From positions 224,023-288,022 of the forward strand of contig JAFUAY010000012.1 in assembly GCA_017460515.1 (NCBI GenBank): a stretch of 64,000 nucleotides of DNA. Reading direction: 5' to 3'. The notes under the pieces are model-generated. The model was not told where the DNA came from, did no database searches, and saw nothing but the letters and a program-made list of their open reading frames with translations. The stretch comes from Prevotella sp. (GTDB lineage Bacteria > Bacteroidota > Bacteroidia > Bacteroidales > Bacteroidaceae). Positions 1 through 64,000 of this stretch are shown here, piece by piece. The position numbers were made by a program, and so were the translations under genes. Position 1 is the first letter of the stretch; every line of letters starts with the position of its first letter.

Positions 1-58
1 CGAATATCATGTTGTCGACGAAAATCGACCGGAAAAACAAACTAATGATATGTTCCAT
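1..58 (-). CDS. nqrE: NqrE, Na+-translocating NADH:quinone reductase subunit E (5' end only)
   Basis: The ATG is at 58 and the frame reads MEHIISLFFRSIFVDNMIF before leaving the window, so only the first 19 residues are visible. This is the usual N-terminus of NqrE, a polytopic inner-membrane subunit of the sodium pump. It follows the nqrD stop by 2 nt, the normal order in nqrABCDEF. The identity rests on this short match plus operon position. Confidence 0.85.
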   Translation of the reverse strand, partial: MEHIISLFFRSIFVDNMIF

Positions 59-60
59 AA

Positions 61-684
61 TTACTTCTCCTTATAAAAATAAGCACGATGTACCCAACTC
101 ACGATACCCACGAGGATGAGGGCCATAGCTGGCATAGTCATCATACCGTTGTTGATATAGCCCCAGTCGTAGCAGGCATCGGGAATAATCTGGAAGCCCA
201 GCAGCGAACCGCGGCCCAGGAACTCACGAACAGCACCTACGATAACGAGGATCATAGCATAGCCAAGACCGTTGCCCACACCATCGAGGAATGAAGGCCA
301 GGGCTTGTTCTGCATGGCGAATGCTTCCAGACGGCCCATGAGGATACAGTTGGTGATGATCAGACCTACATAGACAGAGAGCTGAACGCTGACATCATAG
401 ACGTAGGCCTTCAGGATCTGGCTTACGATAGTCACCAGCGCTGCTACTACCACCAGCTGCACCACGATACGGATACGGTTGGGGATGGTGTTGCGCAGGA
501 TAGAGATGATCACATTAGAGAAAGCGGTGATGACCGTCACAGCCAAGCCCATCACAATAGCAGGCTTCAGCTGGGAAGTAACAGCCAGCGCCGAGCATAT
601 ACCCAATACCTGTCCGAGGATTGGGTGGTCGAGGTTCAACGGATTAGTGAACGCCTCGCGATTTTGTTTACTGAATAATGCCAT
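61..684 (-). CDS. nqrD: NqrD, Na+-translocating NADH:quinone reductase subunit D
   Basis: This 207-residue polytopic membrane protein begins MALFSKQNREAFTNPLNLDH and contains the conserved GLIITNCILMGRLEAFA and DGVGNGLGYAMILVIVG segments of the NqrD/NqrE (RnfA/RnfE) family. With NqrE it forms the membrane core holding an iron centre between half-channels. In the family, the Cys in TNCI ligates that iron. The gene lies 35 nt after nqrC and 2 nt before nqrE and shares the operon transcript. Length is normal. Confidence 0.95.
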   Translation of the reverse strand: MALFSKQNREAFTNPLNLDHPILGQVLGICSALAVTSQLKPAIVMGLAVTVITAFSNVIISILRNTIPNRIRIVVQLVVVAALVTIVSQILKAYVYDVSVQLSVYVGLIITNCILMGRLEAFAMQNKPWPSFLDGVGNGLGYAMILVIVGAVREFLGRGSLLGFQIIPDACYDWGYINNGMMTMPAMALILVGIVSWVHRAYFYKEK

Positions 685-719
685 AACTTTACTTAGTAAT
701 TAGCCATTAATAATGATGA

Positions 720-1415
720 TTACTCTGCTTGAGGTTCAACAGTGGCTGTTGTGTCAGCAGGAGCATCCTTCGTGCACTGCATCTTCAGAAAGAGTTCGCA
801 GGCAGTCTTGCCGGCATCCTTCAGTCCAGCCTTAATCATATCGTTCACACCGTTAGAGGTCAGCGTGGCACCCGTCACGCAGTCAACCTGCGTAGCAGGA
901 TCATCAACGCTCTTCACAACAGCAAGGGCCACATCCTGTGTGCCTTCAACAAACACACGCTTGCCAATGAATTTCTCCTGCCAAGCCTGTGAGTCCTTAA
1001 TCTCAGCACCCAGACCAGCCGTCTCACTCTCATGGTTGAAATAAGCACCATAAACAGTTGGTGCCTCATCACCATGAATAGAGATATAACCACTGATACC
1101 GCCCCACAGTCCCATACCTTTCAGAGAAACGACAAGGACATCCTCACCGTCAATCAGGCACATATAGAACTTCTGTCCGTCCTTCTCGCCTTCTTCTTTC
1201 ACCACCTCGGCATACTTGGCCTCAGCCTCAGCACCATCAAGGTTGCGGATATTGAGCGAGTAGAGAATCTGCTTCTTCACATCGAGGGCAACGTTAGCAT
1301 CCTGCATAGGCTTCAATGCCTTGAAGATGAAAGCCAACAGGAAAGCCACGATGACCACAAGTATCGCACTATATATAATAATGTACGAGTTCGAATTAGT
1401 ATTTAACTTAGCCAT
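720..1415 (-). CDS. nqrC: NqrC, Na+-translocating NADH:quinone reductase subunit C
   Basis: This 231-residue protein has one N-terminal membrane helix (about residues 11-32) and a periplasmic FMN-binding domain. The covalent flavin motif TGATLTS is present, with the attachment threonine at about residue 184. NqrC relays electrons to the NqrB flavin. The C-terminal tail after residue 205 is short and rich in Ala and Thr, as in Bacteroidota homologues. It starts 12 nt after the nqrB stop and the gap is filled by a 7-bp repeat. Confidence 0.95.
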   Translation of the reverse strand: MAKLNTNSNSYIIIYSAILVVIVAFLLAFIFKALKPMQDANVALDVKKQILYSLNIRNLDGAEAEAKYAEVVKEEGEKDGQKFYMCLIDGEDVLVVSLKGMGLWGGISGYISIHGDEAPTVYGAYFNHESETAGLGAEIKDSQAWQEKFIGKRVFVEGTQDVALAVVKSVDDPATQVDCVTGATLTSNGVNDMIKAGLKDAGKTACELFLKMQCTKDAPADTTATVEPQAE

Positions 1416-1420
1416 TTTTC

Positions 1421-1441
1421 TTAACTCTTAATTCTTAATTC
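1421..1441. repeat. 7-bp tandem repeat (TTAATTC) across the nqrB stop
   Basis: Three consecutive 7-mers (TTAACTC, TTAATTC, TTAATTC) cover the last codons and stop of nqrB and most of the nqrB-nqrC gap. The same 7-bp period and a very similar unit recur at 43020-43054. Confidence 0.7.
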
Positions 1442-2585
1442 TCTTCTGGCGTTTCGAGATATTACGCTCCACTACGAAATGGTCGATTGTAGGAGCAAAC
1501 ATATTCATGAGCAGGATAGCCAGCATCATGCCTTCGGGATAGCCAGGATTCATCACACGGATGATGACTGCCATCGCACCGATGATGAAGCCATAGATCC
1601 ACTTACCACATTCAGTACGGCAAGAAGTGACAGGGTCGGTAGCCATAAACACAGCACCGAAGCAGAAGCCACCCAGCACGAGGTGCTCATACCAAGTAAT
1701 ACTTGTCATTCCGAGACTCTCGAAGCAGCAAGCCATCAGACCGCCACCTACGAAGACGCTCAGCATGGTCTTCCAAGAAGCAATGCCCGTCCAGAGCAGC
1801 AGGATGGCTCCCAGAGCGATTGCAATCACAGATGTCTCACCGATAGAACCGGGAATGAAGCCCAGGATCATGTCGTTAAGAGAAGCCGTCACTTCAGTAC
1901 CTGCGCCTACCTGTCCGAGAGGCGTAGCCATTGTGAAACCATCAGGGAGCGTGTTTCCAAATCCAAAGATGCTCTCGTTGGCCACCCATACCTGATCGCC
2001 ACTCATCTTGGTGGGATAGGCGAAGAACAGGAACGCACGGCAGAGCAGTGCGGGGTTGAAGATGTTCATGCCAGTACCACCGAAAATCTCCTTACCAATA
2101 ATCACGGCAAAGGCAACGGCAACGGCCAGAATCCATAGCGGACAGTTGACAGGAACAATCAACGGAATGAGGATACCACTGACGAGGAATCCCTCCTGTA
2201 TCTCCTCACCTTTCCACTGTGCCCAGGCAAACTCGATGCCCAGACCTACAATGTAAGAGACGAGAATCTTTGGCAGTACAGCCAGGAAACCGAAGATAAA
2301 CATTTCACAGAAGCTTGTCGAGGCTAATGTGCCTGCGGCAAGAGCGTTCTGATAGCCCACATTATACATACCGAACAGCATGGCAGGCATCAGGGCGATA
2401 ACCACCATACTCATAATGCGCTTTGAGTCGATAGCGTCATGAATATGAACGCCAGTCTTAGCCGTATCATTAGGCACATAGAGGAACGTCTCGAAGCCAT
2501 CGAACAGCGAGCGGAAAGCATGCAGCTTGCCGCCTTCCTCAAAGTTCGGCTTTACCTTATTCAAATAATTTCTTAATGCGCTCAT
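1428..2585 (-). CDS. nqrB: NqrB, Na+-translocating NADH:quinone reductase subunit B
   Basis: This 385-residue polytopic membrane protein is the NqrB/RnfD subunit. It binds FMN covalently and riboflavin and carries the ion path. The segment FTMATPLG (about residue 220) matches the covalent-flavin threonine site of the family, and GGTGMNIFNPALLCRAFLFF is the conserved block before it. The gene sits 5 nt downstream of nqrA. Its last codons run into a 7-bp tandem repeat, so the extreme C-terminus (RQKRIKN) is probably unconstrained. Confidence 0.95.
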   Translation of the reverse strand: MSALRNYLNKVKPNFEEGGKLHAFRSLFDGFETFLYVPNDTAKTGVHIHDAIDSKRIMSMVVIALMPAMLFGMYNVGYQNALAAGTLASTSFCEMFIFGFLAVLPKILVSYIVGLGIEFAWAQWKGEEIQEGFLVSGILIPLIVPVNCPLWILAVAVAFAVIIGKEIFGGTGMNIFNPALLCRAFLFFAYPTKMSGDQVWVANESIFGFGNTLPDGFTMATPLGQVGAGTEVTASLNDMILGFIPGSIGETSVIAIALGAILLLWTGIASWKTMLSVFVGGGLMACCFESLGMTSITWYEHLVLGGFCFGAVFMATDPVTSCRTECGKWIYGFIIGAMAVIIRVMNPGYPEGMMLAILLMNMFAPTIDHFVVERNISKRQKRIKN

Positions 2586-2590
2586 AATCG

Positions 2591-3952
2591 TTATGCGTTT
2601 TCTTTACGTAAGATGTTAAGTCCCTCACGAACAATGCGTTGTAGCTCAAGCTTCGAGGAATCCACGAACTCTGCCAAAGCGAAGTCTTCAGGGGCAACCT
2701 CATAGATACCAAGCTGTTCCTGACGATCAATATCACCCGTGATGATAGCCTTGATGAGGTATTCAGCATAGATATCCATCGGCAGCACCTTGTCGTACTC
2801 ACCACTCATAATCATGTGACGTTCGCCACCCTTGATGCGGGCATCAGCCTCAAACTCCTTCTTGCCGCAAAGCCAAGAGAAATAGCTGCGGTTGACGGAG
2901 AACTGTTTGAAGCGAGGCATGATCCATCCCAGCATCTCATCGGCATCGTCGCCCTCGGGAATCACCGTAATCTCTGAAGAATGGGCTCCCAGGAAACCGT
3001 CCTTCGAAGTCTGTCGACCCGTCAGCACATTACCATTGATAACACGTACATGATGAGCTGTATCATAACTGTTGGACAGCAAAGTAGAGAGCTCCTCACC
3101 TACCAGCATGTCGGCATGGACAGGCTTCAGCACTTCGCTTCCACAAAGGGCAATTGTGCGGGTGAGGTTCAGTTTGCCGGTATTCAGCAAGCGACCAATG
3201 AACAGCACCACCGTGGGATCGCCAAGGGTCCACACCACCTCGCCCTTGTTGACAGGAGCTACATGGTTGACCTGTACACCCACATTACCTGCAGGACAGG
3301 GGCCGTTGAAAACATTGACCTCGACGTTTTCCAGATTTGAGATCTGAGATTTGAGGGTTGAGTTTTTACCAACACCTACGTAGGTCTTGGCAATCTTTGA
3401 CAGAGCCATAAGACCCGTCACGAAGTCTTGCTCCTGACCTTTCACCTCATACTCGAAGTCGCAAGCCAGCGGTTTGTCACGAAGGGCAGAGACAAAAATT
3501 GCCCTCGGCATTGTCTCAGGATTAGTTGAGATAGCATAGGGCAACTGATTGATATATCCGAAGATACCCGCCTCAAGTAGCGACTCAATAACTGCCTTGC
3601 CATCCATCGCGGCTACTTCCTTCTTGCCGAAATCTACATACTCCTGCTGGGCATCGGCTTCCACCCGTACGCAGAGCACCTTACGACGTTCGCCACGCTC
3701 AATAGCCGTCACCTTTCCGCTGACTGGCGAGGCAAAGCGAACCTGCGGGTACTGCTTGTTGACAAACAAAGCATCACCGGCCTTGACATGATCGCCCTCG
3801 CTGACAACTACCTTCGGAGTGACTCCCTCGAAATCATCGGGTACCAATGCGTACTTACCGTTTGATTTCAACTGGATTTTCTGCTCCTCGGCCTTACCTT
3901 TCAGACGGATGTCCAAGCCTTTTCGCAAATGAAAATCTTGAATAAATGCCAT
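2591..3952 (-). CDS. nqrA: NqrA, Na+-translocating NADH:quinone reductase subunit A
   Basis: This soluble subunit of about 453 residues begins MAFIQDFHLRKGLDIRLKGK, the typical NqrA start. I chose ATG 3952 over an upstream in-frame ATG at 3964 because the conserved N-terminus begins here. NqrA is the cytoplasmic, quinone-site-associated subunit and normally the first nqr gene. The conserved GPCPAGNVGVQVNHV and YFSWLCGKK blocks are present. A five-unit 7-bp repeat encodes the stretch LKSQISNLEN (near residue 205) and looks like a locally expanded, variable loop. Confidence 0.95.
   Translation of the reverse strand: MAFIQDFHLRKGLDIRLKGKAEEQKIQLKSNGKYALVPDDFEGVTPKVVVSEGDHVKAGDALFVNKQYPQVRFASPVSGKVTAIERGERRKVLCVRVEADAQQEYVDFGKKEVAAMDGKAVIESLLEAGIFGYINQLPYAISTNPETMPRAIFVSALRDKPLACDFEYEVKGQEQDFVTGLMALSKIAKTYVGVGKNSTLKSQISNLENVEVNVFNGPCPAGNVGVQVNHVAPVNKGEVVWTLGDPTVVLFIGRLLNTGKLNLTRTIALCGSEVLKPVHADMLVGEELSTLLSNSYDTAHHVRVINGNVLTGRQTSKDGFLGAHSSEITVIPEGDDADEMLGWIMPRFKQFSVNRSYFSWLCGKKEFEADARIKGGERHMIMSGEYDKVLPMDIYAEYLIKAIITGDIDRQEQLGIYEVAPEDFALAEFVDSSKLELQRIVREGLNILRKENA
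3331..3365. repeat. 7-bp tandem repeat inside nqrA (TGAGATY unit)
   Basis: Five 7-mers (CCAGATT, TGAGATC, TGAGATT, TGAGGGT, TGAGTTT on the plus strand) lie in the nqrA coding frame. The period is not a multiple of three, so each copy is read in a different frame. Confidence 0.65.
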
Positions 3953-3984
3953 ATAAATGTACAAAAATGTTGATTCAACGTCTG

Positions 3985-3992
3985 CAAAATTA
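3985..3992 (-). promoter_or_regulatory. nqr operon promoter, -7 box
   Basis: On the minus strand the -7 box TAATTTTG stands 32 nt before the nqrA ATG. I see no convincing -33 TTG at the usual spacing. The box is divergent from the tamB promoter. Confidence 0.5.
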
Positions 3993-4056
3993 ATAAAAAT
4001 TGATAGAAGAACACTAAAAATCTGCTTAAAAATAAAGCAATCACAAGTTTTTATAG

Positions 4057-4064
4057 TAAATTTG
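4057..4064 (+). promoter_or_regulatory. tamB promoter, -7 box
   Basis: TAAATTTG fits the TAnnTTTG consensus. The expected start of transcription, near 4068-4072, leaves a leader of roughly 25-45 nt before the candidate TTG start codons. No clear -33 element is present. Confidence 0.5.
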
Positions 4065-4093
4065 CACCTGTCTTTTTAGGTAGGCGCAAGCAT

Positions 4094-7000
4094 TTGCCAA
4101 CTCGGATTTACAGATTGAAGATACTGAAGCATATTCTAAACATCCTGATATGGAGCCTCGTGGTTCTGTATGTCAGCATCGTCACACTGGTTCAGATACC
4201 TTCAACGCAAAAGGAGATAGGCAACCAGTTAGCAGATGCGCTCGGCAACGAACTGAACACCGAGGTACATGTGGGCAACGTATCGCTGGGATTTCTCAAC
4301 CGCCTGATTATCGATGATGTTCTTATTCGAGACCAACAGCAGCAGGAAATGCTGCGCATAGGACGTCTGTCGGCAAAAATCAGTCTGCTGGCACTGGTGA
4401 GCGGACGCATCGACATATCATCTATCCAAATGTTTAATGCCCGCGCCATGCTGATAAAGCCTGATGCCGACACACCTGCCAACTACCAGTTCATCATTGA
4501 CACATTCGCCTCGAACGACACCACATCACACACACCGCTCGACCTGCATATTAATTCTATCATCATCCGCCACTCCAGCGTCAGCTACGACCAGCTGGAT
4601 GCGCCCGCACAGGAACAGTTCTGTCCGCAGCACCTGAGAATCAGTGATATCAGTGCACATATTATTTTAAAAGAGCTGACCGACGACTCGCTGAACGTAA
4701 ACGTGAAACGACTGGCACTGAAAGAAAAAAGCGGACTGGACATCCGAAACTTTGCCTTTAAACTGATGATGGGTAATCACAATGCTCTGCTGAGCGACTT
4801 CACATTGGCACTGCCCCACTCTACCCTCGATATTGACAGTGTAGGCGCCACCTATCAACGGGAACGGATCAAAGAAACACTGTCATACGGGGTAAAGAAC
4901 ATACAGGGCGACGTAACCATCAGTGACCTGGGCTGCATCATTCCAGCACTGAAGAACTACGACCACAATATGGAATGGAACATACAGGCAGAGGGAACTA
5001 CTACTAGCCTGAAACTGCCCGTACTCACCATCAATGCCTCTGACGATGCACTCACGCTGAAAATGCACGGATGGGCGAACAGATTAGACCTGCAGTACCC
5101 GGAATGGGCACTATTCACCGACCACCTCTCAATATCAGCAGATGCCATCCGAATCCTACAGAAAGAGATAAAAGGTATCCCCGAATTCGTCAACAACCTG
5201 AACGGAATTACGATTACCGGACAACAAGAAGGAACGAGCGACGGCAGGATGAAGTTCATAAACGACATCAAGACACCCTCGTCACTTGTACGAACAGAGA
5301 TTGATTACAACAGCGACCGAACGTTTACGGCAAGGGTACGCACAAACGACCTTGACCTCAGACAGATACTGCCTGACAAACAGCTGGGACTCGTCGACAT
5401 GAACACCTTCGTCAAAGGCAATCCGCAGACCGTCAATATTCAAAGTGACATTGCAGAGCTGGAGTTCAGGGGCTACAACTACCATAACATCGCCATCAAT
5501 GCAAAGTATAAAACTGACGATCTCTTCAAAGGCAACAGTTGGCTGGCTCAAGCAAATGGATCTATAGAGGTCAACGATACACACGCCAAAGCCTTCATCG
5601 ACGGTAAATGGTATAAGACAGGCAAGAAGATGACGATGCAATTGGACGGCACCGTTGACAGGATAGCACCACAAGAGCTGAACCTCAGCGACAAATGGGG
5701 AGCTGCCGTCTTTGCAGGACAGTTCCACTCCGACCTACAGGCCAGCAACCTGAACAACGCCGAAGGAACAGTGGTACTGGACAATTTCTCCATGAGTGAC
5801 TCGACAGAGTCGTACCATATTCAACACGTAGAACTGGCGTCTGGCACCGAGAACGAACGACACTTCCTGAAGATGAAAGGAGACATGGGCGATGCAGAAC
5901 TGACTGGACAGTTCGACTGGGAGACACTACCGCAGAGTTTCATCAACTATGTGGCATCCCGACTGCCTACCCTGCCGGGACTGCCTCCAACAAATAAGAG
6001 TGCTACCAATAATTTCTCCATCAACATCAGCATGAACAGCACACAATGGCTCAAGCGCATCGTGGGCATCGACTTCCTGCTGAACCGACCGATGAAGCTG
6101 CAGGCCAACATCAACGACCTGACGCAAGACTTCCACGTGGTGGGAATGCTACCCTCCTTCAGCTATAACGGCGAAGAGTATAAGGATGCCGTCATCCAAC
6201 TGGACACGCCTCAAGACTCTATCATCTGTAACATCGACCTGAAGAAGGTGATGGACGACCAAACCGACATGAACCTGAGTATGCAGGCCAATGCCTTCGA
6301 CAACCAGCTGCAGACTACTTTCGTTTGGGACAACACAGGAGGTGAACAGGCGCTGAAGGGTGAACTGAACGCCATCACACAGCTCTATTCCGATGACAAC
6401 GGTGCACCAGAAGCGCATGTACACATACAGCCCTCACACCTGGTGATGGGCGATGCAAAATGGAACGTCATACCCTGTGACATCTTCTATTCAGAAAAGA
6501 ACCTGACGGTAGAGGATTTCTCTATTGAACACAACAAACAACACCTGACTATCAGCGGCATCGCATCCGACCAGCCTACAGACACACTGAATATCGACCT
6601 GAAAGGCATTGACGTGGGATATGTGCTCGACTTGGTTAACTTCCACTCCGTGGAGTTCAACGGAAGGGCTACCGGACGAGCTTACGCAACAGAACTGTTC
6701 GGAACACCTTCAGCAGCAGCCGATCTGATTGTTGAGCAGTTCACCTTCGAGGGCGGAAGAATGGGAACACTGGGAGCACATGCCTCCTGGAACAACGAAC
6801 AAGATCAGATTGACATACAAGCCATTGCCAATGACGGAGCTGATGCTCTCACCTATATTAAAGGATATGTATCACCCATACGTAGTGACATCAAACTGGA
6901 CATCAAGGGTGAAGGGACATACGTCGACTTCGTACAAAACTACACACAGAGCTTCCTCAGCAATGTGACCGGGCATGCCTATGGCAGCCTGCAGCTGGTG

Positions 7001-8509
7001 GGGCCATTGGGCGAAATGGACCTGCTTGGCGACCTCGTCGTAGATGCCACCGCTACAGTCATTCCGCTGGGCACTACCTATACCATGCAACGCGACTCGG
7101 TGAAATTTATACGCAACGACATCATCGTCAACAATGTGCCCATCCTTGACCGCGACGGCAATAAAGCGGAGCTGTCAGGAGGCATCCATCACGACCATCT
7201 GTCGAGTCTCACCTTCGACCTCAGCGTAAAAACAGAGAAATTCCTGGCATACGATATCCCCGACTTTGGCAATGAACTGTTCTGCGGAAAGGTATATGCA
7301 TCCGGAGCTGTAGAACTTCGCGGACGACCAGGAGAGGTGGTCATCAACTGCGATGCCACGCCACTGCGACAGACCGTTTTCTTCTACAACGCGTCATCCG
7401 CTGATGCCGTCAGCTACCAGGACTTCATCACCTGGGGAGAGAAAGCACCAGACACGCTGACTATCAGCGACAAGAATACCATCAGCCAGGAGAATGCACA
7501 AGCATCCATTCCTACCGATATATATATAAACTTCCTGGTCAACACCACACCGCAGGCAACACTGAGACTACTCATGGACCAGAAGACGGGCGACTATATC
7601 ACACTCAACGGATCGGGCGTGCTCAGAGCTTCTTACCATAACAAAGGTGCCTTCATGATGTACGGAACCTATAGCGTAGACCATGGGACCTATGGAATCA
7701 CTATCCAGAACATCATCAAAAAGAATTTCCAGTTCAAGGAAGGCGGAACCATCGTCTTTGGAGGCAACCCTATGAATGCCAGCCTACAGCTCCAAGCTAT
7801 CCACACGGTCAACGGCGTATCACTCTCAGACCTGAACATCGGCAACTCGTTTGCCAACAACACCATCCGAGTGAACTGTCTGATGAACATCCAAGGCCAG
7901 GCCGGAACACCACGCGTGGAGTTCGACCTGGACATGCCCACCGTGAACAGCGAGGAAAAACAGATGATTCGCTCAATCATCACCAGCGAGCAGGAAATGA
8001 ACCAACAAGTGCTATACCTGCTGGGAGTTGGACGATTCTATACACAAGGTCTGAACAATTCAGAAGTCAACCAGCAGGAGTACGACCAGACGCAGCTGGC
8101 CATGCAGTCATTCCTGTCTGGTACACTATCGTCACAAATCAATCAGGTCATCTCACACGTTGTAAAGAACGACAACTGGAACTTCGGTGCCAACATCTCT
8201 ACCGGAAACGAGGGATGGAACAATGCAGAATATGAAGGACTGGTCAGCGGAAGTCTTTTCAACAACCGACTGCTTATCAACGGACAATTCGGATATCGTG
8301 ACAATGCACGGCAAGAGAGTCCGTCGTTTATCGGAGACTTCGACATCCGTTACCTGCTACAGCCCAACGGCAACCTTGCCCTGAAAGTGTATAATCAGAC
8401 AAACGACCGCTATTTCACACGATCGTCACTGAACACACAAGGAATCGGCATCATCGTAAAACGAGACTTTGCCAACTTGGGTGAACTACTCTTCAGACAC
8501 AAAAAATAG
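4094..8509 (+). CDS. tamB: TamB-like translocation and assembly module protein (DUF490)
   Basis: This protein of about 1471 residues has a single N-terminal membrane anchor (about residues 12-32) followed by a very long, repetitive beta-rich periplasmic region. It ends in the conserved TamB C-terminal domain, recognisable in GNPMNASLQLQA, NCLMNIQGQ and QQVLYLLGVGRFY. TamB-type proteins bridge the two membranes and carry phospholipid or assist outer-membrane protein assembly. There is no ATG near the start: the frame opens with TTG at 4094, and a second TTG at 4115 is possible. A -7 box at 4057 and the membrane anchor support a start in this area. The gene stands alone between nqrA (divergent) and carB. 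Confidence 0.85.
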   Translation: MPTRIYRLKILKHILNILIWSLVVLYVSIVTLVQIPSTQKEIGNQLADALGNELNTEVHVGNVSLGFLNRLIIDDVLIRDQQQQEMLRIGRLSAKISLLALVSGRIDISSIQMFNARAMLIKPDADTPANYQFIIDTFASNDTTSHTPLDLHINSIIIRHSSVSYDQLDAPAQEQFCPQHLRISDISAHIILKELTDDSLNVNVKRLALKEKSGLDIRNFAFKLMMGNHNALLSDFTLALPHSTLDIDSVGATYQRERIKETLSYGVKNIQGDVTISDLGCIIPALKNYDHNMEWNIQAEGTTTSLKLPVLTINASDDALTLKMHGWANRLDLQYPEWALFTDHLSISADAIRILQKEIKGIPEFVNNLNGITITGQQEGTSDGRMKFINDIKTPSSLVRTEIDYNSDRTFTARVRTNDLDLRQILPDKQLGLVDMNTFVKGNPQTVNIQSDIAELEFRGYNYHNIAINAKYKTDDLFKGNSWLAQANGSIEVNDTHAKAFIDGKWYKTGKKMTMQLDGTVDRIAPQELNLSDKWGAAVFAGQFHSDLQASNLNNAEGTVVLDNFSMSDSTESYHIQHVELASGTENERHFLKMKGDMGDAELTGQFDWETLPQSFINYVASRLPTLPGLPPTNKSATNNFSINISMNSTQWLKRIVGIDFLLNRPMKLQANINDLTQDFHVVGMLPSFSYNGEEYKDAVIQLDTPQDSIICNIDLKKVMDDQTDMNLSMQANAFDNQLQTTFVWDNTGGEQALKGELNAITQLYSDDNGAPEAHVHIQPSHLVMGDAKWNVIPCDIFYSEKNLTVEDFSIEHNKQHLTISGIASDQPTDTLNIDLKGIDVGYVLDLVNFHSVEFNGRATGRAYATELFGTPSAAADLIVEQFTFEGGRMGTLGAHASWNNEQDQIDIQAIANDGADALTYIKGYVSPIRSDIKLDIKGEGTYVDFVQNYTQSFLSNVTGHAYGSLQLVGPLGEMDLLGDLVVDATATVIPLGTTYTMQRDSVKFIRNDIIVNNVPILDRDGNKAELSGGIHHDHLSSLTFDLSVKTEKFLAYDIPDFGNELFCGKVYASGAVELRGRPGEVVINCDATPLRQTVFFYNASSADAVSYQDFITWGEKAPDTLTISDKNTISQENAQASIPTDIYINFLVNTTPQATLRLLMDQKTGDYITLNGSGVLRASYHNKGAFMMYGTYSVDHGTYGITIQNIIKKNFQFKEGGTIVFGGNPMNASLQLQAIHTVNGVSLSDLNIGNSFANNTIRVNCLMNIQGQAGTPRVEFDLDMPTVNSEEKQMIRSIITSEQEMNQQVLYLLGVGRFYTQGLNNSEVNQQEYDQTQLAMQSFLSGTLSSQINQVISHVVKNDNWNFGANISTGNEGWNNAEYEGLVSGSLFNNRLLINGQFGYRDNARQESPSFIGDFDIRYLLQPNGNLALKVYNQTNDRYFTRSSLNTQGIGIIVKRDFANLGELLFRHKK

Positions 8510-8528
8510 CGACCCATTTCTTGGTCGC
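8509..8528 (+). terminator. tamB hairpin terminator (weak)
   Basis: GCGACC and GGTCGC form a 6-bp stem with an 8-nt loop right at the tamB stop, followed 7 nt later by ATTTTT. It overlaps the -33 element of carB. Confidence 0.45.
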
Positions 8529-8551
8529 AACAAGATTTTTGATTACCTTTG
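8521..8551 (+). promoter_or_regulatory. carB promoter
   Basis: TTG at 8521-8523, exactly 20 nt, then TACCTTTG at 8544-8551 gives a full match to the Bacteroidota -33/-7 promoter. The leader to the carB ATG is about 50 nt. Confidence 0.75.
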
Positions 8552-8603
8552 CACCGCAAACAAAATCACAATATTTTATAACAGACAAACAAGGCTAACA
8601 ATT

Positions 8604-11600
8604 ATGACCAAGACAAAACTCAGTAAGGTATTAGTGCTGGGCTCAGGAGCCCTCAAAATCGGGCAGGCTGGCGAATTTGACTATTCAGGATCGCAGGCAC
8701 TGAAAGCACTCCGTCAAGAAGGTATCAAGAGTGTGCTCATCAACCCGAACATTGCAACCATCCAAACATCGGAAGGTATCGCAGACAAAGTGTACTTCCA
8801 ACCCGTTACCCCACACTTCGTAACCGAGATTATCAAAAAGGAACGTCCTGACGGTATTCTCCTCGCCTTTGGTGGACAGACGGCGCTGAACTGCGGTACT
8901 GAACTGTATCAGACGGGCGTACTGAAAGAATATGGTGTCAACGTGCTGGGTACCAGCGTGGAGGCAATCATGAATACCGAAGACCGTGATTTGTTTGTTA
9001 AGAAACTCAATGAAATACAGCTGAAGACTCCCGTGAGCCATGCCGTAGAGAATATGGACGATGCGCTGAAAGCTGCCCATGAGATTGGCTTCCCCATCAT
9101 GATTCGTTCTGCCTATGCACTGGGCGGACTGGGTTCAGGTATCTGTCCTGACGAGAAAGCTTTCAAGGAGCTGGCGGAGAGCGCCTTCACCTTTGCACCA
9201 CAGATTCTTGTCGAGGAGTCGCTGAAGGGATGGAAGGAAATTGAATTCGAATGCATCCGCGATGCCAACGACCACTGTTTCACAGTAGCCTCCATGGAGA
9301 ACTTCGATCCCCTCGGCATCCATACTGGTGAGTCAATCGTAGTGGCTCCGACCTGTTCACTCACAGAAGAACAGGTGAAGATGCTGCAGGAGATTACCAT
9401 CAAGTGTGTGCGTCATCTGAATATCGTGGGCGAATGTAACATCCAGTTCGCATTCAACGCTGTCACCAACGACTACCGCATCATCGAGATCAATGCCCGT
9501 CTGTCGCGTTCGTCTGCACTGGCTTCTAAGGCAACTGGCTATCCCCTCGCCTTCGTCGCAGCAAAGATTGCACTGGGATACACCCTCGACCAGATTGGAG
9601 AGATGGGAACAACCTCATCAGCCTACGTTGCTCCTTCGCTCGACTATATGATTTGTAAGATTCCCCGTTGGGACCTGACAAAGTTCGCTGGTGTGAGCCG
9701 TCAAATTGGTTCTTCGATGAAATCAGTAGGCGAAATTATGTCTATCGGTCGCTCGTTTGAGGAAATGATCCAGAAGGGACTGCGGATGATTGGTCAGGGT
9801 ATGCACGGCTTCGTAGGTAATGACCATACAAAGTTTGACAACCTGGATGATGCCCTTCAGAATCCTACCGACCTGCGCATCTTTGCAATTGCACAGGCAT
9901 TGGAAGAGGGCTATACCGTTGAACGTATTGAGGAGCTGACAAAGATTGACGTTTGGTTCCTGAATCGTCTGAAGAACATTGTTGACCTGAAGCACAAACT
10001 GCAGAGCTACAACAGCTTGGAAGAACTTCCAGACGAATTGCTTCTCGAAGTGAAACGTTGCGGATTCAGCGACTTCCAGATTGCCCGTTTCGTACTGAAG
10101 CCGAAGAGTGGCAATATGGAGAAGGAAAATCTTGATGTGCGCCGCTATCGCAAACAGAAAGGTATCATTCCATCAGTCAAGCGTATCCCGACAGTTGCTT
10201 CAGAACATCCTGAGCTGACCAACTACCTATACTTCACTTACACTCACACTCCGGCATTCGGCAATCCCGAGGGAGAGAAGTACACACCTGTACACGACAT
10301 CAACTATTATAATAATGAGAAGTCAGTAGTCGTTTTGGGTTCTGGTGCCTACCGCATCGGTTCGTCAGTAGAATTCGACTGGTGTTCGGTAAATGCTATT
10401 CAGACTGCACGTAAACTGGGCTACAAGTCAATCATGATTAACTATAACCCAGAGACCGTATCTACTGACTATGATATGTGCGATCGTCTCTACTTCGATG
10501 AACTATCATTAGAGCGTGTGCTCGATGTAATGGACCTGGAGCAACCTCGTGGTGTCATCGTCAGCGTGGGCGGACAGATTCCAAACAATCTGGCAATGAA
10601 ACTATATCGTCAGGGCGTGCCCGTTCTGGGAACGAGTCCCGTCAACATTGACCGTGCGGAGAATCGCGACAAGTTCTCGGCAATGCTTGACAAACTGGGT
10701 ATCGACCAGCCTGCATGGAGAGCATTGACCTCGTTTGATGATATCAAAGACTTCGTCAAAGAGGTTGGCTATCCCGTCCTCGTGCGTCCTTCGTATGTGC
10801 TCTCTGGTGCTGCAATGAACGTCTGCTATGATGAAGAAGAGCTTCACCGCTTCCTCAATATGGCTACTGAGGTATCGAAGGAATTCCCTGTGGTTGTTTC
10901 GAAATTCATGACTGATACCAAGGAGATAGAGTTTGATGCCGTTGCTGACAAAGGCGAGGTGGTAGAATATGCTATCTCTGAACACGTAGAGTATGCCGGT
11001 GTACACTCTGGAGATGCCACAATGGTATTCCCCGCTCAGCACATCTATTTCTCTACCATCCGTCAGATCAAAAAGATAGCACGTAAGATTGCTGCCGAGC
11101 TGAACATCAGCGGTCCATTCAATATCCAGTTCCTGGCTAAGAACCGCGAGGTGAAGGTAATCGAATGTAACCTCCGCGCCTCACGTTCATTCCCCTTCGT
11201 ATCTAAGATTCTGAAGCGTAATTTCATCGAGACTGCTACGAAAATTATGCTCGATGCCCCCTACTCTCGTCCTGACAGTTCTGAGTTTGACATCGACCGT
11301 ATTGGTGTGAAAGCAAGCCAGTTCTCGTTTGCACGCCTGCAAAATGCCGACCCCGTACTGGGTGTGGACATGAGCTCTACTGGCGAGGTGGGCTGTCTAG
11401 GCGATGATCTGAACGAGGCACTCCTTAACGCACTCATCGCAACAGGCTATCGTCTGCCAAAGCAAAACAGCAATATCCTCATCTCATCAGGTGGTGCCAA
11501 GGGTAAGGTCAGCCTGCTGGAACCCGCACAGCAACTGGTGAAAAAGGGTTACAAAGTCTTTGCCACTGAAGGAACGGCAAAGTTCTTCAACGATAACGGT

Positions 11601-11873
11601 ATCAAGGCAACACCTATTGGCTGGCCTGACGAAGAGGGCGAGAACAATGTGATGGATATGATTTCTGCCCATCAGTTCGACCTGATTATCAATGTTCCGA
11701 AGAACCATACTAAACGAGAGCTGACCAACGGCTATCGCATCCGCCGCGGTGCCATCGATCATAACATTCCTCTGATGACTAACGTACGCTTGGCAAAGGC
11801 ATTCATCGAAGCCTTCACCGCAATGACAGAAGGCGATATCAAGATTAAGAGCTGGCAAGAGTACAACGCATAA
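8604..11873 (+). CDS. carB: Carbamoyl-phosphate synthase large subunit
   Basis: This 1089-residue enzyme makes carbamoyl phosphate from ammonia (delivered by CarA), bicarbonate and two ATP, for arginine and pyrimidine synthesis. I place the start at ATG 8604 (MTKTKLSKVLVLGSGALKIG), as upstream in-frame sequence lies inside the promoter. Both homologous halves are present, each with a pre-ATP-grasp motif (GSGALKIGQAGEFDYSG and GSGAYRIGSSVEFDWC) and an ATP-grasp domain. A methylglyoxal-synthase-like allosteric domain closes the protein (about 960-1089). carA is not adjacent here. Confidence 0.95.
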   Translation: MTKTKLSKVLVLGSGALKIGQAGEFDYSGSQALKALRQEGIKSVLINPNIATIQTSEGIADKVYFQPVTPHFVTEIIKKERPDGILLAFGGQTALNCGTELYQTGVLKEYGVNVLGTSVEAIMNTEDRDLFVKKLNEIQLKTPVSHAVENMDDALKAAHEIGFPIMIRSAYALGGLGSGICPDEKAFKELAESAFTFAPQILVEESLKGWKEIEFECIRDANDHCFTVASMENFDPLGIHTGESIVVAPTCSLTEEQVKMLQEITIKCVRHLNIVGECNIQFAFNAVTNDYRIIEINARLSRSSALASKATGYPLAFVAAKIALGYTLDQIGEMGTTSSAYVAPSLDYMICKIPRWDLTKFAGVSRQIGSSMKSVGEIMSIGRSFEEMIQKGLRMIGQGMHGFVGNDHTKFDNLDDALQNPTDLRIFAIAQALEEGYTVERIEELTKIDVWFLNRLKNIVDLKHKLQSYNSLEELPDELLLEVKRCGFSDFQIARFVLKPKSGNMEKENLDVRRYRKQKGIIPSVKRIPTVASEHPELTNYLYFTYTHTPAFGNPEGEKYTPVHDINYYNNEKSVVVLGSGAYRIGSSVEFDWCSVNAIQTARKLGYKSIMINYNPETVSTDYDMCDRLYFDELSLERVLDVMDLEQPRGVIVSVGGQIPNNLAMKLYRQGVPVLGTSPVNIDRAENRDKFSAMLDKLGIDQPAWRALTSFDDIKDFVKEVGYPVLVRPSYVLSGAAMNVCYDEEELHRFLNMATEVSKEFPVVVSKFMTDTKEIEFDAVADKGEVVEYAISEHVEYAGVHSGDATMVFPAQHIYFSTIRQIKKIARKIAAELNISGPFNIQFLAKNREVKVIECNLRASRSFPFVSKILKRNFIETATKIMLDAPYSRPDSSEFDIDRIGVKASQFSFARLQNADPVLGVDMSSTGEVGCLGDDLNEALLNALIATGYRLPKQNSNILISSGGAKGKVSLLEPAQQLVKKGYKVFATEGTAKFFNDNGIKATPIGWPDEEGENNVMDMISAHQFDLIINVPKNHTKRELTNGYRIRRGAIDHNIPLMTNVRLAKAFIEAFTAMTEGDIKIKSWQEYNA

Positions 11874-11888
11874 AGTATATCGCCTAGC

Positions 11889-11930
11889 ATCAATAAAGGC
11901 TCATGCATTTCTGCTTGAGCCTTTATTGAT
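11889..11930. terminator. Bidirectional terminator between carB and a minus-strand gene
   Basis: A perfect 15-bp stem (ATCAATAAAGGCTCA at 11889-11903 with its complement at 11916-11930) encloses a 12-nt loop. It sits between convergent genes and is AT-rich at the base on both sides. Confidence 0.8.
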
Positions 11931-11974
11931 TGTTTCAAAATGTAACGAACAGTCGTCTTATTCTTGGATGACAA

Positions 11975-12808
11975 TCAGTCATCGCTATAATCAGACAGGT
12001 TGGCAGCTTCCTCATCAGGATCTTCTGCTCCCAAATCCATCATGGTAGAATAGTTATCCTCCGTGATCTCATCGTCATTGGGCTCCTCCAGTTCGACATC
12101 ATCTTCGTCTGGCTTGTTATAGTTATCCTCGATGATTACGTCTGCATCATCGTCCTCTTCATCAGAATCGCTGTCCATCGAAGACGAGAGCAACATGCGA
12201 GGCTTCTCAGCTTCAGGCTTCACTTTCGCAAAGATAGCCTCCACCCAAGTTCCTTTCTGAACCTCAAGTACCTCGAAGCCATCGGCTACTTTCTTCTCAT
12301 ACATACCGCCCTTCTTGTGAAGACGATCCTGTGGGAGAGTTGTTGTAGAAATATCGAAGCCGCTCTCAATAATATCCTTGATACTCTGAGAAAGCGAATC
12401 CCAACCGCCTCCGAAATTACGGTCAAGCACTTCAATGAGCTTAGCAGCAGTAATATGACGGATATTCTCGTAGGTTAGGTCAGTAACTCTCACGATTGGA
12501 CGTTTCTTAATGGCCCAGGTAATCTTTTTGTCTTCATCAATTCTTACCTGTCCCACTTTGTAGCCCATCTTTTCGTACTTTGATTTAATGATAGGCGTTT
12601 CTTCTTTGATTTCCTCAATCATGAAAGCGCTGCGAATAATTGCCGTATAATGACGCAGATTGTCTCTAATCTCAGAATCCTTATCAGCGCCTTCCCACAT
12701 ACGGAAAATATCATTCTCCTGCACGTCCCAGACATTACTCTTATTGAGGGTCTTGAGCATTAATGCTTTTTTCTCCGTTTTTTCAGTTTTCTCCGTTTCT
12801 TGATTCAT
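11975..12808 (-). CDS. Hypothetical protein with long acidic C-terminal tail
   Basis: The product has 277 residues. It opens with a short charged repeat (QETEKTEKTEKK). A folded-looking region of about 20-200 follows, and then a tail (about 205-277) made mostly of Asp, Glu, Ser and Asn, with runs such as DSDSDEEDDDADV. No signal peptide or membrane segment is visible. I do not recognise a family beyond proteins of this type in Prevotella-like genomes. The acidic tail suggests binding to a basic partner such as a nucleic-acid-binding protein, but this is inference only. It has its own promoter (12835-12865). Confidence 0.75.
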   Translation of the reverse strand: MNQETEKTEKTEKKALMLKTLNKSNVWDVQENDIFRMWEGADKDSEIRDNLRHYTAIIRSAFMIEEIKEETPIIKSKYEKMGYKVGQVRIDEDKKITWAIKKRPIVRVTDLTYENIRHITAAKLIEVLDRNFGGGWDSLSQSIKDIIESGFDISTTTLPQDRLHKKGGMYEKKVADGFEVLEVQKGTWVEAIFAKVKPEAEKPRMLLSSSMDSDSDEEDDDADVIIEDNYNKPDEDDVELEEPNDDEITEDNYSTMMDLGAEDPDEEAANLSDYSDD

Positions 12809-12834
12809 ATTGTCTCGTTATTATTTTATGTTTG

Positions 12835-12865
12835 CAAAGGTACGAACATGTGTGGATTATTCCAA
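12835..12865 (-). promoter_or_regulatory. Promoter of the acidic hypothetical gene
   Basis: On the minus strand TTG (12865-12863), 20 nt, then TACCTTTG (12842-12835) is a full -33/-7 match 27 nt before the ATG. Confidence 0.75.
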
Positions 12866-12906
12866 TTATTTTCAATAGTTTTTTTATTAAAAAAGCATAA
12901 GAAGAA

Positions 12907-13488
12907 CTACATTGTAGCTAATTCACGATAGACACGTTGAACAGGAAATCCCATCACATTGAAATAGCTACCCTCAATACCAGTCACTCCAATATAGCCA
13001 ATCCACTCCTGAATACCATAGGCTCCGGCTTTGTCAAAGGGACGGTAATGACTGATGTAATACTGGATTTCATCGTCAGACAATTCCTTAAACGCCACAT
13101 CAGTAACTACAGAGAACAGGCGTTGACTGGTAGTAGTAAGCAGACAGACACCTGTTATCACCTGGTGTTTCCTGCCACTCAGTTTACGAAGCATGCGAAA
13201 AGCGTCAGACGCATCGGCAGGTTTCCCCATCACTTCATCATCGACAATCACTACCGTATCGGCAGTTATCACCAAATCAGAGGTAGACAACTCAGAACGA
13301 TAGGCATCAGCTTTCTCTTTCGCAATATACTGTGCAATGTCTTTCACAGGTAGTGAAGCAGGATAGTTCTCTTGAATGTCGGGCAAAACCTTCACTTCGA
13401 AATCAATGCCAAGCCCCGACAACAACTCACGACGTCGGGGCGAATTGCTCGCCAAGATAATATGGTATTTGTTCAGATTCTCAAACAT
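12907..13488 (-). CDS. maf: Maf family nucleoside triphosphate pyrophosphatase
   Basis: The 193-residue protein has the Maf signature SNSPRRRELLSGLG near the N-terminus, ADTVVIVDDEVMGKP in the middle and FDKAGAYGIQEW near the C-terminus. Maf proteins hydrolyse non-canonical or modified nucleoside triphosphates (dTTP/UTP-type in the YhdE subgroup) and so clean the nucleotide pool. It follows kdsC by 47 nt on the same strand and is the last gene of the run that begins with the nitroreductase at 15364. Confidence 0.93.
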   Translation of the reverse strand: MFENLNKYHIILASNSPRRRELLSGLGIDFEVKVLPDIQENYPASLPVKDIAQYIAKEKADAYRSELSTSDLVITADTVVIVDDEVMGKPADASDAFRMLRKLSGRKHQVITGVCLLTTTSQRLFSVVTDVAFKELSDDEIQYYISHYRPFDKAGAYGIQEWIGYIGVTGIEGSYFNVMGFPVQRVYRELATM

Positions 13489-13535
13489 GGGATATTGTAT
13501 TTAGGGATACGAGATACGTTGTGCGAGGTGAAAGA

Positions 13536-14054
13536 TTACCAACCAAAGGCTTTCTCGTTGGCCAGCCACTTGCCTTGAGCTCGAAGGGTCTGCTCAATCA
13601 CATCGCGTCCACATCCGTATCCGCCACTCCGTTCACTGACATAAACACTGATTTGCTGAATTTCAGGACAAGCATCAGCCGGACACACCGGACAGCCTAC
13701 AAGTTGCATGATTTCCATATCAGGAATATCATCGCCCATATACATCACCTCATCATCGGTCAGTCCATACTTTGATATGAATTCGTGATAGGTTTTTACC
13801 TTCACAGCACAACCCATGAAGATGTCATTCACTCCCAAACGCTCATAGCGCAAGCGGACAGCTTCAGTATTTCCTCCAGTAAGAATAGCAATCCGCAAGC
13901 CCATCTTAACTGCTAACTGAATAGCATAACCATCCTTGATATTCACTGTCCGTAAGGGTTCGCCTGTAGCTGAAAGTGTTATCGTCTCCGCACTGAGTAC
14001 GCCATCAACATCGAAGATGATGGCACGAATTTTGTTTAAGTTGTAATTAATCAT
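13536..14054 (-). CDS. kdsC: KdsC-like 3-deoxy-D-manno-octulosonate-8-phosphate phosphatase
   Basis: This 172-residue HAD phosphatase lacks a cap domain, as KdsC does. Motif I is FDVDGVLS, motif II is in ILTGGN, and motif III/IV is [11 protein letters not shown]. The family dephosphorylates Kdo-8-phosphate for LPS core synthesis. kdsA and kdsD lie about 12 kb away at 26.2 kb, which completes the Kdo pathway up to free Kdo within this window. It overlaps the upstream DUF2520 gene by 8 nt. Confidence 0.88.
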
Positions 14055-14835
14055 GATGATGGAATTCTTGTTGAGAATGGTGAATACTCTGGCTCATCAG
14101 CTGATAGACCTGAGCCAGCAGAGGTTGGGAAGCCAACAACTGAAGTTGGGCATTCATCACACCTTCATCGTAACGCACGGCAGGGCCCGTCTGTGCCTGT
14201 ACGGGTGACAACTCATGAACCTTAGCCGCAGTCTCATCAATGAGGGGAAGCATCACGTCAAACGGGATACCATATTGAGCCAAAACCTCAGCAGAGAGCT
14301 GGTAGCAGTGGTTAGCGAAATTGCAGGCAAAGACTGCTGCCAGATGGAGATGTCGGCGAGCATCGGATGACAGTTCACGGCAATTCTTACTAACTGATCC
14401 CGCCAACTGCTGAGCCACCTGAAGCGACTGATCATCGTTCCCTTCAATAAAGAATGGAACATTCCGCAGGTCTACCCTTCGTTCCTTCGAGAAAGTCTGC
14501 ATCGGATAGAGAACGCCATAGTGACAAGAATGGGCTGAGAAAACATCCATCGGAACCGAACCTGCCGTATGAAGGAAGACACTTTTATCCCTACCCTCGC
14601 CCAATACTGCTATTAGTGAGGGAAGAACGGTATCAGTCACCGAAAGCACAAAGACATCAGCATCTGTCACTACCTGTGTCAGACTATCTACTGCCTGAGC
14701 GTCCACCTTGGCTGCCAGTAACTCAGCAGCTGCTTGTGTTCTACTATACACTTGTACAATCTGATGTCCTGCTTCATGCAAAGCAGGAGCCAGATTGCTT
14801 GCTAATCTACCGGCACCGATAAAGACGATACGCAT
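14047..14835 (-). CDS. Rossmann-fold DUF2520 protein
   Basis: The 262-residue product has an N-terminal NAD(P)-binding fold ([15 protein letters not shown], the glycine-rich loop) like F420/NADP oxidoreductases, and a C-terminal helical DUF2520 domain. The reaction is unknown. It is translationally coupled to kdsC (8-nt overlap) and 1 nt from the upstream nitroreductase, a gene order often kept in Bacteroidota. Confidence 0.88.
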
Positions 14836-14836
14836 C

Positions 14837-15364
14837 TTAATATTTATTGATATGAACGTTTTCCCACTTCAGCTTATCCTCATTCTGAGGCTTGCGCTCG
14901 TCAGCCTTATGTCCGATACCCAGTACGCAGAGGACTGACAGATTCTCAGGAATATCCAGGATACCCCGAATGACGGTGTCGGCACTCGTCCCGTCACTAA
15001 GTCCGCGTCCACGCATCTGCACCCAACAGGAGCCCAAGCCAAGATCCTCAGCCTGATACTGCATAGAGATAGCTGCTATACTGCCATCTTCTATCCAACA
15101 GTCATTCTGAAGAGGATCGCCCAAAACAACTATACAAAGCGGAGCACCCTTTAAGAACTGTCCTCCCATGTCTTTCGCATCAGAGAGTTTCTCAATATCC
15201 ATCTTGTCATCAACGACAACAAACTGCCAGCCACGCTGACCTTTTGAAGTGGGTGACATCAGGGCAGCACGAAGAATGAGTTTCACATCTTCGGCATCAA
15301 TTTCCTGTTCAGTAAACTTGCGGTGAGAACGGCGCATTTGCGCTAAATCTTTAAATGTAGTCAT
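14837..15364 (-). CDS. Nitroreductase family protein
   Basis: The 175-residue flavoprotein has RRSHRKFTEQEI at the N-terminus (phosphate-binding Arg and Ser of the FMN site) and ALMSPTSKGQRGWQFVVV. Its C-terminal CVLGIGHKADERKPQNEDKL is typical of NADH/NADPH:FMN nitroreductases. Substrate unknown. It is the first gene of the nitroreductase-DUF2520-kdsC-maf run. A -7-like TAACTTTG lies at 15385-15392 on the minus strand. Confidence 0.9.
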   Translation of the reverse strand: MTTFKDLAQMRRSHRKFTEQEIDAEDVKLILRAALMSPTSKGQRGWQFVVVDDKMDIEKLSDAKDMGGQFLKGAPLCIVVLGDPLQNDCWIEDGSIAAISMQYQAEDLGLGSCWVQMRGRGLSDGTSADTVIRGILDIPENLSVLCVLGIGHKADERKPQNEDKLKWENVHINKY

Positions 15365-15454
15365 AATCGTATGAATTTAATACGCAAAGTTACTTATTTC
15401 TATTCAATTCTGATGTTTTTTATTGTTTTATTTTCTTATTTTTTTATTTTTTCG

Positions 15455-15462
15455 TATTTTTG
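15455..15462 (+). promoter_or_regulatory. -7 box directly before the GNAT-like gene (possible leaderless transcript)
   Basis: TATTTTTG ends 6 nt before the ATG at 15469. With the usual distance from box to transcription start, the mRNA would begin at or within a few bases of the start codon. Confidence 0.6.
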
Positions 15463-15468
15463 CCACCG

Positions 15469-16500
15469 ATGAGTGAACTACAACCACATATCTACACCAG
15501 TAACGACAATCTACCCGAAGGACTTCTGACTGGAAACTTCTTCCATAGTAGGGAATTGTTTGAACTGAGCCGTCAGACACCTCGCCACCGTCCATACATG
15601 GTAACATTGGAGACGAATGAGGGAATCGTGATAGCTCAGATGCTGGCACTCGTACGCTATCGTGCCTCACTGCTTCCACCTTATTTCTATATGCAATGTC
15701 GCATCATGGGTGAAGGAGCCTACCGTAAAAGCAACGGAGAAGAATGGTTGCTTTACGGACACGATGAAAAGCCTTCGGAACAGGAAAACGAAGAAAGGGC
15801 TGCGCATTTTGAAATCATGTTGAAAGCCATTCAGGAAAAGATGGGGCGCCACGTGTTATTCATCGAAGTTAGTAACCTCTCGCAGAAGATGTTTGCCTAT
15901 CGTTCCTTCCGCCAGAACGGATTCTTTCCCGTTAAGTGGATGAGCATTCATAACAGTCTGCACTCCAGAAGGCCTGAAGAACGTATCAGCATCAAGAAAC
16001 AGCGCCGACTGAACAGTTCGAAGAACAAAGGCGTTAGCTGCGAAAGTGTGAAAAACGATGATGACTTCCTCCTATTCATGAAACTGCTACGCCATCACAA
16101 CTGGCTGAAACCTCGTCACTATATTCCTGATGACCACTTCTTCAAAGGATTACTAAACTCCCCCAATGGAAAACTGTTTATCACTCGATATCAGAATATC
16201 GTCATTGGCTGTGCGGCAGTAGTATATAGTCAGAAACAAGCCTTCCTTTGGTATTCAGCTTTCCGCCGCAAGTCATTTGCCTACCTCTACCCTGCTGATA
16301 TCACCATCTGGAATACCATCAAGGATGCTGAAGAGCGACCTTGCGAACATATTTATTTCATGGATGTGGGATTGCCATTCCGCAAGAACCGCTATCGTGA
16401 TTTCATCCTCAGCTTTGGCGGAAAGCCTGTCAGCAGTTTCCGTTGGTTCCGCTGTAGTATAGACTGGTTGAATCGATTTTGTTCCTGGATTTATGCTTAA
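15469..16500 (+). CDS. GNAT/FemAB-like acyltransferase
   Basis: The 343-residue protein has no signal peptide. The C-terminal half (about 175-330) resembles the acyltransferase fold of FemAB or CelD-like GNAT proteins: a basic linker (SIKKQRRLNSSKNKGV) is followed by FITRYQNIVIGCAAVV, AFLWYSAF and HIYFMDVGLPFRKNRYRDFIL. Such proteins transfer acyl or aminoacyl groups to sugars or peptides. The exact substrate cannot be told. It is the only plus-strand gene in a long minus-strand region, and the -7 box sits so close that the mRNA may be leaderless. Confidence 0.7.
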   Translation: MSELQPHIYTSNDNLPEGLLTGNFFHSRELFELSRQTPRHRPYMVTLETNEGIVIAQMLALVRYRASLLPPYFYMQCRIMGEGAYRKSNGEEWLLYGHDEKPSEQENEERAAHFEIMLKAIQEKMGRHVLFIEVSNLSQKMFAYRSFRQNGFFPVKWMSIHNSLHSRRPEERISIKKQRRLNSSKNKGVSCESVKNDDDFLLFMKLLRHHNWLKPRHYIPDDHFFKGLLNSPNGKLFITRYQNIVIGCAAVVYSQKQAFLWYSAFRRKSFAYLYPADITIWNTIKDAEERPCEHIYFMDVGLPFRKNRYRDFILSFGGKPVSSFRWFRCSIDWLNRFCSWIYA

Positions 16501-16507
16501 TAAGGTA

Positions 16508-16993
16508 CTAGCTGTTTTTAAAAGTCGCTATTCTCTCATCTTGACGCAAGATTGTTGAAGATGGCTGGATGTCTCGCATAATCTTCGGGTTATCCAGCGG
16601 CTGCCATCGAAGGGAATAAAACGCAACTTGAATCTCTCGCTCACCGGTGGTTGTCAGATAATATGAGGATTTCATACAGATAACCTGGCGGCAACTATCG
16701 TACTCTTCTTTCGCTTCAACCAAAAATAATTCTGTCAGTAAGGCATTATCCAAACGAATAGAAAGACTATCATTGGTAAGACAAGTCATTTCGCTCTGCC
16801 CGTCCAAAGCATTCGTCACACGTGCCTTCATCTTCGCTTCCAGGAAATCAATCATATCCAGACGATTGTTTTTTGTCAGCGTAGGCATAATTTCATCAGG
16901 CATCTCCTTGAACAGCTCTGCTATCTTTGACTGGGCATTAGCAGGTAGTACCGTAAGAGAAAAGAACAGAATATAGAAATATTTCATTATCAT
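16508..16993 (-). CDS. DUF3256 family secreted protein
   Basis: This 161-residue protein has a signal peptide (MIMKYFYILFFSLTVLPANA) and the DUF3256 hallmark LFKEMPDEIMPTLTKNNRLD followed by MIDF. An alternative ATG at 16987 would remove two residues. Its function is unknown. It lies 4 nt after rsmE and is convergent with the GNAT-like gene (7-nt gap, no hairpin seen). Confidence 0.85.
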   Translation of the reverse strand: MIMKYFYILFFSLTVLPANAQSKIAELFKEMPDEIMPTLTKNNRLDMIDFLEAKMKARVTNALDGQSEMTCLTNDSLSIRLDNALLTELFLVEAKEEYDSCRQVICMKSSYYLTTTGEREIQVAFYSLRWQPLDNPKIMRDIQPSSTILRQDERIATFKNS

Positions 16994-16997
16994 ATAA

Positions 16998-17726
16998 TTA
17001 TTGTTGTGCCAACTGCATCATCATCACAGCTGATAGTCCCGCTGTCTCCGTACGCAGCCTGATTTTACCTAAATCAACTGATACGAAGCCTGCCTCAACA
17101 GCCATTCGTACTTCCTCAATAGAGAAATCGCCTTCAGGACCAATCATCACGATAATATCCTGATCACTCTGACCAACTTGCTGACTACGCAGTTCATCAA
17201 AGAGGTTGACTCGATGCACCTCATCATAGCAATGGGCAATATATCGAAGTCCATCCGGATGATTCTTAATGAACTGTTTAAACGACTGTAACTCGTTCAG
17301 CACGGGCATCCAGGCCTTCCTGCTTTGCTTAACTGCTGATACTACGATTTTCTCCAATCTCGGTAGTTTCACCACACGTCGTTCAGAGAACTGACAATCC
17401 AACAGCGACATCTCATCAAAGCCCACCTCTGTCATTTTCTCCACCATCCATTCCATACGGTCCATCAACTTCGTAGGTGCAATAGCCAGATGAAGATGTC
17501 CTCGCCATGTGGGTTGCTGCGGTAGCGTCTCAACAATGTCGTACAGACAATGATGAGAAGAAGCCAACGTAACAGTTGCCCGATAGAATGCTCCCTTACC
17601 ATCCATAAGCATCATCTCATCACCAGACTGCATACGTAATACACGGACGGCATGAGAAGCCTCTTCTGCAGGCAACTCATTCACAGTTGCTGCATCGGGT
17701 ACATAGAAATAGCGTGTTTCCTTCAT
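16998..17726 (-). CDS. rsmE: 16S rRNA (uracil-1498-N3)-methyltransferase RsmE
   Basis: The 242-residue SPOUT methyltransferase has an N-terminal PUA-like domain and a C-terminal trefoil knot. Knot motifs are IVMIGPEGDFSIEEV and VDLGKIRLRTETAGLSA, which bind SAM. It methylates U1498 of 16S rRNA. The start codon overlaps the stop of the upstream gene by 4 nt (ATGA), so the two are coupled. Confidence 0.95.
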   Translation of the reverse strand: MKETRYFYVPDAATVNELPAEEASHAVRVLRMQSGDEMMLMDGKGAFYRATVTLASSHHCLYDIVETLPQQPTWRGHLHLAIAPTKLMDRMEWMVEKMTEVGFDEMSLLDCQFSERRVVKLPRLEKIVVSAVKQSRKAWMPVLNELQSFKQFIKNHPDGLRYIAHCYDEVHRVNLFDELRSQQVGQSDQDIIVMIGPEGDFSIEEVRMAVEAGFVSVDLGKIRLRTETAGLSAVMMMQLAQQ

Positions 17727-18262
17727 TTTCCAGAAATCCCCCTACGTTTTATCTCGTCACGAAGTTGAGAGGCCAGCTCATAGTTCTCACTACTGATTGC
17801 CTGTTTCAATGCAACATTCAATCGTTTCGTATCCATCGTATTAATAGGAATGGCTACCCCGCGTGCATGTTCATCGAAGGCTATGCTCTGCTGATTCATC
17901 AATGACTCTTCTATATAAATAGGATAGCCTGAAATGATGTTCAACAAGACTGCATCACTGATTCGAATAAGCTTACTATGGTCAAAATCTTTATCAGCCA
18001 GTACTACCTGATACTGTCCGTCGTGAACGCCATATATCATCATCTCATACTCTCCTGGCAAGATTGAGACCAACGTCTCAGGCAACATATTCTTACAGGT
18101 TTCTCGTGCCTGAAGCCTCATCAGGATCTGATGGGTCATCACTTCATCGCAGATGATAGATATAGCCCGTTTACGTGGCTCGTCAGTGAGCATGATAACC
18201 GCAAGGCGATCGCTTCCGACAACCTCTTGGATACTCTCAAAACGAAGTTGTAAACGTTTCAT
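17723..18262 (-). CDS. Bifunctional-nuclease (DUF151) domain protein with UVR motif
   Basis: The 179-residue product carries a DUF151/BFN domain (about 1-130; VGSDRLAVIMLTDEP, RISDAVLLNIISGYPIYIEE) and a C-terminal UvrB/UvrC-type motif (LNVALKQAISSENYELASQLRDEIK). BFN proteins were described as acting on RNA and DNA, and the bacterial role is not settled. It is coupled to rsmE by a 4-nt overlap and is the next gene after the MFS transporter. Confidence 0.88.
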   Translation of the reverse strand: MKRLQLRFESIQEVVGSDRLAVIMLTDEPRKRAISIICDEVMTHQILMRLQARETCKNMLPETLVSILPGEYEMMIYGVHDGQYQVVLADKDFDHSKLIRISDAVLLNIISGYPIYIEESLMNQQSIAFDEHARGVAIPINTMDTKRLNVALKQAISSENYELASQLRDEIKRRGISGK

Positions 18263-18301
18263 CAGTAAACTATTTTGTTAAGCAGGGATTACCCTACTCC
18301 A

Positions 18302-19630
18302 TTATTTCTTTTTCTCAGGATTGAATACCAAAGCGAAGGCAATGCCGACGATGAGGGCAAAAGCAGCAAAGATAAACCAGCAGGTCTGCCATTCTCCCTG
18401 TAGATAGCCTCCTTGCCATGAACAGTAGCTATTCACCACTTCACCTGCTACCAGCGTACCGACAGTTGCTCCCAGACCATTGGTCATCATCATGAACAGT
18501 CCTTGAGCCGACGCTTTGATAGAAGGATCACATTCCTGATCGACAAAGATGCCACCAGAGACGTTAAAGAAATCGAATGCCACACCATAAACTATACATG
18601 ACAGGATAAAGAAGATAACGCCAGGCATAGCCGGATCGCCAATACCGAAGAATCCAAATCGGAACACCCAGGCAAAGAGTGACATGAGCATAACAACCTT
18701 GATGCCGAAGCGTTTCAGGAAGAACGGTATCAGCAGGATACAACAGGCTTCACTTATCTGAGAGATAGAGGTAAGCAGCGTTGCGTTATTAGCAGCAAAG
18801 GTGTCAGCATATTCAGGAATGCCTTTGAAACTTGTCAGGAAAGGACCCGCAAATCCGTTGGTTACCTGCAGACACATTCCAAGAAGAGCTGAGAAGATGA
18901 AGAACAATGCCATCTGACGACGCTTGAACAACTTGAAAGCATTCAAGCCGAGGCTTTCTACCAGCGAGACCTTTCCTTCCTTCTTATCCAATCTGCATTC
19001 TGGCAATGTGAGACAGTAGGCAAAGAGTACAAGACTCAACAGTCCCGAAACGAAGAATTGCATATAGGTGTACTGGAACTTATGGGCGTTATCGCCTAAC
19101 GTGAATCCCATACCGCTATCATCGATGAAAGCGCAATTGACAAACCACATAGTGGCGATAAAGCCTACCGTTCCCAACACACGGATGGGCGGAAAATCCT
19201 TTACCGTATCATAGCCGTTCTTCTTCAGTATGGAAAATGCTACCGTATTCGACAGGGCAATCGTAGGCATGAAGAATGCCACACTCAGTGAATACATCGC
19301 AATGAAAGCCGACTTATTCTCCAGTTCCTGTCCGAAGCCAGCCTGCATTCCCATCCACCAGCACACCAACATGGCAGCGCCAGCCAACAAATGACAAAGG
19401 CCCAAAGCTCGCTGTGGTTGTATGTATTTATCTGCCACAATGCCCATCAGGGTTGGCATGAATATCGAAACAATTCCCTGAATAGCATAGAACCAGGCAA
19501 TCTGCTCGCCCAGTCCGGCCACTCCCAAATAGTTGCCCATACAAGTGAGGTAAGCTCCCCACACGGCAAACTCCAGGAAGTTCATTACTGACAATCGTAC
19601 TTTAAGGTTCATCATAGTTTTTAGTTTCAT
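18302..19630 (-). CDS. MFS nucleoside permease (NupG-like)
   Basis: The 442-residue protein has about 12 hydrophobic segments and the NupG/XapB-type start VRLSVMNFLEFAVWGAYLT, with ADKYIQPQRALG in the first cytoplasmic loop. Family members import nucleosides by proton symport across the inner membrane. The stretch NVSGGIFVDQECDPSIKASAQGLFMMMTNG is typical of Bacteroidota members. It ends 39 nt before the DUF151 gene. A second ATG (MMNLKVRLS) 15 nt in is an equally likely start. Confidence 0.88.
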   Translation of the reverse strand: MKLKTMMNLKVRLSVMNFLEFAVWGAYLTCMGNYLGVAGLGEQIAWFYAIQGIVSIFMPTLMGIVADKYIQPQRALGLCHLLAGAAMLVCWWMGMQAGFGQELENKSAFIAMYSLSVAFFMPTIALSNTVAFSILKKNGYDTVKDFPPIRVLGTVGFIATMWFVNCAFIDDSGMGFTLGDNAHKFQYTYMQFFVSGLLSLVLFAYCLTLPECRLDKKEGKVSLVESLGLNAFKLFKRRQMALFFIFSALLGMCLQVTNGFAGPFLTSFKGIPEYADTFAANNATLLTSISQISEACCILLIPFFLKRFGIKVVMLMSLFAWVFRFGFFGIGDPAMPGVIFFILSCIVYGVAFDFFNVSGGIFVDQECDPSIKASAQGLFMMMTNGLGATVGTLVAGEVVNSYCSWQGGYLQGEWQTCWFIFAAFALIVGIAFALVFNPEKKK

Positions 19631-19634
19631 TTAG

Positions 19635-19865
19635 TTATTCTATTCGTTTTCCATTATAATAGGCGGTCATCGTGCCGTCATTTTCTTGATTTAAGAGAAT
19701 CAATCCGCTCCACCATTCTGTTTGGGGAAGTTCCTCTTGAAGCGGGTAGTACTTTACTACTACTCCTGACTGTATCTCCACGACCTGTTGCCGAAGCACT
19801 TCTCCTGTCGACAACTTCAGCTGATTGGAAGCTATCCGTATTCTCCTTCTTTGTTTTTTCTGCAT
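19635..19865 (-). CDS. Small conserved-looking protein overlapping the DUF4296 gene
   Basis: This 76-residue protein begins MQKKQRRRIRIASNQLKLST and contains EVLRQQVVEIQSGVVVKYYPL and WWSGLILLNQ, with alternating hydrophobic beta strands. I infer a real gene because the composition is protein-like and an ATG start is present. Most of it (188 nt) lies in another frame inside the 3' end of the DUF4296 gene, whose own frame there is low-complexity. It ends 4 nt before the transporter start. Function unknown; such small proteins occur between lspA/DUF4296 and metabolic genes in this phylum. Confidence 0.6.
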   Translation of the reverse strand: MQKKQRRRIRIASNQLKLSTGEVLRQQVVEIQSGVVVKYYPLQEELPQTEWWSGLILLNQENDGTMTAYYNGKRIE

Positions 19866-20634
19866 TCTTGGAATGGAATCTTATCAATTGTATATTATTG
19901 ACAAACAGCAGGCGGAGGGTTGTTGACGGATCATCAGCACCTCCCAGGTAGAAGAATCCGTGTACACGTTTCGGACAGCCAAGTGTAGTGGTTGGCTTAA
20001 TGTTTATCTGACTAAGTCCTGAATACGAGAAGTGCGTCTGTCTGACCACTACCGTATCAGGATAATCGACTGCCACATAAAGGAATCCGTCCTTCTTTCC
20101 ACTCTGATAGACGAAGTCGGCCATAAACTGCATCAGGAACGAGTCGCCTTCGCGAAAGATGGAATCACCCTCTATGCTGAACTCGAAACGATGATGAGGA
20201 GGTACGGGAACCATCACGTGAGTTGTATTCTCCACCCAGATATTAGCTGTATCGCCATACGATGTCAAATCAGAATAGCGACCTATTTCGCCCTCGCTTG
20301 CCCCCAAGGATACTGCTTTGTCCTGCAGACGTGCCAGCACATGATTATAGATAGGTCCGAACCGGTCTGCACGAGTGTAATAGTAGACCATCGACGAGTC
20401 GAACTGTTCCTGTGTATAGCCGTGCTTCTGAAGAGCTGCCTGCCAGTAGAGCAACTGTTTATAGGTCTGTTCACCATAATTACTCTCCAGCTGAGCCATT
20501 CCTCGTGCAATATGGTAGTCGACGAGCAGGTCTTCCATCTCGTCTGGCTGAATCACTTCGCTGGGGGTTGTAGGCTTACAGCCCGCCATCAAGCCCAAAA
20601 GCCCTACTGCAACTATAATCAGGAGTCTATTCAC
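19678..20634 (-). CDS. DUF4296 lipoprotein with extended C-terminus
   Basis: The protein has 318 residues and starts at GTG 20634. Its lipoprotein signal reads MNRLLIIVAVGLLGLMAGC (lipobox LMAGC), and a DUF4296 domain follows (about 30-115; MEDLLVDYHIARGMAQLE, YYTRADRFGPIYNHVLARL). A beta-rich middle region follows. After about residue 255 the sequence turns into a charged Ser/Arg/Lys tail that coincides with the out-of-frame small gene. The start overlaps the lspA stop by 8 nt. Function unknown; the lspA-DUF4296 order is common in Bacteroidota. Confidence 0.85.
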   Translation of the reverse strand: MNRLLIIVAVGLLGLMAGCKPTTPSEVIQPDEMEDLLVDYHIARGMAQLESNYGEQTYKQLLYWQAALQKHGYTQEQFDSSMVYYYTRADRFGPIYNHVLARLQDKAVSLGASEGEIGRYSDLTSYGDTANIWVENTTHVMVPVPPHHRFEFSIEGDSIFREGDSFLMQFMADFVYQSGKKDGFLYVAVDYPDTVVVRQTHFSYSGLSQINIKPTTTLGCPKRVHGFFYLGGADDPSTTLRLLFVNNIQLIRFHSKNAEKTKKENTDSFQSAEVVDRRSASATGRGDTVRSSSKVLPASRGTSPNRMVERIDSLKSRK

Positions 20635-21241
20635 GCTTCAGCGACAGTTCACTAATCTCCTTTCGGAAGAAGAGAATCAACAAGACTACGCCTACAGAGA
20701 TGGCTGAATCGGCGAAATTAAACACAGGGCTGAAGAAGATGAATTCTTCGCCTCCATATACAGGGAACCAGTTTGGATAGGTAGTCACAATCAGGGGGAA
20801 GTAGAACATATCTACCACCTTTCCCATTAGGAATGATGAGTAACCCTCTCCAAAAGGCACGAGTCCTGCTACCGTATAGCTGTTGGAAGCATCAAAGACC
20901 AAGCCATAGAACATACAGTCAATCAAGTTGCCTAAGGCTCCTGCCAGGATCATCGACAGACAGACGACATAACTTGTTCGTACCGTCTCCTTCCGGGTTT
21001 GCAACCACACATAGTAGGCCAGCACGCAGATGGCAGCTATGCGGAACAGCGACAGCACCAGTTTGGAACCGATCTGCATACCGTAGGCCATACCGTTATT
21101 CTCAATGAATGCGATATAGAACCAGTCAGTAACATGGATACTCTCGTGGAGCGCCATGTGGGTCTTCACCCATATCTTGATGACTTGATCAATAATCAGG
21201 ATGGCAGCAATAAGAACTGCTGCCAGCCTTCCCTTGGTCAT
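20627..21241 (-). CDS. lspA: Lipoprotein signal peptidase II
   Basis: The protein has 204 residues from ATG 21241 (MTKGRLAAVLIAAILIIDQ). A GTG at 21259, overlapping the previous stop, is the alternative. Four membrane helices and both catalytic aspartates are present, in GALGNLIDCMFYG and FNFADSAISVG. The enzyme removes prolipoprotein signal peptides at the lipobox cysteine. Compared with short LspA forms it has an insertion between helices 3 and 4 (PFGEGYSSFLMGKVVDMFYFPL), as usual in Bacteroidota. Confidence 0.95.
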   Translation of the reverse strand: MTKGRLAAVLIAAILIIDQVIKIWVKTHMALHESIHVTDWFYIAFIENNGMAYGMQIGSKLVLSLFRIAAICVLAYYVWLQTRKETVRTSYVVCLSMILAGALGNLIDCMFYGLVFDASNSYTVAGLVPFGEGYSSFLMGKVVDMFYFPLIVTTYPNWFPVYGGEEFIFFSPVFNFADSAISVGVVLLILFFRKEISELSLKRE

Positions 21242-21255
21242 GATGCGCTGTGATA

Positions 21256-21642
21256 TCACTTCCTTTGTTTCTCCATTTGTTTCGACTCCACGCTAAGGGT
21301 AGCATGAGGCACAGCACGCAAGCGTTCTTTTGGTATCAGCTTACCTGTGATGCGGTCTATGCCGTAAGTCTTGTTTTCAATACGCACAAGGGCAGCCTTG
21401 AGTCCCTGTATGAATTTCTGCTGACGGGCAGCAAACTGGATGAGATCTTCCTTCGACTGCGTAGTACTACCCTCCTCCAATGCCTTGTAGGTGGGTGATG
21501 TATCGTCTACGTCGTTCGAGTCCTCGTTGGTCAGGACTTTCATCATCTGGTCGTAGTCACGCTTGGCCAGCGCCAGCTTCTCATTGATAATCTCGCGGAA
21601 CTCCTCGAGTTCCTCGTCAGTGTAACGTGTTTTCTCGGCCAT
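21256..21642 (-). CDS. TraR/DksA-like protein without zinc-finger cysteines
   Basis: The 128-residue protein has the DksA-type layout: an N-terminal helix pair with an acidic tip (NEDSNDVDDTSPTYKALEEGS) and a C-terminal segment ENKTYGIDRITGKLIPKERL. All cysteines expected of the C4 zinc finger are missing, so the fold must be held without zinc. DksA relatives bind the secondary channel of RNA polymerase. It sits between ileS (57 nt upstream) and lspA, the conserved order in this phylum. Confidence 0.85.
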   Translation of the reverse strand: MAEKTRYTDEELEEFREIINEKLALAKRDYDQMMKVLTNEDSNDVDDTSPTYKALEEGSTTQSKEDLIQFAARQQKFIQGLKAALVRIENKTYGIDRITGKLIPKERLRAVPHATLSVESKQMEKQRK

Positions 21643-21699
21643 AATTGTTAAGATAGAATTTTTACTGTAGATGTTTCAGTATTGGTTAATAATTGGTAT

Positions 21700-24600
21700 T
21701 TATATTTTCACTACTTTGATATTCAGGCTGAAGTCATCAAACTCCACAGCCTGTCCATCATTGTTTTCCAAACGGATTTCGTCAGCCAGCACCTGCTTGC
21801 CTACGTAGTCACCAAAGTTCTGGATAGCCTTTGTAGCAGCCTCGTTGGGCTGAATGCTCACCACGATACGGTCTGTTATTTCTAGTCCGCCTTTCTTACG
21901 CAGGTTCTGGATGCGGTTCACCAGCTCACGGGCCATACCCTCGTTGCGCAGTTCGTCAGTCAGAGTGATATCAAGGGCTACAGTCAGATTGCCTTCGTTA
22001 CCAACCAGCCAGCCAGGAATATCCTCGCTGATGATGTCTACGTCAGCAACCTCGACAGTCAACTCCTGACCTTCCACATTGATGACGATAGAGCCCACCT
22101 TTTCCAATTGGGCAATCTGCTCCTGTGAAAGGGCATCCATCTGAGCGGCAACGCCCTTCATGAGCTTACCGAACTTCTTACCCATCGTACGGAAGTTGCA
22201 CTTCACTTTCTTCACCAGGATGCCTGCACCTTCTACAAACTTCACTTCCTTCACATTTACTTCCTGCAGGAAGATTTGCTTCACGCTCTCAATGGCAGCC
22301 TTTTGGTCTGCATCAACAGGAGGAATCATCAGTGTCTGCAGGGGCTGCTTCACCTTCAGACTTTCCTTACGGCGCAAAGCCAGCACAATGGTAGTGATGC
22401 GCTGGGCAATCTCCATGCGGTTCTCCAGGTCGGCATTCACGAGACTCATATCAGCCACAGGGAACTTCTCCAGGTGTACAGAGTCTTTCTCGCCACCCAG
22501 GTCGCAGTAGATGCGGTCAGCGAAGAAAGGAGCGAATGGTGCCAACAGCTTCGAGACAGTCATCAGGCACTCATAGAGGGTCTGATAGGCAGCCAGCTTA
22601 TCCTCATCCATCTCTTTACCCCAGAAGCGCTTCTTGTTCAGACGGACATACCAGTTGGAGAGGTCTTCGTCGACGAACTTGTCGATGAGTCGTCCGGCAC
22701 GGGTTGGATCATAGCCGTTCAGTTCTGTCTCAACACCTTTCACGAGCGAGTTCAGACAAGAGAGAATCCAGCGGTCGAACTCTGGGCGCTTCTCGACAGG
22801 CACCTGAGGCGTAGCAGGATTGAAATCGTCTACGTTGGCATACATTGCAAAGAGCGAGTATGTATTATATAAGGTGCCAAAGAACTTGCGGCTCACCTCA
22901 GCCACGCCCTCTGGATCAAACTTCAGGTTGTCCCAGGGCTCTGAGTTGGTCATCATATAGAAACGAACGGCATCAGAACCGAACTTGTCAATCATGTCGA
23001 ACGGATTGACTACATTGCCCACGTGTTTCGACATCTTGTTGCCTTTCGCATCGAGTACCAGTCCGGTTGAGATTACGTTCTTGAAGGCCACTGAGTCGAA
23101 GATCATCGTAGCGATAGCGTGGAGTGTAAAGAACCATCCACGGGTCTGATCGACGCCCTCATTGATAAAGTCGGCAGGGAATGCTAAGTTATTGTCAACC
23201 AGTTCTTTATTCTCAAACGGATAATGTATTTGTGCATAGGGCATTGAACCAGAATCGAACCACACGTCTACGAGGTCTGACTCACGCTTCATGGGCTTAC
23301 CGCTCTCGCTGACCAGCATGATGTAGTCAACGTAAGGACGGTGCACGTCAATCTTATCATAGTTCTCCTGCGAGTAGTCGCCAGGCACGAAGCCTCTCTC
23401 CTTGAATGGGTTCGACTTCATCACCCCAGCAGCCACAGCCTTCTCAATCTCGTTGTAGAGTTCTTCGAGGCTTCCGATGCACTTCTCTTCACCATCTTCT
23501 GAGCGCCAGATGGGCAGCGGAGTACCCCAGAAACGCGAACGAGAGAGGTTCCAGTCGTTCAGATTGTCGAGCCAGTTGCCGAAACGTCCTGAGCCAGTTG
23601 ACTCCGGTTGCCAGTTGATGGTCTTGTTCAGCTCTGACATACGCTCCTTCATCGATGAACTCTTAATGAACCAAGAATCGAGGGGATAATAGAGCACGGG
23701 CTTGTCCGTACGCCAACAGTGAGGATAGTTGTGCACGTGTTTCTCAATCTTGAAAGCCTTTCCGTCGGCCTTCAGATCCATACAGATAGAGATATCGAGA
23801 GTCTCATCCTTATCAGTGAGGTTCTCGTCGTAGGCATTCTTCACGTAGCGACCTGCATAGCGGCTCCATTTCTCCACGTCAACATATTGTTTGACAAATG
23901 CCTCGTCAAGATCTTCTACGACGAAGTACTTGCCCTGCAAGTCAACCACAGGGCGCTCAGCACCTTTCTTGTCGATGAGTACAATCGGACAGATGCCTGC
24001 CTTCTTTGCCACGAAAGCATCGTCGGCACCGAAGTTGGGAGCGATATGCACAATACCAGCACCATCCTCAGTAGTCACATAGTCGCCAGGAATCACGCGG
24101 AAAGCATCACCCATAGGCTTGATCATTGGCAGCAACTGCTCATACTCAATACCCACGAGATCAGTTCCCTTGTAACGGCCTACCACGCGATAAGGCAGGA
24201 ATTTCTCGCCTTTCTTGAATTCAGGCAGTTCACCACCATCGGTAATCTCGGCAGCAGTATCGAAATAAGCTGGCACACGGGCATCAGCCAGAACGACGGT
24301 TATCTTCTCTGCCGTATAGGGATTATAGGTCTCCAGCGCCACATAGTCAATCTTCGGACCTACGCAGAGGGCCGAGTTGGCAGCAAGTGTCCAGGGAGTT
24401 GTGGTCCAGGCCATGAAGTAGAGGGGGCCCCACTCTCCGGAAACTCCAGATAATCCGGATTTTCCGGCCTTAACCTTAAACAGCGCCGTACACGTGGTAT
24501 CCTTCACATCGCGATAGCAGCCAGGCTGGTTCAACTCGTGAGAGGAAAGACCCGTTCCTGCAGCAGGCGAGTACGGCTGAATGGTATAGCCCTTATAGAG

Positions 24601-25134
24601 CAACCCCTTGTTATAGAACTGCTTCAGCAGATACCAGAGGGTCTCAATATACTTGTTGTCATAGGTGATATAAGGATGATCCAGGTCTACGAAGTAGCCC
24701 ATACGCTCAGTGAGTTCACGCCACTCGGCAGTAAACATCATCACATTCTCGCGACACTTCTTGTTGTAGTCCTCAGTTGAGATATACTTCTCGCTCTCCT
24801 TATTGTCGATATCAGCCTTGGTGATGCCCAGTTCCTTCTCTACGCCCAACTCTACAGGCAGTCCGTGGGTATCCCAACCAGCCTTACGCTTCACTTGGAA
24901 GCCCTGCATGGTCTTATAGCGATTGAAGGTGTCTTTGATAGAACGGGCCAGCACGTGGTGAATGCCTGGATGTCCGTTAGCCGAGGGGGGACCCTCGAAG
25001 AACACGAACTGAGGACAGCCCTCACGCTCATCGATAGAACGGTGGAAGATGTCTTCTTTCTGCCACTTCTCCAGAATCTCATTGTTCACCTGTGTCAGGT
25101 TCAAGCCGTTATGCTCGGCGAATCTCTTTGCCAT
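21700..25134 (-). CDS. ileS: Isoleucyl-tRNA synthetase
   Basis: The 1144-residue class Ia synthetase has PPSANGHPGIHHVLAR as its HIGH region, GNKMSKHVGN as the KMSKS loop, the editing (CP1) domain in between and the anticodon-binding helices after about residue 680. It charges tRNA-Ile. Around residues 223-236, in the early editing-domain insertion, the sequence KSGLSGVSGEWG is encoded by four 9-bp tandem repeats and looks like a lineage-specific expansion. The start ATG at 25134 lies 35 nt after a perfect promoter, so there is no room for a T-box leader. Confidence 0.97.
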   Translation of the reverse strand: MAKRFAEHNGLNLTQVNNEILEKWQKEDIFHRSIDEREGCPQFVFFEGPPSANGHPGIHHVLARSIKDTFNRYKTMQGFQVKRKAGWDTHGLPVELGVEKELGITKADIDNKESEKYISTEDYNKKCRENVMMFTAEWRELTERMGYFVDLDHPYITYDNKYIETLWYLLKQFYNKGLLYKGYTIQPYSPAAGTGLSSHELNQPGCYRDVKDTTCTALFKVKAGKSGLSGVSGEWGPLYFMAWTTTPWTLAANSALCVGPKIDYVALETYNPYTAEKITVVLADARVPAYFDTAAEITDGGELPEFKKGEKFLPYRVVGRYKGTDLVGIEYEQLLPMIKPMGDAFRVIPGDYVTTEDGAGIVHIAPNFGADDAFVAKKAGICPIVLIDKKGAERPVVDLQGKYFVVEDLDEAFVKQYVDVEKWSRYAGRYVKNAYDENLTDKDETLDISICMDLKADGKAFKIEKHVHNYPHCWRTDKPVLYYPLDSWFIKSSSMKERMSELNKTINWQPESTGSGRFGNWLDNLNDWNLSRSRFWGTPLPIWRSEDGEEKCIGSLEELYNEIEKAVAAGVMKSNPFKERGFVPGDYSQENYDKIDVHRPYVDYIMLVSESGKPMKRESDLVDVWFDSGSMPYAQIHYPFENKELVDNNLAFPADFINEGVDQTRGWFFTLHAIATMIFDSVAFKNVISTGLVLDAKGNKMSKHVGNVVNPFDMIDKFGSDAVRFYMMTNSEPWDNLKFDPEGVAEVSRKFFGTLYNTYSLFAMYANVDDFNPATPQVPVEKRPEFDRWILSCLNSLVKGVETELNGYDPTRAGRLIDKFVDEDLSNWYVRLNKKRFWGKEMDEDKLAAYQTLYECLMTVSKLLAPFAPFFADRIYCDLGGEKDSVHLEKFPVADMSLVNADLENRMEIAQRITTIVLALRRKESLKVKQPLQTLMIPPVDADQKAAIESVKQIFLQEVNVKEVKFVEGAGILVKKVKCNFRTMGKKFGKLMKGVAAQMDALSQEQIAQLEKVGSIVINVEGQELTVEVADVDIISEDIPGWLVGNEGNLTVALDITLTDELRNEGMARELVNRIQNLRKKGGLEITDRIVVSIQPNEAATKAIQNFGDYVGKQVLADEIRLENNDGQAVEFDDFSLNIKVVKI
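24432..24467. repeat. 9-bp in-frame tandem repeat in ileS
   Basis: Four 9-mers (minus strand TCCGGAAAA, TCCGGATTA, TCTGGAGTT and TCCGGAGAG in phase) follow the pattern TCNGGANNN and encode Ser-Gly-X tripeptides. The same unit occurs in lacZ (47575-47610) and in the yigZ leader (51921-51965). Confidence 0.75.
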
Positions 25135-25168
25135 ATAATTTATAAGTACTTATTTTTATTTTGACGTG

Positions 25169-25199
25169 CAAAGGTATGAAAAAATCTGCAAGCTACCAA
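25169..25199 (-). promoter_or_regulatory. ileS promoter
   Basis: On the minus strand TTG (25199-25197), 20 nt, TACCTTTG (25176-25169) is a full -33/-7 match 34 nt before the ileS ATG. Confidence 0.8.
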
Positions 25200-25256
25200 A
25201 ATAATAAATAAAAATTATGAAAAGCGATACGCTGAAGCACTCAAAGCGAAGTCAAA

Positions 25257-25398
25257 GGACGCTTGGAGTGAAAGCCAAGAACGCTTGAAGTAAAAGCCAA
25301 GAACGCTAGGAGCGAAAGCCAAGAACGCTAGGTGCAAAGCATAGGAACGCTCATAGCATTTGACTGAAACGCTCCAAGCGTTTGACTGAAACGCTTAC
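25257..25398. repeat. 22-bp tandem repeat array, about 6.5 units
   Basis: Six units of exactly 22 bp begin at 25257, 25279, 25301, 25323, 25345 and 25367, with a partial unit at 25389. Each opens with the heptamer GAACGCT or a one-base variant, and the first three end in AAAGCCAA. A weak extra copy precedes the array (25235). The array fills the gap between the ileS promoter and the terminator of the barrel-protein gene. The plus strand holds a 23-codon frame (25217-25288) through its start. Confidence 0.85.
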
Positions 25399-25425
25399 AA
25401 AAAAAGCCCACCTCGAAAGGTGGGC
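25399..25425 (-). terminator. Terminator of the outer-membrane barrel gene
   Basis: GCCCACCT / AGGTGGGC form an 8-bp GC-rich stem with a CGAA tetraloop, followed on the minus strand by seven T. This is a textbook intrinsic terminator 30 nt past the stop at 25455. Confidence 0.92.
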
Positions 25426-25454
25426 CTATTTGAATTTAAGTTTTTGTCTACGAC

Positions 25455-25997
25455 TTAGAAGTTGTAGTAGAGACCGAACTTCAGGCCGAGGGTGCTGAAA
25501 TCCATCAGACCGAAGGTGTTAGTAGCCTCGCCACCGTCGGGCTTAGAAGACTTGTAACCCAGCAGACCCATTGTAGAAACAAAGCTCAGCTTGTCGTTCA
25601 GAGCAACTGCTACACCTGGACGAACGCCAATGCTCCACGAGTTCTCCTTATAATCCTTGTTTGTATAACCGTCACCCTTAGTATTCTTGAAAGTGAAAGA
25701 ACCATCAACGAAGAGGTTAACCTTCTCAGTCTTCACGAGATTGTAACGATAGTAAGGATTAACAGAGAATTCGGTCTTCTTAGAATCGTCCTTGCCTGAC
25801 ATACCGAAACCGATACCCAGACCAAGAGCAGAATTCTCGTCCAGAACGTAACCTACCTCAGGAGTGATAGAAATTTTTGAAGTTGAGTTACCGTCGTAAG
25901 ACTCTGAGCTCAGGTTCAAACCACCACCAACGTAGATTTGTGCACTCATTGTGGTTGCTGCGAAAGCAGCTGCGATTGTCATCAAAAACTTTTTCAT
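25455..25997 (-). CDS. Small outer-membrane beta-barrel protein
   Basis: The 180-residue protein has a signal peptide (MKKFLMTIAAAFAATTMSAQ). About eight amphipathic strands follow, and it ends in GLKFGLYYNF, the C-terminal aromatic signal of outer-membrane barrels. The length and strand pattern fit the OmpX/OmpW-like porin family in Bacteroidota. It has its own promoter and a strong terminator, so it is a single-gene transcript. Its specific function is unknown. Confidence 0.85.
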   Translation of the reverse strand: MKKFLMTIAAAFAATTMSAQIYVGGGLNLSSESYDGNSTSKISITPEVGYVLDENSALGLGIGFGMSGKDDSKKTEFSVNPYYRYNLVKTEKVNLFVDGSFTFKNTKGDGYTNKDYKENSWSIGVRPGVAVALNDKLSFVSTMGLLGYKSSKPDGGEATNTFGLMDFSTLGLKFGLYYNF

Positions 25998-26072
25998 TTT
26001 TCTTTCTTTTTATTAGTTAAATAATTAATGTTTCTACCAGCCTTTCGGCGTGGTTGTTTTCGAATCACGGTG

Positions 26073-26104
26073 CAAAGATATTAAAAAACTTTTAACACTG
26101 CCAA
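26073..26104 (-). promoter_or_regulatory. Promoter of the outer-membrane barrel gene
   Basis: On the minus strand TTG (26104-26102), 21 nt, TATCTTTG (26080-26073) stands about 75 nt before the ATG. It is back to back with the kdsA promoter. Confidence 0.72.
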
Positions 26105-26151
26105 AATTTTTGGGCATTTTTTTCACTTTTCATGTAAAAAATTGATTTATG

Positions 26152-26183
26152 TTTGCTTATTTGGCAATATTTTCCTACCTTTG
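26152..26183 (+). promoter_or_regulatory. kdsA promoter
   Basis: TTTG at 26152-26155, 20 nt, TACCTTTG at 26176-26183 is a full match. The leader to the ATG at 26214 is about 25 nt. Confidence 0.8.
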
Positions 26184-26213
26184 CACGTCTAAATACATTA
26201 TTATATATATAGT

Positions 26214-26972
26214 ATGAGCAAACCAAAGTTGATAGCAGGACCTTGCGTCATTGAGTCCATGGAACTGCTCGACACGATAGCCTGTCGACTGGTGGAAATC
26301 AATCAGCGACTGGACACCGACATCATATTCAAGGCTTCGTTTGATAAGGCCAACCGCACCAGCATCACCTCTTTCCGAGGTCCTGGTATGGAAAAAGGCC
26401 TGCAGATGCTAGCTGACATCAAGGAGAAATACGGGTTGAAACTGCTGACAGACATTCACGAATCGTGTCAGGCTGCTCCCGTAGGCGAGGTAGTCGATGT
26501 GATTCAGATACCCGCCTTCCTCTGCAGACAGACCGATCTGCTGGTAGCTGCGGCTCGAACGGGCAAGACTGTCAACATCAAAAAAGCGCAGTTCCTGGCT
26601 GGACGCGACATGAAGTACCCTGTCGAGAAGGCTCGCGATGCTGGCGCCAAAGAGGTCTGGCTTACTGAGCGAGGCAATATGATGGGCTATGGCAACTTGG
26701 TTGTTGACTTCCGGAACATTCCCGACATGCTCGAAATCGTGCCCACCGTCATCATGGACTGCACACATAGCGTTCAGCGTCCTGATGCCAAGGGAGGCAA
26801 GACGGGAGGCGATCGACGCTTCGTGCCGCAGATGGCACTCGCTGCAAAAGCCTTTGGCGCTACAGGCTACTTCTTCGAGGTACACCCCGACCCAGATCGC
26901 GGTCTCAGCGATGCAGCCAACATGCTGGAGCTGGACAAACTGGAAGGACTCATCAAACAATTATTGGCATGA
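26214..26972 (+). CDS. kdsA: 3-deoxy-8-phosphooctulonate synthase
   Basis: The 252-residue enzyme condenses phosphoenolpyruvate with arabinose-5-phosphate to Kdo-8-phosphate. Family motifs are IAGPCVIES at the start, KASFDKANRTS, IQIPAFLCRQTDLL and CTHSVQRPD. It lacks the N-terminal extension seen in related DAHP synthases. The stop overlaps the kdsD start (ATGA), so the product and the enzyme making its substrate are co-translated. Confidence 0.95.
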   Translation: MSKPKLIAGPCVIESMELLDTIACRLVEINQRLDTDIIFKASFDKANRTSITSFRGPGMEKGLQMLADIKEKYGLKLLTDIHESCQAAPVGEVVDVIQIPAFLCRQTDLLVAAARTGKTVNIKKAQFLAGRDMKYPVEKARDAGAKEVWLTERGNMMGYGNLVVDFRNIPDMLEIVPTVIMDCTHSVQRPDAKGGKTGGDRRFVPQMALAAKAFGATGYFFEVHPDPDRGLSDAANMLELDKLEGLIKQLLA

Positions 26973-27916
26973 CTACAAGAGAATACGGCATACAATGTAT
27001 CAAAGACGAGGCTCAGGCGCTGCTTGACCTCATCCCCAAGATAGACGAAGAGTTCGACAAGGCAGTCGACCTAATCCTGGCCTGCAAGGGCAAGGTGATC
27101 GTAACAGGCGTAGGCAAGAGCGGACATATCGGAGCAAAGATTGCAGCCACGCTGGCCTCAACAGGCACTCCCTCGTTCTTCATCAATCCGCTCGACGTCT
27201 ATCATGGCGACTTGGGCGTGATGACCCACGAGGATGTAGTGCTGGCCATCTCGAACTCAGGAACTACCGACGAACTGCTGCGTTTCATCCCAATGGTGCT
27301 CCACATGCAGATTCCCATCATCGGAATGTCGGGCAATCCGAAGTCGCTCTTGGCAAAGTACAGCACCTGTCACCTGAACGTTCATGTGGAGAAAGAGGCC
27401 TGTCCGCTGAATCTGGCTCCCACCAGTTCAACTACGGCAACACTGGCTATGGGCGATGCGCTGGCAGTAGCCCTGATGGAGAAGCGCAATTTCCGTCCGC
27501 AGGACTTTGCCCACTTCCATCCTGGAGGCGAACTGGGTAAACGACTGCTCACTACGGCTCAAGACGTGATGCGCAGCGAAGACCTGCCCATACTGCCACC
27601 AGAGATGCACCTGGGCGAAGCCATCATCCTGGTCAGCAAAGGCAAGTTGGGACTGGGTATCGCAGAGAAAGACGGCTGCATCATTGGCTTGATTACCGAT
27701 GGCGACATCCGTCGAGCTATGGAGAAATGGCAGGCAAAGTTCTTCGACCGCACTGTCAGCGACATCATGACCAGCAGTCCGAAGACAGTATCGCCCGAAA
27801 CAAAAATCTCAGAGATACAGCGCATCATGCATAAGTATAAGATTCATTCTGTACTCGTAGTCGACAGCGAGCGCCACCTGCTGGGCGTCGTCGACAGCTA
27901 TTCATGCATGATTTGA
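26969..27916 (+). CDS. kdsD: Arabinose-5-phosphate isomerase (KpsF/GutQ family)
   Basis: The 315-residue protein has an N-terminal SIS domain (about 30-170; GVGKSGHIGAKIAATLASTG, ISNSGTTDELL) and two C-terminal CBS domains. It interconverts ribulose-5-phosphate and arabinose-5-phosphate, the first committed step to Kdo. Overlap of 4 nt with kdsA supports the assignment. Confidence 0.93.
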   Translation: MTTREYGIQCIKDEAQALLDLIPKIDEEFDKAVDLILACKGKVIVTGVGKSGHIGAKIAATLASTGTPSFFINPLDVYHGDLGVMTHEDVVLAISNSGTTDELLRFIPMVLHMQIPIIGMSGNPKSLLAKYSTCHLNVHVEKEACPLNLAPTSSTTATLAMGDALAVALMEKRNFRPQDFAHFHPGGELGKRLLTTAQDVMRSEDLPILPPEMHLGEAIILVSKGKLGLGIAEKDGCIIGLITDGDIRRAMEKWQAKFFDRTVSDIMTSSPKTVSPETKISEIQRIMHKYKIHSVLVVDSERHLLGVVDSYSCMI

Positions 27917-27981
27917 CAGCCATCATGAAAAGAATCCCTCTAAAAGTAACAGATCATTGCACCACCTATTTATATATAAAG

Positions 27982-30900
27982 ATGTGTAATCAAACGAAAC
28001 GAAATATCAGGTCTTGGCTACTGAGCCTGCTGCTCGCATTCGCTTCATGCATGCAAGCAGCTGAAGGTATCCACTATTTCAAGACACTCGATGCCCGCGA
28101 CGGACTGACATCCAGTCAGATCAACACCATCCTGAAGGACTCACGAGGATTCATGTGGTACGGAACGCCTGCCGGACTCTACCGTTACGATGGCTATACG
28201 TTCCGCCATTTCCAGTGTGACTCACAAGACGGCTCTTCCCTACCCGACAGCTATATCATCGATATCCAGGAAGCCATCGACGGCAGCCTGTGGATTCAGA
28301 CGCCTGCCGGATACTGCGTCTATCATCCGCAGAGCGAGAGCTTTGAGCGCGACATGCGTCAGGTCTATGCCAATATGGGTATCACGGCAGTCCCCAAGAT
28401 TGCCTACATTGACCGCTATCACAACCTGTGGGGATACGTACCGGAAAGAGGCGTCATCTGTTACAATATGCAGCAACAGATGATGTACGAGTTCTCGTTC
28501 ACAGGCAGTTCAAGAGGTGCCTACGGTATTCCCAATGGCGAGATATGTGCTTTTGGCGAGTGTAAGGACGGCACCATCATTGTTTATGAGAACGGATTGC
28601 TGGCTTGCTGTGATGTAATGCACCAGCAAAGCATCATCTGGCAGACCAATGAGATATCACAGGCAAAACTGCGCAACAGCAATACGCTAAGGGTCTTTGC
28701 TGACCAGACGGACAACATCTGGCTCTATGGACAAGGAACGCTCTTCGCCTATAACAAAAAAGCAAAGCTGTGGAACACCAGCATCGGTAACCAGCTCGAC
28801 CTCACGGGTATTGGTGTTGACAATGGCGTCAACGCGATGGCAGGCGACCGCAACGGAAACATCTGGGTAGGTACTAATCGCCACGGACTCATCAAACTGA
28901 ACGTCAACACACAGTTGATGGAGACAGTGGAACTGACCACGCTCCGCCCAGGACGCATGCAGGTCAATCCCTCTATCCAGAGTCTTTACGTAGACGATAC
29001 CGACCTGCTATGGGTAGGAACAGGCAAGTCGGGTGTCGCTTTCTGGGGCGAGAACATCTATAAGTTCTCTGCCAACATGAGTGGCGATATCACGGCAATG
29101 GCTCAAGATGCTAATGGAATTATCTGGTACGGAACGAGTGATCACGGAGTGCTGGGAATGGAAGGTATCAAACTGGCCAGCCAGAAAGTGACGGCAATGG
29201 CGTTCACTGACGATGGCAGCCTTTGGGTTGGTTCGCAACAGAATGGTCTCACCCGTATCAAGGACGGTAAATCCATCATCTATTCTACCACCAACGACAG
29301 TCTACGAAAGACCGTTATCAACGATCATATCAACGCACTCTGTACCGACCGTTCGGGCAATCTCTGGATAGCTACCGAAGGCGGACTCCAGATGTTTAAT
29401 GTTCGTATGGAGACGTTCTCGAACCACACCAAGGAGAACGGAAAGCTGAAAGTGAACAATGTCACCGCCCTCTTCAGCGGTAAGAACGGGATGCTGATAG
29501 GTACATCGGAAGGACTGACCATCATGAACACCTCTAATAATGAGGTGAAGCACCTGACGGGCAATACCACCAGCATGCAGAAGTTTACTAACAACTATAT
29601 CACAGCGCTGATAGAAGACTCACGAGGTCTGATTTGGATAGGTACACGCGAGGGTATCAACGTGTTCAACATCGAGAACGATGAGCTGAACATCTTTACC
29701 GAACGCAGAGGCCTCTGCAACAACAACGTATGCGGCATTGCCGAAGATAAAGGTCACAACATCTGGGTCTGCACCAGCAATGGCGTCACCCGCTTTGTCA
29801 CCCAGCGCAATCATGAAGACGGCAACTTTGCCTACGGACTCTACAACTACTCCATAACTGACGGACTGCAGAGCAATGAGTTCAACATCCGTTCCATTCT
29901 CACCGATAAGAACGGAACAGTCTATATGGGTGGACTCTATGGTATCAACTGGGCCCGTCCGATGACAGTCGACGAAGGCGATGCCCTTCCCCGCGTGATG
30001 CTCACTGAACTGCTCATTGGCGAAGAGGAAGTACTGACAGGTCATGCCTACGGCAACTATGTTCCGCTGCCCCAGGCACTCAACGAGAGTAACCGCATCC
30101 AACTGCGTAATGACCATAACACGTTCACAATCCGATTTGCTGCAGGCAACTACAACCAGAGCGAACGCCTACAGTTCAAGTACTGGATGGAAGGACTCGA
30201 TGATGACTGGCGCAACGGTGATGCTCTCAGACATTGCGTGACCTTCACCAACCTGAAGAGCGGCACCTACTTCCTCCACGTGAAAGCCCTCAGCGCTGAG
30301 GGAACAGTCAGCAAGCAGGAACGAGTCATCGAGATTGAGATTGAGCTGCCCTGGTATCTGCAATGGTGGATGCTGCTGTTCTATGCAGTGCTCATCATCA
30401 TTGCTGTCTACCTATGGAAGATTGGTATCGACAAGATCAGAACCATCTGGCGCAAGAAACACGCCCTTCTGGAAGAGCTGGCCATACAGCGGGAAGAGAT
30501 CAAGAGCGCCAGCGATGACCTGCGTCAGCCAATGGCTCGAATGACCTCTATCATCATGAACCTGGCAGAACGCGACTCGTCACTCGAAGAGCGCGAACAG
30601 CTGAACACCCTGCACTCACAGATGCTACAGATTATCACTCGCGTCAGCGATATGCAGTCAGCACTCGAACATCCGGAGGAAACGGCTAAGCAGCAGGTGA
30701 ACAAGCACTACGAACTGAACAGCCGAGGCGAGATGAACCTGCCAGAGGCGGTAAGCGAAGAACTGACATCAGAGATTCGCTCGCAGTACAGAGAGTCGCC
30801 CACTTCGAAATTCCGCGTGATGTTCATCGATGACAACGAGGAGTTCATCCGCTTCGTTGATGCCCGTCTGCGCTATGTCTACGACTTCCACTCGTACAAT

Positions 30901-31752
30901 AATATCGTGAATGCGGCTTCCGAGATTGAGACCACTATGCCCGACCTGATTGTCTGTAAGCAGGAAATGGCTCCGATGACGGGTAGCGAACTCTGTAATC
31001 GGGTGAAGACCCGCTCCACCTTCAGCAAGATCAAGTTCGTGCTGATGATTGACGGAAAGCTTACGGGTGAAGAGATGCAGGCACAGGGCATCACCCTTTC
31101 TGCCGATGAATACCTCAGCAAGCCGTTCAACCTGCAAGAGGCCGCTATGCGATTCAACAAGCTGTTGGGCATTACGGCTGCAGTAGAGATGACCAACAAC
31201 CTCATCGAAGGTGCAGAGACACGTCTGCTGGAAGGTCATAACTCCAGTATGACTACTGCTACTGAGACCATTGACTACGGTAGTTTCAACCCGTTACAGG
31301 AGATTGACGATCCTGACGATGAGATGCATTCAGTTGACATCCAGGTGATTCGTCGGGACAACAACTTCACGGAGGCGGAAGATCCAGAGTTCAACGAGTA
31401 CACCATGAACGACGAGATGGACCGCCAGTTGGTCAAGAACATCGAACAGTATGTTCAGCAGAACATGAGTCGAGGCACCATCAACCTGGAAGAGATGGCG
31501 CAGGCAATGGGTATGAGCATGCGTCCGTTCTTCATCAAGGTTCGCGACATTACTGGCAAGACGCCTGCCGAGGTGGTTCGCGACATGCGACTGAAGCATG
31601 CTTGTCTGCTACTGAAGCGTACGAACATCAACATGAGTGAATTGGCAACCAATGTAGGATTCTCTACAGGCGAATATTTCATCAACACCTTCAAGGAGAA
31701 ATTCGGCATCTCGCCCTCTGAGTACCGACTGAAATATCGTAAACAAGAATGA
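27982..31752 (+). CDS. Degenerate hybrid two-component (SusR/HTCS-like) regulator without kinase domain
   Basis: The 1256-residue protein starts at MCNQTKRNIRSWLLSLLLAF, a signal peptide. A periplasmic sensor of Reg_prop propeller repeats follows (about 35-690; recurring IWxGT and DxxGNLWI motifs), then a Y_Y_Y domain (about 700-785) and one membrane helix (about 793-813). The helical DHp region follows, but the His is replaced: SDDLRQPM, with Asp at 845. No HATPase domain is present before the receiver-like domain (about 944-1070). The receiver keeps the DD pair (950/951) and a Lys (YLSKPF) but has Lys 993 at the phospho-acceptor. An AraC-type HTH ends it (about 1151-1256). It is a transmembrane transcription factor that cannot use ordinary phosphorelay; its targets are unknown. 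It lies 65 nt after kdsD. Confidence 0.9.
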   Translation: MCNQTKRNIRSWLLSLLLAFASCMQAAEGIHYFKTLDARDGLTSSQINTILKDSRGFMWYGTPAGLYRYDGYTFRHFQCDSQDGSSLPDSYIIDIQEAIDGSLWIQTPAGYCVYHPQSESFERDMRQVYANMGITAVPKIAYIDRYHNLWGYVPERGVICYNMQQQMMYEFSFTGSSRGAYGIPNGEICAFGECKDGTIIVYENGLLACCDVMHQQSIIWQTNEISQAKLRNSNTLRVFADQTDNIWLYGQGTLFAYNKKAKLWNTSIGNQLDLTGIGVDNGVNAMAGDRNGNIWVGTNRHGLIKLNVNTQLMETVELTTLRPGRMQVNPSIQSLYVDDTDLLWVGTGKSGVAFWGENIYKFSANMSGDITAMAQDANGIIWYGTSDHGVLGMEGIKLASQKVTAMAFTDDGSLWVGSQQNGLTRIKDGKSIIYSTTNDSLRKTVINDHINALCTDRSGNLWIATEGGLQMFNVRMETFSNHTKENGKLKVNNVTALFSGKNGMLIGTSEGLTIMNTSNNEVKHLTGNTTSMQKFTNNYITALIEDSRGLIWIGTREGINVFNIENDELNIFTERRGLCNNNVCGIAEDKGHNIWVCTSNGVTRFVTQRNHEDGNFAYGLYNYSITDGLQSNEFNIRSILTDKNGTVYMGGLYGINWARPMTVDEGDALPRVMLTELLIGEEEVLTGHAYGNYVPLPQALNESNRIQLRNDHNTFTIRFAAGNYNQSERLQFKYWMEGLDDDWRNGDALRHCVTFTNLKSGTYFLHVKALSAEGTVSKQERVIEIEIELPWYLQWWMLLFYAVLIIIAVYLWKIGIDKIRTIWRKKHALLEELAIQREEIKSASDDLRQPMARMTSIIMNLAERDSSLEEREQLNTLHSQMLQIITRVSDMQSALEHPEETAKQQVNKHYELNSRGEMNLPEAVSEELTSEIRSQYRESPTSKFRVMFIDDNEEFIRFVDARLRYVYDFHSYNNIVNAASEIETTMPDLIVCKQEMAPMTGSELCNRVKTRSTFSKIKFVLMIDGKLTGEEMQAQGITLSADEYLSKPFNLQEAAMRFNKLLGITAAVEMTNNLIEGAETRLLEGHNSSMTTATETIDYGSFNPLQEIDDPDDEMHSVDIQVIRRDNNFTEAEDPEFNEYTMNDEMDRQLVKNIEQYVQQNMSRGTINLEEMAQAMGMSMRPFFIKVRDITGKTPAEVVRDMRLKHACLLLKRTNINMSELATNVGFSTGEYFINTFKEKFGISPSEYRLKYRKQE

Positions 31753-33059
31753 ATATTCAGTCTGTCCGTCTCAGCCGATACTGGTCATCGCTGCTCTTGC
31801 TGATTCTCTTCCTGCCCTCTGCCGTTCGTGCACAGAGTGATTCTTCCGCTGGCAACCTGCGGAGCGATTCGCTCATTCGCAGACAGATGGAACAGTTGGG
31901 TGTGAACTTCTCCCACAATAATAGCGTCACCCTTCTGATGTCAGGACAGCAGAAGTTCGATGATATGTTCTGCGCCATTCGCCAGGCCCGTCATAGCATC
32001 CATCTGGAATACTTCAACTTCCGCAACGACTCTATTGCCTCCCTACTCTTCGACCTGCTTCGCGAAAAGCGCAGACAGGGAGTCGAGGTGCGAGCGCTCT
32101 TCGATGGCTTTGGCAACGACTCCAACAACCGTCCACTGCTCAAACGTCATATCAGGGCATTACGCCAGGACAGCATCGACATTTGGGAGTTCGACCCTAT
32201 CCGTTTCCCTTGGGTCAATCATATCTGGCCCCGCGATCACCGGAAGATTGTTGTCATCGACGGATCTATTGCCTATACAGGCGGAATGAATGTGGCCGAC
32301 TATTATATAAAAGGTACAGAACAGGTGGGCTCATGGCGCGATATGCATTGCAGACTGGAAGGGGGTGTTGTCAACGAACTTCAACTCATTTTTGCCCACA
32401 TCTGGAAGAAGACGACTGGAGAAGATATCTGGAAACCAGAATATTTCAGAGCCTATCACCCCCAACACTTTGAGGGACTGAAGGCAGACACCACCTCAAC
32501 AGCTGGACGGAAGCTTGTGGGTATCATCAATCGCGAACCCCACACATCGAATAAGATTATGCGACAGTTATATGTCTCTGCCATCAACGATGCCACAGAC
32601 TCCATTCGCATTATCAACCCGTACTTCACATTGGTGCCCAGCATTACCAAAGCACTGAGTAACGCACTCAAACGCGGAGTAAAGATTGACCTGATGGTGT
32701 CTGCCAAGAGTGATATTCCACTCACCCCCGACTGTGTGCTGTATCAGGCACATAAGCTGATGAAACGGGGAGCCAACGTGTGGGTCTATCAACCAGGATT
32801 CCATCACTCCAAGATTATGATGGTCGACGGGTGCTTCTGTACTATCGGCTCAGCGAACCTGGATGCCCGCAGCCTTCGTTTCGACTACGAGGAGAATGCC
32901 GTTGTCATAGACCCTCACACCACAAAGGAATTGAACGACATGTTTAACAACGACATCAAGGAAAGCATCCTCATGACACCAGAATACTGGAACGAGATGC
33001 GCACCCCGTGGCAGAAGTTTCGCGGATGGTTCGGACACCTGCTGACGCCTGTGCTCTAA
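31749..33059 (+). CDS. Cardiolipin synthase-like phospholipase D family protein
   Basis: The 436-residue protein has two HKD motifs, [19 protein letters not shown] and [11 protein letters not shown], each followed by GG/GSAN. This is the two-domain layout of bacterial cardiolipin synthases, which join two phosphatidylglycerols. Unlike classical Cls it begins with a cleavable-looking signal ([17 protein letters not shown]) instead of two membrane helices, so the catalytic part may be periplasmic. It overlaps the preceding regulator gene by 4 nt (ATGA). Confidence 0.88.
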
Positions 33060-33085
33060 AGATGAAAGATTTAAGATGAAAGTTA
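33058..33085. repeat. 7-bp tandem repeat across the ruvC start
   Basis: Four 7-mers (AAAGATG, AAAGATT, TAAGATG, AAAGTTA) run from the stop of the PLD gene into the first codons of ruvC. The ruvC ATG lies in the third unit, and an out-of-frame ATG lies in the first. Confidence 0.65.
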
Positions 33086-33654
33086 AAGGAGAAAAGATTA
33101 TATTGGGTATTGATCCTGGCACGAATATTATGGGCTACGGCGTACTGCGCGTGCTGGACGGTAAGGCCGAGATGATTACGATGGGTGTCATCGATCTGCG
33201 CAAGTTCGAAGACGGTTACCTGAAACTAGGACATATCTTTGAACGTGTCACTGGCATCATCGATTCGTTCCTGCCTGATGAACTAGCCATCGAAGCGCCC
33301 TTCTTTGGCAAGAATGTGCAATCGATGCTGAAGCTGGGACGTGCTCAAGGTGTGGCCATTGCTGCTGCCATCCGCCATAGTGTGCCCATCCACGAGTATG
33401 CCCCCATGAAGATCAAGATGGCACTTACAGGAAATGGTACTGCCTCAAAAGAACAGGTGGCCGGCATGCTTCAGCGCCTGCTGAAGATACAGGACAGCGA
33501 GATGGGTAAGTTCATGGATGCTACCGATGCTCTTGCTGCCGCCTATTGCCACTACCTGCAGATGGGGCGCCCCGAGACGGGTGCTACCCACTATCGCGGA
33601 TGGAAAGATTTTGTCAACAAGAATAAAGAACGCTCTTCAGTATGGAAAAAGTAA
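33076..33654 (+). CDS. ruvC: Holliday junction endonuclease RuvC
   Basis: The 192-residue RNase H-fold nuclease resolves Holliday junctions with RuvAB. Catalytic acidic residues are visible in [17 protein letters not shown] and [13 protein letters not shown]. The first codons (MKVKGEK) come from a 7-bp repeat. Its 3' end overlaps the next gene by 13 nt. Confidence 0.95.
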
Positions 33655-34934
33655 TCGTCATCTTCGGACCTAACGGCTCAGGCAAGACCCAGTATGTTGA
33701 ATCGTTGCGCAGACAGCTGGCCAGCGACCGCGTGCGCTATCTGGCTTTCAGCGACGCATACGGTCCCGCTACCGACAAAGCTTACTATCTGCAGTTACGC
33801 TGGAACCAGCACGACATTGACGAAGAGACTCCCTGCGTGGGTCAGCTTCTTGACAAAGTCTATCAGCAGTCAGGAGCCGATACGCCAGAACATCGTCAGT
33901 TGCAGGCTCATCTCTATCAGCTGTTCGGGATGTCTGAACTTCTTGATAAATATGTCATTCTGCTTTCCAGCGGTGAACTTCGCAAGTTCCAACTCATCAA
34001 GACGCTGCTGGCCAATCCCAGCATACTGATTCTCGACAACCCGTTCATCGGTCTCGATGCTGAAGCACGCCAGCAACTGAACGAACTGTTCCAGATGCTT
34101 GTGAGCAAACATGACATCACGCTCTATTTGGTCATTTCCAAGAAAGGAGATATTCCCGAATATGCCGACAAGATTATCCCTATGGGAGAGCAAACGGCTG
34201 ATGAGATTCCTCTGACCACCGACCTTAGCACCCTTACCCCACCCTCTGCACCTATTCCCTCCGACAGTGAGGTGGTCATTGATATGCATAAGGTCAGCAT
34301 CCGCTACGGAGAGCGCACCATTCTTCGTGACCTCGACTGGCAGGTTCGTCAGGGAGAACGATGGGCACTTAGCGGACAAAACGGAAGCGGGAAATCAACA
34401 CTGCTCTCACTCGTTTGTGCTGATAATCCGCAGAGCTATGCCTGTGACATTGCCCTCTTCGGAAATCAGCGCGGCAGCGGAGAGAGCATCTGGGAAATCA
34501 AGCGCCGCATCGGCTATGTATCGCCAGAGATGCACCGTTCATACCTTCGCGACCTGCCCACTATCAATGTGGTGGCCAGCGGACTGAAGGATACCGTAGG
34601 ACTCTATGTCCGTCCGAACGAGCCAGAGAAGGCACTCTGTCGCCGATGGCTCAAGCTTTTCGGAATCGACCATCTGGCTGACCGTTCGTTTATCACACTG
34701 TCAAGCGGCGAACAGCGTTTGGCACTGGTAGCCCGTGCTTTCGTCAAGAACCCCGAACTGCTCATCCTCGATGAACCCCTTCACGGACTTGACGACCATA
34801 ATCGTGAACTCGTACGAACCATAATGAACCGTTACTGCGAGCAGCCCCATAAGACACTCATCATGGTAACCCACTATGAAGAAGAGCTACCCTCCTGCAT
34901 CAACCGTCATATCTATCTGAAACGACAAATATAA
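33642..34934 (+). CDS. Twin ABC ATPase (ModF-like)
   Basis: The 430-residue protein holds two ABC domains and no membrane segments. Domain 1 (about 1-190) has Walker A GPNGSGKT and signature LLSSGELRK, but its Walker B ends LILDNP, with Asn where the catalytic Glu should be. Domain 2 (about 210-430) has [19 protein letters not shown] and LILDEP, all canonical. ModF-like proteins have this arrangement, and their role is uncertain. One intact and one weakened ATP site is likely. It overlaps ruvC by 13 nt and precedes a secreted protein by 6 nt. Confidence 0.85.
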
Positions 34935-34940
34935 CACATT

Positions 34941-35429
34941 ATGAAAAAAATAATCCTTTCCCTCATGCTGCTTCTGACTACTGCCACAGCAGCTACCGCA
35001 CAGCAAGTCTACGAACAGGTGCGCAGCAAGGCCCTTACCGTTGCCAGCAATCCTAACGCCAATCCCATGTTGAAGCAAATCAACCAGTTCAAGGTCGACG
35101 CCCTGAACTATATGGGTATGAAGATGCGTGAACAGATGCCTGACACTACCGCAGTGTTCCTTGACAAGCAGGCTTACGCCATGAATAACTTCATGAGCTT
35201 CTACATGCGTACCATCATTGAGAACCAGAAACAGCCAGCTGCATTTCAGGTGAAACTCATCAAGCTGTTTATGGACGCCAGCTACAGCAACCCACTGTTC
35301 AACGATCCTGATCAGGAACTGGTGCTTAGCTATTTCTCTGACGGAAACAGTCTGACACGTTTCTCGCTTGATACCGATTGGCAACGCGCCTACATTGCAG
35401 TATCCAAAGAGATTCAGAAAATCAAATAA
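34941..35429 (+). CDS. Secreted protein of unknown function
   Basis: The 162-residue protein has a signal peptide (MKKIILSLMLLLTTATAATA) and a mostly helical mature part with YMGMKMREQMPDTTAVFLDK. I do not recognise the family with certainty. It lies 6 nt after the twin ABC gene, ends in a strong terminator that overlaps its stop, and is therefore the last gene of the operon. Confidence 0.8.
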   Translation: MKKIILSLMLLLTTATAATAQQVYEQVRSKALTVASNPNANPMLKQINQFKVDALNYMGMKMREQMPDTTAVFLDKQAYAMNNFMSFYMRTIIENQKQPAAFQVKLIKLFMDASYSNPLFNDPDQELVLSYFSDGNSLTRFSLDTDWQRAYIAVSKEIQKIK

Positions 35430-35458
35430 GGAGTGGAAATTCCACTCCTTATCTTTTT
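35426..35458 (+). terminator. Terminator after the ruvC/ABC operon
   Basis: ATAAGGAGTGGAA and its complement form a near-perfect 13-bp stem (35426-35452), followed by CTTTTT. The stem includes the stop codon of the upstream gene. Confidence 0.88.
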
Positions 35459-35491
35459 GGTATGCTCCTTATATATAAATAAGGTACGCGA

Positions 35492-36445
35492 CTATTCACT
35501 CTTGAACAGATCCTTGATACCTCCGATGCTACCCATCAGGTTCGTAGCCTCGTATGGCAGATAGACGGTCTTCGTCTTATCGCCGGTAGCCAGTTCCTGA
35601 AGCATCTGGATGTACTTCTGAGCCAGGAGGTAGTTGGCAGGATTGCTGCTCTTACCTACAGCTTGCGTAATCAGTTCGATAGCCTTTGCCTCAGCCTCAG
35701 CCTTGCGGATACGAGCTTGAGCCTCACCTTCAGCAGTCAAGATAGCCTGCTGCTTGGCAGCCTCAGCACGGTTGATAACGGCAGTCTTTTCACCCTCAGA
35801 AGCCAGAATCTCTGCAGCCTTCTCACCTTCTGAAGTCAGAATCTGTGCACGCTTGTTACGCTCTGCCTGCATCTGCTTCTCCATAGCAGTAAGTACTGAT
35901 GACGGAGGAGTGATATCCTGCAACTCTACGCGGTTCACCTTCACACCCCACTTATCTGTTGCTTCGTCCAGCACCAGTCGCAGTTTGTTGTTGATAGTGT
36001 CACGCGAAGTCAGCGTCTCGTCAAGTTCCAACTCACCGATGATGTTACGCAGTGTGGTCTGCGTCAGCTTCTCAATAGCATTGGGCAAGTTGTTGATTTC
36101 GTAAGCAGCCTTGTAGGGGTCTACAATCTGGAAGTAGAGCAGCGCATTGATCTCCATCTGGATATTGTCCTTCGTGATCACGTTCTGCGAGGGGAAATCA
36201 TACACCTGTTCACGCAGGTCGATAGTAGAAGAATAGGAGTAGCGTCCATGATTGAGCACCACGATATTCTTGGCATTGTCGATGAACGGGAAAATCCAGT
36301 TCAGACCTGCCTTCATAGTGTACCTGTACTCTCCCAGTCGCTCAATGATTCTGGTCTCTGACTGTGGAACAATCACCAAAGACTTTTTCACAATGACTAC
36401 GGCCAATACCGCCAGAAAAATAAATAAATAGATTGTAAAATCCAT
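35492..36445 (-). CDS. SPFH/band-7 (stomatin-like) protein
   Basis: The 317-residue protein has one N-terminal membrane helix (about 3-22), an SPFH domain (about 25-200; SETRIIERLGEYRYTMKAGLNW) and an Ala/Glu-rich coiled coil (EGEKAAEILASEGEKTAVI). Stomatin-like proteins form large membrane rings and are usually paired with NfeD, as here (36 nt upstream). The pair is thought to organise membrane domains or assist proteolysis. Confidence 0.93.
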   Translation of the reverse strand: MDFTIYLFIFLAVLAVVIVKKSLVIVPQSETRIIERLGEYRYTMKAGLNWIFPFIDNAKNIVVLNHGRYSYSSTIDLREQVYDFPSQNVITKDNIQMEINALLYFQIVDPYKAAYEINNLPNAIEKLTQTTLRNIIGELELDETLTSRDTINNKLRLVLDEATDKWGVKVNRVELQDITPPSSVLTAMEKQMQAERNKRAQILTSEGEKAAEILASEGEKTAVINRAEAAKQQAILTAEGEAQARIRKAEAEAKAIELITQAVGKSSNPANYLLAQKYIQMLQELATGDKTKTVYLPYEATNLMGSIGGIKDLFKSE

Positions 36446-36481
36446 AGTTTTGGGAATATTAAAAATAGGTGAATAAAAAAG

Positions 36482-36931
36482 TTAACTGTCTAATTGTACG
36501 GTTAGGATGGTGCTCTCGCGTCCTATGACGGTAACACGTGTGCCCACAGGAATCTCAGAATCATCGGAAGCTACTGCTTTCCAGCGGTCGCCGTCGATAG
36601 CCACATAGCCAGATCCCTTTTCCTGGATAGTCTCAGTCACACGTCCCTTGCGACCTATCAGCGCATCAGCATTACTCACACGCTTGGGAGCTTTCCCCTT
36701 CAAATAGCGTAGAGCGAAGGGGCGCAACTGCCACAGACAGAACAACGAGACCACGGTAAACACACCCAGTTGCCAGTAGATATTGGCGAAAGGTGCCGTT
36801 ATCGCAGATCCTGCCGCGCCGATGGCAAGACACATGATGAAGAAATCGCCTGAAGTCAACTCAAGTATCAGGCCCAAGACGGCTAATACAGCCCACAGTT
36901 GCCACATATTGGCTACAAGATACTCTATCAT
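36482..36931 (-). CDS. NfeD-like membrane protein
   Basis: The 149-residue protein has three hydrophobic segments and a C-terminal OB-fold domain (about 85-149; IGRKGRVTETIQEKGSGYVAI, IPVGTRVTVIGRES). This short NfeD form lacks the ClpP-like protease domain. It is the first gene of the nfeD-SPFH pair. Confidence 0.9.
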   Translation of the reverse strand: MIEYLVANMWQLWAVLAVLGLILELTSGDFFIMCLAIGAAGSAITAPFANIYWQLGVFTVVSLFCLWQLRPFALRYLKGKAPKRVSNADALIGRKGRVTETIQEKGSGYVAIDGDRWKAVASDDSEIPVGTRVTVIGRESTILTVQLDS

Positions 36932-37007
36932 AGCTTTGATCTTTTAATAGGGTTTATAATACATCTTTATTATTAGTTTCGCTTTTTCCTTCTTCCGCAA
37001 GAGTGCC

Positions 37008-37673
37008 TTATAAAGACATGAGGAAATCGTCCCACTCCTTGGCAGATCCTTTCTTTCCAAACACCTTCTGATACAGTCGGCTTCTGCTGGTCGACACACT
37101 CTCCTTTGAATGAGCCGTCAGCGAGGCGATATCTTTCGGCAAGACATGAATCTTCACCAGCAGACAGACGCGATAGTCATTTACCGACAGCTTATAAAGG
37201 CTGTACAACTTCTCCGTAAAACCCGAATAGATACCATCTACGAGCAAAGCCAGTTGTTGCCAGTCTTCCTCGCCCATCGTGCGCCCCTCATTCAACAGTC
37301 GCTGTATCTTCAGATAGATATCTGAACTGAAGATGTCGCCCTCTGCCCGTTCGCGTTTCTCATTGTCAATCCTGGCCATTGTGTTAGCGTAGTCAAGCTT
37401 TGCCTTTTTCTCTTCCAGCTCCAAACGAAGCATCGAGTTCTCAGATCCCAGTTTCGAGATGAGTCGTTCCAGTTCCTCTATCTTCTGACGATTGCTCTCC
37501 ACATCGGCCACCTCCTGCATCGCGCGTACCTTATCTAATCGTTCCTGCAGCAATAGCACCTTGCGGCGGCTGTTCTGCCAAGTCACGACGAACAGGGCTA
37601 TATAGGTCACTGCACCTATTATTAAGAGGAACAGTTCGCGTTGGGTTAAGATGGTCATCAATTGGTTCATCAT
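37008..37673 (-). CDS. Membrane-anchored HTH regulator (paralogue 1)
   Basis: The 221-residue protein starts at MMNQLMTILTQRE; I chose ATG 37673 because the promoter lies just upstream (37695-37726). It has one membrane helix (about 14-32), a coiled coil (about 35-105) and a C-terminal domain (about 165-221). That domain, YRVCLLVKIHVLPKDIASL through SRLYQKVFGKKG to EWDDFLMSL, matches the end of the protein at 37968-38990 and looks like a LuxR-type HTH. There is almost no periplasmic part. It is divergent from its paralogue, and TGCAAA/TGCGAA hexamers stand upstream of its -33. I infer a membrane-tethered transcription factor. Confidence 0.78.
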   Translation of the reverse strand: MMNQLMTILTQRELFLLIIGAVTYIALFVVTWQNSRRKVLLLQERLDKVRAMQEVADVESNRQKIEELERLISKLGSENSMLRLELEEKKAKLDYANTMARIDNEKRERAEGDIFSSDIYLKIQRLLNEGRTMGEEDWQQLALLVDGIYSGFTEKLYSLYKLSVNDYRVCLLVKIHVLPKDIASLTAHSKESVSTSRSRLYQKVFGKKGSAKEWDDFLMSL

Positions 37674-37694
37674 CGTTATTTCATTTTCTTGTCG

Positions 37695-37726
37695 CAAAAT
37701 TACATGAAAAAAGCGAACTATCCAAA
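37695..37726 (-). promoter_or_regulatory. Promoter of membrane-anchored regulator 1
   Basis: On the minus strand TTTG (37726-37723), 20 nt, TAATTTTG (37702-37695) is a full match, and the ATG follows 21 nt later. Confidence 0.8.
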
Positions 37727-37734
37727 CTTTTTCG

Positions 37735-37779
37735 TTTGCAATAATTCGCAATTCCCTTTTCAGTTTGCAAAAGTTCGCA
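37735..37779 (-). promoter_or_regulatory. Putative operator: two TGCGAA-N4-TGCAAA pairs
   Basis: Read on the minus strand, hexamers TGCGAA (37779-37774), TGCAAA (37769-37764), TGCGAA (37750-37745) and TGCAAA (37740-37735) form two pairs with 10-bp repeat spacing. The promoter-proximal hexamer ends 9 nt before the -33 TTG of regulator 1, the same distance as at the 39045 promoter. Confidence 0.6.
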
Positions 37780-37794
37780 ATCGGGCGGAAAACC

Positions 37795-37904
37795 CTATTG
37801 ATTACGAGTCATAACTCTATTGATTACGAGTCGTAACTCTATTGATTGCAAGTCGTAACTCTATTGATTGCAAGTCGTAACTCTATTGATTGCAAACAAA
37901 ATGC
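37795..37904. repeat. 22-bp tandem repeat between divergent regulator genes (about 5 units)
   Basis: Units begin at 37795, 37817, 37839, 37861 and 37883. The core is CTATTGATT then ACGAGTC or GCAAGTC, then TAACT. Units 3-5 carry TGCAAG/TGCAAA at 37847, 37869 and 37891, which continues at 37902, so all share one 11-bp helical phase. The fifth unit diverges into the palindrome at 37893-37939. Confidence 0.88.
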
Positions 37905-37939
37905 AAAGCGGCAGATGAACGCACTTTGCATTTTGTTTG
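37893..37939. promoter_or_regulatory. Large palindrome at the promoter of regulator 2
   Basis: A perfect 16-bp inverted repeat (CAAACAAAATGCAAAG at 37893-37908, complement at 37924-37939) has a 15-nt centre. The right arm ends 1 nt before the -7 box, so the palindrome covers where the -33 element should be. Each arm holds one TGCAAA. This looks like a protein-binding site on DNA; it lies upstream of the transcript and is not an RNA hairpin. Confidence 0.7.
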
Positions 37940-37940
37940 T

Positions 37941-37948
37941 TACCTTTG
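37941..37948 (+). promoter_or_regulatory. Promoter of regulator 2, -7 box
   Basis: TACCTTTG stands 19 nt before the ATG at 37968. The -33 position (around 37918) reads GAAC rather than TTG, which suggests dependence on an activator. Confidence 0.65.
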
Positions 37949-37967
37949 CCGGAAAAATCGAACAGCA

Positions 37968-38990
37968 ATGAAACAAGTACTCGTATTGATGGCTGCATGT
38001 CTGTTGGTTGGATGCAGCAATGGCAATGACAGCGACAAGCAGTTCACGCTCGACGGGGTGTGGACACTGCGGCAGATGGATTATCCTGCTGGAGGCAACA
38101 AGGTGATTGAGGAAACGAAGGAAACGCTTCTCCGGCTGTATGAGGGCGACAGCATCTTTCACCAATGCTGGATGACCAAAACAAAGACGGGACTGACCAT
38201 CAGACCCATTGAAGATGTTCAGGTGAGTGTAGTTGCCAAAGGGCATGGTGAGTATGTCTATATAGAAGATGACAATCCACATCCTTTGACAGTGAAAGGC
38301 GATTCTGCCATTGTTATCCAGCAAGACGGCATCCTCTATACATGGCACAGCAACGAGGATATCGCAAACGAATGGAGCGAAGAAATCAGGGAGATTGTGG
38401 CCGTAGAATTACAAAAAGGTCAAGGGAAACGACAAAGTTATATGCTTTCGCGCAAAGAACGAGAACAGGCCAATGTGATACTTGGGCTCGTCTTCTCTAC
38501 CATCGGTGTCGTCGTTTTGCTATTGCTTATAGCCAGAATTGCCATCGACTATCGTAAGGAGAAACGCCGACTGCAACTGCAACTACAGCAGATTCAGGAG
38601 GTGCAGCAGGAGCGTCCGAAGGCTGTCAGGCAAGCCATTGAGTCGATAGAAACTGCCTATTTTGCGTCTGACGAATATCAGTCCCTGCAACGCCGAATCG
38701 CCACTGGGGATATATTGAAGGATGATGACTGGAATAACATAGAGAGCCAGATTCGCAAGGTGTATCCCGGCTTCTGTAGCCAACTGCGAAATCTCCACGC
38801 AATGTCTGAACTGGAATACCAAGTATGCCTGCTCATCAAACTCAGGGTTGCTCCATCGGACATAGCCGTTGTGTTGGCCCGCGACGCCAGCACCATTAGT
38901 ACCGTTCGTAGCCGACTCTATAAAAAGGTATTCAACCAGAAAGGAGGTGCCAGGGAATGGGACGAGTTCATCCTTTCCATAGGCGCTTAA
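37968..38990 (+). CDS. Lipoprotein-type transmembrane regulator with lipocalin-like sensor and HTH (paralogue 2)
   Basis: The 340-residue protein begins MKQVLVLMAACLLVGCSNG, a lipobox with Cys16. A beta-rich lipocalin-like region follows (about 25-140; LDGVWTLRQMDYP), then a membrane helix (about 172-194), a Gln-rich coiled coil (about 200-225) and a C-terminal HTH-like domain (about 284-340) shared with the minus-strand neighbour. The start fits a -7 box 19 nt upstream. The outside domain resembles the secreted proteins encoded at 39124 and 39777, so it may sense the same ligand. A lipobox followed by a transmembrane helix is an unusual topology. Confidence 0.78.
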   Translation: MKQVLVLMAACLLVGCSNGNDSDKQFTLDGVWTLRQMDYPAGGNKVIEETKETLLRLYEGDSIFHQCWMTKTKTGLTIRPIEDVQVSVVAKGHGEYVYIEDDNPHPLTVKGDSAIVIQQDGILYTWHSNEDIANEWSEEIREIVAVELQKGQGKRQSYMLSRKEREQANVILGLVFSTIGVVVLLLLIARIAIDYRKEKRRLQLQLQQIQEVQQERPKAVRQAIESIETAYFASDEYQSLQRRIATGDILKDDDWNNIESQIRKVYPGFCSQLRNLHAMSELEYQVCLLIKLRVAPSDIAVVLARDASTISTVRSRLYKKVFNQKGGAREWDEFILSIGA

Positions 38991-38996
38991 ACGGCA

Positions 38997-39035
38997 TGCA
39001 AACACTTTGCAAACACACTGCAAACTGAATGCAAA
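38997..39035 (+). promoter_or_regulatory. Putative operator: four TGCAAA hexamers at exact 11-bp spacing
   Basis: TGCAAA occurs at 38997, 39008, 39019 and 39030, all in one orientation and on one face of the helix. The last copy ends 9 nt before the -33 TTG of the next promoter, a position typical of an activator that contacts RNA polymerase. Confidence 0.7.
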
Positions 39036-39044
39036 GTAAAAAAC

Positions 39045-39075
39045 TTGACAGAAAGGCGGAAAGGATGTACTTTTG
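39045..39075 (+). promoter_or_regulatory. Promoter of the secreted lipocalin-like gene
   Basis: TTG (39045-39047), 20 nt, TACTTTTG (39068-39075) is a full -33/-7 match. The leader is about 45 nt. Confidence 0.8.
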
Positions 39076-39123
39076 CAAGTGATTAATTCACTCAATGTCT
39101 AACCAATTAAAAACGTAAAACTT

Positions 39124-39618
39124 ATGAAAAAAGCAATGTTTGTAATGGCATTGGCACTTATCGGAGCCTTGCAGGTAAACGCACAAACCGGAAAAATGGA
39201 TGACAAGGAAATCATCGGCACCTGGATCATGGAGTCCATGCAGTGGGAAGGTGAAAAGAAAACAATGTGTGGTAAAGAGAGCGGCTATAGCCAGTTCAAG
39301 TACTATGGTGCAGATGGCGAGTATGCCTGCGCTGAATTAGCACTAACCAAAGAGGGAAAGGTGGTAGTGATGCCCCATGAGTATGGAACCTATTCACTCA
39401 AGGATGGATGGTACTCTGAGATGGGACGCGAACCCATCAAGGATGCCATCGTCTGGGTTGACAAGACCACGACGAAGGGCACGTGGATGAAACGACATGA
39501 CATCTGGAAGAAAGTCACCCTTCCCGACAAGGTGGTAAAGTACATTATGGACTGCTGCAAGACAAAAAACACGCCTGCCGACGTCCAGCTGCTTATCAAG
39601 CAGAACTTGTTCAAATAG
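39124..39618 (+). CDS. Secreted lipocalin-like (DUF4488-type) protein
   Basis: The 164-residue protein has a signal peptide (MKKAMFVMALALIGALQVNA). A single lipocalin-like domain follows, opening with IIGTWIMESMQWEGEKKTM and continuing with SQFKYYGADGEYACAEL. Three further Cys (CGKE, CAEL, CCKT) may form disulfides. Ligand unknown. It has its own strong promoter preceded by the TGCAAA array, and the neighbouring regulator has a similar periplasmic domain, so the two may respond to a common signal. Confidence 0.78.
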   Translation: MKKAMFVMALALIGALQVNAQTGKMDDKEIIGTWIMESMQWEGEKKTMCGKESGYSQFKYYGADGEYACAELALTKEGKVVVMPHEYGTYSLKDGWYSEMGREPIKDAIVWVDKTTTKGTWMKRHDIWKKVTLPDKVVKYIMDCCKTKNTPADVQLLIKQNLFK

Positions 39619-39671
39619 AAGCAATAAGCATAAAAAGTTAGTAATCACAAAAAAAGTATTACCCGGGGATG

Positions 39672-39703
39672 TTCTGGAGAGCGCAGTGATGCGCTCCCCA
39701 GAA
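39672..39703 (+). terminator. Hairpin after the lipocalin-like gene
   Basis: TTCTGG, mismatch, GAGCGCA, loop GTGA, TGCGCTC, mismatch, CCAGAA form a 13-bp stem with one mismatch. It is followed by TTATTCT rather than a clean T-run and lies between convergent genes. Confidence 0.6.
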
Positions 39704-39776
39704 TTATTCTGTGTCATAGCCGTCCTTGTGGAGTGTCTGAGTGCTCGAAAGCAGTCTTCCTCATGCCTTATGGAAA

Positions 39777-41297
39777 TTACTCCCCGAATTCCTTTTTGAG
39801 CGGACTGTCGGCGGACTGCTTCTTGAAGAAGTCTGCATCCAGTTCCTTAATCTGCTGCCACATCTTTTGAGCACTCTCTTTATTGCCATCCAGAAGATAG
39901 CAGTTGCCGCGACAATTCAGTAGGAGAGGCTTGTTCTTCTGTGTCAATTCCGGAGCCATCAGCGTGAGGAAGTCCAGATACAGGAGGGTGCGCTCTGAGC
40001 CCATAATATCGTAGCCCAACTGATAGGCCGTGAAATTACAGAAGTACAGCATATTGATATACTGTTCAGCACTTCCCAGGCTACGGTATCGCTCCACCTC
40101 GCTTTCCACCACAGCTATCTTATCCTCCAGCATCTTCTTGCCTTTCTTCTTGTCACCGCTGCGATAAGTGGCTAAAGAATGGAACACTTCTGTCAGATTG
40201 ACGTGGAGGCGAGAGAACATATTGTGTTCATGTCCGTTGTTGACATAGTCACTGATTTTCCGGAGCTGCTGTTCACAGAAGTTCTTGCACTCCTTGTATT
40301 GATGTTTGTTGACATACAGATGAGTAGCAATACCCACCATTCCTTCACAAAGTGTCTGGATATTAACCTCCTTCTCACTGATAGCTTCCGTAATGAGTTG
40401 GTCAGCCTTCTTCATATTTCCGTTAAAGGCTGCCTCGACAGCTTCACGCATACAGTCAACTCCGTTCCTGAACGTTTCTATATCAGTATTGAACACGCGC
40501 TGCCAACTTTTAGGAAGTCCTCCCCTAACCCATATTTCCGTCAGCTGCTGACCGTTTTCCTGAACGAAGGTGAGTGCATGGGTGTCGTTGTTAAGCCAAT
40601 GGATATTACAGGGATGGCCTATCTCATAGATGGTACTGTCATTCTCATACCTGACAGTCTTCGTAGGATTACATCCCAAGAACTTTCCGTTATTGGCAAC
40701 ATTGACCACCATCGACAAGTCGGGACCATAGGCTTTCCAAATCGTAGGCACCTGCATTCTCTTTCCCGTTCCGTCAGGATCAGCGGTAGCAGCTACGCGA
40801 ACCCACCAGCCGCAGAACTTGTTGGCCTTGGCATTCATCTTATTCTCAAACAGTTCAAAGGCTTTCACTACCTCGTCTTCCATCCAGTTCTGCGAATATA
40901 CTTCGGTGATAAACTCATTGAGATTACTCATGTTTGGCCATCGATCGTTGTACCACTTGAAACAGAACTGGCTGTCCGTCACGTTGAAAATCTGCGTACC
41001 GTGTCCGTCATCGCCCTGTGGTGTCTCTCCTGTATAGACAAGAGGATAAGGCTCGCGAATCTCTACCTGCATATTGCTCCATTGGGTAACACTCCTTGAT
41101 GCCCTGTAGGAGACGAGCAGTCCCACGGTATCTGCAGCATATTTATACTGGCTGAATCCTGGGGATGATGTACGTCCATCCTCATAAATAAAAGACTTCA
41201 GGCGATACAGCCCCTTCGGTCTCTTCTCACTTTGCGCATGAATCATCAGAGTGGTCATCAGCGCCACCATTGACAACAGACAGAATTTCTTTATCAT
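39777..41297 (-). CDS. Secreted lipocalin-like protein with helical repeat C-terminus
   Basis: The 506-residue protein has a signal peptide (MIKKFCLLSMVALMTTLMIHA). Two lipocalin-like domains appear in series: the first (about 25-140) with KGLYRLKSFIYEDG and FSQYKYAADTVGLL, the second (about 150-275) with KFCGWWVRVAATADPDG. A C-terminal helical, TPR-like region (about 285-500) follows. The first domain resembles the protein encoded at 39124. No own promoter is visible in the 51-nt gap to the DMT gene, so it may be the third gene of a truA operon. Ligand and partners are unknown. Confidence 0.75.
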   Translation of the reverse strand: MIKKFCLLSMVALMTTLMIHAQSEKRPKGLYRLKSFIYEDGRTSSPGFSQYKYAADTVGLLVSYRASRSVTQWSNMQVEIREPYPLVYTGETPQGDDGHGTQIFNVTDSQFCFKWYNDRWPNMSNLNEFITEVYSQNWMEDEVVKAFELFENKMNAKANKFCGWWVRVAATADPDGTGKRMQVPTIWKAYGPDLSMVVNVANNGKFLGCNPTKTVRYENDSTIYEIGHPCNIHWLNNDTHALTFVQENGQQLTEIWVRGGLPKSWQRVFNTDIETFRNGVDCMREAVEAAFNGNMKKADQLITEAISEKEVNIQTLCEGMVGIATHLYVNKHQYKECKNFCEQQLRKISDYVNNGHEHNMFSRLHVNLTEVFHSLATYRSGDKKKGKKMLEDKIAVVESEVERYRSLGSAEQYINMLYFCNFTAYQLGYDIMGSERTLLYLDFLTLMAPELTQKNKPLLLNCRGNCYLLDGNKESAQKMWQQIKELDADFFKKQSADSPLKKEFGE

Positions 41298-41348
41298 AAA
41301 AAGGTTTTGGTTATTGGTTATTATTTTTGTTATTGACTACTATGCGAA

Positions 41349-42266
41349 TCAATGGCTTCCAATGTAGAGGAACACCATACCGAGGAGCACGAGGGCGAGA
41401 TCGAAAGCCTTCGCTTTCAGGTTCTTCTCGCGGAAGAACATAGCACCACAGAGGAAGGACACAACGACACTGCCACGACGAACCATCGAGACAATACTGA
41501 TCATCGCATCGGGCAGGGACAGGCTGTAGAAGTAGACGAAATCGGCTGTTGAGAGAAACAGGCTTACACCAATGATGGCCCAGTCCCAATGGAACGGTGT
41601 GGTCTCCTTATGCTTGGGCCACCAGAGCAGCATGAGCATAGCCAGCATCATGAAACATTGATAGATATTGTACCACGACTGCACCATCATGCGGTCGAGC
41701 CCTACTCCACCCGACTCTACCGGTGCCATCAAATATTTATCGTAGAGACCACTGACGGCTCCCAAAACAGCAGCTCCCACAATCATATAAATCCAGTGGT
41801 CGTGCTTGAAATCGATTCCTTCCTTCTTACTACTTCTGCTCAGCATGAAGAAGGATGCCACTGCCAACAGCACACCAATCCATTGCCAGCCATTAAGCCG
41901 TTCGCCAAACACAAGCAGAGCACCAACCAACACCATTACAGGACGAGTGGCATTGATCGGTCCGACTATTGTCAGCGGCAGATGTTTCATGCCGAAATAG
42001 CCGAGCACCCATGAAGAGAGCACTATCAGCGCCTTCAGCACGATATACTTATGCATCTCCCATCCGCCAGAACCAACCAGAAAAATGGTATTGTTAAGCA
42101 CATCGCTCGTTGCGCTCAGTACGATAAAGGGCAGGAAGATGAGTGATGAGAACAACGTGTTCAGAAAAAGAATCGGAATGACAGCATTATTCTTTAATGC
42201 TTTCTTCTTCAGAGAGTCATAGACACCCAGAAAGGCTGCCGACATGAACGCAAGTATTAACCACAT
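41349..42266 (-). CDS. EamA/DMT family transporter
   Basis: The 305-residue protein has ten hydrophobic segments in two EamA repeats (the first ending near residue 150, the second beginning with HDHWIYMIVGAAVLGAVSGLYDKYL). DMT transporters export or import small metabolites; the substrate cannot be told. It begins 2 nt after the truA stop. Confidence 0.88.
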   Translation of the reverse strand: MWLILAFMSAAFLGVYDSLKKKALKNNAVIPILFLNTLFSSLIFLPFIVLSATSDVLNNTIFLVGSGGWEMHKYIVLKALIVLSSWVLGYFGMKHLPLTIVGPINATRPVMVLVGALLVFGERLNGWQWIGVLLAVASFFMLSRSSKKEGIDFKHDHWIYMIVGAAVLGAVSGLYDKYLMAPVESGGVGLDRMMVQSWYNIYQCFMMLAMLMLLWWPKHKETTPFHWDWAIIGVSLFLSTADFVYFYSLSLPDAMISIVSMVRRGSVVVSFLCGAMFFREKNLKAKAFDLALVLLGMVFLYIGSH

Positions 42267-42268
42267 AT

Positions 42269-42997
42269 TTAATATTCTATTCTTTCCAGAAAGAGGGCAT
42301 TGCCAGGCATAGACTCGCCTGCATCTGAACGGCGACGCCCTTCGATGACTTGACGGAACTGTTCAAGCGTGAGCCGGTGGCGACCCACCTCAATAAGCGT
42401 CCCCACCACCGCACGCACCATATTGCGAAGGAAGCGATTGGCACTAATCTCAAAATACCACGTATTGGCTGACGTCTGATGCCACACAGCTACTGTTACC
42501 CGACAGAGGGTTGTCTTCACGTCAGTATGCGACTTGCAGAAAGCGCCAAAGTCTTCATACTCCATTAGGATGCGGGCCGCCTGGTTCATCAGCTCGAAAT
42601 CCAACTGATAATGCAGGTAACAGCCATAATGACGCTCAAAAGGTGACTTTGCCGTATATATATAATAGTGGTACGTGCGCGAGACTGCTGAGAAACGTGC
42701 ATGTAAATCATCGTCGACGCGACGCACCTCCTGAACAGCGATATCAAAAGGCAACACACGGTTCAGCTTATACGTCAACTGAACACCATCAACCTCATGA
42801 TCGATGTCGAAATGGGCCACCATCATTCGTGCATGAACACCAGCATCAGTACGTCCAGCTCCAGTGATACTCACTTCTTCACGCAGCAGAAGTGAGAGAC
42901 AACGCTGTAGTTCTCCCTGCACCGATACACCATTCGGCTGGATCTGCCACCCATGATAACGGGTACCATCGTAACTTAAAGTGATGAAATATCGCAT
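42269..42997 (-). CDS. truA: tRNA pseudouridine synthase A
   Basis: The 242-residue protein starts MRYFITLSYDGTRYHGWQIQ. It modifies U38-40 in the tRNA anticodon arm. The catalytic Asp lies in GAGRTDAGVHA, and the C-terminal LRNMVRAVVGTLIEVGR is typical. I use ATG 42997 because an upstream in-frame ATG at 43009 falls inside the -7 box. The mRNA would then have almost no leader. Confidence 0.94.
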   Translation of the reverse strand: MRYFITLSYDGTRYHGWQIQPNGVSVQGELQRCLSLLLREEVSITGAGRTDAGVHARMMVAHFDIDHEVDGVQLTYKLNRVLPFDIAVQEVRRVDDDLHARFSAVSRTYHYYIYTAKSPFERHYGCYLHYQLDFELMNQAARILMEYEDFGAFCKSHTDVKTTLCRVTVAVWHQTSANTWYFEISANRFLRNMVRAVVGTLIEVGRHRLTLEQFRQVIEGRRRSDAGESMPGNALFLERIEY

Positions 42998-43006
42998 AAT
43001 AATTTG

Positions 43007-43065
43007 CAAAATTACAAATAATTCTCAATTATCAATTCTTAATTCTCAATTATTTCGTATCTTTG
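43007..43065. promoter_or_regulatory. Divergent promoters of truA and the EFR1 ferredoxin gene
   Basis: TAATTTTG on the minus strand (43014-43007) serves truA, whose ATG follows 9 nt later. TATCTTTG on the plus strand (43058-43065) is followed by an ATG only 4 nt later. Both imply leaderless or nearly leaderless mRNAs. Neither has a clear -33. The space between is a 7-bp repeat. Confidence 0.6.
43020..43054. repeat. 7-bp tandem repeat between divergent promoters
   Basis: Five 7-mers (AATTCTC, AATTATC, AATTCTT, AATTCTC, AATTATT) fill the space between the two -7 boxes, where both -33 elements would lie. Confidence 0.75.
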
Positions 43066-43069
43066 CTGC

Positions 43070-43861
43070 ATGATTTTCTATTTTTCAGGTACAGGCAATA
43101 CCCGTTGGGCAGCAGAGAGGCTGGCCCAGGCAATTGGCGAACGTCTCCTTTTCATCCCTTCAGAGATGAAAGGCGACTGTCACTATTCATTAGAAGAGGG
43201 CGAGCGCATAGGCTTTTGCTTCCCTACTCACGGATGGCAACCACCCCGAATCGTTCGCCGTTTCATCCGCAGACTAAAGATTGAACATGCTGAAGGTCAC
43301 TACTGCTATGCGCTGACCACTTGTGGCGACAGCATCGGAAGAACGATGGAAATACTGAACAAGGAACTTCAGCATTCAGGACTGCCACAGGCATCAAGCA
43401 TGTTCTCGCTCATCATGCCTGAGAGCTATGTATGTCTACCGTTCATGTATACCGACACACCTGAAAGGGAAAAAGAGAAAATTGAGGTTGCCTCCCAGCA
43501 ACTTGATGACTACATCGGGATGATTCTGCAACGTAAAACGCAGGAGATACACACCGTAAAAGGCATTGCCCCGTGGAGCATGAGCCATATTGTAGGCAAC
43601 TACTTCAACGGACGGATGGTGACAGACAAGAAGTTCAGCGTTGATGCTGATGCATGCATTCATTGCGGAAAATGCCAACAAGTGTGTCCTACAGGTGATT
43701 TGGTCATAACGGAAGGGCTTCCTTCCTGGCAACATGATGGTTCATGCACGTGCTGTCTGGCATGCTATCACCACTGTCCGAAACATGCCATCAACTACGG
43801 AGCGATTACCCGAAAGCGCGGACAATACTTCTTCGGACATAATAAAAAAGCCACTTCCTAA
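43070..43861 (+). CDS. EFR1-type flavodoxin/ferredoxin fusion protein
   Basis: The 263-residue protein begins with a flavodoxin-like domain (YFSGTGNTRWAAE phosphate loop; about 1-165). Two 4Fe-4S motifs end it, CIHCGKCQQVCPTG and CTCCLACYHHCPKHA (about 202-245). This arrangement is named EFR1 and serves as a cytoplasmic electron carrier; its partner is unknown. The -7 box lies 4 nt before the ATG, so the mRNA may be leaderless. The 3' end forms half of a shared terminator. Confidence 0.9.
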   Translation: MIFYFSGTGNTRWAAERLAQAIGERLLFIPSEMKGDCHYSLEEGERIGFCFPTHGWQPPRIVRRFIRRLKIEHAEGHYCYALTTCGDSIGRTMEILNKELQHSGLPQASSMFSLIMPESYVCLPFMYTDTPEREKEKIEVASQQLDDYIGMILQRKTQEIHTVKGIAPWSMSHIVGNYFNGRMVTDKKFSVDADACIHCGKCQQVCPTGDLVITEGLPSWQHDGSCTCCLACYHHCPKHAINYGAITRKRGQYFFGHNKKATS

Positions 43862-43876
43862 TCGGAAATGGCTTTT
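43846..43876. terminator. Bidirectional terminator inside the 3' ends of two convergent genes
   Basis: AAAAGCCACTTCC, loop TAATC, GGAAATGGCTTTT form a 13-bp stem with one A-C mismatch and A/T tracts on both sides. Both stop codons (plus 43861, minus 43858) lie within the hairpin. Confidence 0.85.
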
Positions 43877-44493
43877 AATAGCTTCACAAGACTCTCAGTA
43901 TCAACCCAAGTGAAATCGGGTAAGGAGATGATGGTCTTATACTGTCGTTTCTTATCCTTCGACAATCTGCGCGATATCTCTCGCTCATGAACCTTGATAA
44001 TCTCTCCCTTGTAGAGATAATAATAATGTGGCACCAGCGGTAACATCATTCCATCTTCAGGCGTCAGGTTGACAGTAGAATAGCTGATCTGGTCGCCCAG
44101 CGAGAGGTTGGAGATATTGACATTGTTTCGCAGCATTGCTTTGTAGGCATCAATATCAATGACAGTGGCACAAAACAAGCGGTTCTCTCCAACGGAGTCG
44201 AGCTCAAGGGCCAGTTGGTTTTCAATATTCACGTAGTGCTGCTTATCAAAGTCAACAGTTGCAATGGTGCGCATATCAGCTTCCATAGCCACACTGCCAC
44301 GCATGAAGAGCAACGAAGCATTCTTCAAGAAGATATTAGCCAGACTGGTGCGGACGGTCGTACCATTAGCCATGTGTACAACAGCCGGACGGAAATCACG
44401 ATAGGTTGTAAGATTCTTCGTCTCGTCTTGCGCTTTCAACGACAAAGAGCCGCAGAGCATCAGACAACACATTGACAATAATATCTTTTTCAT
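43858..44493 (-). CDS. Secreted protein of unknown function
   Basis: The 211-residue protein starts at ATG 44493 with a signal peptide (MKKILLSMCCLMLCGSLSLKA); a GTG two codons earlier is possible. The mature part is beta-rich (VVHMANGTTVRTSLANIFLKNASLLFM). I do not recognise the family. Only about 16 nt separate it from the terminator of tRNA-Asp and no promoter is visible there. Confidence 0.78.
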   Translation of the reverse strand: MKKILLSMCCLMLCGSLSLKAQDETKNLTTYRDFRPAVVHMANGTTVRTSLANIFLKNASLLFMRGSVAMEADMRTIATVDFDKQHYVNIENQLALELDSVGENRLFCATVIDIDAYKAMLRNNVNISNLSLGDQISYSTVNLTPEDGMMLPLVPHYYYLYKGEIIKVHEREISRRLSKDKKRQYKTIISLPDFTWVDTESLVKLLKAISD

Positions 44494-44509
44494 ATTCACT
44501 TAATTAAAT

Positions 44510-44539
44510 AAAAAAACTCACCGAATATTCTTCGATGAG
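44510..44539 (-). terminator. Terminator/attenuator between tRNA-Asp and the next gene
   Basis: On the minus strand CTCATCGAA, loop GAATA, TTCGGTGAG (8 pairs plus one T-G) is followed by seven T. It stands just before the gene starting at 44493. Confidence 0.82.
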
Positions 44540-44553
44540 CTTTAAAACGTTTG

Positions 44554-44627
44554 CGGTGCGTACGAGATTCGAACTCGTGACCTCCTGCGTGACAGGCAGG
44601 CATTCTAACCTACTGAACTAACGCACC
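44554..44627 (-). tRNA. tRNA-Asp (GTC)
   Basis: The acceptor stem pairs GGTGCGT (44627-44621) with ACGCACC (44561-44555), with discriminator G. The anticodon loop CTGTCAC gives anticodon GTC, and the T loop is GTTCGAATC. CCA is not encoded. Length 74 nt. Confidence 0.97.
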
Positions 44628-44652
44628 AGTCTGCTTTTTCCGATTGCGGGTG

Positions 44653-44660
44653 CAAAGGTA
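44653..44660 (-). promoter_or_regulatory. tRNA-Asp promoter, -7 box
   Basis: TACCTTTG on the minus strand lies 25 nt before the tRNA 5' end. A -33 TTG is not seen at the usual spacing. Confidence 0.6.
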
Positions 44661-44723
44661 TAAATTATTTCCGACATTTAGAAATATCCCACAAGGAAAT
44701 ATCAGACATGTAACATTCTTTAA

Positions 44724-45206
44724 CTATTTATTCTTCTTTGGACCCGGTCTGTTGCCGCCTCTACCCCATTGTCTGAGTTTATTACGGTGGAAACGCTCTT
44801 CAGCCTGAAGGATATCGTAGACCTTGGATGCGGGCAGAAAATCGAAGAACTTATTGTGATAGGTCTGCTGGATGCGCTTTTGCTCCATCTCAATATCGTC
44901 GCGCTCCTGAATGGCCTTCTTACATCCATTCTCATCATTAGGCTTTTTCGTTCCCAACTGTCGCTGACGCATGAAGAGCTGGCGCTGCTGCTGTTGCATC
45001 TCCTTATAAACAGGGAAGAATTTCTCTGCCTCTTCGGTAGTCAGGCAGGCTTCTTTGATGATACACTGACGCAACTCCTGATCGAACTGCTCAGGAGAGA
45101 ATTTCTTGGGAGCTTCCTGTGCAGAGCCAATCATTGTGCAAAGCCAACAAGCAGCCAAGAGCAAACCGACTCTTTTTGCAGTATTCCTGAATAGACTTTT
45201 CATCAT
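44724..45206 (-). CDS. Periplasmic Spy/CpxP-like helical protein in the sigma operon
   Basis: The 160-residue protein has a signal peptide and a Gln/Arg-rich helical mature region (FPVYKEMQQQQRQLFMRQRQL, AEERFHRNKLRQWGRGGNR). This resembles the LTxxQ/Spy-type helical periplasmic proteins linked to stress sigma factors. It is the last gene of the operon, 16 nt after the anti-sigma-like gene. Confidence 0.78.
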   Translation of the reverse strand: MMKSLFRNTAKRVGLLLAACWLCTMIGSAQEAPKKFSPEQFDQELRQCIIKEACLTTEEAEKFFPVYKEMQQQQRQLFMRQRQLGTKKPNDENGCKKAIQERDDIEMEQKRIQQTYHNKFFDFLPASKVYDILQAEERFHRNKLRQWGRGGNRPGPKKNK

Positions 45207-45222
45207 AATCGATAACTGTTAA

Positions 45223-45588
45223 TTAATAATCCGTTGTCAGGCAAGCATAGATATCATTGGCGTCCATCATCATATAATCGGCCACCTCGTCAAACTCACT
45301 TTCGCCTGTCACGGTCTGTGCCGTCATCGTGCTTTCAGTTTCCTCATCGCCGGTACCATCCATATAAATAGAGAAGCTCAACACGGCAACAAACATACAA
45401 GCTGCGACATAGAGCAGCGGACGAAGACGATAGAGAAGAGACGGGCGCAACTCAATGATCTTAGCATCTGAGTGTTCGGGCAGTCTCTCCATCACTTTTG
45501 GAACCAGACTATCAAAATAGCCTTCAGGAACGCGGAAATGACTCTCGTTCCCCAAATGCTCCCTGATGTATTTCTCTTCCTTTGTCAT
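45223..45588 (-). CDS. Putative membrane anti-sigma-like protein
   Basis: The 121-residue protein has a cytoplasmic N-terminus (about 1-55; ESHFRVPEGYFDSLVPKVME), one membrane helix (about 57-76) and an acidic periplasmic tail ending DANDIYACLTTDY. Its position directly after an ECF sigma factor and its topology suggest anti-sigma function, but it lacks the HxxxCxxC zinc motif. Family known from Bacteroidota sigma operons; role inferred. Confidence 0.72.
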   Translation of the reverse strand: MTKEEKYIREHLGNESHFRVPEGYFDSLVPKVMERLPEHSDAKIIELRPSLLYRLRPLLYVAACMFVAVLSFSIYMDGTGDEETESTMTAQTVTGESEFDEVADYMMMDANDIYACLTTDY

Positions 45589-45627
45589 ATTTGTTTTTTT
45601 CTTTTGACGTGAATATATCTTGAAAGT

Positions 45628-46179
45628 TTAATCATGCCTATGAAAAAATTCACTTATTTTTTTCACGGCTATATGATAAGAGGCTTTCAAGGCTCCTTCG
45701 GAAGTTCCTGTTATCTTGCTGATCTCGCTGTATTTCATCTCGTCATAGTATCTGAGATTAAACACAGTGCGCTGTACTTCAGGCAGTTGGGAGATGGCTT
45801 CCTGAAGTTGTGCTTCAGTCTCATTACCATCAAAATAATCGTCTGCCATCAGTCGGTTGGCAATGTCTATCTCTGCATCATCGGTACTCAGCGTAGTCAT
45901 GTGTTTCTGCTTCCGCATGAAATCGAGACTCTCGTTAATTGCTATTCGTGAAAGCCATGTGAGAATCTTGGAGTCTCCATGAAAGCTGTCGAGTGCATTC
46001 CATGCCTTGAGAAAGGTGTTCTGAAGAATATCATCGGCATCCTCATGGGTCAGTACAATACGACGAATCTGCCAATACAGCTGTTCGCTGTACTGGCGGA
46101 CCATCAATTCAAACCCCTGACGCACAGTCTTTGCATCAGAAAGCAGAGTTTTCAGTTGTTGATCGCTGATGGCAGTCAT
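45628..46179 (-). CDS. ECF-type RNA polymerase sigma factor
   Basis: The 183-residue protein has sigma region 2 (about 25-95; HEDADDILQNTFLKAWNAL, TWLSRIAINESLDFMR) and region 4 (about 125-178; QLPEVQRTVFNLRYYDEMKY, TSEGALKASYHIAVKKI). ATG 46179 is preferred over GTG 46185. It is followed by the anti-sigma-like and Spy-like genes. The operon promoter seems to lie ahead of the small gene at 46545. Confidence 0.93.
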   Translation of the reverse strand: MTAISDQQLKTLLSDAKTVRQGFELMVRQYSEQLYWQIRRIVLTHEDADDILQNTFLKAWNALDSFHGDSKILTWLSRIAINESLDFMRKQKHMTTLSTDDAEIDIANRLMADDYFDGNETEAQLQEAISQLPEVQRTVFNLRYYDEMKYSEISKITGTSEGALKASYHIAVKKISEFFHRHD

Positions 46180-46221
46180 TGGCACATTAGCAGAACAATG
46201 GAAAAGGCAGCAGGATTGCTA

Positions 46222-46545
46222 TTAGCGGATTGTCACCTTACGGACCACCTTACCCACCTTCAGGATATAGCAGCCTTTGGGAATGTTCAGTTCTACACGC
46301 TGGGCAGGACTGTCAATACGATAGGTAGCCACCTGGCGTCCCGTCAGCGAGATGACCTCAAGGGTCATACCATTGGCCCCCGTTACTTGAACGCTATTAC
46401 CTTCAACTGTAATAGAGATATTGCGTTCGGGTTCCACCTGTTCTGCAACCCCCATTTCCATAGCCATCACCATAGGGGCAGCCTGTAGGGAAATAGTGGT
46501 CGCCATACATGCAACACTAAAAAATATGAGGAGTCTTTTGCGCAT
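46222..46545 (-). CDS. Small secreted protein resembling a stand-alone T9SS C-terminal domain
   Basis: The 107-residue protein has a signal peptide. A single beta-sandwich motif follows (TVEGNSVQVTGANGMTLEV, SLTGRQVATYRID, IPKGCYILKVGKVVRKVTIR), which reads like the C-terminal sorting domain of type IX secretion cargo, but without any cargo. It lies 42 nt before the sigma factor start and has the only promoter of the group, so it is likely the first gene of the sigma operon. Confidence 0.75.
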   Translation of the reverse strand: MRKRLLIFFSVACMATTISLQAAPMVMAMEMGVAEQVEPERNISITVEGNSVQVTGANGMTLEVISLTGRQVATYRIDSPAQRVELNIPKGCYILKVGKVVRKVTIR

Positions 46546-46563
46546 AAGCTATTATATTTTCTG

Positions 46564-46594
46564 CAAAAATAAGGAAATTATCCATAACTTCCAA
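46564..46594 (-). promoter_or_regulatory. Promoter of the CTD-like gene and sigma operon
   Basis: On the minus strand TTG (46594-46592), 20 nt, TATTTTTG (46571-46564) is a full -33/-7 match 18 nt before the ATG. Confidence 0.78.
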
Positions 46595-46610
46595 ACTTTT
46601 TTCAAAGAAA

Positions 46611-46646
46611 ATGCTGACAACAGCATCATTTTCCTGTTGTCAGCAT
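46611..46646 (-). terminator. lacZ terminator
   Basis: A perfect 12-bp stem (ATGCTGACAACA at 46611-46622, complement at 46635-46646) with a 12-nt loop is followed by TTTTCTTTG on the minus strand, 68 nt past the lacZ stop. Confidence 0.82.
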
Positions 46647-46713
46647 AATATTTCCTCGTTTTTCGCGTTAGACCGAACTTATTCAGGAATTGTTCAGCCG
46701 CAGTCGGAAAGCA

Positions 46714-49839
<3,126 letters not shown>

Positions 49840-49858
49840 TTACAGATGGAACAACGGC

Positions 49859-50572
49859 CTATTCGTAATCGTCAATCACGTTGTTCGTGAAGTCCATCAT
49901 TGTCTTGGCTGTACGGAAGATGCGTTCCATCTCGTCAAGCCATCCGTCGCCTTCGAAGAAGGAATCCGGCACAGCATGCCAGGCGCAGTAATCCTTCAGT
50001 CGGAGATAGTCCACGTATTCATAGTCACGAGGGAATCCTGACGGACAGGTTTTCAGTTTCGTGAGTCCGAAACCTTGGGGCGAATCCCACGACTCCGTCC
50101 ACTCTCTTGTCTCGGCCTTCGCAGCAAAGTATTTCCTGAAAGCCTTGTTTTCCACACACTTCAGCCATTCCTCTTCGTTCGCCATGATTTCATTACGGCA
50201 AGCAGTCAGGATATTCGTAGGCAGCCAGTAGTTACCTACAGCCAGTAGGCAGTGGTCGGGTTCCAAATGGATATAGTATCCGCCTCGAAGCGCTTTCTTG
50301 CCTTTGGCATTGATATAGGCTCCGAAGTGGTTCTTGTAGGGCGACTTATCAGCAGAGAACCGTGTGTCACGATTGAAGCGATACGTACAGTCCTTCACAC
50401 GCTGTGTGCCTACCGAAGGGTCGAAACTGACAATACGCTCCAACGCCTGCCCTACTCCACGCTCCCACTCCGCACGCACAGCGTCATACTCTGCTTTGTG
50501 AGCATGATACCAGTCGCGGTTGTTATTCGCCATCAAGGTTCGAAGATAAGCCAATATTCTCTTTGAATCCAT
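49859..50572 (-). CDS. DUF2461 domain protein
   Basis: The 237-residue protein starts at ATG 50572, with GTG 50578 (overlapping the previous stop) as the alternative. Typical DUF2461 motifs are NNNRDWYHAHKAEYD, RFNRDTRFSADKSPYKNHFGAY and GYYIHLEPDHCLLAVGNYW. Function unknown. It follows the thioesterase gene directly. Confidence 0.9.
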   Translation of the reverse strand: MDSKRILAYLRTLMANNNRDWYHAHKAEYDAVRAEWERGVGQALERIVSFDPSVGTQRVKDCTYRFNRDTRFSADKSPYKNHFGAYINAKGKKALRGGYYIHLEPDHCLLAVGNYWLPTNILTACRNEIMANEEEWLKCVENKAFRKYFAAKAETREWTESWDSPQGFGLTKLKTCPSGFPRDYEYVDYLRLKDYCAWHAVPDSFFEGDGWLDEMERIFRTAKTMMDFTNNVIDDYE

Positions 50573-50574
50573 AG

Positions 50575-51327
50575 TCACTTAAATAAGAGTTTGCAACGAC
50601 AAGTCTCCGTACCGTCTGTTCTCACGATGCGTACGCAGAACTCATTTTCTGCCGTCTGTTCCCGATAGAACGAAAGCTGGTCGCCTTCATGGGCCTCAGC
50701 CACATAGGCTATCTCGAAGCGCTTTAACTGATGCTCCTGATACCATTCGATGGGCCAGAGGTCCAGCACATGCTCGATATACTTCACGGAGTTGATATGC
50801 CCGTTGATATCCACATCGTTATAATGGGTCTCAATAGTGCGCACAAACGTGGCATTGTCTGACATCTTCACACGTCCGCCCTTTTCTATCGGACATGCTT
50901 TTTCCGTTTCAATCCACTGATTGATGGCACCATCGTGAATGGCAAGGATATCAGTCGGCTGACGTGTAGCGGTATCAATCATGGCCCACACACTGCGTCC
51001 ATAGCCGTAGACGCGTTCCTGTCCCTGCTCGTCTTCAGCCACCACACGGAAGTTACGGTTGGTAAAGTAGCGCATGGCTCCCTCCACCCACGTCTCCACG
51101 TTGAACTTCGTATATTGGCTGGGCATCTCTTCCATCTCGATAGCCAGTCGGGAGAGTACCCATGAACGCTGGATGGTCATCAGGTACTTCATGCCGAATC
51201 CGCGATCCGTAGAGTGGAAATCAGCAGCATTCAGCAGATGGTTACCCAGATGTCCCATGAAAAGCCGTCCTGCAAAATCACAATGAAACGGCTCAGCCAT
51301 AAATTCATATCTTCCTACTTTATCCAT
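50575..51327 (-). CDS. Acyl-ACP thioesterase
   Basis: The 250-residue protein has the double hot-dog plan of the FatA/bacterial acyl-ACP thioesterase family. The N-terminal half has EPFHCDFAGRLFMGHLGNHLLNAA and the C-terminal half DVDINGHINSVKYIEHVLD. The enzyme releases free fatty acids from acyl carrier protein. It is 3 nt from yigZ upstream and touches the DUF2461 gene downstream. Confidence 0.9.
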   Translation of the reverse strand: MDKVGRYEFMAEPFHCDFAGRLFMGHLGNHLLNAADFHSTDRGFGMKYLMTIQRSWVLSRLAIEMEEMPSQYTKFNVETWVEGAMRYFTNRNFRVVAEDEQGQERVYGYGRSVWAMIDTATRQPTDILAIHDGAINQWIETEKACPIEKGGRVKMSDNATFVRTIETHYNDVDINGHINSVKYIEHVLDLWPIEWYQEHQLKRFEIAYVAEAHEGDQLSFYREQTAENEFCVRIVRTDGTETCRCKLLFK

Positions 51328-51330
51328 AGT

Positions 51331-51915
51331 TTAATCAAACGACAATTTAGCTAATTTAGAACGAAGCATCTCAGCTTCCGACTGGCGAATACTGAGCACA
51401 ATCTGACAGGTGTTGTCATACGTTTGACCGACTATCCGGGGCTGCATCTCCTTCACGATACGCATCACGTCGTTCATCATCACGTAAGGGAAATCGTAAG
51501 TGACAGTCTCTTCCACCATACGCATTTCCATCTCAGCATGAGCCAGTGCGTCTGCAGCAGCCTCACGATAGGCAACAATCAGTCCGCTCGTTCCCAGGTT
51601 CACGCCTCCGTAATAGCGCACTACGACAATCAGTACATCCGTCAGTTCGTTGGAGTTGATCTGTCCCAGAATAGGCTTGCCTGCAGTCGACGATGGCTCG
51701 CCATCATCATTAGCCCGGAATTCAGTCCGTTCGGCCCCCAGCATATAGGCGTAGCAAACATGTCGTGCATCGAAATATTTCTTCCGATAGCCAGCCAACA
51801 GTTCCTTGATTTCATCAACCGTCTCTACATGATGGGCAAAAGCGAGAAACTTGCTCCGCTTCTCGGTGTAGTATCCCTCGCTTTTGCCTTTGATGGTCTT
51901 GAATTCGTCGGTCAT
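51331..51915 (-). CDS. yigZ: YigZ/IMPACT family protein
   Basis: The 194-residue protein has the IMPACT N-terminal domain (SEGYYTEKRSKFLAFAHHV, DARHVCYAYMLGAERTEFRANDDGEPSSTAG) with the conserved NDDGEPSSTAG block, and a small DUF1949-like C-terminal domain. Function in bacteria is poorly defined. A 9-bp repeat lies right before its start. Confidence 0.92.
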   Translation of the reverse strand: MTDEFKTIKGKSEGYYTEKRSKFLAFAHHVETVDEIKELLAGYRKKYFDARHVCYAYMLGAERTEFRANDDGEPSSTAGKPILGQINSNELTDVLIVVVRYYGGVNLGTSGLIVAYREAAADALAHAEMEMRMVEETVTYDFPYVMMNDVMRIVKEMQPRIVGQTYDNTCQIVLSIRQSEAEMLRSKLAKLSFD

Positions 51916-51920
51916 GCCTT

Positions 51921-51965
51921 TCTTCTAGAGTTTCTAGATATTCCAGACAATCTAGTCATACTAGA
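51921..51965. repeat. 9-bp tandem repeat upstream of yigZ
   Basis: Five 9-mers (plus strand TCTTCTAGA, GTTTCTAGA, TATTCCAGA, CAATCTAGT, CATACTAGA) fill the gap between yigZ and the DUF1015 gene. On the minus strand they follow TCTRGANNN, the same family as in ileS and lacZ. Confidence 0.75.
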
Positions 51966-51974
51966 TAAAAACAG

Positions 51975-53222
51975 TTACGCCAGCTTATGAATCACCAGTC
52001 CGGAGCGCAACTTCGGCTCGAACCAAGTAGCCTTGGGAGGCATGATCTTACCGCTATCGGCAATATCCATAATCTGCTTCATCGTAACAGGATAGAGTGC
52101 AAGTGCAGCACGCATCTCACCGCTATCCACACGGCGCTTCAGCTCTCCTAATCCGCGCAGTCCGCCTACGAAATCGATACGCTTCGATGAGCGCAGGTCG
52201 CCAATATTCAGGATCTCATCGAGAATCAGCCGACTAGAGATGTCCACATCGAGCACACCAATAGGATCGTTGTTGTCGTAGGTTCCTTCCTTCGCCTTCA
52301 GCGAGTACCAGTGCTGATCCAGGTAGAGAGAGAACTCATGCAACTGCTGGGGCTTATAAATATCTGTGCCCTTGTCTTCTACGAGGAAGTTCACCTGCAA
52401 GGCTGCCAGGAACTCTTCCGATGAGAGTCCGTTGAGGTCCTTCACCACGCGGTTGTAGTCAAGGATGGTGAGCTGCGAAGCCTGAAAGCAAACAGCCATG
52501 AAGTAGTTATACTCCTCCTTGCCTGTATGGTTGGGATTCTGTTTCTGCTTCTCAGCGCCTACCAGTGCTGCAGCTGCCGAACGGTGGTGTCCGTCAGCGA
52601 TATAGAGCGACGGCATCTTGGCAAACTCGTCCGTAATGGTCTGCATGTCCTGCTCATCATCGATCACCCAGAACTGATGACGGAATCCGTCTATCGGGGC
52701 AATGAAGTCATACTCAGGCTCTGTGGCAGCATAGCGCTTGATGAGTGCGTCGAGCACCTGATTGTCAGGATAGGCGAAGAACACCGGCTCAATATTGGCA
52801 TTGTTCACACGAACATGCTTCATGCGGTCTTCCTCCTTGTCTCTGCGAGTCAACTCATGCTTCTTGATATTACCCTTCTGGTAGTCATCAGTATGAGCGC
52901 CCACCACCAGACCATACTGCGTCTTGCCGTTCATGGTCTGGGCATATATATAATAATGTTCGCGCGCGTCTTGAACCAGCCAGCCCTTATCCTGGAACTT
53001 CTGGAAATTCTCGGCTGCCTTCTCATAGACTTTGGGATCATATTCTGATGTACCTACGGGGAAGTCTATTTCAGGCTTGATAATATGATAGAGGCTTTTC
53101 TCATTATTGCCTGCCTCGGCACGAGCCTCTTCGCTGTCCAACACGTCGTAAGGACGGCTTTCTACCTGCTCCACCAGTTCTTTCGGTGGGCGGATTCCCT
53201 TGAATGGTTTTACGATTGCCAT
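51975..53222 (-). CDS. DUF1015 family protein
   Basis: The 415-residue protein begins MAIVKPFKGIRPPKELVEQV and contains YDVLDSEEARAEAGNNEKSLYHIIKPEIDF and the hallmark LYIADGHHRSAAA. Function is unknown, though it resembles SpoIVCA-unrelated metal-binding HPr-like proteins in database naming only. It shares strand and direction with yigZ and the thioesterase. An 8-bp repeat lies before the start. Confidence 0.88.
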   Translation of the reverse strand: MAIVKPFKGIRPPKELVEQVESRPYDVLDSEEARAEAGNNEKSLYHIIKPEIDFPVGTSEYDPKVYEKAAENFQKFQDKGWLVQDAREHYYIYAQTMNGKTQYGLVVGAHTDDYQKGNIKKHELTRRDKEEDRMKHVRVNNANIEPVFFAYPDNQVLDALIKRYAATEPEYDFIAPIDGFRHQFWVIDDEQDMQTITDEFAKMPSLYIADGHHRSAAAALVGAEKQKQNPNHTGKEEYNYFMAVCFQASQLTILDYNRVVKDLNGLSSEEFLAALQVNFLVEDKGTDIYKPQQLHEFSLYLDQHWYSLKAKEGTYDNNDPIGVLDVDISSRLILDEILNIGDLRSSKRIDFVGGLRGLGELKRRVDSGEMRAALALYPVTMKQIMDIADSGKIMPPKATWFEPKLRSGLVIHKLA

Positions 53223-53239
53223 TGTTTTTTCTTCTTTTT

Positions 53240-53271
53240 CGTTATGTCGTTATGACGTTATTTCGTTATTA
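53240..53271. repeat. 8-bp tandem repeat before the DUF1015 gene
   Basis: Four 8-mers (CGTTATGT, CGTTATGA, CGTTATTT, CGTTATTA) occupy the gap between the HIT gene and the DUF1015 start. Confidence 0.75.
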
Positions 53272-53286
53272 TGTGATGACACCAAA

Positions 53287-53712
53287 TTACAAGTTAGCCT
53301 CGATTTTCTCTATCATCTCAGCATACTCGGCATCGGTGAGATACACCTTGCCGGGATTCATCTGGAACGTGCCACCATAGTCTGGACCATCTACATACTT
53401 CGGAACCAGATGGAAATGCAGGTGTGAGAGCTTGTCGCTGTAGGCACCATAGTTAATCTTCTCAGGATTGAAAGCCTTCTGCATGGCACTTGTGACTAAG
53501 CACACTTCAAGCATGAATCTGTTACGTTCTTCATCTGACAGTTCGTTCAGGTCGTTCACGTGGCCTTTGTAAGCCACAAGGCAGCGGCCACGATAGGTCT
53601 GCTCCTTGAAAAGGAACGCACGAGAAACAGAAAATTCACAAATCTCAATCATCAGATCATCCAGGGTCTGATTGTTCGTGCAGTAAAGGCACTGTTTAGG
53701 ATCGCTGTACAT
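53287..53712 (-). CDS. HIT family protein
   Basis: The 141-residue protein carries the histidine triad HLHFHLVPK (about residues 101-109) and an N-terminal CLYC motif, a possible metal site. HIT proteins hydrolyse or transfer nucleotides from nucleotidyl conjugates. It has its own promoter and is divergent from the dCache sensor gene. Confidence 0.88.
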   Translation of the reverse strand: MYSDPKQCLYCTNNQTLDDLMIEICEFSVSRAFLFKEQTYRGRCLVAYKGHVNDLNELSDEERNRFMLEVCLVTSAMQKAFNPEKINYGAYSDKLSHLHFHLVPKYVDGPDYGGTFQMNPGKVYLTDAEYAEMIEKIEANL

Positions 53713-53753
53713 AAATTAGGGTCTATTTATTGTGATTGTTATTGTTTTCAGCG

Positions 53754-53784
53754 CAAAAGTAATGAAAAGTTCTGAATAATCAAA
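53754..53784 (-). promoter_or_regulatory. HIT gene promoter
   Basis: On the minus strand TTTG (53784-53781), 19 nt, TACTTTTG (53761-53754) gives a near-consensus promoter 41 nt before the ATG. Confidence 0.65.
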
Positions 53785-53847
53785 GTGTATTTGAAAGCAA
53801 AGTAACTTTTTTTTCCACATTTTCTTATTTCTTACAGTTTTTTTTTG

Positions 53848-53855
53848 TAATTTCG
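53848..53855 (+). promoter_or_regulatory. Possible promoter of the dCache sensor pair
   Basis: TAATTTCG is a one-base variant of TAnnTTTG placed 15 nt before the ATG at 53871. The preceding 30 nt are T-rich. Confidence 0.4.
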
Positions 53856-53870
53856 CAGCTGAAAACAAGT

Positions 53871-55355
53871 ATGAAGAGACTGACAGAGAAACAATCACGC
53901 CATTCGCTGACCACACAAATCGTAGTGTGGGTTGTTGGATTCGTGTCTGTACTCTTCGTCACCGCCCTCTTTATCATGTTCCATTATGCCCGTCAGTCCA
54001 TCTATCAGGAGGCAATGGAGAAAGCCCGTCAGACGCTGCGCACCACAGAGCTTCGCATCGACAACACCCTGAGTGAGGTAGAGACGGCTACGCGAAGCAT
54101 GCACTGGACGATAGAAAAACGACTGGAACAGCCAGAGATCATGGACAGCCTCTGCCGACAGCTGGTGTCAGTCAACCCGCACATCCAGGGCTGTGCCATC
54201 GCCTTCGAGCCTGGCGTCTATCCGCAGTATGGCACCTACTACGAGGTATCAGCCTACCGCAGCCAGTCTGACTCAACGAAGATACGCACAGCCATCAACA
54301 GCGGCCGTCAGCCCTACACACGTGAAAAATGGTACTTCGTACCCCTGCATAACGAAGCCCCCATCTGGATAGATCCCTACATCGACGGGGAACTGGGAGA
54401 GACCTCACTCATCACATCCTACGGCATGCCGCTGCGCAACAACAAAGGCGAACTGGTGGGTGTACTGTCAGCACAAATTTCAATGAAGTGGTTTGCCGAC
54501 CTCATCCTCTCACTGCGACCTTTCCCCAATTCTCATGCTACGGTGATGAGCACCGACGGACACCTCATCATCCACCCGGAGAACACGCTGAAAGAACACG
54601 AGGCACACTTTAACAATGCCTATAGCGACGTCACCAGCGACGCTCACCTGGCAGCCATATCAATGATGACGGGCCATGCAGGTCACAGCGAGATGCGCAT
54701 CGATGGCAAGCAGAACTTCATTTTCTATCACCCCTTCGAGAATGCCGGATGGAGCGTAGCCATCGTCTGTCCTGAGAGCGATATCTTCACCTCATATTAT
54801 TCGCTGTTGCGCTATACGGTTATCATCAGTCTGACAGGCCTGTTGCTGCTGGCATTGTTCTGCCTGTTCATCAGTCACCGCCAGCTAAGACCCTTGCAAC
54901 GCTTAGTCGACGAAGCCCGTGTAATGGCAGAAGGACAGCTTGATGCTCCTGTGGAGATGAGTCGCCGCACCGATGAGGTGGGCTACGTGCAGAACACGTT
55001 CCGGCAGATGCAGGAGAGAATCAGACAGCATATCGCCAATATCACCAATCTAACTGACGTGCTGCGTCAGCGTAACGAAGATCTGAAACTGGCCTACGAA
55101 CAGGCCCGTGAGGCTGACCGCATGAAAGATGCTGTCATCCTGAACATGAGTGACCGCATGGAGCAGGCTGTCAAGGGCATCCACGCCACCGTGGGCGATT
55201 TCCGCCAGCATGTTGCCGACATGGACCCCGAAGAGTGCCACCACATGGCTGAGAAGATACGCCAACATACAGAGACTACCACCGAACTGCTGGGCAACCT
55301 GCTCGACATTGCTGATAGGAAAAAACCGAAGGAAAAGGAGGAACGCCCATGTTAG
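53871..55355 (+). CDS. dCache-HAMP sensor with dead, truncated histidine kinase region
   Basis: The 494-residue membrane protein has a first helix (about 17-38), a periplasmic dCache domain (about 40-300; WIDPYIDGELGETSLITSYGMPL), a second helix (about 312-334) and a HAMP domain. A coiled coil and a DHp-like segment follow. There the phospho-His motif reads NMSDRMEQAV, with Asp 428 in place of His. The protein ends about 66 residues later, with no HATPase domain. It is the paralogue of, and 7 nt overlapping with, the intact kinase that follows. I infer a regulatory partner or heterodimer subunit. Confidence 0.87.
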   Translation: MKRLTEKQSRHSLTTQIVVWVVGFVSVLFVTALFIMFHYARQSIYQEAMEKARQTLRTTELRIDNTLSEVETATRSMHWTIEKRLEQPEIMDSLCRQLVSVNPHIQGCAIAFEPGVYPQYGTYYEVSAYRSQSDSTKIRTAINSGRQPYTREKWYFVPLHNEAPIWIDPYIDGELGETSLITSYGMPLRNNKGELVGVLSAQISMKWFADLILSLRPFPNSHATVMSTDGHLIIHPENTLKEHEAHFNNAYSDVTSDAHLAAISMMTGHAGHSEMRIDGKQNFIFYHPFENAGWSVAIVCPESDIFTSYYSLLRYTVIISLTGLLLLALFCLFISHRQLRPLQRLVDEARVMAEGQLDAPVEMSRRTDEVGYVQNTFRQMQERIRQHIANITNLTDVLRQRNEDLKLAYEQAREADRMKDAVILNMSDRMEQAVKGIHATVGDFRQHVADMDPEECHHMAEKIRQHTETTTELLGNLLDIADRKKPKEKEERPC

Positions 55356-57274
55356 AGATGAGCAAGCATATACGTCAGTCGCTCTCGATGAGGCTCTGTC
55401 TCGACATTCTCTTCGTCGTCATGCTGATATTCACGCTGTCGCTTGGATTCCTGTACTGGCAGTCACGCAACATCATCCGACAGGAAGCCATCGACGAGGC
55501 CTCACATGTGCTGGACAATACGGCACTTCGTGTCAAGGGACAGATGCTGGAGTTGGAGACTGCCTCGCGCAACCTGCTGTGGCTCATCAACATCAACCAC
55601 GAGCAGGACTCACTGCTGTGGTACTCACATCGCATCGTTGCCAACCATCCGCATATCAACGGCTGTTCCATCACTATGGAGCCCGACTACTATCCTGGCG
55701 AGGATTATGGCTTCTCAGCCTACTCCGTTCGCATAGACGACAACATGAAGCCAGAGCCTGACGATGTGGTCACGGTGCGAGAGGCTGACTACGACTATTA
55801 TAATAAGGTGTGGTACAAGACACCCCGCCAGAAGAATGCCGACTGCTGGGTGGATCCCTTCGACGACTATAATGCGGGCACCCTGTCGAGTCCGGAGATG
55901 ATTGCCTCTTACTGTGTGCCACTGCACGATAAGAAAGGAAAATTCATCGGAGTCATCTCAACCGACCTGTCGCTGAAGAAACTGACAGAGACCATTACCG
56001 CAGAGCATCCCTACGAACACTCCTACTTCATGATGCTGGGAGCCGACGGCCATTACTTCGTGCACCCCGACACCACGAAGGTGTTGAAGCAATCCATCTT
56101 TACCGGTACCGACCCCAGAGAGAATCCAGACGTTGTGGCACTAGGCTACGAGATGACCAACGGACGTACCGGACACATGGATGTCAAACTCGACGGACGC
56201 CAGCTCATCGTGCTCTACCGCCCATTGGAGGGTACGCAGTGGAGTGTGGCATTGGTGTGTCCTTCCAACGAAATGCTGCGTGGCTACAATCGTCTGAACT
56301 ACATCCTGCTGCCCCTGCTCCTCATCGGACTAGTGCTGCTTGCCTTGGGATGCCAACGCATCGTGCAGCACTTCATACAACCTTTGGGACTGCTGGCTGC
56401 CGAGTTGCGACAGATTGGCGACGGTAATTATGAGAAACCCTTGCCACCCAGTGAGCGCACTGACCTGATAGGTCAGCTGCAGAACAGCTTCTGTCAGATG
56501 CGACGAAGCATCAGCCAGCATATCCATGATGCAGAGCAGACCAAGCAGGAGACAGAGCAGCGCACGAAGGAATTGGAACAGGCCACCCTGCTGGCACGTC
56601 AGGCCAGCGAACAGAAGACGCAGTTCATGCAGGACATGTCGCACCAGATACGCACACCACTGAACATCGTTCATGGCTTCTCGCAGATTCTGCGTGAAGA
56701 CGGTGAGACGATTCCCGACAACGAAAAACAGCAGATTGTTGAGACGATGTACGTTCAGACCAATGCACTCGACTATATGGTGAGTAAGCTGCTCACAGCA
56801 TCTCTCATCGAAAGCCATCAGTCTATCAGCACCAACGATACCGTCAGCTGCAACGAACTGGCTCGTGAGACCTTCGACAATGCAAGCAGTCTGATCACCC
56901 CTACTATCGAGATGCACTTGGACAGCCACGTGACTGATGAGTTCACCATCAACACGAACCGCCACCACCTGCTCATCGCCCTCACCGAACTGCTTTTCAA
57001 TGCCCTCCACTTCACCCGCGAAGGCAGTGTCACCATGAGCATCGATGCTACCGAAAATTCCGTACTCTTCACCATTGAAGACACCGGGCCCGGCATTCCC
57101 ACCGACAAGGCTGATTTCATCTTTGAGAAATTCACCAAGCTCGACATGTTCACCGACGGACTCGGTCTCGGACTCTTCCTTTGCCGACGCGTGGTAGAAC
57201 TGATGGGAGGCACCCTCACACTTGACTCCCACTATACTGACGGTAGCCGTTTCGTCATGGAACTGCCGCAATAA
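55349..57274 (+). CDS. dCache-HAMP sensor histidine kinase
   Basis: The 641-residue protein has two membrane helices (about 18-38 and 320-342), a periplasmic dCache domain (WVDPFDDYNAGTLSSPEMIASY), HAMP, a coiled coil, and an HisKA domain with DMSHQIRTPLN (His 432). A complete HATPase domain follows (ALTELLFNALHF, EDTGPGIP, GLGLGLFLCRR). It ends without a receiver domain. No response regulator gene is near, so its partner is encoded elsewhere. It overlaps the dead paralogue gene by 7 nt; ATG 55358 is an alternative start. Confidence 0.92.
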   Translation: MLEMSKHIRQSLSMRLCLDILFVVMLIFTLSLGFLYWQSRNIIRQEAIDEASHVLDNTALRVKGQMLELETASRNLLWLININHEQDSLLWYSHRIVANHPHINGCSITMEPDYYPGEDYGFSAYSVRIDDNMKPEPDDVVTVREADYDYYNKVWYKTPRQKNADCWVDPFDDYNAGTLSSPEMIASYCVPLHDKKGKFIGVISTDLSLKKLTETITAEHPYEHSYFMMLGADGHYFVHPDTTKVLKQSIFTGTDPRENPDVVALGYEMTNGRTGHMDVKLDGRQLIVLYRPLEGTQWSVALVCPSNEMLRGYNRLNYILLPLLLIGLVLLALGCQRIVQHFIQPLGLLAAELRQIGDGNYEKPLPPSERTDLIGQLQNSFCQMRRSISQHIHDAEQTKQETEQRTKELEQATLLARQASEQKTQFMQDMSHQIRTPLNIVHGFSQILREDGETIPDNEKQQIVETMYVQTNALDYMVSKLLTASLIESHQSISTNDTVSCNELARETFDNASSLITPTIEMHLDSHVTDEFTINTNRHHLLIALTELLFNALHFTREGSVTMSIDATENSVLFTIEDTGPGIPTDKADFIFEKFTKLDMFTDGLGLGLFLCRRVVELMGGTLTLDSHYTDGSRFVMELPQ

Positions 57275-57377
57275 CATCATGCTGAATCCAACCTGATGCA
57301 CAGGCAGGAATCACGTAAGACTAATGATGCGGAAATCAAAGTAGAAGTTCTGGACAGTTAAACTACATTTTACGTCT

Positions 57378-57443
57378 TATTCCCAGTATGGGAATATAAT
57401 GCTCCCATGATGGGAATGTTATGTTCCCAATGTGGGAATATAA
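57378..57443. repeat. Three palindromes TCCCA-N3-TGGGA at exact 22-bp spacing
   Basis: Inverted repeats centred at 57387, 57409 and 57431 sit in three tandem 22-bp units that also share AAT-rich linkers. This lies in the gap of about 480 nt between the kinase stop (57274) and the vapE-like gene. The rest of the gap holds the 12-bp repeats (57485-57587) and a promoter. Confidence 0.85.
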
Positions 57444-57484
57444 CGTCAACTATGACAACGACACTCATTCGTGATAATTGCCTC

Positions 57485-57587
57485 ATCTCTCCCGTCAACC
57501 CCGCGAAAGTCCTTTATTTAAAAGGGATTTGGACATTTCATCTCTCCCGTTATCTCTCCCGTTATCTCTCCCTTGATCTCTCCCATC
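57485..57587. repeat. Left 12-bp repeat cluster (ATCTCTCCCGTY)
   Basis: One unit at 57485-57496 is followed, after 43 nt, by four tandem 12-mers at 57540-57587 (ATCTCTCCCGTT twice, then two variants). The cluster is the mirror image of the right cluster at 59060-59184. Confidence 0.85.
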
Positions 57588-57669
57588 TTCTTTACCTTAC
57601 TAAAGTTTCGGTTGTGAACAAAAAAATGCAATTAAGAATTGAAAAACATGATTTTTTGGGGGAAAACAC

Positions 57670-57700
57670 TTGCATTTCACTAAAAAATTTTGTATCTTTG
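57670..57700 (+). promoter_or_regulatory. Promoter of the vapE-like gene
   Basis: TTG (57670-57672), 20 nt, TATCTTTG (57693-57700) is a full -33/-7 match. The leader is about 50 nt. Confidence 0.8.
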
Positions 57701-57754
57701 CATCGTACTAAGGAAAACGCCAGAAGGAGAAGGATTATACTTTAAATCTAGCAT

Positions 57755-59026
57755 ATGAAGGAGAATGATCTTTTGCCTGTAGAGCCTCCAGGAGGCTCTC
57801 AGGAAGGAGCGCTTGTCATCGAGCAGTTCCTTATGGCGAACTACCGTTTCCGTCGAAACATTCTGAACGGAAAGGTTGAGTTTGCGGTTCTGCCTAAGGC
57901 TGACAATAAGGCTGAAGGCAATACTGTCGAATCGTTCGACAGTCTCTCGTGCGCCTCGGATGAGGCAGATTTGAATTACCGTCCGCTGACACCTGCAGCA
58001 CTGAACAGCATCATCATTCGTGCAAAGCGCGAACAGGTGTTGGAGAAAGGCAGCCCCAAGACGGAGATAACGGAGTATGTGCAATCGGAGGAGGTACCTG
58101 AGCATAATCCTGTGCAGCAGTTTCTCAAAAGCCTGCCAGTATGGGATGGACAGAACCATATAGCTAAGGTCTTCGGACGTCTGCCAGGCATCACCTCCGA
58201 GCAGCTGAACTATCTCACCATTTGGCTACGCTCGTCTGCGGCCCATTGGTTGCAGATGGACATGCTGCACGGAAACGAGTGTGTACCCACATTCATCGGA
58301 GCTCAGGGTTGCGGCAAGACCACCTTTGTGCGTCGATTGTTGCCTGAGAATTTGCGAGAGTATTATCTGGACCACCTGAACCTGTCGAATAAGTTCGACA
58401 AGGAGATGGCGCTTACCAATAATCTCTTCGTCAACCTCGACGAGTTGGATGCCATCCGTCCTTCGCAGCAGTCGTCGCTGAAGCAGACCTTGTCTGTCAG
58501 CAAGGTGAATGGTCGTCCCATCTTTGGACGCACTCAGGAGGACCGCCCACGATTTGCGTCGTTCGTGGCCACCACCAACAACCGCCATCCGCTGAAGGAT
58601 GTCACAGGTTCACGTCGAAACATCTGCATTCTGATACCAGATGGTCAGCTCATCGACAATACGGGCGACATCGACTATGGCCAGCTTTATGCCCAGGTGG
58701 TTTATGAGCTTCAGCAGCAGAAGGCGCCCTATTGGTTCAACAATGACGAAGTGGCCCGTATTCAGCAGCTGAATCAGGACTTCATGGAGAAAAAGGACCT
58801 TGCTGAAATCTTTACAGCCTGTTTCCGCCAACCACATGAAGGCGAGGTGGTGAAGACGATGAATTGCGACCAGATAATGGTCATCATGCAGAAAAACTAT
58901 CCTACGCTGGAGAACACCATTGGCAATAGGGTCCGTCTGGGCAAGACCATTTCTGCTATGGGATTCGAGCACAAGGAGCACTCGCACGTGGCTTATTACA
59001 AAGTGGTACCACTTCGAGCAGCGTGA
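57755..59026 (+). CDS. VapE/VirE-type P-loop ATPase with DUF3874
   Basis: The 423-residue protein has a short N-terminal region (about 1-110) and a VapE-type superfamily-3-like ATPase core (about 115-330). Walker A is GAQGCGKTTF and Walker B is LFVNLDELDA, followed by FVATTNNRHPLKD with a sensor-like Asn and GSRRN. A DUF3874 C-terminal segment ends it (about 355-423). Relatives are phage- or island-type helicases usually joined to a primase domain; none is fused here. It sits between mirror-image 12-bp repeat clusters and before a DUF6078 gene, and no integrase is near. Role in replication of an element is inference. Confidence 0.85.
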   Translation: MKENDLLPVEPPGGSQEGALVIEQFLMANYRFRRNILNGKVEFAVLPKADNKAEGNTVESFDSLSCASDEADLNYRPLTPAALNSIIIRAKREQVLEKGSPKTEITEYVQSEEVPEHNPVQQFLKSLPVWDGQNHIAKVFGRLPGITSEQLNYLTIWLRSSAAHWLQMDMLHGNECVPTFIGAQGCGKTTFVRRLLPENLREYYLDHLNLSNKFDKEMALTNNLFVNLDELDAIRPSQQSSLKQTLSVSKVNGRPIFGRTQEDRPRFASFVATTNNRHPLKDVTGSRRNICILIPDGQLIDNTGDIDYGQLYAQVVYELQQQKAPYWFNNDEVARIQQLNQDFMEKKDLAEIFTACFRQPHEGEVVKTMNCDQIMVIMQKNYPTLENTIGNRVRLGKTISAMGFEHKEHSHVAYYKVVPLRAA

Positions 59027-59059
59027 AGGACTTGCTTGGCTAGCGAACAAGTTCGAGCG

Positions 59060-59184
59060 GACGGGAGTGATGACGGGAGAGATGACGGGAGTGATGACGG
59101 GAGAGATCAAGGGAGAGATTAAGAGCATCTCTCCCCCACTCCAGCCCTTTGTACAAAGGCTTTCCGTAAGATGACGGGAGAGAT
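59060..59184. repeat. Right 12-bp repeat cluster (GACGGGAGWGAT)
   Basis: Five tandem 12-mers at 59060-59119 alternate GACGGGAGTGAT and GACGGGAGAGAT, ending in CAAGGGAGAGAT. One more unit lies at 59173-59184. In between stand an inverted copy, which pairs with the fifth unit (GGGAGAGAT/ATCTCTCCC), and the palindrome CTTTGTACAAAG (about 59148-59159). Confidence 0.85.
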
Positions 59185-59216
59185 GAGAGATTATCGTTTA
59201 ATAACTGAAAAATACA

Positions 59217-59657
59217 ATGGAAGAAAAGAAATTGACTTACAAAGATGTTCCTAAAGGCTATCACTTGTGCTTCAACGATGCATGCACAAAGAGAGCGAGT
59301 TGCATGCATTATCAGGCAAGGCTACTGATGCCAGAGAATTGTTATTGCGGACCAGCCATCTATCCTTCCTCTTGGCAGGACGGCGACTGCAAGTGTTTCT
59401 GCGAGAAACGGATGGTGCAGAAAGCATGGGGCTTCACCCATCTCTATGACAACGTTCCACAGCGAGACAAGGCCGAGGCCCGCCGTTGTGTGCGCTTATT
59501 CTTTAGTGGTGGCAATGGACCCTACTACCGAGTCCATAACGGTGAAAACATGATCTCCCCAGAGAAGCAGGACGCAATCATGAAAATCCTTGCCAAGTTC
59601 GGCAGCATTGACGGCATCCGCTTCGACCACTACGTCGAGGATTGGGACTTTGGATAA
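59217..59657 (+). CDS. DUF6078-like cysteine-rich protein
   Basis: The 146-residue protein has ten cysteines, most in the first 70 residues (HLCFNDACTKRASCMHY, PENCYCGPAIYP, GDCKCFCEKRM), which suggests metal binding. A C-terminal region with RRCVRLFFSGGNGPYYRVHNG follows. It matches the DUF6078 family of Bacteroidota, of unknown function, which I recall as a frequent neighbour of VapE/DUF3874 genes. It has no visible promoter of its own. Confidence 0.75.
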   Translation: MEEKKLTYKDVPKGYHLCFNDACTKRASCMHYQARLLMPENCYCGPAIYPSSWQDGDCKCFCEKRMVQKAWGFTHLYDNVPQRDKAEARRCVRLFFSGGNGPYYRVHNGENMISPEKQDAIMKILAKFGSIDGIRFDHYVEDWDFG

Positions 59658-59756
59658 TTGCACTCAAAAAGTACAGGAAGTTGAGAAAAATGCACTAAGA
59701 ATGTGTTTTTTCGTCTGTTTTTCCTCCTTTTTATTAAATTTCTAAAACTTTTTCTC

Positions 59757-59764
59757 TATCTTTG
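59757..59764 (+). promoter_or_regulatory. -7 box upstream of the TSCPD gene
   Basis: TATCTTTG lies 140 nt before the TSCPD start and 14 nt before a 20-codon frame. The gap 59658-59903 otherwise shows only TTCAAGA-type short repeats (about 59846-59866). Confidence 0.6.
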
Positions 59765-59777
59765 TGGTCAAATAAAG

Positions 59778-59840
59778 ATGGCAAGAGGACAGGTCAGTGA
59801 CATCTATACAAGGCTGATGGCATTTATGGTTCATGCTTAA
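59778..59840 (+). CDS. Possible 20-residue upstream peptide
   Basis: ATG at 59778 opens a 20-codon frame, MARGQVSDIYTRLMAFMVHA, placed just behind a -7 box and before the TSCPD gene. It could be a leader peptide or a remnant. Weak evidence. Confidence 0.3.
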   Translation: MARGQVSDIYTRLMAFMVHA

Positions 59841-59903
59841 TGGTTCAAGATGTTCAAGAGTTCAAGAATAAAAGAAGAGTAAAAACTTTATAAAGTAAGA
59901 CAA

Positions 59904-60179
59904 ATGATGAGAACAAAACATATTATGTACAAGCCCATAGGGGTATGCTCACAGGTCATCGATGTGACAGCTGATGAGGACAACGTGATACAGCAGGTGT
60001 TTTTCATTGGAGGATGCAACGGCAACCTGCAAGGAATCAGTTCGTTGGTGAGAGGACAGAAGATTGATGATGTCATCAGTCGTCTGCAGGGCATCCGTTG
60101 CGGCATGAAGCGCACATCGTGTCCTGACCAGCTCTGTGAGGCATTGAAGGAGTTAAAAGATGCTCCACTGGAAGAATAA
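59904..60179 (+). CDS. TIGR03905 family TSCPD-domain protein
   Basis: The 91-residue protein has the family pattern from MYKPIGVCSQVIDVTADED through FIGGCNGNLQGISSLVRGQ to the hallmark RTSCPDQLCEAL. The same fold ends class II ribonucleotide reductases, but the function of the stand-alone form is unknown. Start codons at 59904, 59907 or 59925 are all possible. Confidence 0.87.
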   Translation: MMRTKHIMYKPIGVCSQVIDVTADEDNVIQQVFFIGGCNGNLQGISSLVRGQKIDDVISRLQGIRCGMKRTSCPDQLCEALKELKDAPLEE

Positions 60180-60214
60180 AGCATGATCCGACGAACGAAA
60201 ACGCAGAACAGGAA

Positions 60215-60251
60215 AAAGGTCCAGCTTGCAAAGTGTGCAGGTCGGACCTTT
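60215..60251. terminator. Bidirectional terminator between TSCPD and nitroreductase genes
   Basis: AAAGGTCC (60215-60222) pairs with GGACCTTT (60244-60251), and an inner TGCA/TGCA pair extends the stem. It lies between convergent genes. Confidence 0.75.
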
Positions 60252-60274
60252 GATGTTGTGATGTAGCTGCCGTT

Positions 60275-60889
60275 TTACTTGACTTTTTCGCCAAACTTGT
60301 TATACGACACGTTCTCTGGCTTCCACTTATCCTTTGGTTGGGATTGCTCTGCAGGATGGCCAATCACGATGACACAAAGTGGCACGATGTGGTCTGGAGC
60401 TTTCACCACGTCGCGAACGGCTTTGGCACGCTCCTCGTTGGGATAAAGACCTGTCCATACACCACCCAGTCCGAGGGCGTTGGCTGCGAGCAGGATGTTC
60501 TCCGTAGCCGCAGAGCAATCCTGTACCCAGAAGCCCTGACCAACACCAGGTAGCGTTTTCTGCATGTCACCGCAAACAACGATAGCCAGTGGTGCTTTCG
60601 CTGCCATTCCTGTGCCACGATTGGCTGCTGCAAGGGCATTCAGCTGTTCACGGTCAGTAACCACCACGAAGTGCCAGGGCTGTTTGTTGACGGCTGTTGG
60701 TGCCGCCATTCCAGCACGTAGCATTGTCTCGATGTCGGCCTTTGTGACAGTCTCGTTGGTGTACTTACGGACGCTGGTACGCGTCATGATGTTCTTGATG
60801 GCGGCCTGAGCATCGCCATTCTCGCTTTGTTGCGCTGAAACTCCCGCATTCATGGCGAGGGTCAGCAAAAGGGTTATCAACTTTTTCAT
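60275..60889 (-). CDS. Exported nitroreductase family protein
   Basis: The 204-residue protein has a signal peptide (MKKLITLLLTLAMNAGVSA) ahead of a nitroreductase domain (IMTRTSVRKYTNETVTKADI, APTAVNKQPWHFVVV, LGLGGVWTGLYPNEERAKAV). FMN-dependent reductases are normally cytoplasmic, so the signal is noteworthy, though such exported forms are common in Bacteroidota. Substrate unknown. Confidence 0.88.
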   Translation of the reverse strand: MKKLITLLLTLAMNAGVSAQQSENGDAQAAIKNIMTRTSVRKYTNETVTKADIETMLRAGMAAPTAVNKQPWHFVVVTDREQLNALAAANRGTGMAAKAPLAIVVCGDMQKTLPGVGQGFWVQDCSAATENILLAANALGLGGVWTGLYPNEERAKAVRDVVKAPDHIVPLCVIVIGHPAEQSQPKDKWKPENVSYNKFGEKVK

Positions 60890-60911
60890 ACGTTACAGTT
60901 TACTTGCCTGT

Positions 60912-61193
60912 TTAATTATTATCTGCTTGGTTTTGGATTATCAAATAAATGAAGGCTATCTGAGCCAACAGAATCAGTGGTAGTCCGTACTTGAACTTCA
61001 AGTGCTTCGTTTTGTGGTGCCAGACTTTCATGCCCAGCAATGCACCGATACTACCGCCAAGTACAGCCAATGTCAAGAGTGCTGTTTCTCTGATACGCCA
61101 TTTCGATTTCTTGGCTTTCCACTTGTCAATGCCATAGACGAAGAAGGTCACGATGTTGAGACCGATGAGATAACATACTATTGTCTGTGTCAT
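60912..61193 (-). CDS. DUF1294 membrane protein
   Basis: The 93-residue protein has three hydrophobic segments and the DUF1294 motif YGIDKWKAKKSKWRIRE with LGGSIGALLGMKVWHHKTKH. Function unknown. It precedes the nitroreductase by 22 nt on the same strand. Confidence 0.9.
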   Translation of the reverse strand: MTQTIVCYLIGLNIVTFFVYGIDKWKAKKSKWRIRETALLTLAVLGGSIGALLGMKVWHHKTKHLKFKYGLPLILLAQIAFIYLIIQNQADNN

Positions 61194-61235
61194 ACGCTCA
61201 ATACCATTTCAAATGAATCATTCTTTCAAAAACTT

Positions 61236-61625
61236 TCATTCTTTGTACTCTCCTATGTTCTTGAAGCCAAATATACGACAAACAACATACATCAAACAAC
61301 CGCTTATAACACTTGCTATAATGTCTAACCAGTCCATTCTCTTAGCGAGTAGTCCGTCTACTAATTCCCAAACGAATAACATTAACACTGCATAGATAAT
61401 GTTCCTGGGAATGCTCCATTTTTCACCTTCTTCTTTGTAGAAGGCTTGTGTAAGACATACGATAATTGGTACTCCAAAGAAACTGGTATAACAGTCTGCC
61501 AGATGAAAATCGTTCAAATGATGTGAATAGGCGTATGGACGATAAAAATAACTCAACACAAAGCATAGGGCAGTAAGACCTAAGCCAACATTTCTGTAGA
61601 TAACCTTTGCTTTCTTCTTATTCAT
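61236..61625 (-). CDS. Small four-helix membrane protein (VanZ-like topology)
   Basis: The 129-residue protein has four hydrophobic segments. The third and fourth, YAVLMLFVWELVDGLLAKRM and DIIASVISGCLMYVVCRIF, resemble VanZ-like proteins (acidic residue in helix 3, D-x-xAS before helix 4). I do not claim a function. Its start overlaps the DUF4250-like gene by 8 nt. Confidence 0.65.
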   Translation of the reverse strand: MNKKKAKVIYRNVGLGLTALCFVLSYFYRPYAYSHHLNDFHLADCYTSFFGVPIIVCLTQAFYKEEGEKWSIPRNIIYAVLMLFVWELVDGLLAKRMDWLDIIASVISGCLMYVVCRIFGFKNIGEYKE

Positions 61626-61818
61626 ATTGATTCATCTTTGTCATGTGATAGTCCATTCGCTTCAGCTGCATGGCAGCTCCAAACAGATAGAGCTGGTGCA
61701 GACAGGCGACGTAGCCGTTGAAAGCCTCCTTCGTGCCTGGTTCGTACCGCTGGTGCATCAGGGCATTACTGTTCACACTCGAAACCAGAATGGCAGGGTC
61801 TTTGGGCAGGTAATCCAT
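61618..61818 (-). CDS. DUF4250-like small protein
   Basis: The 66-residue protein begins MDYLPKDPAILVSSVNSNAL, matching the LPKDPxxLxSxVN start of DUF4250. Function unknown. It begins 9 nt after the carbonic anhydrase stop and overlaps the next gene by 8 nt, so the three genes are one unit. Confidence 0.7.
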   Translation of the reverse strand: MDYLPKDPAILVSSVNSNALMHQRYEPGTKEAFNGYVACLHQLYLFGAAMQLKRMDYHMTKMNQYE

Positions 61819-61827
61819 GTTGTTTAA

Positions 61828-62370
61828 CTATTCGATTTCTTCCAATGCACCAGTTTCTGAGTCGATTATAAACCCACGAACCACGATATCCTTTGGCACG
61901 AGTGGATGGGTCTTGATAGTCTCTACAGTCTTGCGGACGGATTCAGGGGTATCCTTGAAGCCCTCCAGCCAGTGATCCAGATTGATGCCACACTTACGAA
62001 TGGTGTCAAGTGTCTCATCCGTCACTCCACGGGCAATCATTTCGTGATGGAAGTGGTCGAAGCTCATGTGGCAGGCTCCGCAATGAGAATGTGCCACCAC
62101 CATGATTTCCTCCACGCCCAGCTCATAGATAGCGACGATAAGACTGCGCATGGCTGAGTCAAAGGCTGAAATCACCAAGCCTCCTGCGTTCTTGATTATC
62201 TTCGCATCACCATTCTTCAGACCCAAAGCTGCCGGAAGCAGTTCCGTGAGTCTGGTGTCCATACACGACAGTACTGCCAACTTCTTATCGGGGTACTTGC
62301 TGGTCAGATACTTCTCATAGCCCTTCTGTTCTACGAAGGTCTTATTGAAAGCAATAATCTGGTCTATCAT
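61828..62370 (-). CDS. Beta-class carbonic anhydrase
   Basis: The 180-residue enzyme has the zinc ligands and catalytic dyad of the beta class: LSCMDTRL (Cys-x-Asp-x-Arg) and HSHCGAC (His-x-x-Cys). It interconverts CO2 and bicarbonate. In this lineage that supports carboxylation reactions; carB in this window also uses bicarbonate. It heads a three-gene minus-strand unit. Confidence 0.92.
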   Translation of the reverse strand: MIDQIIAFNKTFVEQKGYEKYLTSKYPDKKLAVLSCMDTRLTELLPAALGLKNGDAKIIKNAGGLVISAFDSAMRSLIVAIYELGVEEIMVVAHSHCGACHMSFDHFHHEMIARGVTDETLDTIRKCGINLDHWLEGFKDTPESVRKTVETIKTHPLVPKDIVVRGFIIDSETGALEEIE

Positions 62371-62391
62371 AAGCCTATTCTCTTAAACTAG

Positions 62392-62433
62392 AAAGTTGGT
62401 ACTCACCACTTAAAAGTTGGTGCTCACCACTTT
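62392..62433. repeat. 21-bp tandem repeat upstream of the carbonic anhydrase gene
   Basis: Two 21-bp copies (AAAGTTGGTRCTCACCACTT core) stand in tandem 22 nt upstream of the carbonic anhydrase ATG. Each copy is itself nearly palindromic (AAGTTGGTG/CACCACTT). Confidence 0.75.
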
Positions 62434-62490
62434 TTTGTAATAACAGTGCAAATTATGCTTGCAAAGTTAGTGATTTTTCAGTAGATTTTG

Positions 62491-62498
62491 TAAATTTG
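62491..62498 (+). promoter_or_regulatory. -7 box of the small secreted gene
   Basis: TAAATTTG lies 22 nt before the ATG at 62521. Confidence 0.55.
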
Positions 62499-62520
62499 CA
62501 CCTTAGAATTAGGATTGTTT

Positions 62521-62847
62521 ATGAAGAATAGGTCTATAGTCACAGCAATCTTGGCTGCAATGATGATGATTGCGCCAAGCAAGATGTCCGCTCAGGAGGA
62601 CAACGGTTTTAAGAAGTTCAGAACGCTTATCTTTGAAATAGAACTATATTATCATTTTGACTTTGTTTCCAACCGCATCATCCTCGACAGGGAATCATAC
62701 GACTTTGGGCGTCCCAAATGGCATCTGTTGGATGTACTGAAAGTTCCCTCTACCTATCGTGGTATGCGAATTGTCTACAGGTACGATGATGGTTTCCACG
62801 ACGATTTCAATGTCAGTGAGGAATTGCTGATAGAGTACTATGACTGA
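62521..62847 (+). CDS. Small secreted protein of unknown function
   Basis: The 108-residue protein starts at ATG 62521 with a signal peptide (MKNRSIVTAILAAMMMIAPSKMSA). The mature part is rich in aromatic and acidic residues (IFEIELYYHFDFVSNRIIL, YRYDDGFHDDFNVSEE). I do not recognise it. Its end overlaps the convergent PNPOx-like gene by 10 nt. Confidence 0.72.
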   Translation: MKNRSIVTAILAAMMMIAPSKMSAQEDNGFKKFRTLIFEIELYYHFDFVSNRIILDRESYDFGRPKWHLLDVLKVPSTYRGMRIVYRYDDGFHDDFNVSEELLIEYYD

Positions 62848-63290
62848 GTTTTAAACCTCTCACCAACAAATCCATCTCCGACTTCACCCACCATCAAGTC
62901 ATAGTGCTTGAACACTGGAGGCGTAGGAGAAAGGTCATAGTAGTCCATCTCGGCTACAGGCAAGCGGAAATAGACAAGTTTGTCGTAGCTGCTATAGAGA
63001 CGGGGAAGCACTGGATTGTTATCGTAGATCCACCGCTTGGTATCATCCTCTACGTCAAAGTTTACCATCCCAGAGCATCGTACAGACACGTTATCGTAAT
63101 ACGCCAGAACCTCGACATTAGGATTCTTCACAAGTTCACGATAAATAGCCTTTTCTTGTGAGGTTGCAAAGTAGAGTACATTACACTCCTGCTTCATAAT
63201 CTGAAAGATGCGCATTTTAGGAAGATTGCCCTCGCACGTAGCAAGGGCAATCTCTTTGTGGTTGCGCAGAAAATCTAATGCTTGCAGCAT
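62838..63290 (-). CDS. Pyridoxamine 5'-phosphate oxidase-like flavin protein
   Basis: The 150-residue protein starts at ATG 63290, 5 nt after the cupin stop. A GTG at 63302 is less likely. It has the split-barrel pattern ALATCEGNLPKMRIFQIM, VLYFATSQEKAIYRELVKNPN and VRCSGMVNFDVEDD. Such proteins bind FMN or F420; true PdxH activity is not implied. It is co-transcribed with the cupin. Confidence 0.86.
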   Translation of the reverse strand: MLQALDFLRNHKEIALATCEGNLPKMRIFQIMKQECNVLYFATSQEKAIYRELVKNPNVEVLAYYDNVSVRCSGMVNFDVEDDTKRWIYDNNPVLPRLYSSYDKLVYFRLPVAEMDYYDLSPTPPVFKHYDLMVGEVGDGFVGERFKTQS

Positions 63291-63295
63291 CGTGT

Positions 63296-63751
63296 TTACC
63301 ACTTCATTTCATCTTTCAGAATCACACCATCGGTCATAGGGCTGTCGGCTTCAGTGAAGGCATTGGCCTTGTACTGGATGCAAAGCATTGTCAGGTTCTC
63401 GCTGCCGGTGTTCTTCAGCGCACGCTTGCCATCGGGAGCGACGCGGATGATAGTACCCTCGCTGACAGGGAATATCTCACCGTCCACCTGATACTGACCC
63501 TCGCCCTTCAGAATGATATAAAGTTCCTCGTGAGTCTTATGGGTGTGTAGAAAACCGCTGTCCTGACCAGGAACGAGCGTCTGGAACGACAGTTCGCTGC
63601 CTGTAGCACCAACGGCCTGACCTGCGAATACCTTACCTTTCAAAGTAAAGTCAGGTCCCATCGGAAGCTCATGCTCAATAATCTCACTCATCTTACCTAC
63701 ACTCACTGCGGCATAATTCTTGCCATTCTTAATTGTCTCAATCTGTTTCAT
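63296..63751 (-). CDS. Cupin domain protein
   Basis: The 151-residue protein has one cupin domain with motif 1 HTHKTHEELYIILKGEGQYQ and motif 2 PDGKRALKNTGSENL. Substrate unknown. It is first in a cupin/PNPOx-like pair with a consensus promoter that contains a dyad. Confidence 0.88.
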   Translation of the reverse strand: MKQIETIKNGKNYAAVSVGKMSEIIEHELPMGPDFTLKGKVFAGQAVGATGSELSFQTLVPGQDSGFLHTHKTHEELYIILKGEGQYQVDGEIFPVSEGTIIRVAPDGKRALKNTGSENLTMLCIQYKANAFTEADSPMTDGVILKDEMKW

Positions 63752-63794
63752 AATTCTTATTCTTAAAAATTGTTGTTTATTCTGTTTGACGCTG

Positions 63795-63825
63795 CAAAGG
63801 TACGACGAATTTTTAATTCCTACAA
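63795..63825 (-). promoter_or_regulatory. Cupin gene promoter
   Basis: On the minus strand TTG (63825-63823), 20 nt, TACCTTTG (63802-63795) is a full -33/-7 match. Confidence 0.78.
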
Positions 63826-63867
63826 GAAGGCACGTTTTGGTGCCATAGTTACCAAAAAGTAGGAATT
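63807..63867. promoter_or_regulatory. Nested dyads between the cupin and a divergent gene
   Basis: GAATT-TTT-AATTC (63807-63819) lies between the -33 and -7 of the cupin promoter. AATTCCTAC (63815-63823) pairs with GTAGGAATT (63859-63867), and inside them TTTTGGT (63835-63841) pairs with ACCAAAA (63851-63857). This is a likely regulator-binding region. Otherwise the 220-nt gap is featureless. Confidence 0.5.
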
Positions 63868-63922
63868 GTGACGGAATCTGGCTTTGCTGAAAACCACTTT
63901 AACTCAGATTAACATAGTGTAA

Positions 63923-63954
63923 TTTGGTTATTCGGTTTCTTTTGGTTACTTTTG
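63923..63954 (+). promoter_or_regulatory. Promoter of the last, truncated gene
   Basis: TTTG (63923-63926), 20 nt, TACTTTTG (63947-63954) is a full match. Confidence 0.72.
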
Positions 63955-63971
63955 TGTCAAAATCAGAAGTT

Positions 63972-64000
63972 ATGGCAGATATTATAGCAGAATATTTGGC
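63972..64000 (+). CDS. Start of an unidentified gene
   Basis: ATG 63972 opens the frame MADIIAEYL before the window ends. It follows a consensus promoter by 17 nt. Nine residues are too few to name it. Confidence 0.5.

Follow-up and report, generated by a model that had tools for sequence, protein, structure and literature searches.

Three promoters within a 64,000-nucleotide stretch of a Prevotella genome (the window) carry phased TGCAAA-like hexamers beside two genes for HTH regulators, which raises the question of what protein reads these arrays and to what effect. The initial annotation proposed one activator that binds cooperatively to one DNA face and controls both regulators and a gene for a secreted protein. 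We reach a different reading, to which we give a probability of about three in four: this locus of a rumen-type Prevotella genome would hold two separate modules set back to back, each with an autoregulatory, membrane-anchored, GerE-like regulator, probably an activator, and with operators coded by their spacing.

Hexamer arrays in the window

The target gene codes for a secreted protein of 164 aa (39124..39618, plus strand). It is preceded by four TGCAAA hexamers in exact 11-bp steps, at 38997, 39008, 39019 and 39030 (operator 38997..39035, plus), and by a promoter (39045..39075, plus) with TTG at 39045-39047 and TACTTTTG at 39068-39075. The class-A regulator, of 340 aa (37968..38990, plus), has as its operator TGCAAACAAAATGCAAA (37891..37907, plus), with two TGCAAA hexamers 11 bp apart at 37891 and 37902. 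Two extra TGCAAG hexamers lie in phase with it, 22 bp apart, at 37847 and 37869 (37847..37874, plus), and the promoter of this gene combines the -7 box TACCTTTG (37941..37948, plus) with no TTG at -33. On the minus strand, the operator of the class-B regulator (220 aa, 37008..37670) spans 37735..37779 and is made of two TGCGAA/TGCAAA pairs (37735-37750 and 37764-37779), with 10 bp inside a pair and 19 bp between pairs; the promoter (37695..37725, minus) has TTG at 37725-37723 and TAATTTTG at 37702-37695. The consensus for such promoters is TAnnTTTG / TTTG (PMC7366714). Re-checked on the letters, all three arrays lie where the initial annotation had placed them. Its promoter distances were also reproduced, the last hexamer ending 9 nt ahead of the TTG at 39045 (plus) and at 37725 (minus). 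At both of these promoters the -7 box is 32 nt away, versus 33 nt at the class-A regulator, in keeping with the "about 10 nt" annotated for this third, -33-less promoter. An RNA element in the leader was rejected as a candidate because the arrays stand upstream of the -33 of the gene served.

The four-hexamer pattern in 11-bp steps, with up to two mismatches allowed, matched once in the window and never in 100 shuffles. Pairs of the form TGCRAAN4TGCRAA (10 bp) gave two matches against a shuffle mean of 0.05, and TGCRAAN5TGCRAA (11 bp) four against 0.13. Taken alone, the hexamer shows no enrichment in the window (126 TGCRAR observed versus 173 expected), so the order resides in the spacing. No TGCRAA pair at 10 or 11 bp was found in 280 kb of control sequence, taken as 20 stretches from 20 genomes of the genus.

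One part of the evidence has to be set aside. The initial annotation listed the sites upstream of the class-A regulator as an array with 22-, 22- and 11-bp steps, and the positions stand, but 37847, 37869 and 37891 are spaced by 22 bp because all of them fall within a 22-bp tandem repeat of 4.8 copies (37791..37895). The second unit of this repeat contains the palindrome TTACGAgTCGTAA, and units 1-2 have TTACGAG in place of TTGCAAG. We therefore reject the 22-bp steps as independent evidence, though these hexamers are in phase with the operator; the minisatellite units at 37791-37890 may well be neutral slippage repeats.

The class-A module across genomes

Conservation of the phasing, which the initial annotation had put forward as the test of its reading, was followed in 34 distinct class-A orthologues. 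From a list of 50 class-A matches they include loci of the best 30 and of two of the remaining 20, so that with 18 of the 50 left out the 34 lean to closer orthologues; L100-L103 and L090 (on a contig shared with L008) were removed as duplicates, and L014 (31% identical) was inspected outside this set. The 11-bp arrays are kept. At least two hexamers at exactly 11 bp precede the regulator in 31 of the 34, the remaining three having no such upstream pair, and two to six hexamers at exactly 11 bp precede the next gene in 28. The other six downstream regions have no pair at exactly 11 bp: four (L012, L092, L094 and L117) have a hexamer, and two have none, one with the target displaced (L106) and one with the target 29 nt after the regulator (L013), possibly in an operon with it. 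Among 71 downstream spacings between neighbouring hexamers, 54 are of 11 bp, eight of 22, three of 33, one of 44, one of 23, and four are longer than 150. One orthologue from another family of the order, L169, also carries four hexamers at 11 bp.

The position relative to the promoter is fixed as well. In all 32 hexamer-bearing downstream regions (34 studied), the distance between one hexamer and the -7 box (TAnnTTTG) is exactly 32 nt, and in 31 of them a TTG follows this hexamer at 9 nt. In the aligned downstream regions, where the 2.00 bits of the last hexamer result from the construction of the alignment, the second-last hexamer holds 1.87 bits versus 0.99 for its 5-nt spacer, and the third 1.12 versus 0.37. 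The fourth base of class-A hexamers is A in 173 cases versus G in three, that is, TGCAAA. An origin of the 10- and 11-bp promoter arrays as neutral tandem repeats made by slippage might be suspected in a genome that has 22-bp minisatellites, one of them overlapping the class-A operator, and some triple arrays elsewhere are indeed plain 11-bp repeats. We reject this origin as extremely improbable, given hexamers better conserved than their spacers, an exact geometry retained at 47-77% protein identity, and the clean 280-kb controls. Judged from sequence, these arrays are genuine, are kept among orthologues and have the look of functional sites.

The class-A regulator has a lipobox, LVGC, at aa 13-16 (by pattern and hydropathy), an N-terminal domain presumed to be periplasmic, a TM helix at about aa 170-188, a coiled region and a C-terminal HTH at about aa 279-322. 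In the two-module reading, an extracytoplasmic sensor domain would be joined through one membrane helix to a cytoplasmic, C-terminal, GerE-like HTH, and this HTH would bind TGCAAA in tandem and cooperatively, one subunit per 11-bp turn, along one DNA face. It would act at two promoters: its own, with mostly two hexamers and a poor -33, and that of the following gene, with two to six hexamers and a good -33, which serves a small secreted protein. Among the regulator promoters with the 32-nt geometry, TTG is present in three of 20; with so poor a -33, the class-A regulator promoter is likely to depend on class A. A proximal site 9 nt from the -33 and 32 nt from the -7 occupies the place typical of class-II activators, so that signal-driven activation with positive feedback by class A is the most likely mode of action. 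The arrays could instead be operators of autorepressors, relieved by the signal. Autoregulators are often repressors, and class-A sites right upstream of the -33 could obstruct the polymerase, but the proximal hexamer stops 9 nt short of the -33 in the aligned target promoters, and the regulator promoters mostly lack the TTG yet keep the distance from hexamer to -7, as would be expected if an activator replaces the -33 contacts. We regard repression as unlikely.

The target gene was found in 39 of 299 genomes, 38 of which also have class A; conversely, all 38 class-A genomes of this set have the target (lists compared by eye). One genome, G263, has the target gene 2.4 kb away from the class-A regulator, and there the array stays with the target gene. 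The description of the target as lipocalin-like in the initial annotation found no confirmation, since the protein has no match in Pfam and the profile comparison of sensor and target was weak (hhalign probability 1.2%, E 0.045). The target matched TIGR03066 at E 4.4e-5, but at 23.6 bits against a cut-off of 93.25.

Two regulator classes and two spacings

The class-B regulator has an N-terminal TM helix, a coiled region and a C-terminal HTH of the class-A family (by HTH alignment), without a large extracytoplasmic domain; it is 39% identical to class A over residues 219-338 of the latter. Next after it come a gene for an NfeD-family membrane protein (36482..36931, minus; PF01957, E 4.9e-16) and one for an SPFH/Band 7 (stomatin-type) protein (35492..36445, minus; PF01145, E 2.2e-38), and the three presumably form one operon, with the SPFH gene third. 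An NfeD-like next ORF, judged by eye, was seen in all 27 class-B rows inspected, equal to 25 distinct loci (L024 and L028 are outside this list, and L028 has no class-B motif match; L023/L165, L018/L132 and L020/L146 are one locus each). In 28 rows of class-B promoters (26 distinct loci), 37 of 73 neighbour spacings are of 10 bp, the 10-19-10 pattern recurs, TTG stands at 9 nt in 25 and the -7 at 32 nt in 24, and the operators mix TGCAAA and TGCGAA. In the second module, a regulator that is shorter but likewise membrane-anchored would use a related HTH to read TGCRAA pairs in 10-bp steps, at the promoter of the operon that it forms with nfeD and the SPFH gene.

The association of spacing and class was followed by a scan of the 299 genomes with TGCRAAN{2,10}TGCRAAN9TTGG. 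Gaps of 4 and 5 gave 35 sites each, versus 19 for the remaining seven gap lengths combined. Of the 35 gap-5 (11-bp) sites, 27 have a class-A gene within 4 kb, versus one of the 35 gap-4 (10-bp) sites. Where the surroundings were fetched, the gene that follows is of class B at 11 of 12 gap-4 sites, and it is class A or the class-A target at 10 of 13 gap-5 sites, the other three having no class-A link. It is conceivable that all three promoters are served by a single regulator, either class A or class B, and that the 10- and 11-bp steps, both near one turn, are interchangeable, as the same hexamer and the same 9/32-nt geometry in both classes and the divergent arrangement of the two genes in the window would allow. 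However, a class-A gene is close to only one of the 35 sites with 10-bp steps, class A uses TGCAAA whereas class B mixes TGCAAA with TGCGAA, and the spacing of either class persists where a genome has no typical match to the other class. Four of eight class-A genomes have no typical class-B match (G034, G050, G051 and G059, the last with short HTH frames of uncertain class), and class B occurs without a class-A match in several genomes, e.g., G007, G013 and G062. With 10-bp arrays tracking class B and 11-bp arrays class A, a single regulator is quite unlikely. Of the initial annotation's model, the phased sites on one DNA face, their fixed place at the promoter and the pairing of a regulator with a secreted-protein gene are upheld, while the single shared activator is not. 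In the favoured two-module reading, cross-talk between class A and class B may occur through the shared hexamer.

Across 149 genomes, triple TGCAAA in 11-bp steps matched 24 times, eight at class-A genes and 16 with no class-A gene within the roughly 3 kb fetched around each; arrays outside a promoter context are thus not exclusive to class A, and some are plain 11-bp repeats. Along with the three fetched gap-5 sites away from these genes, they are what could speak for an unlinked DNA-binding protein, e.g., a nucleoid protein, as the reader of the arrays. Against it, sites placed at promoters follow the regulator genes from genome to genome, each class with its own spacing, and further paralogues have the layout next to them in words of their own (see below), which makes such a protein an improbable candidate.

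The regulator family and systems compared

The HTH gave no significant direct match in Pfam or PDB (best PDB entries DosC, E 0.47, and EvgA, E 0.52), and neither the window proteins nor 14 HTH tails matched GerE (PF00196) above its cut-off. With a profile of the HTH (A2), relatives were detected at the level of the order, two of them with E 1.1e-11 and 3.0e-11. Among five order-level tails, two pass the GerE cut-off of 23.5 bits, with 36.4 and 31.1 bits (E 4e-9 and 1.8e-7), and three fall under it (22.9, 19.7 and 16.4); sigma-70 region 4 scores in all five, under its own cut-off, and above GerE in two. Through these order-level intermediates the HTH appears GerE-like, and a winged HTH (Trans_reg_C) had no Pfam match in the window proteins or the HTH tails. 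All 34 class-A proteins show at least one hydropathy stretch past aa 60, and we class them as predicted transmembrane transcription regulators, the DNA-binding domain by homology only. A loose lipobox pattern, applied without a control set, is present in 26 of the 34 and in 63 of 75 other paralogues of at least 300 aa, a frequency that suggests an N terminus outside the cell.

Family members at E 1e-12 or better occur in 55 of 90 genomes of the genus Prevotella. For the other paralogues we studied 77 loci picked from longer match lists, eight of which had less than 60 nt before the next gene. In a fair share of them the layout is similar to that of class A with other words: an 11-bp direct repeat of their own precedes the next gene in 22 of 69 regions versus 6 of 128 controls (p 4.6e-7). 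Upstream of the paralogue regulators themselves the excess is little (6 of 75 versus 6 of 128), so that autoregulation may not be a family-wide trait. At order level there is a slight excess, with lag 11 in four of 28 regions (L169 among them) and lag 10 in three. HTH and operator word co-vary weakly (Mantel r 0.155 for 21 entries, three of which fall in one 50% cluster; 215 of 5000 permutations as high). We lean slightly towards a cis-code shared by these membrane regulators as a large family in Bacteroidales (N-terminal lipobox, a sensor of TPR or other type, one TM helix, C-terminal GerE-like HTH), in which a regulator-specific 11-bp direct repeat would stand just upstream of the next gene's -33, word and target would be readable from the genome, and step (10 versus 11 bp) and word would separate paralogues.

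GerE domains usually act as dimers on inverted sites, and tiling on direct repeats would hence be unusual for this fold. Helically phased direct repeats are already known from the OmpR/PhoB and SARP regulators; here they appear in a GerE-like, membrane-anchored family, for which no operator was described in the open-licence literature searched. ArcA and PhoB sites have 2-5 direct-repeat elements, mostly in 11-bp centre-to-centre steps and some at 22 bp (PMC3798270). The 11-bp step is common to both, but ArcA is a phosphorylated response regulator, whereas no receiver or winged-HTH family was found here, the HTH is GerE-linked and the protein has a TM helix. SARP activators such as OtcR and its relatives also use direct repeats 11 bp apart on one helix face (PMC4393881). 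Their 5' repeat overlaps the -35 and their 3' repeat stands 8 bp ahead of the -10, whereas the last hexamer here ends 9 nt upstream of the -33, and their domain is OmpR-like and from Streptomyces. The likeness to either group would thus be one of working, not of membership. The LuxR-type activator MilO has a site 142 bp upstream of the start with three imperfect direct repeats, all of which matter for binding (PMC11784345); its 11-bp repeats with 2-nt spacers make 13-bp steps by our own count, versus 11-bp steps here, and the part of the source available mentions no membrane anchor, unlike the predicted one of class A.

If the reading is true, sequence would allow one to predict where many orphan regulators bind and which genes they control directly, and the targets in a large uncharacterised family could become predictable. 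With related regulators that share one hexamer and differ in step, spacing as a specificity code could be tested cleanly, and one of the modules would link a regulator of this kind to a membrane operon of NfeD/SPFH type.

The co-component systems ToxR/ToxS and VtrA/VtrC, several partner proteins of which are lipocalin-like (PMC10269533, PMC9214523), share with class A a DNA-binding protein anchored in the membrane. The DNA-binding chain of the VtrA/VtrC type is described with an N-terminal HTH (PMC9214523), whereas that of class A is C-terminal, behind an N-terminal lipobox; the candidate partner gene of class A is adjacent and co-occurring. A weak C-terminal match to the BT3442 family (NCBIfam NF053779) was also seen (class B E 0.00056, 18.7 bits; class A E 0.011, 14.5 bits; cut-off 940). 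BT_3442 itself is described as a TPR protein of several domains, whose gene shares a putative operon with one for a MACPF protein (PMC2954219).

Phased hexamers at class A and its target gene

Every hexamer position in the initial annotation was confirmed when the window sequence was re-checked, with promoters called from the Bacteroidetes consensus (TAnnTTTG at about -7, TTTG at about -33) as given in an excerpt of PMC7366714. The array of four TGCAAA words at 11-bp steps occurs once in the window and in 0 of 100 shuffles. Pairs at 10 bp (two versus a chance mean of 0.05) and at 11 bp (four versus 0.13) are confined, within the window, to the region of two regulators with C-terminal HTH, class A (37968..38990, forward strand, 340 aa) and class B (37008-37670, reverse strand, 220 aa), its shorter, membrane-anchored, divergent paralogue. 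In the window's genome (G000, 2.27 Mb, 65% complete) the triple TGCRAR array is found at this locus alone, and the whole-genome listing has, by our count, 11 pairs of TGCAAA with the 11-bp step, eight of them in two loci, that of the window and a paralogous one on contig 27. The phased hexamers at 37847-37891 are correctly placed, but their 22-bp steps do not represent independent operator sites, since they stem from a 22-bp tandem repeat whose first two units lack the hexamer.

Class-A orthologues were sought in 149 relatives, one scan of genome contigs and 398 genus genomes, 46 of which contain one at E 1e-60 or better. The studied set, drawn from best matches only, has 34 members after removal of duplicates (47-77% identity to the window protein). 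The phasing seen in the window is kept before 31 of these 34 regulators, where two or more hexamers stand exactly 11 bp apart (frequently as TGCAAACAAAATGCAAA), and downstream of 28 of 34, with 2-6 hexamers so spaced. Neighbour spacings downstream are 11 bp (54 cases), 22 (eight), 33 (three), 44 and 23 (one each) and >150 (four). All 32 hexamer-containing downstream regions have a hexamer exactly 32 nt from TAnnTTTG, and TTG stands 9 nt beyond that hexamer in 31 of them; of the 20 regulator promoters that keep the 32-nt spacing, just 3 have TTG at that place. The six downstream regions (of 34) that have no pair at exactly 11 bp include L013, whose target gene may be transcribed from the regulator promoter because it lies only 29 nt after the regulator, and L106 (genome G263), where the target gene is 2.4 kb off and the array sits beside it. 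An orthologue from another family of the same order (L169) has four hexamers at 11 bp, then CTTG.

The target gene (39124..39618, forward strand), encoding a 164-aa secreted protein labelled lipocalin-like in the initial annotation, is present in 39 of 299 genomes, 38 of which carry class A, the exception (G032) having a 113-aa fragment; no class-A genome among the 299 was without it (lists compared by eye in both cases). Convergent with it is a 506-aa secreted protein (39777-41297, reverse strand) with only weak TPR matches.

The HTH units would bind the array one per turn along one DNA face; the proximal hexamer keeps a constant spacing to -33 and to -7, and at its own promoter, where the -33 is poor, the regulator would drive itself. 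The constant spacing, the one-face phasing and the poor -33 of the regulator's own promoter together favour activation with positive feedback, as judged from sequence. Excerpts of the literature offer parallels on the DNA side in ArcA/PhoB (PMC3798270), SARPs (PMC4393881) and the LuxR-type MilO (PMC11784345), and on the protein side in transmembrane regulators and co-component systems (PMC10269533, PMC9214523).

Two spacings and two regulator classes

In class-B relatives TGCRAA words follow one another at 10-bp steps, usually in a 10-19-10 pattern, and the promoters have TTG at 9 nt in 25 and the -7 at 32 nt in 24 of 28 rows (26 distinct loci); a 170-aa subtype has inverted pairs. In a search of 299 genomes, TGCRAAN{2,10}TGCRAAN9TTGG matched at 89 sites; the gap is 4 nt (10-bp step) in 35, 5 nt (11-bp step) in 35 and one of the other seven lengths in 19. 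A class-A gene lies within 4 kb of 27 of the 35 5-nt-gap sites versus one of the 35 4-nt-gap sites, namely the window itself. Among fetched sites, a class-B gene follows 11 of the 12 with a 4-nt gap, and a class-A gene or its target follows 10 of the 13 with a 5-nt gap. The classes also occur apart: four of eight class-A genomes in the 149-relative set have no typical class-B match (one of them, G059, carries short HTH frames of unclear class), and several genomes have class B only. A single activator for all three promoters, those of both regulators and the secreted gene, had been proposed initially; since the spacings track different classes and each class is found alone, the two modules are separable and that model is unlikely.

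When promoter context is ignored, a run of three exact TGCAAA words in 11-bp steps has 24 matches in 149 genomes, eight at class-A genes and 16 elsewhere; the roughly 3 kb fetched around these 16 contained no gene of the regulator family, and several were plain 11-bp repeats. The association of array and regulator is strong only once the -33 distance is required. Plain 11-bp tandem repeats containing TGCAAA lie away from these regulators in G071, G015 and G030 (loci L072, L081, L075, L076 and L085).

Judged by eye, the gene after class B looks NfeD-like in all 27 rows examined, which cover 25 distinct loci; Pfam, applied to the window copy alone, agrees (E 4.9e-16), and there the next gene is of the SPFH type. 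From these neighbours we would guess that class B senses membrane state, and from the unproven lipocalin idea that class A senses a small ligand. Class-A proteins have a C-terminal HTH; 26 of the 34 fit a loose lipobox pattern, and all 34 have one or more hydrophobic stretches further on. It would be odd for a transmembrane regulator to be lipid-anchored at its N terminus. A lipobox-like start was likewise seen, by a loose pattern without a control set, in 63 of 75 other paralogues of at least 300 aa (L148-L167, L224-L275), and in class A and paralogues it often accompanies a TM helix, after which comes an HTH of cytoplasmic type.

Direct repeats and HTH affiliation across the family

Seventy-seven further paralogue loci from the genus, selected out of longer match lists, were searched between regulator stop and next gene for direct repeats with a lag of exactly 11 bp and 7 or more matching bases. 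Such repeats occur in 22 of 69 usable regions, where shuffles predict 1.4. Controls were 128 intergenic regions, of which 20 genus stretches supplied 106 and the window 22; six of them have such a repeat (Fisher p 4.6e-7, relatedness not taken into account). Of 51 clusters at 50% identity, 18 have the repeat and 33 lack it by the same strict test. Here and in all other counts the genomes are drafts and genes were defined mechanically; apart from the cluster count, related genomes are treated as independent. Lags of 9, 10 and 12 gave 8, 5 and 5 of 69, and regions upstream of the same regulators 6 of 75. These statistics suggest a lag-11 layout of candidate operators that may be family-wide, the newest element here, which goes beyond the initial annotation. 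The words vary among paralogues (TTTGTGAACTT, TGGTAAATTCT, GGTGAAATNNN, TTGCGTACNCN, TGCACACTNTT, AATGCAAACTN) and co-vary weakly with HTH sequence (Mantel r 0.155, 215 of 5000 permutations as high), although TGCAAAC is common to L031 and class A, whose HTH tails are 38% identical. The family code is not uniform, because some paralogues (L032, L273, L160 and L246) have inverted or degenerate repeats before the next gene and no clear direct ones.

Neither Pfam nor NCBIfam gave the window regulators a family match above cut-off. When 119 order-level genomes were searched with A2, a profile built from 14 HTH tails, 50 of them had members, the window's own genome among these; of five order-level tails scanned, two passed the Pfam GerE cut-off and three missed it, and all five scored, always below cut-off, with sigma-70 region 4, a related HTH. 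A PDB search with the HTH gave no significant match (best DosC, E 0.47; EvgA, 0.52; PdeL, 1.1); EvgA and PdeL have GerE-type HTHs. The HTH is probably GerE-like by transitive homology, the label resting on the order-level relatives that pass the cut-off while the window regulators match no family.

Other tandem repeats

Among tandem repeats of period 15-40 in 344 kb, 22 bp was prominent and 21 bp less so (20 and 11 of 50 rows, some overlapping). Repeats of this type lie at 25255-25340, 25346-25395, 37791-37895 and 57381-57443 of the window and in control loci (L278, L280, L286, L288, L293 and others); their units are unrelated in sequence, several containing palindromes (TTACGAgTCGTAA, TTCCCAnnnTGGGAA, AACGCTccaAGCGTT), and they might represent a type of minisatellite spread across the genus. 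For Porphyromonas gingivalis, an excerpt of PMC4596501 describes tandem repeats of 41, 23 and 22 nt. Two 12-bp tandem repeats in opposite orientation occur at 57538-57598 and 59060-59119 of the window (ATCTCTCCCGTT and GACGGGAGAGAT). They flank an ORF of 423 aa (57755-59026), which resembles a VapE-type P-loop protein.
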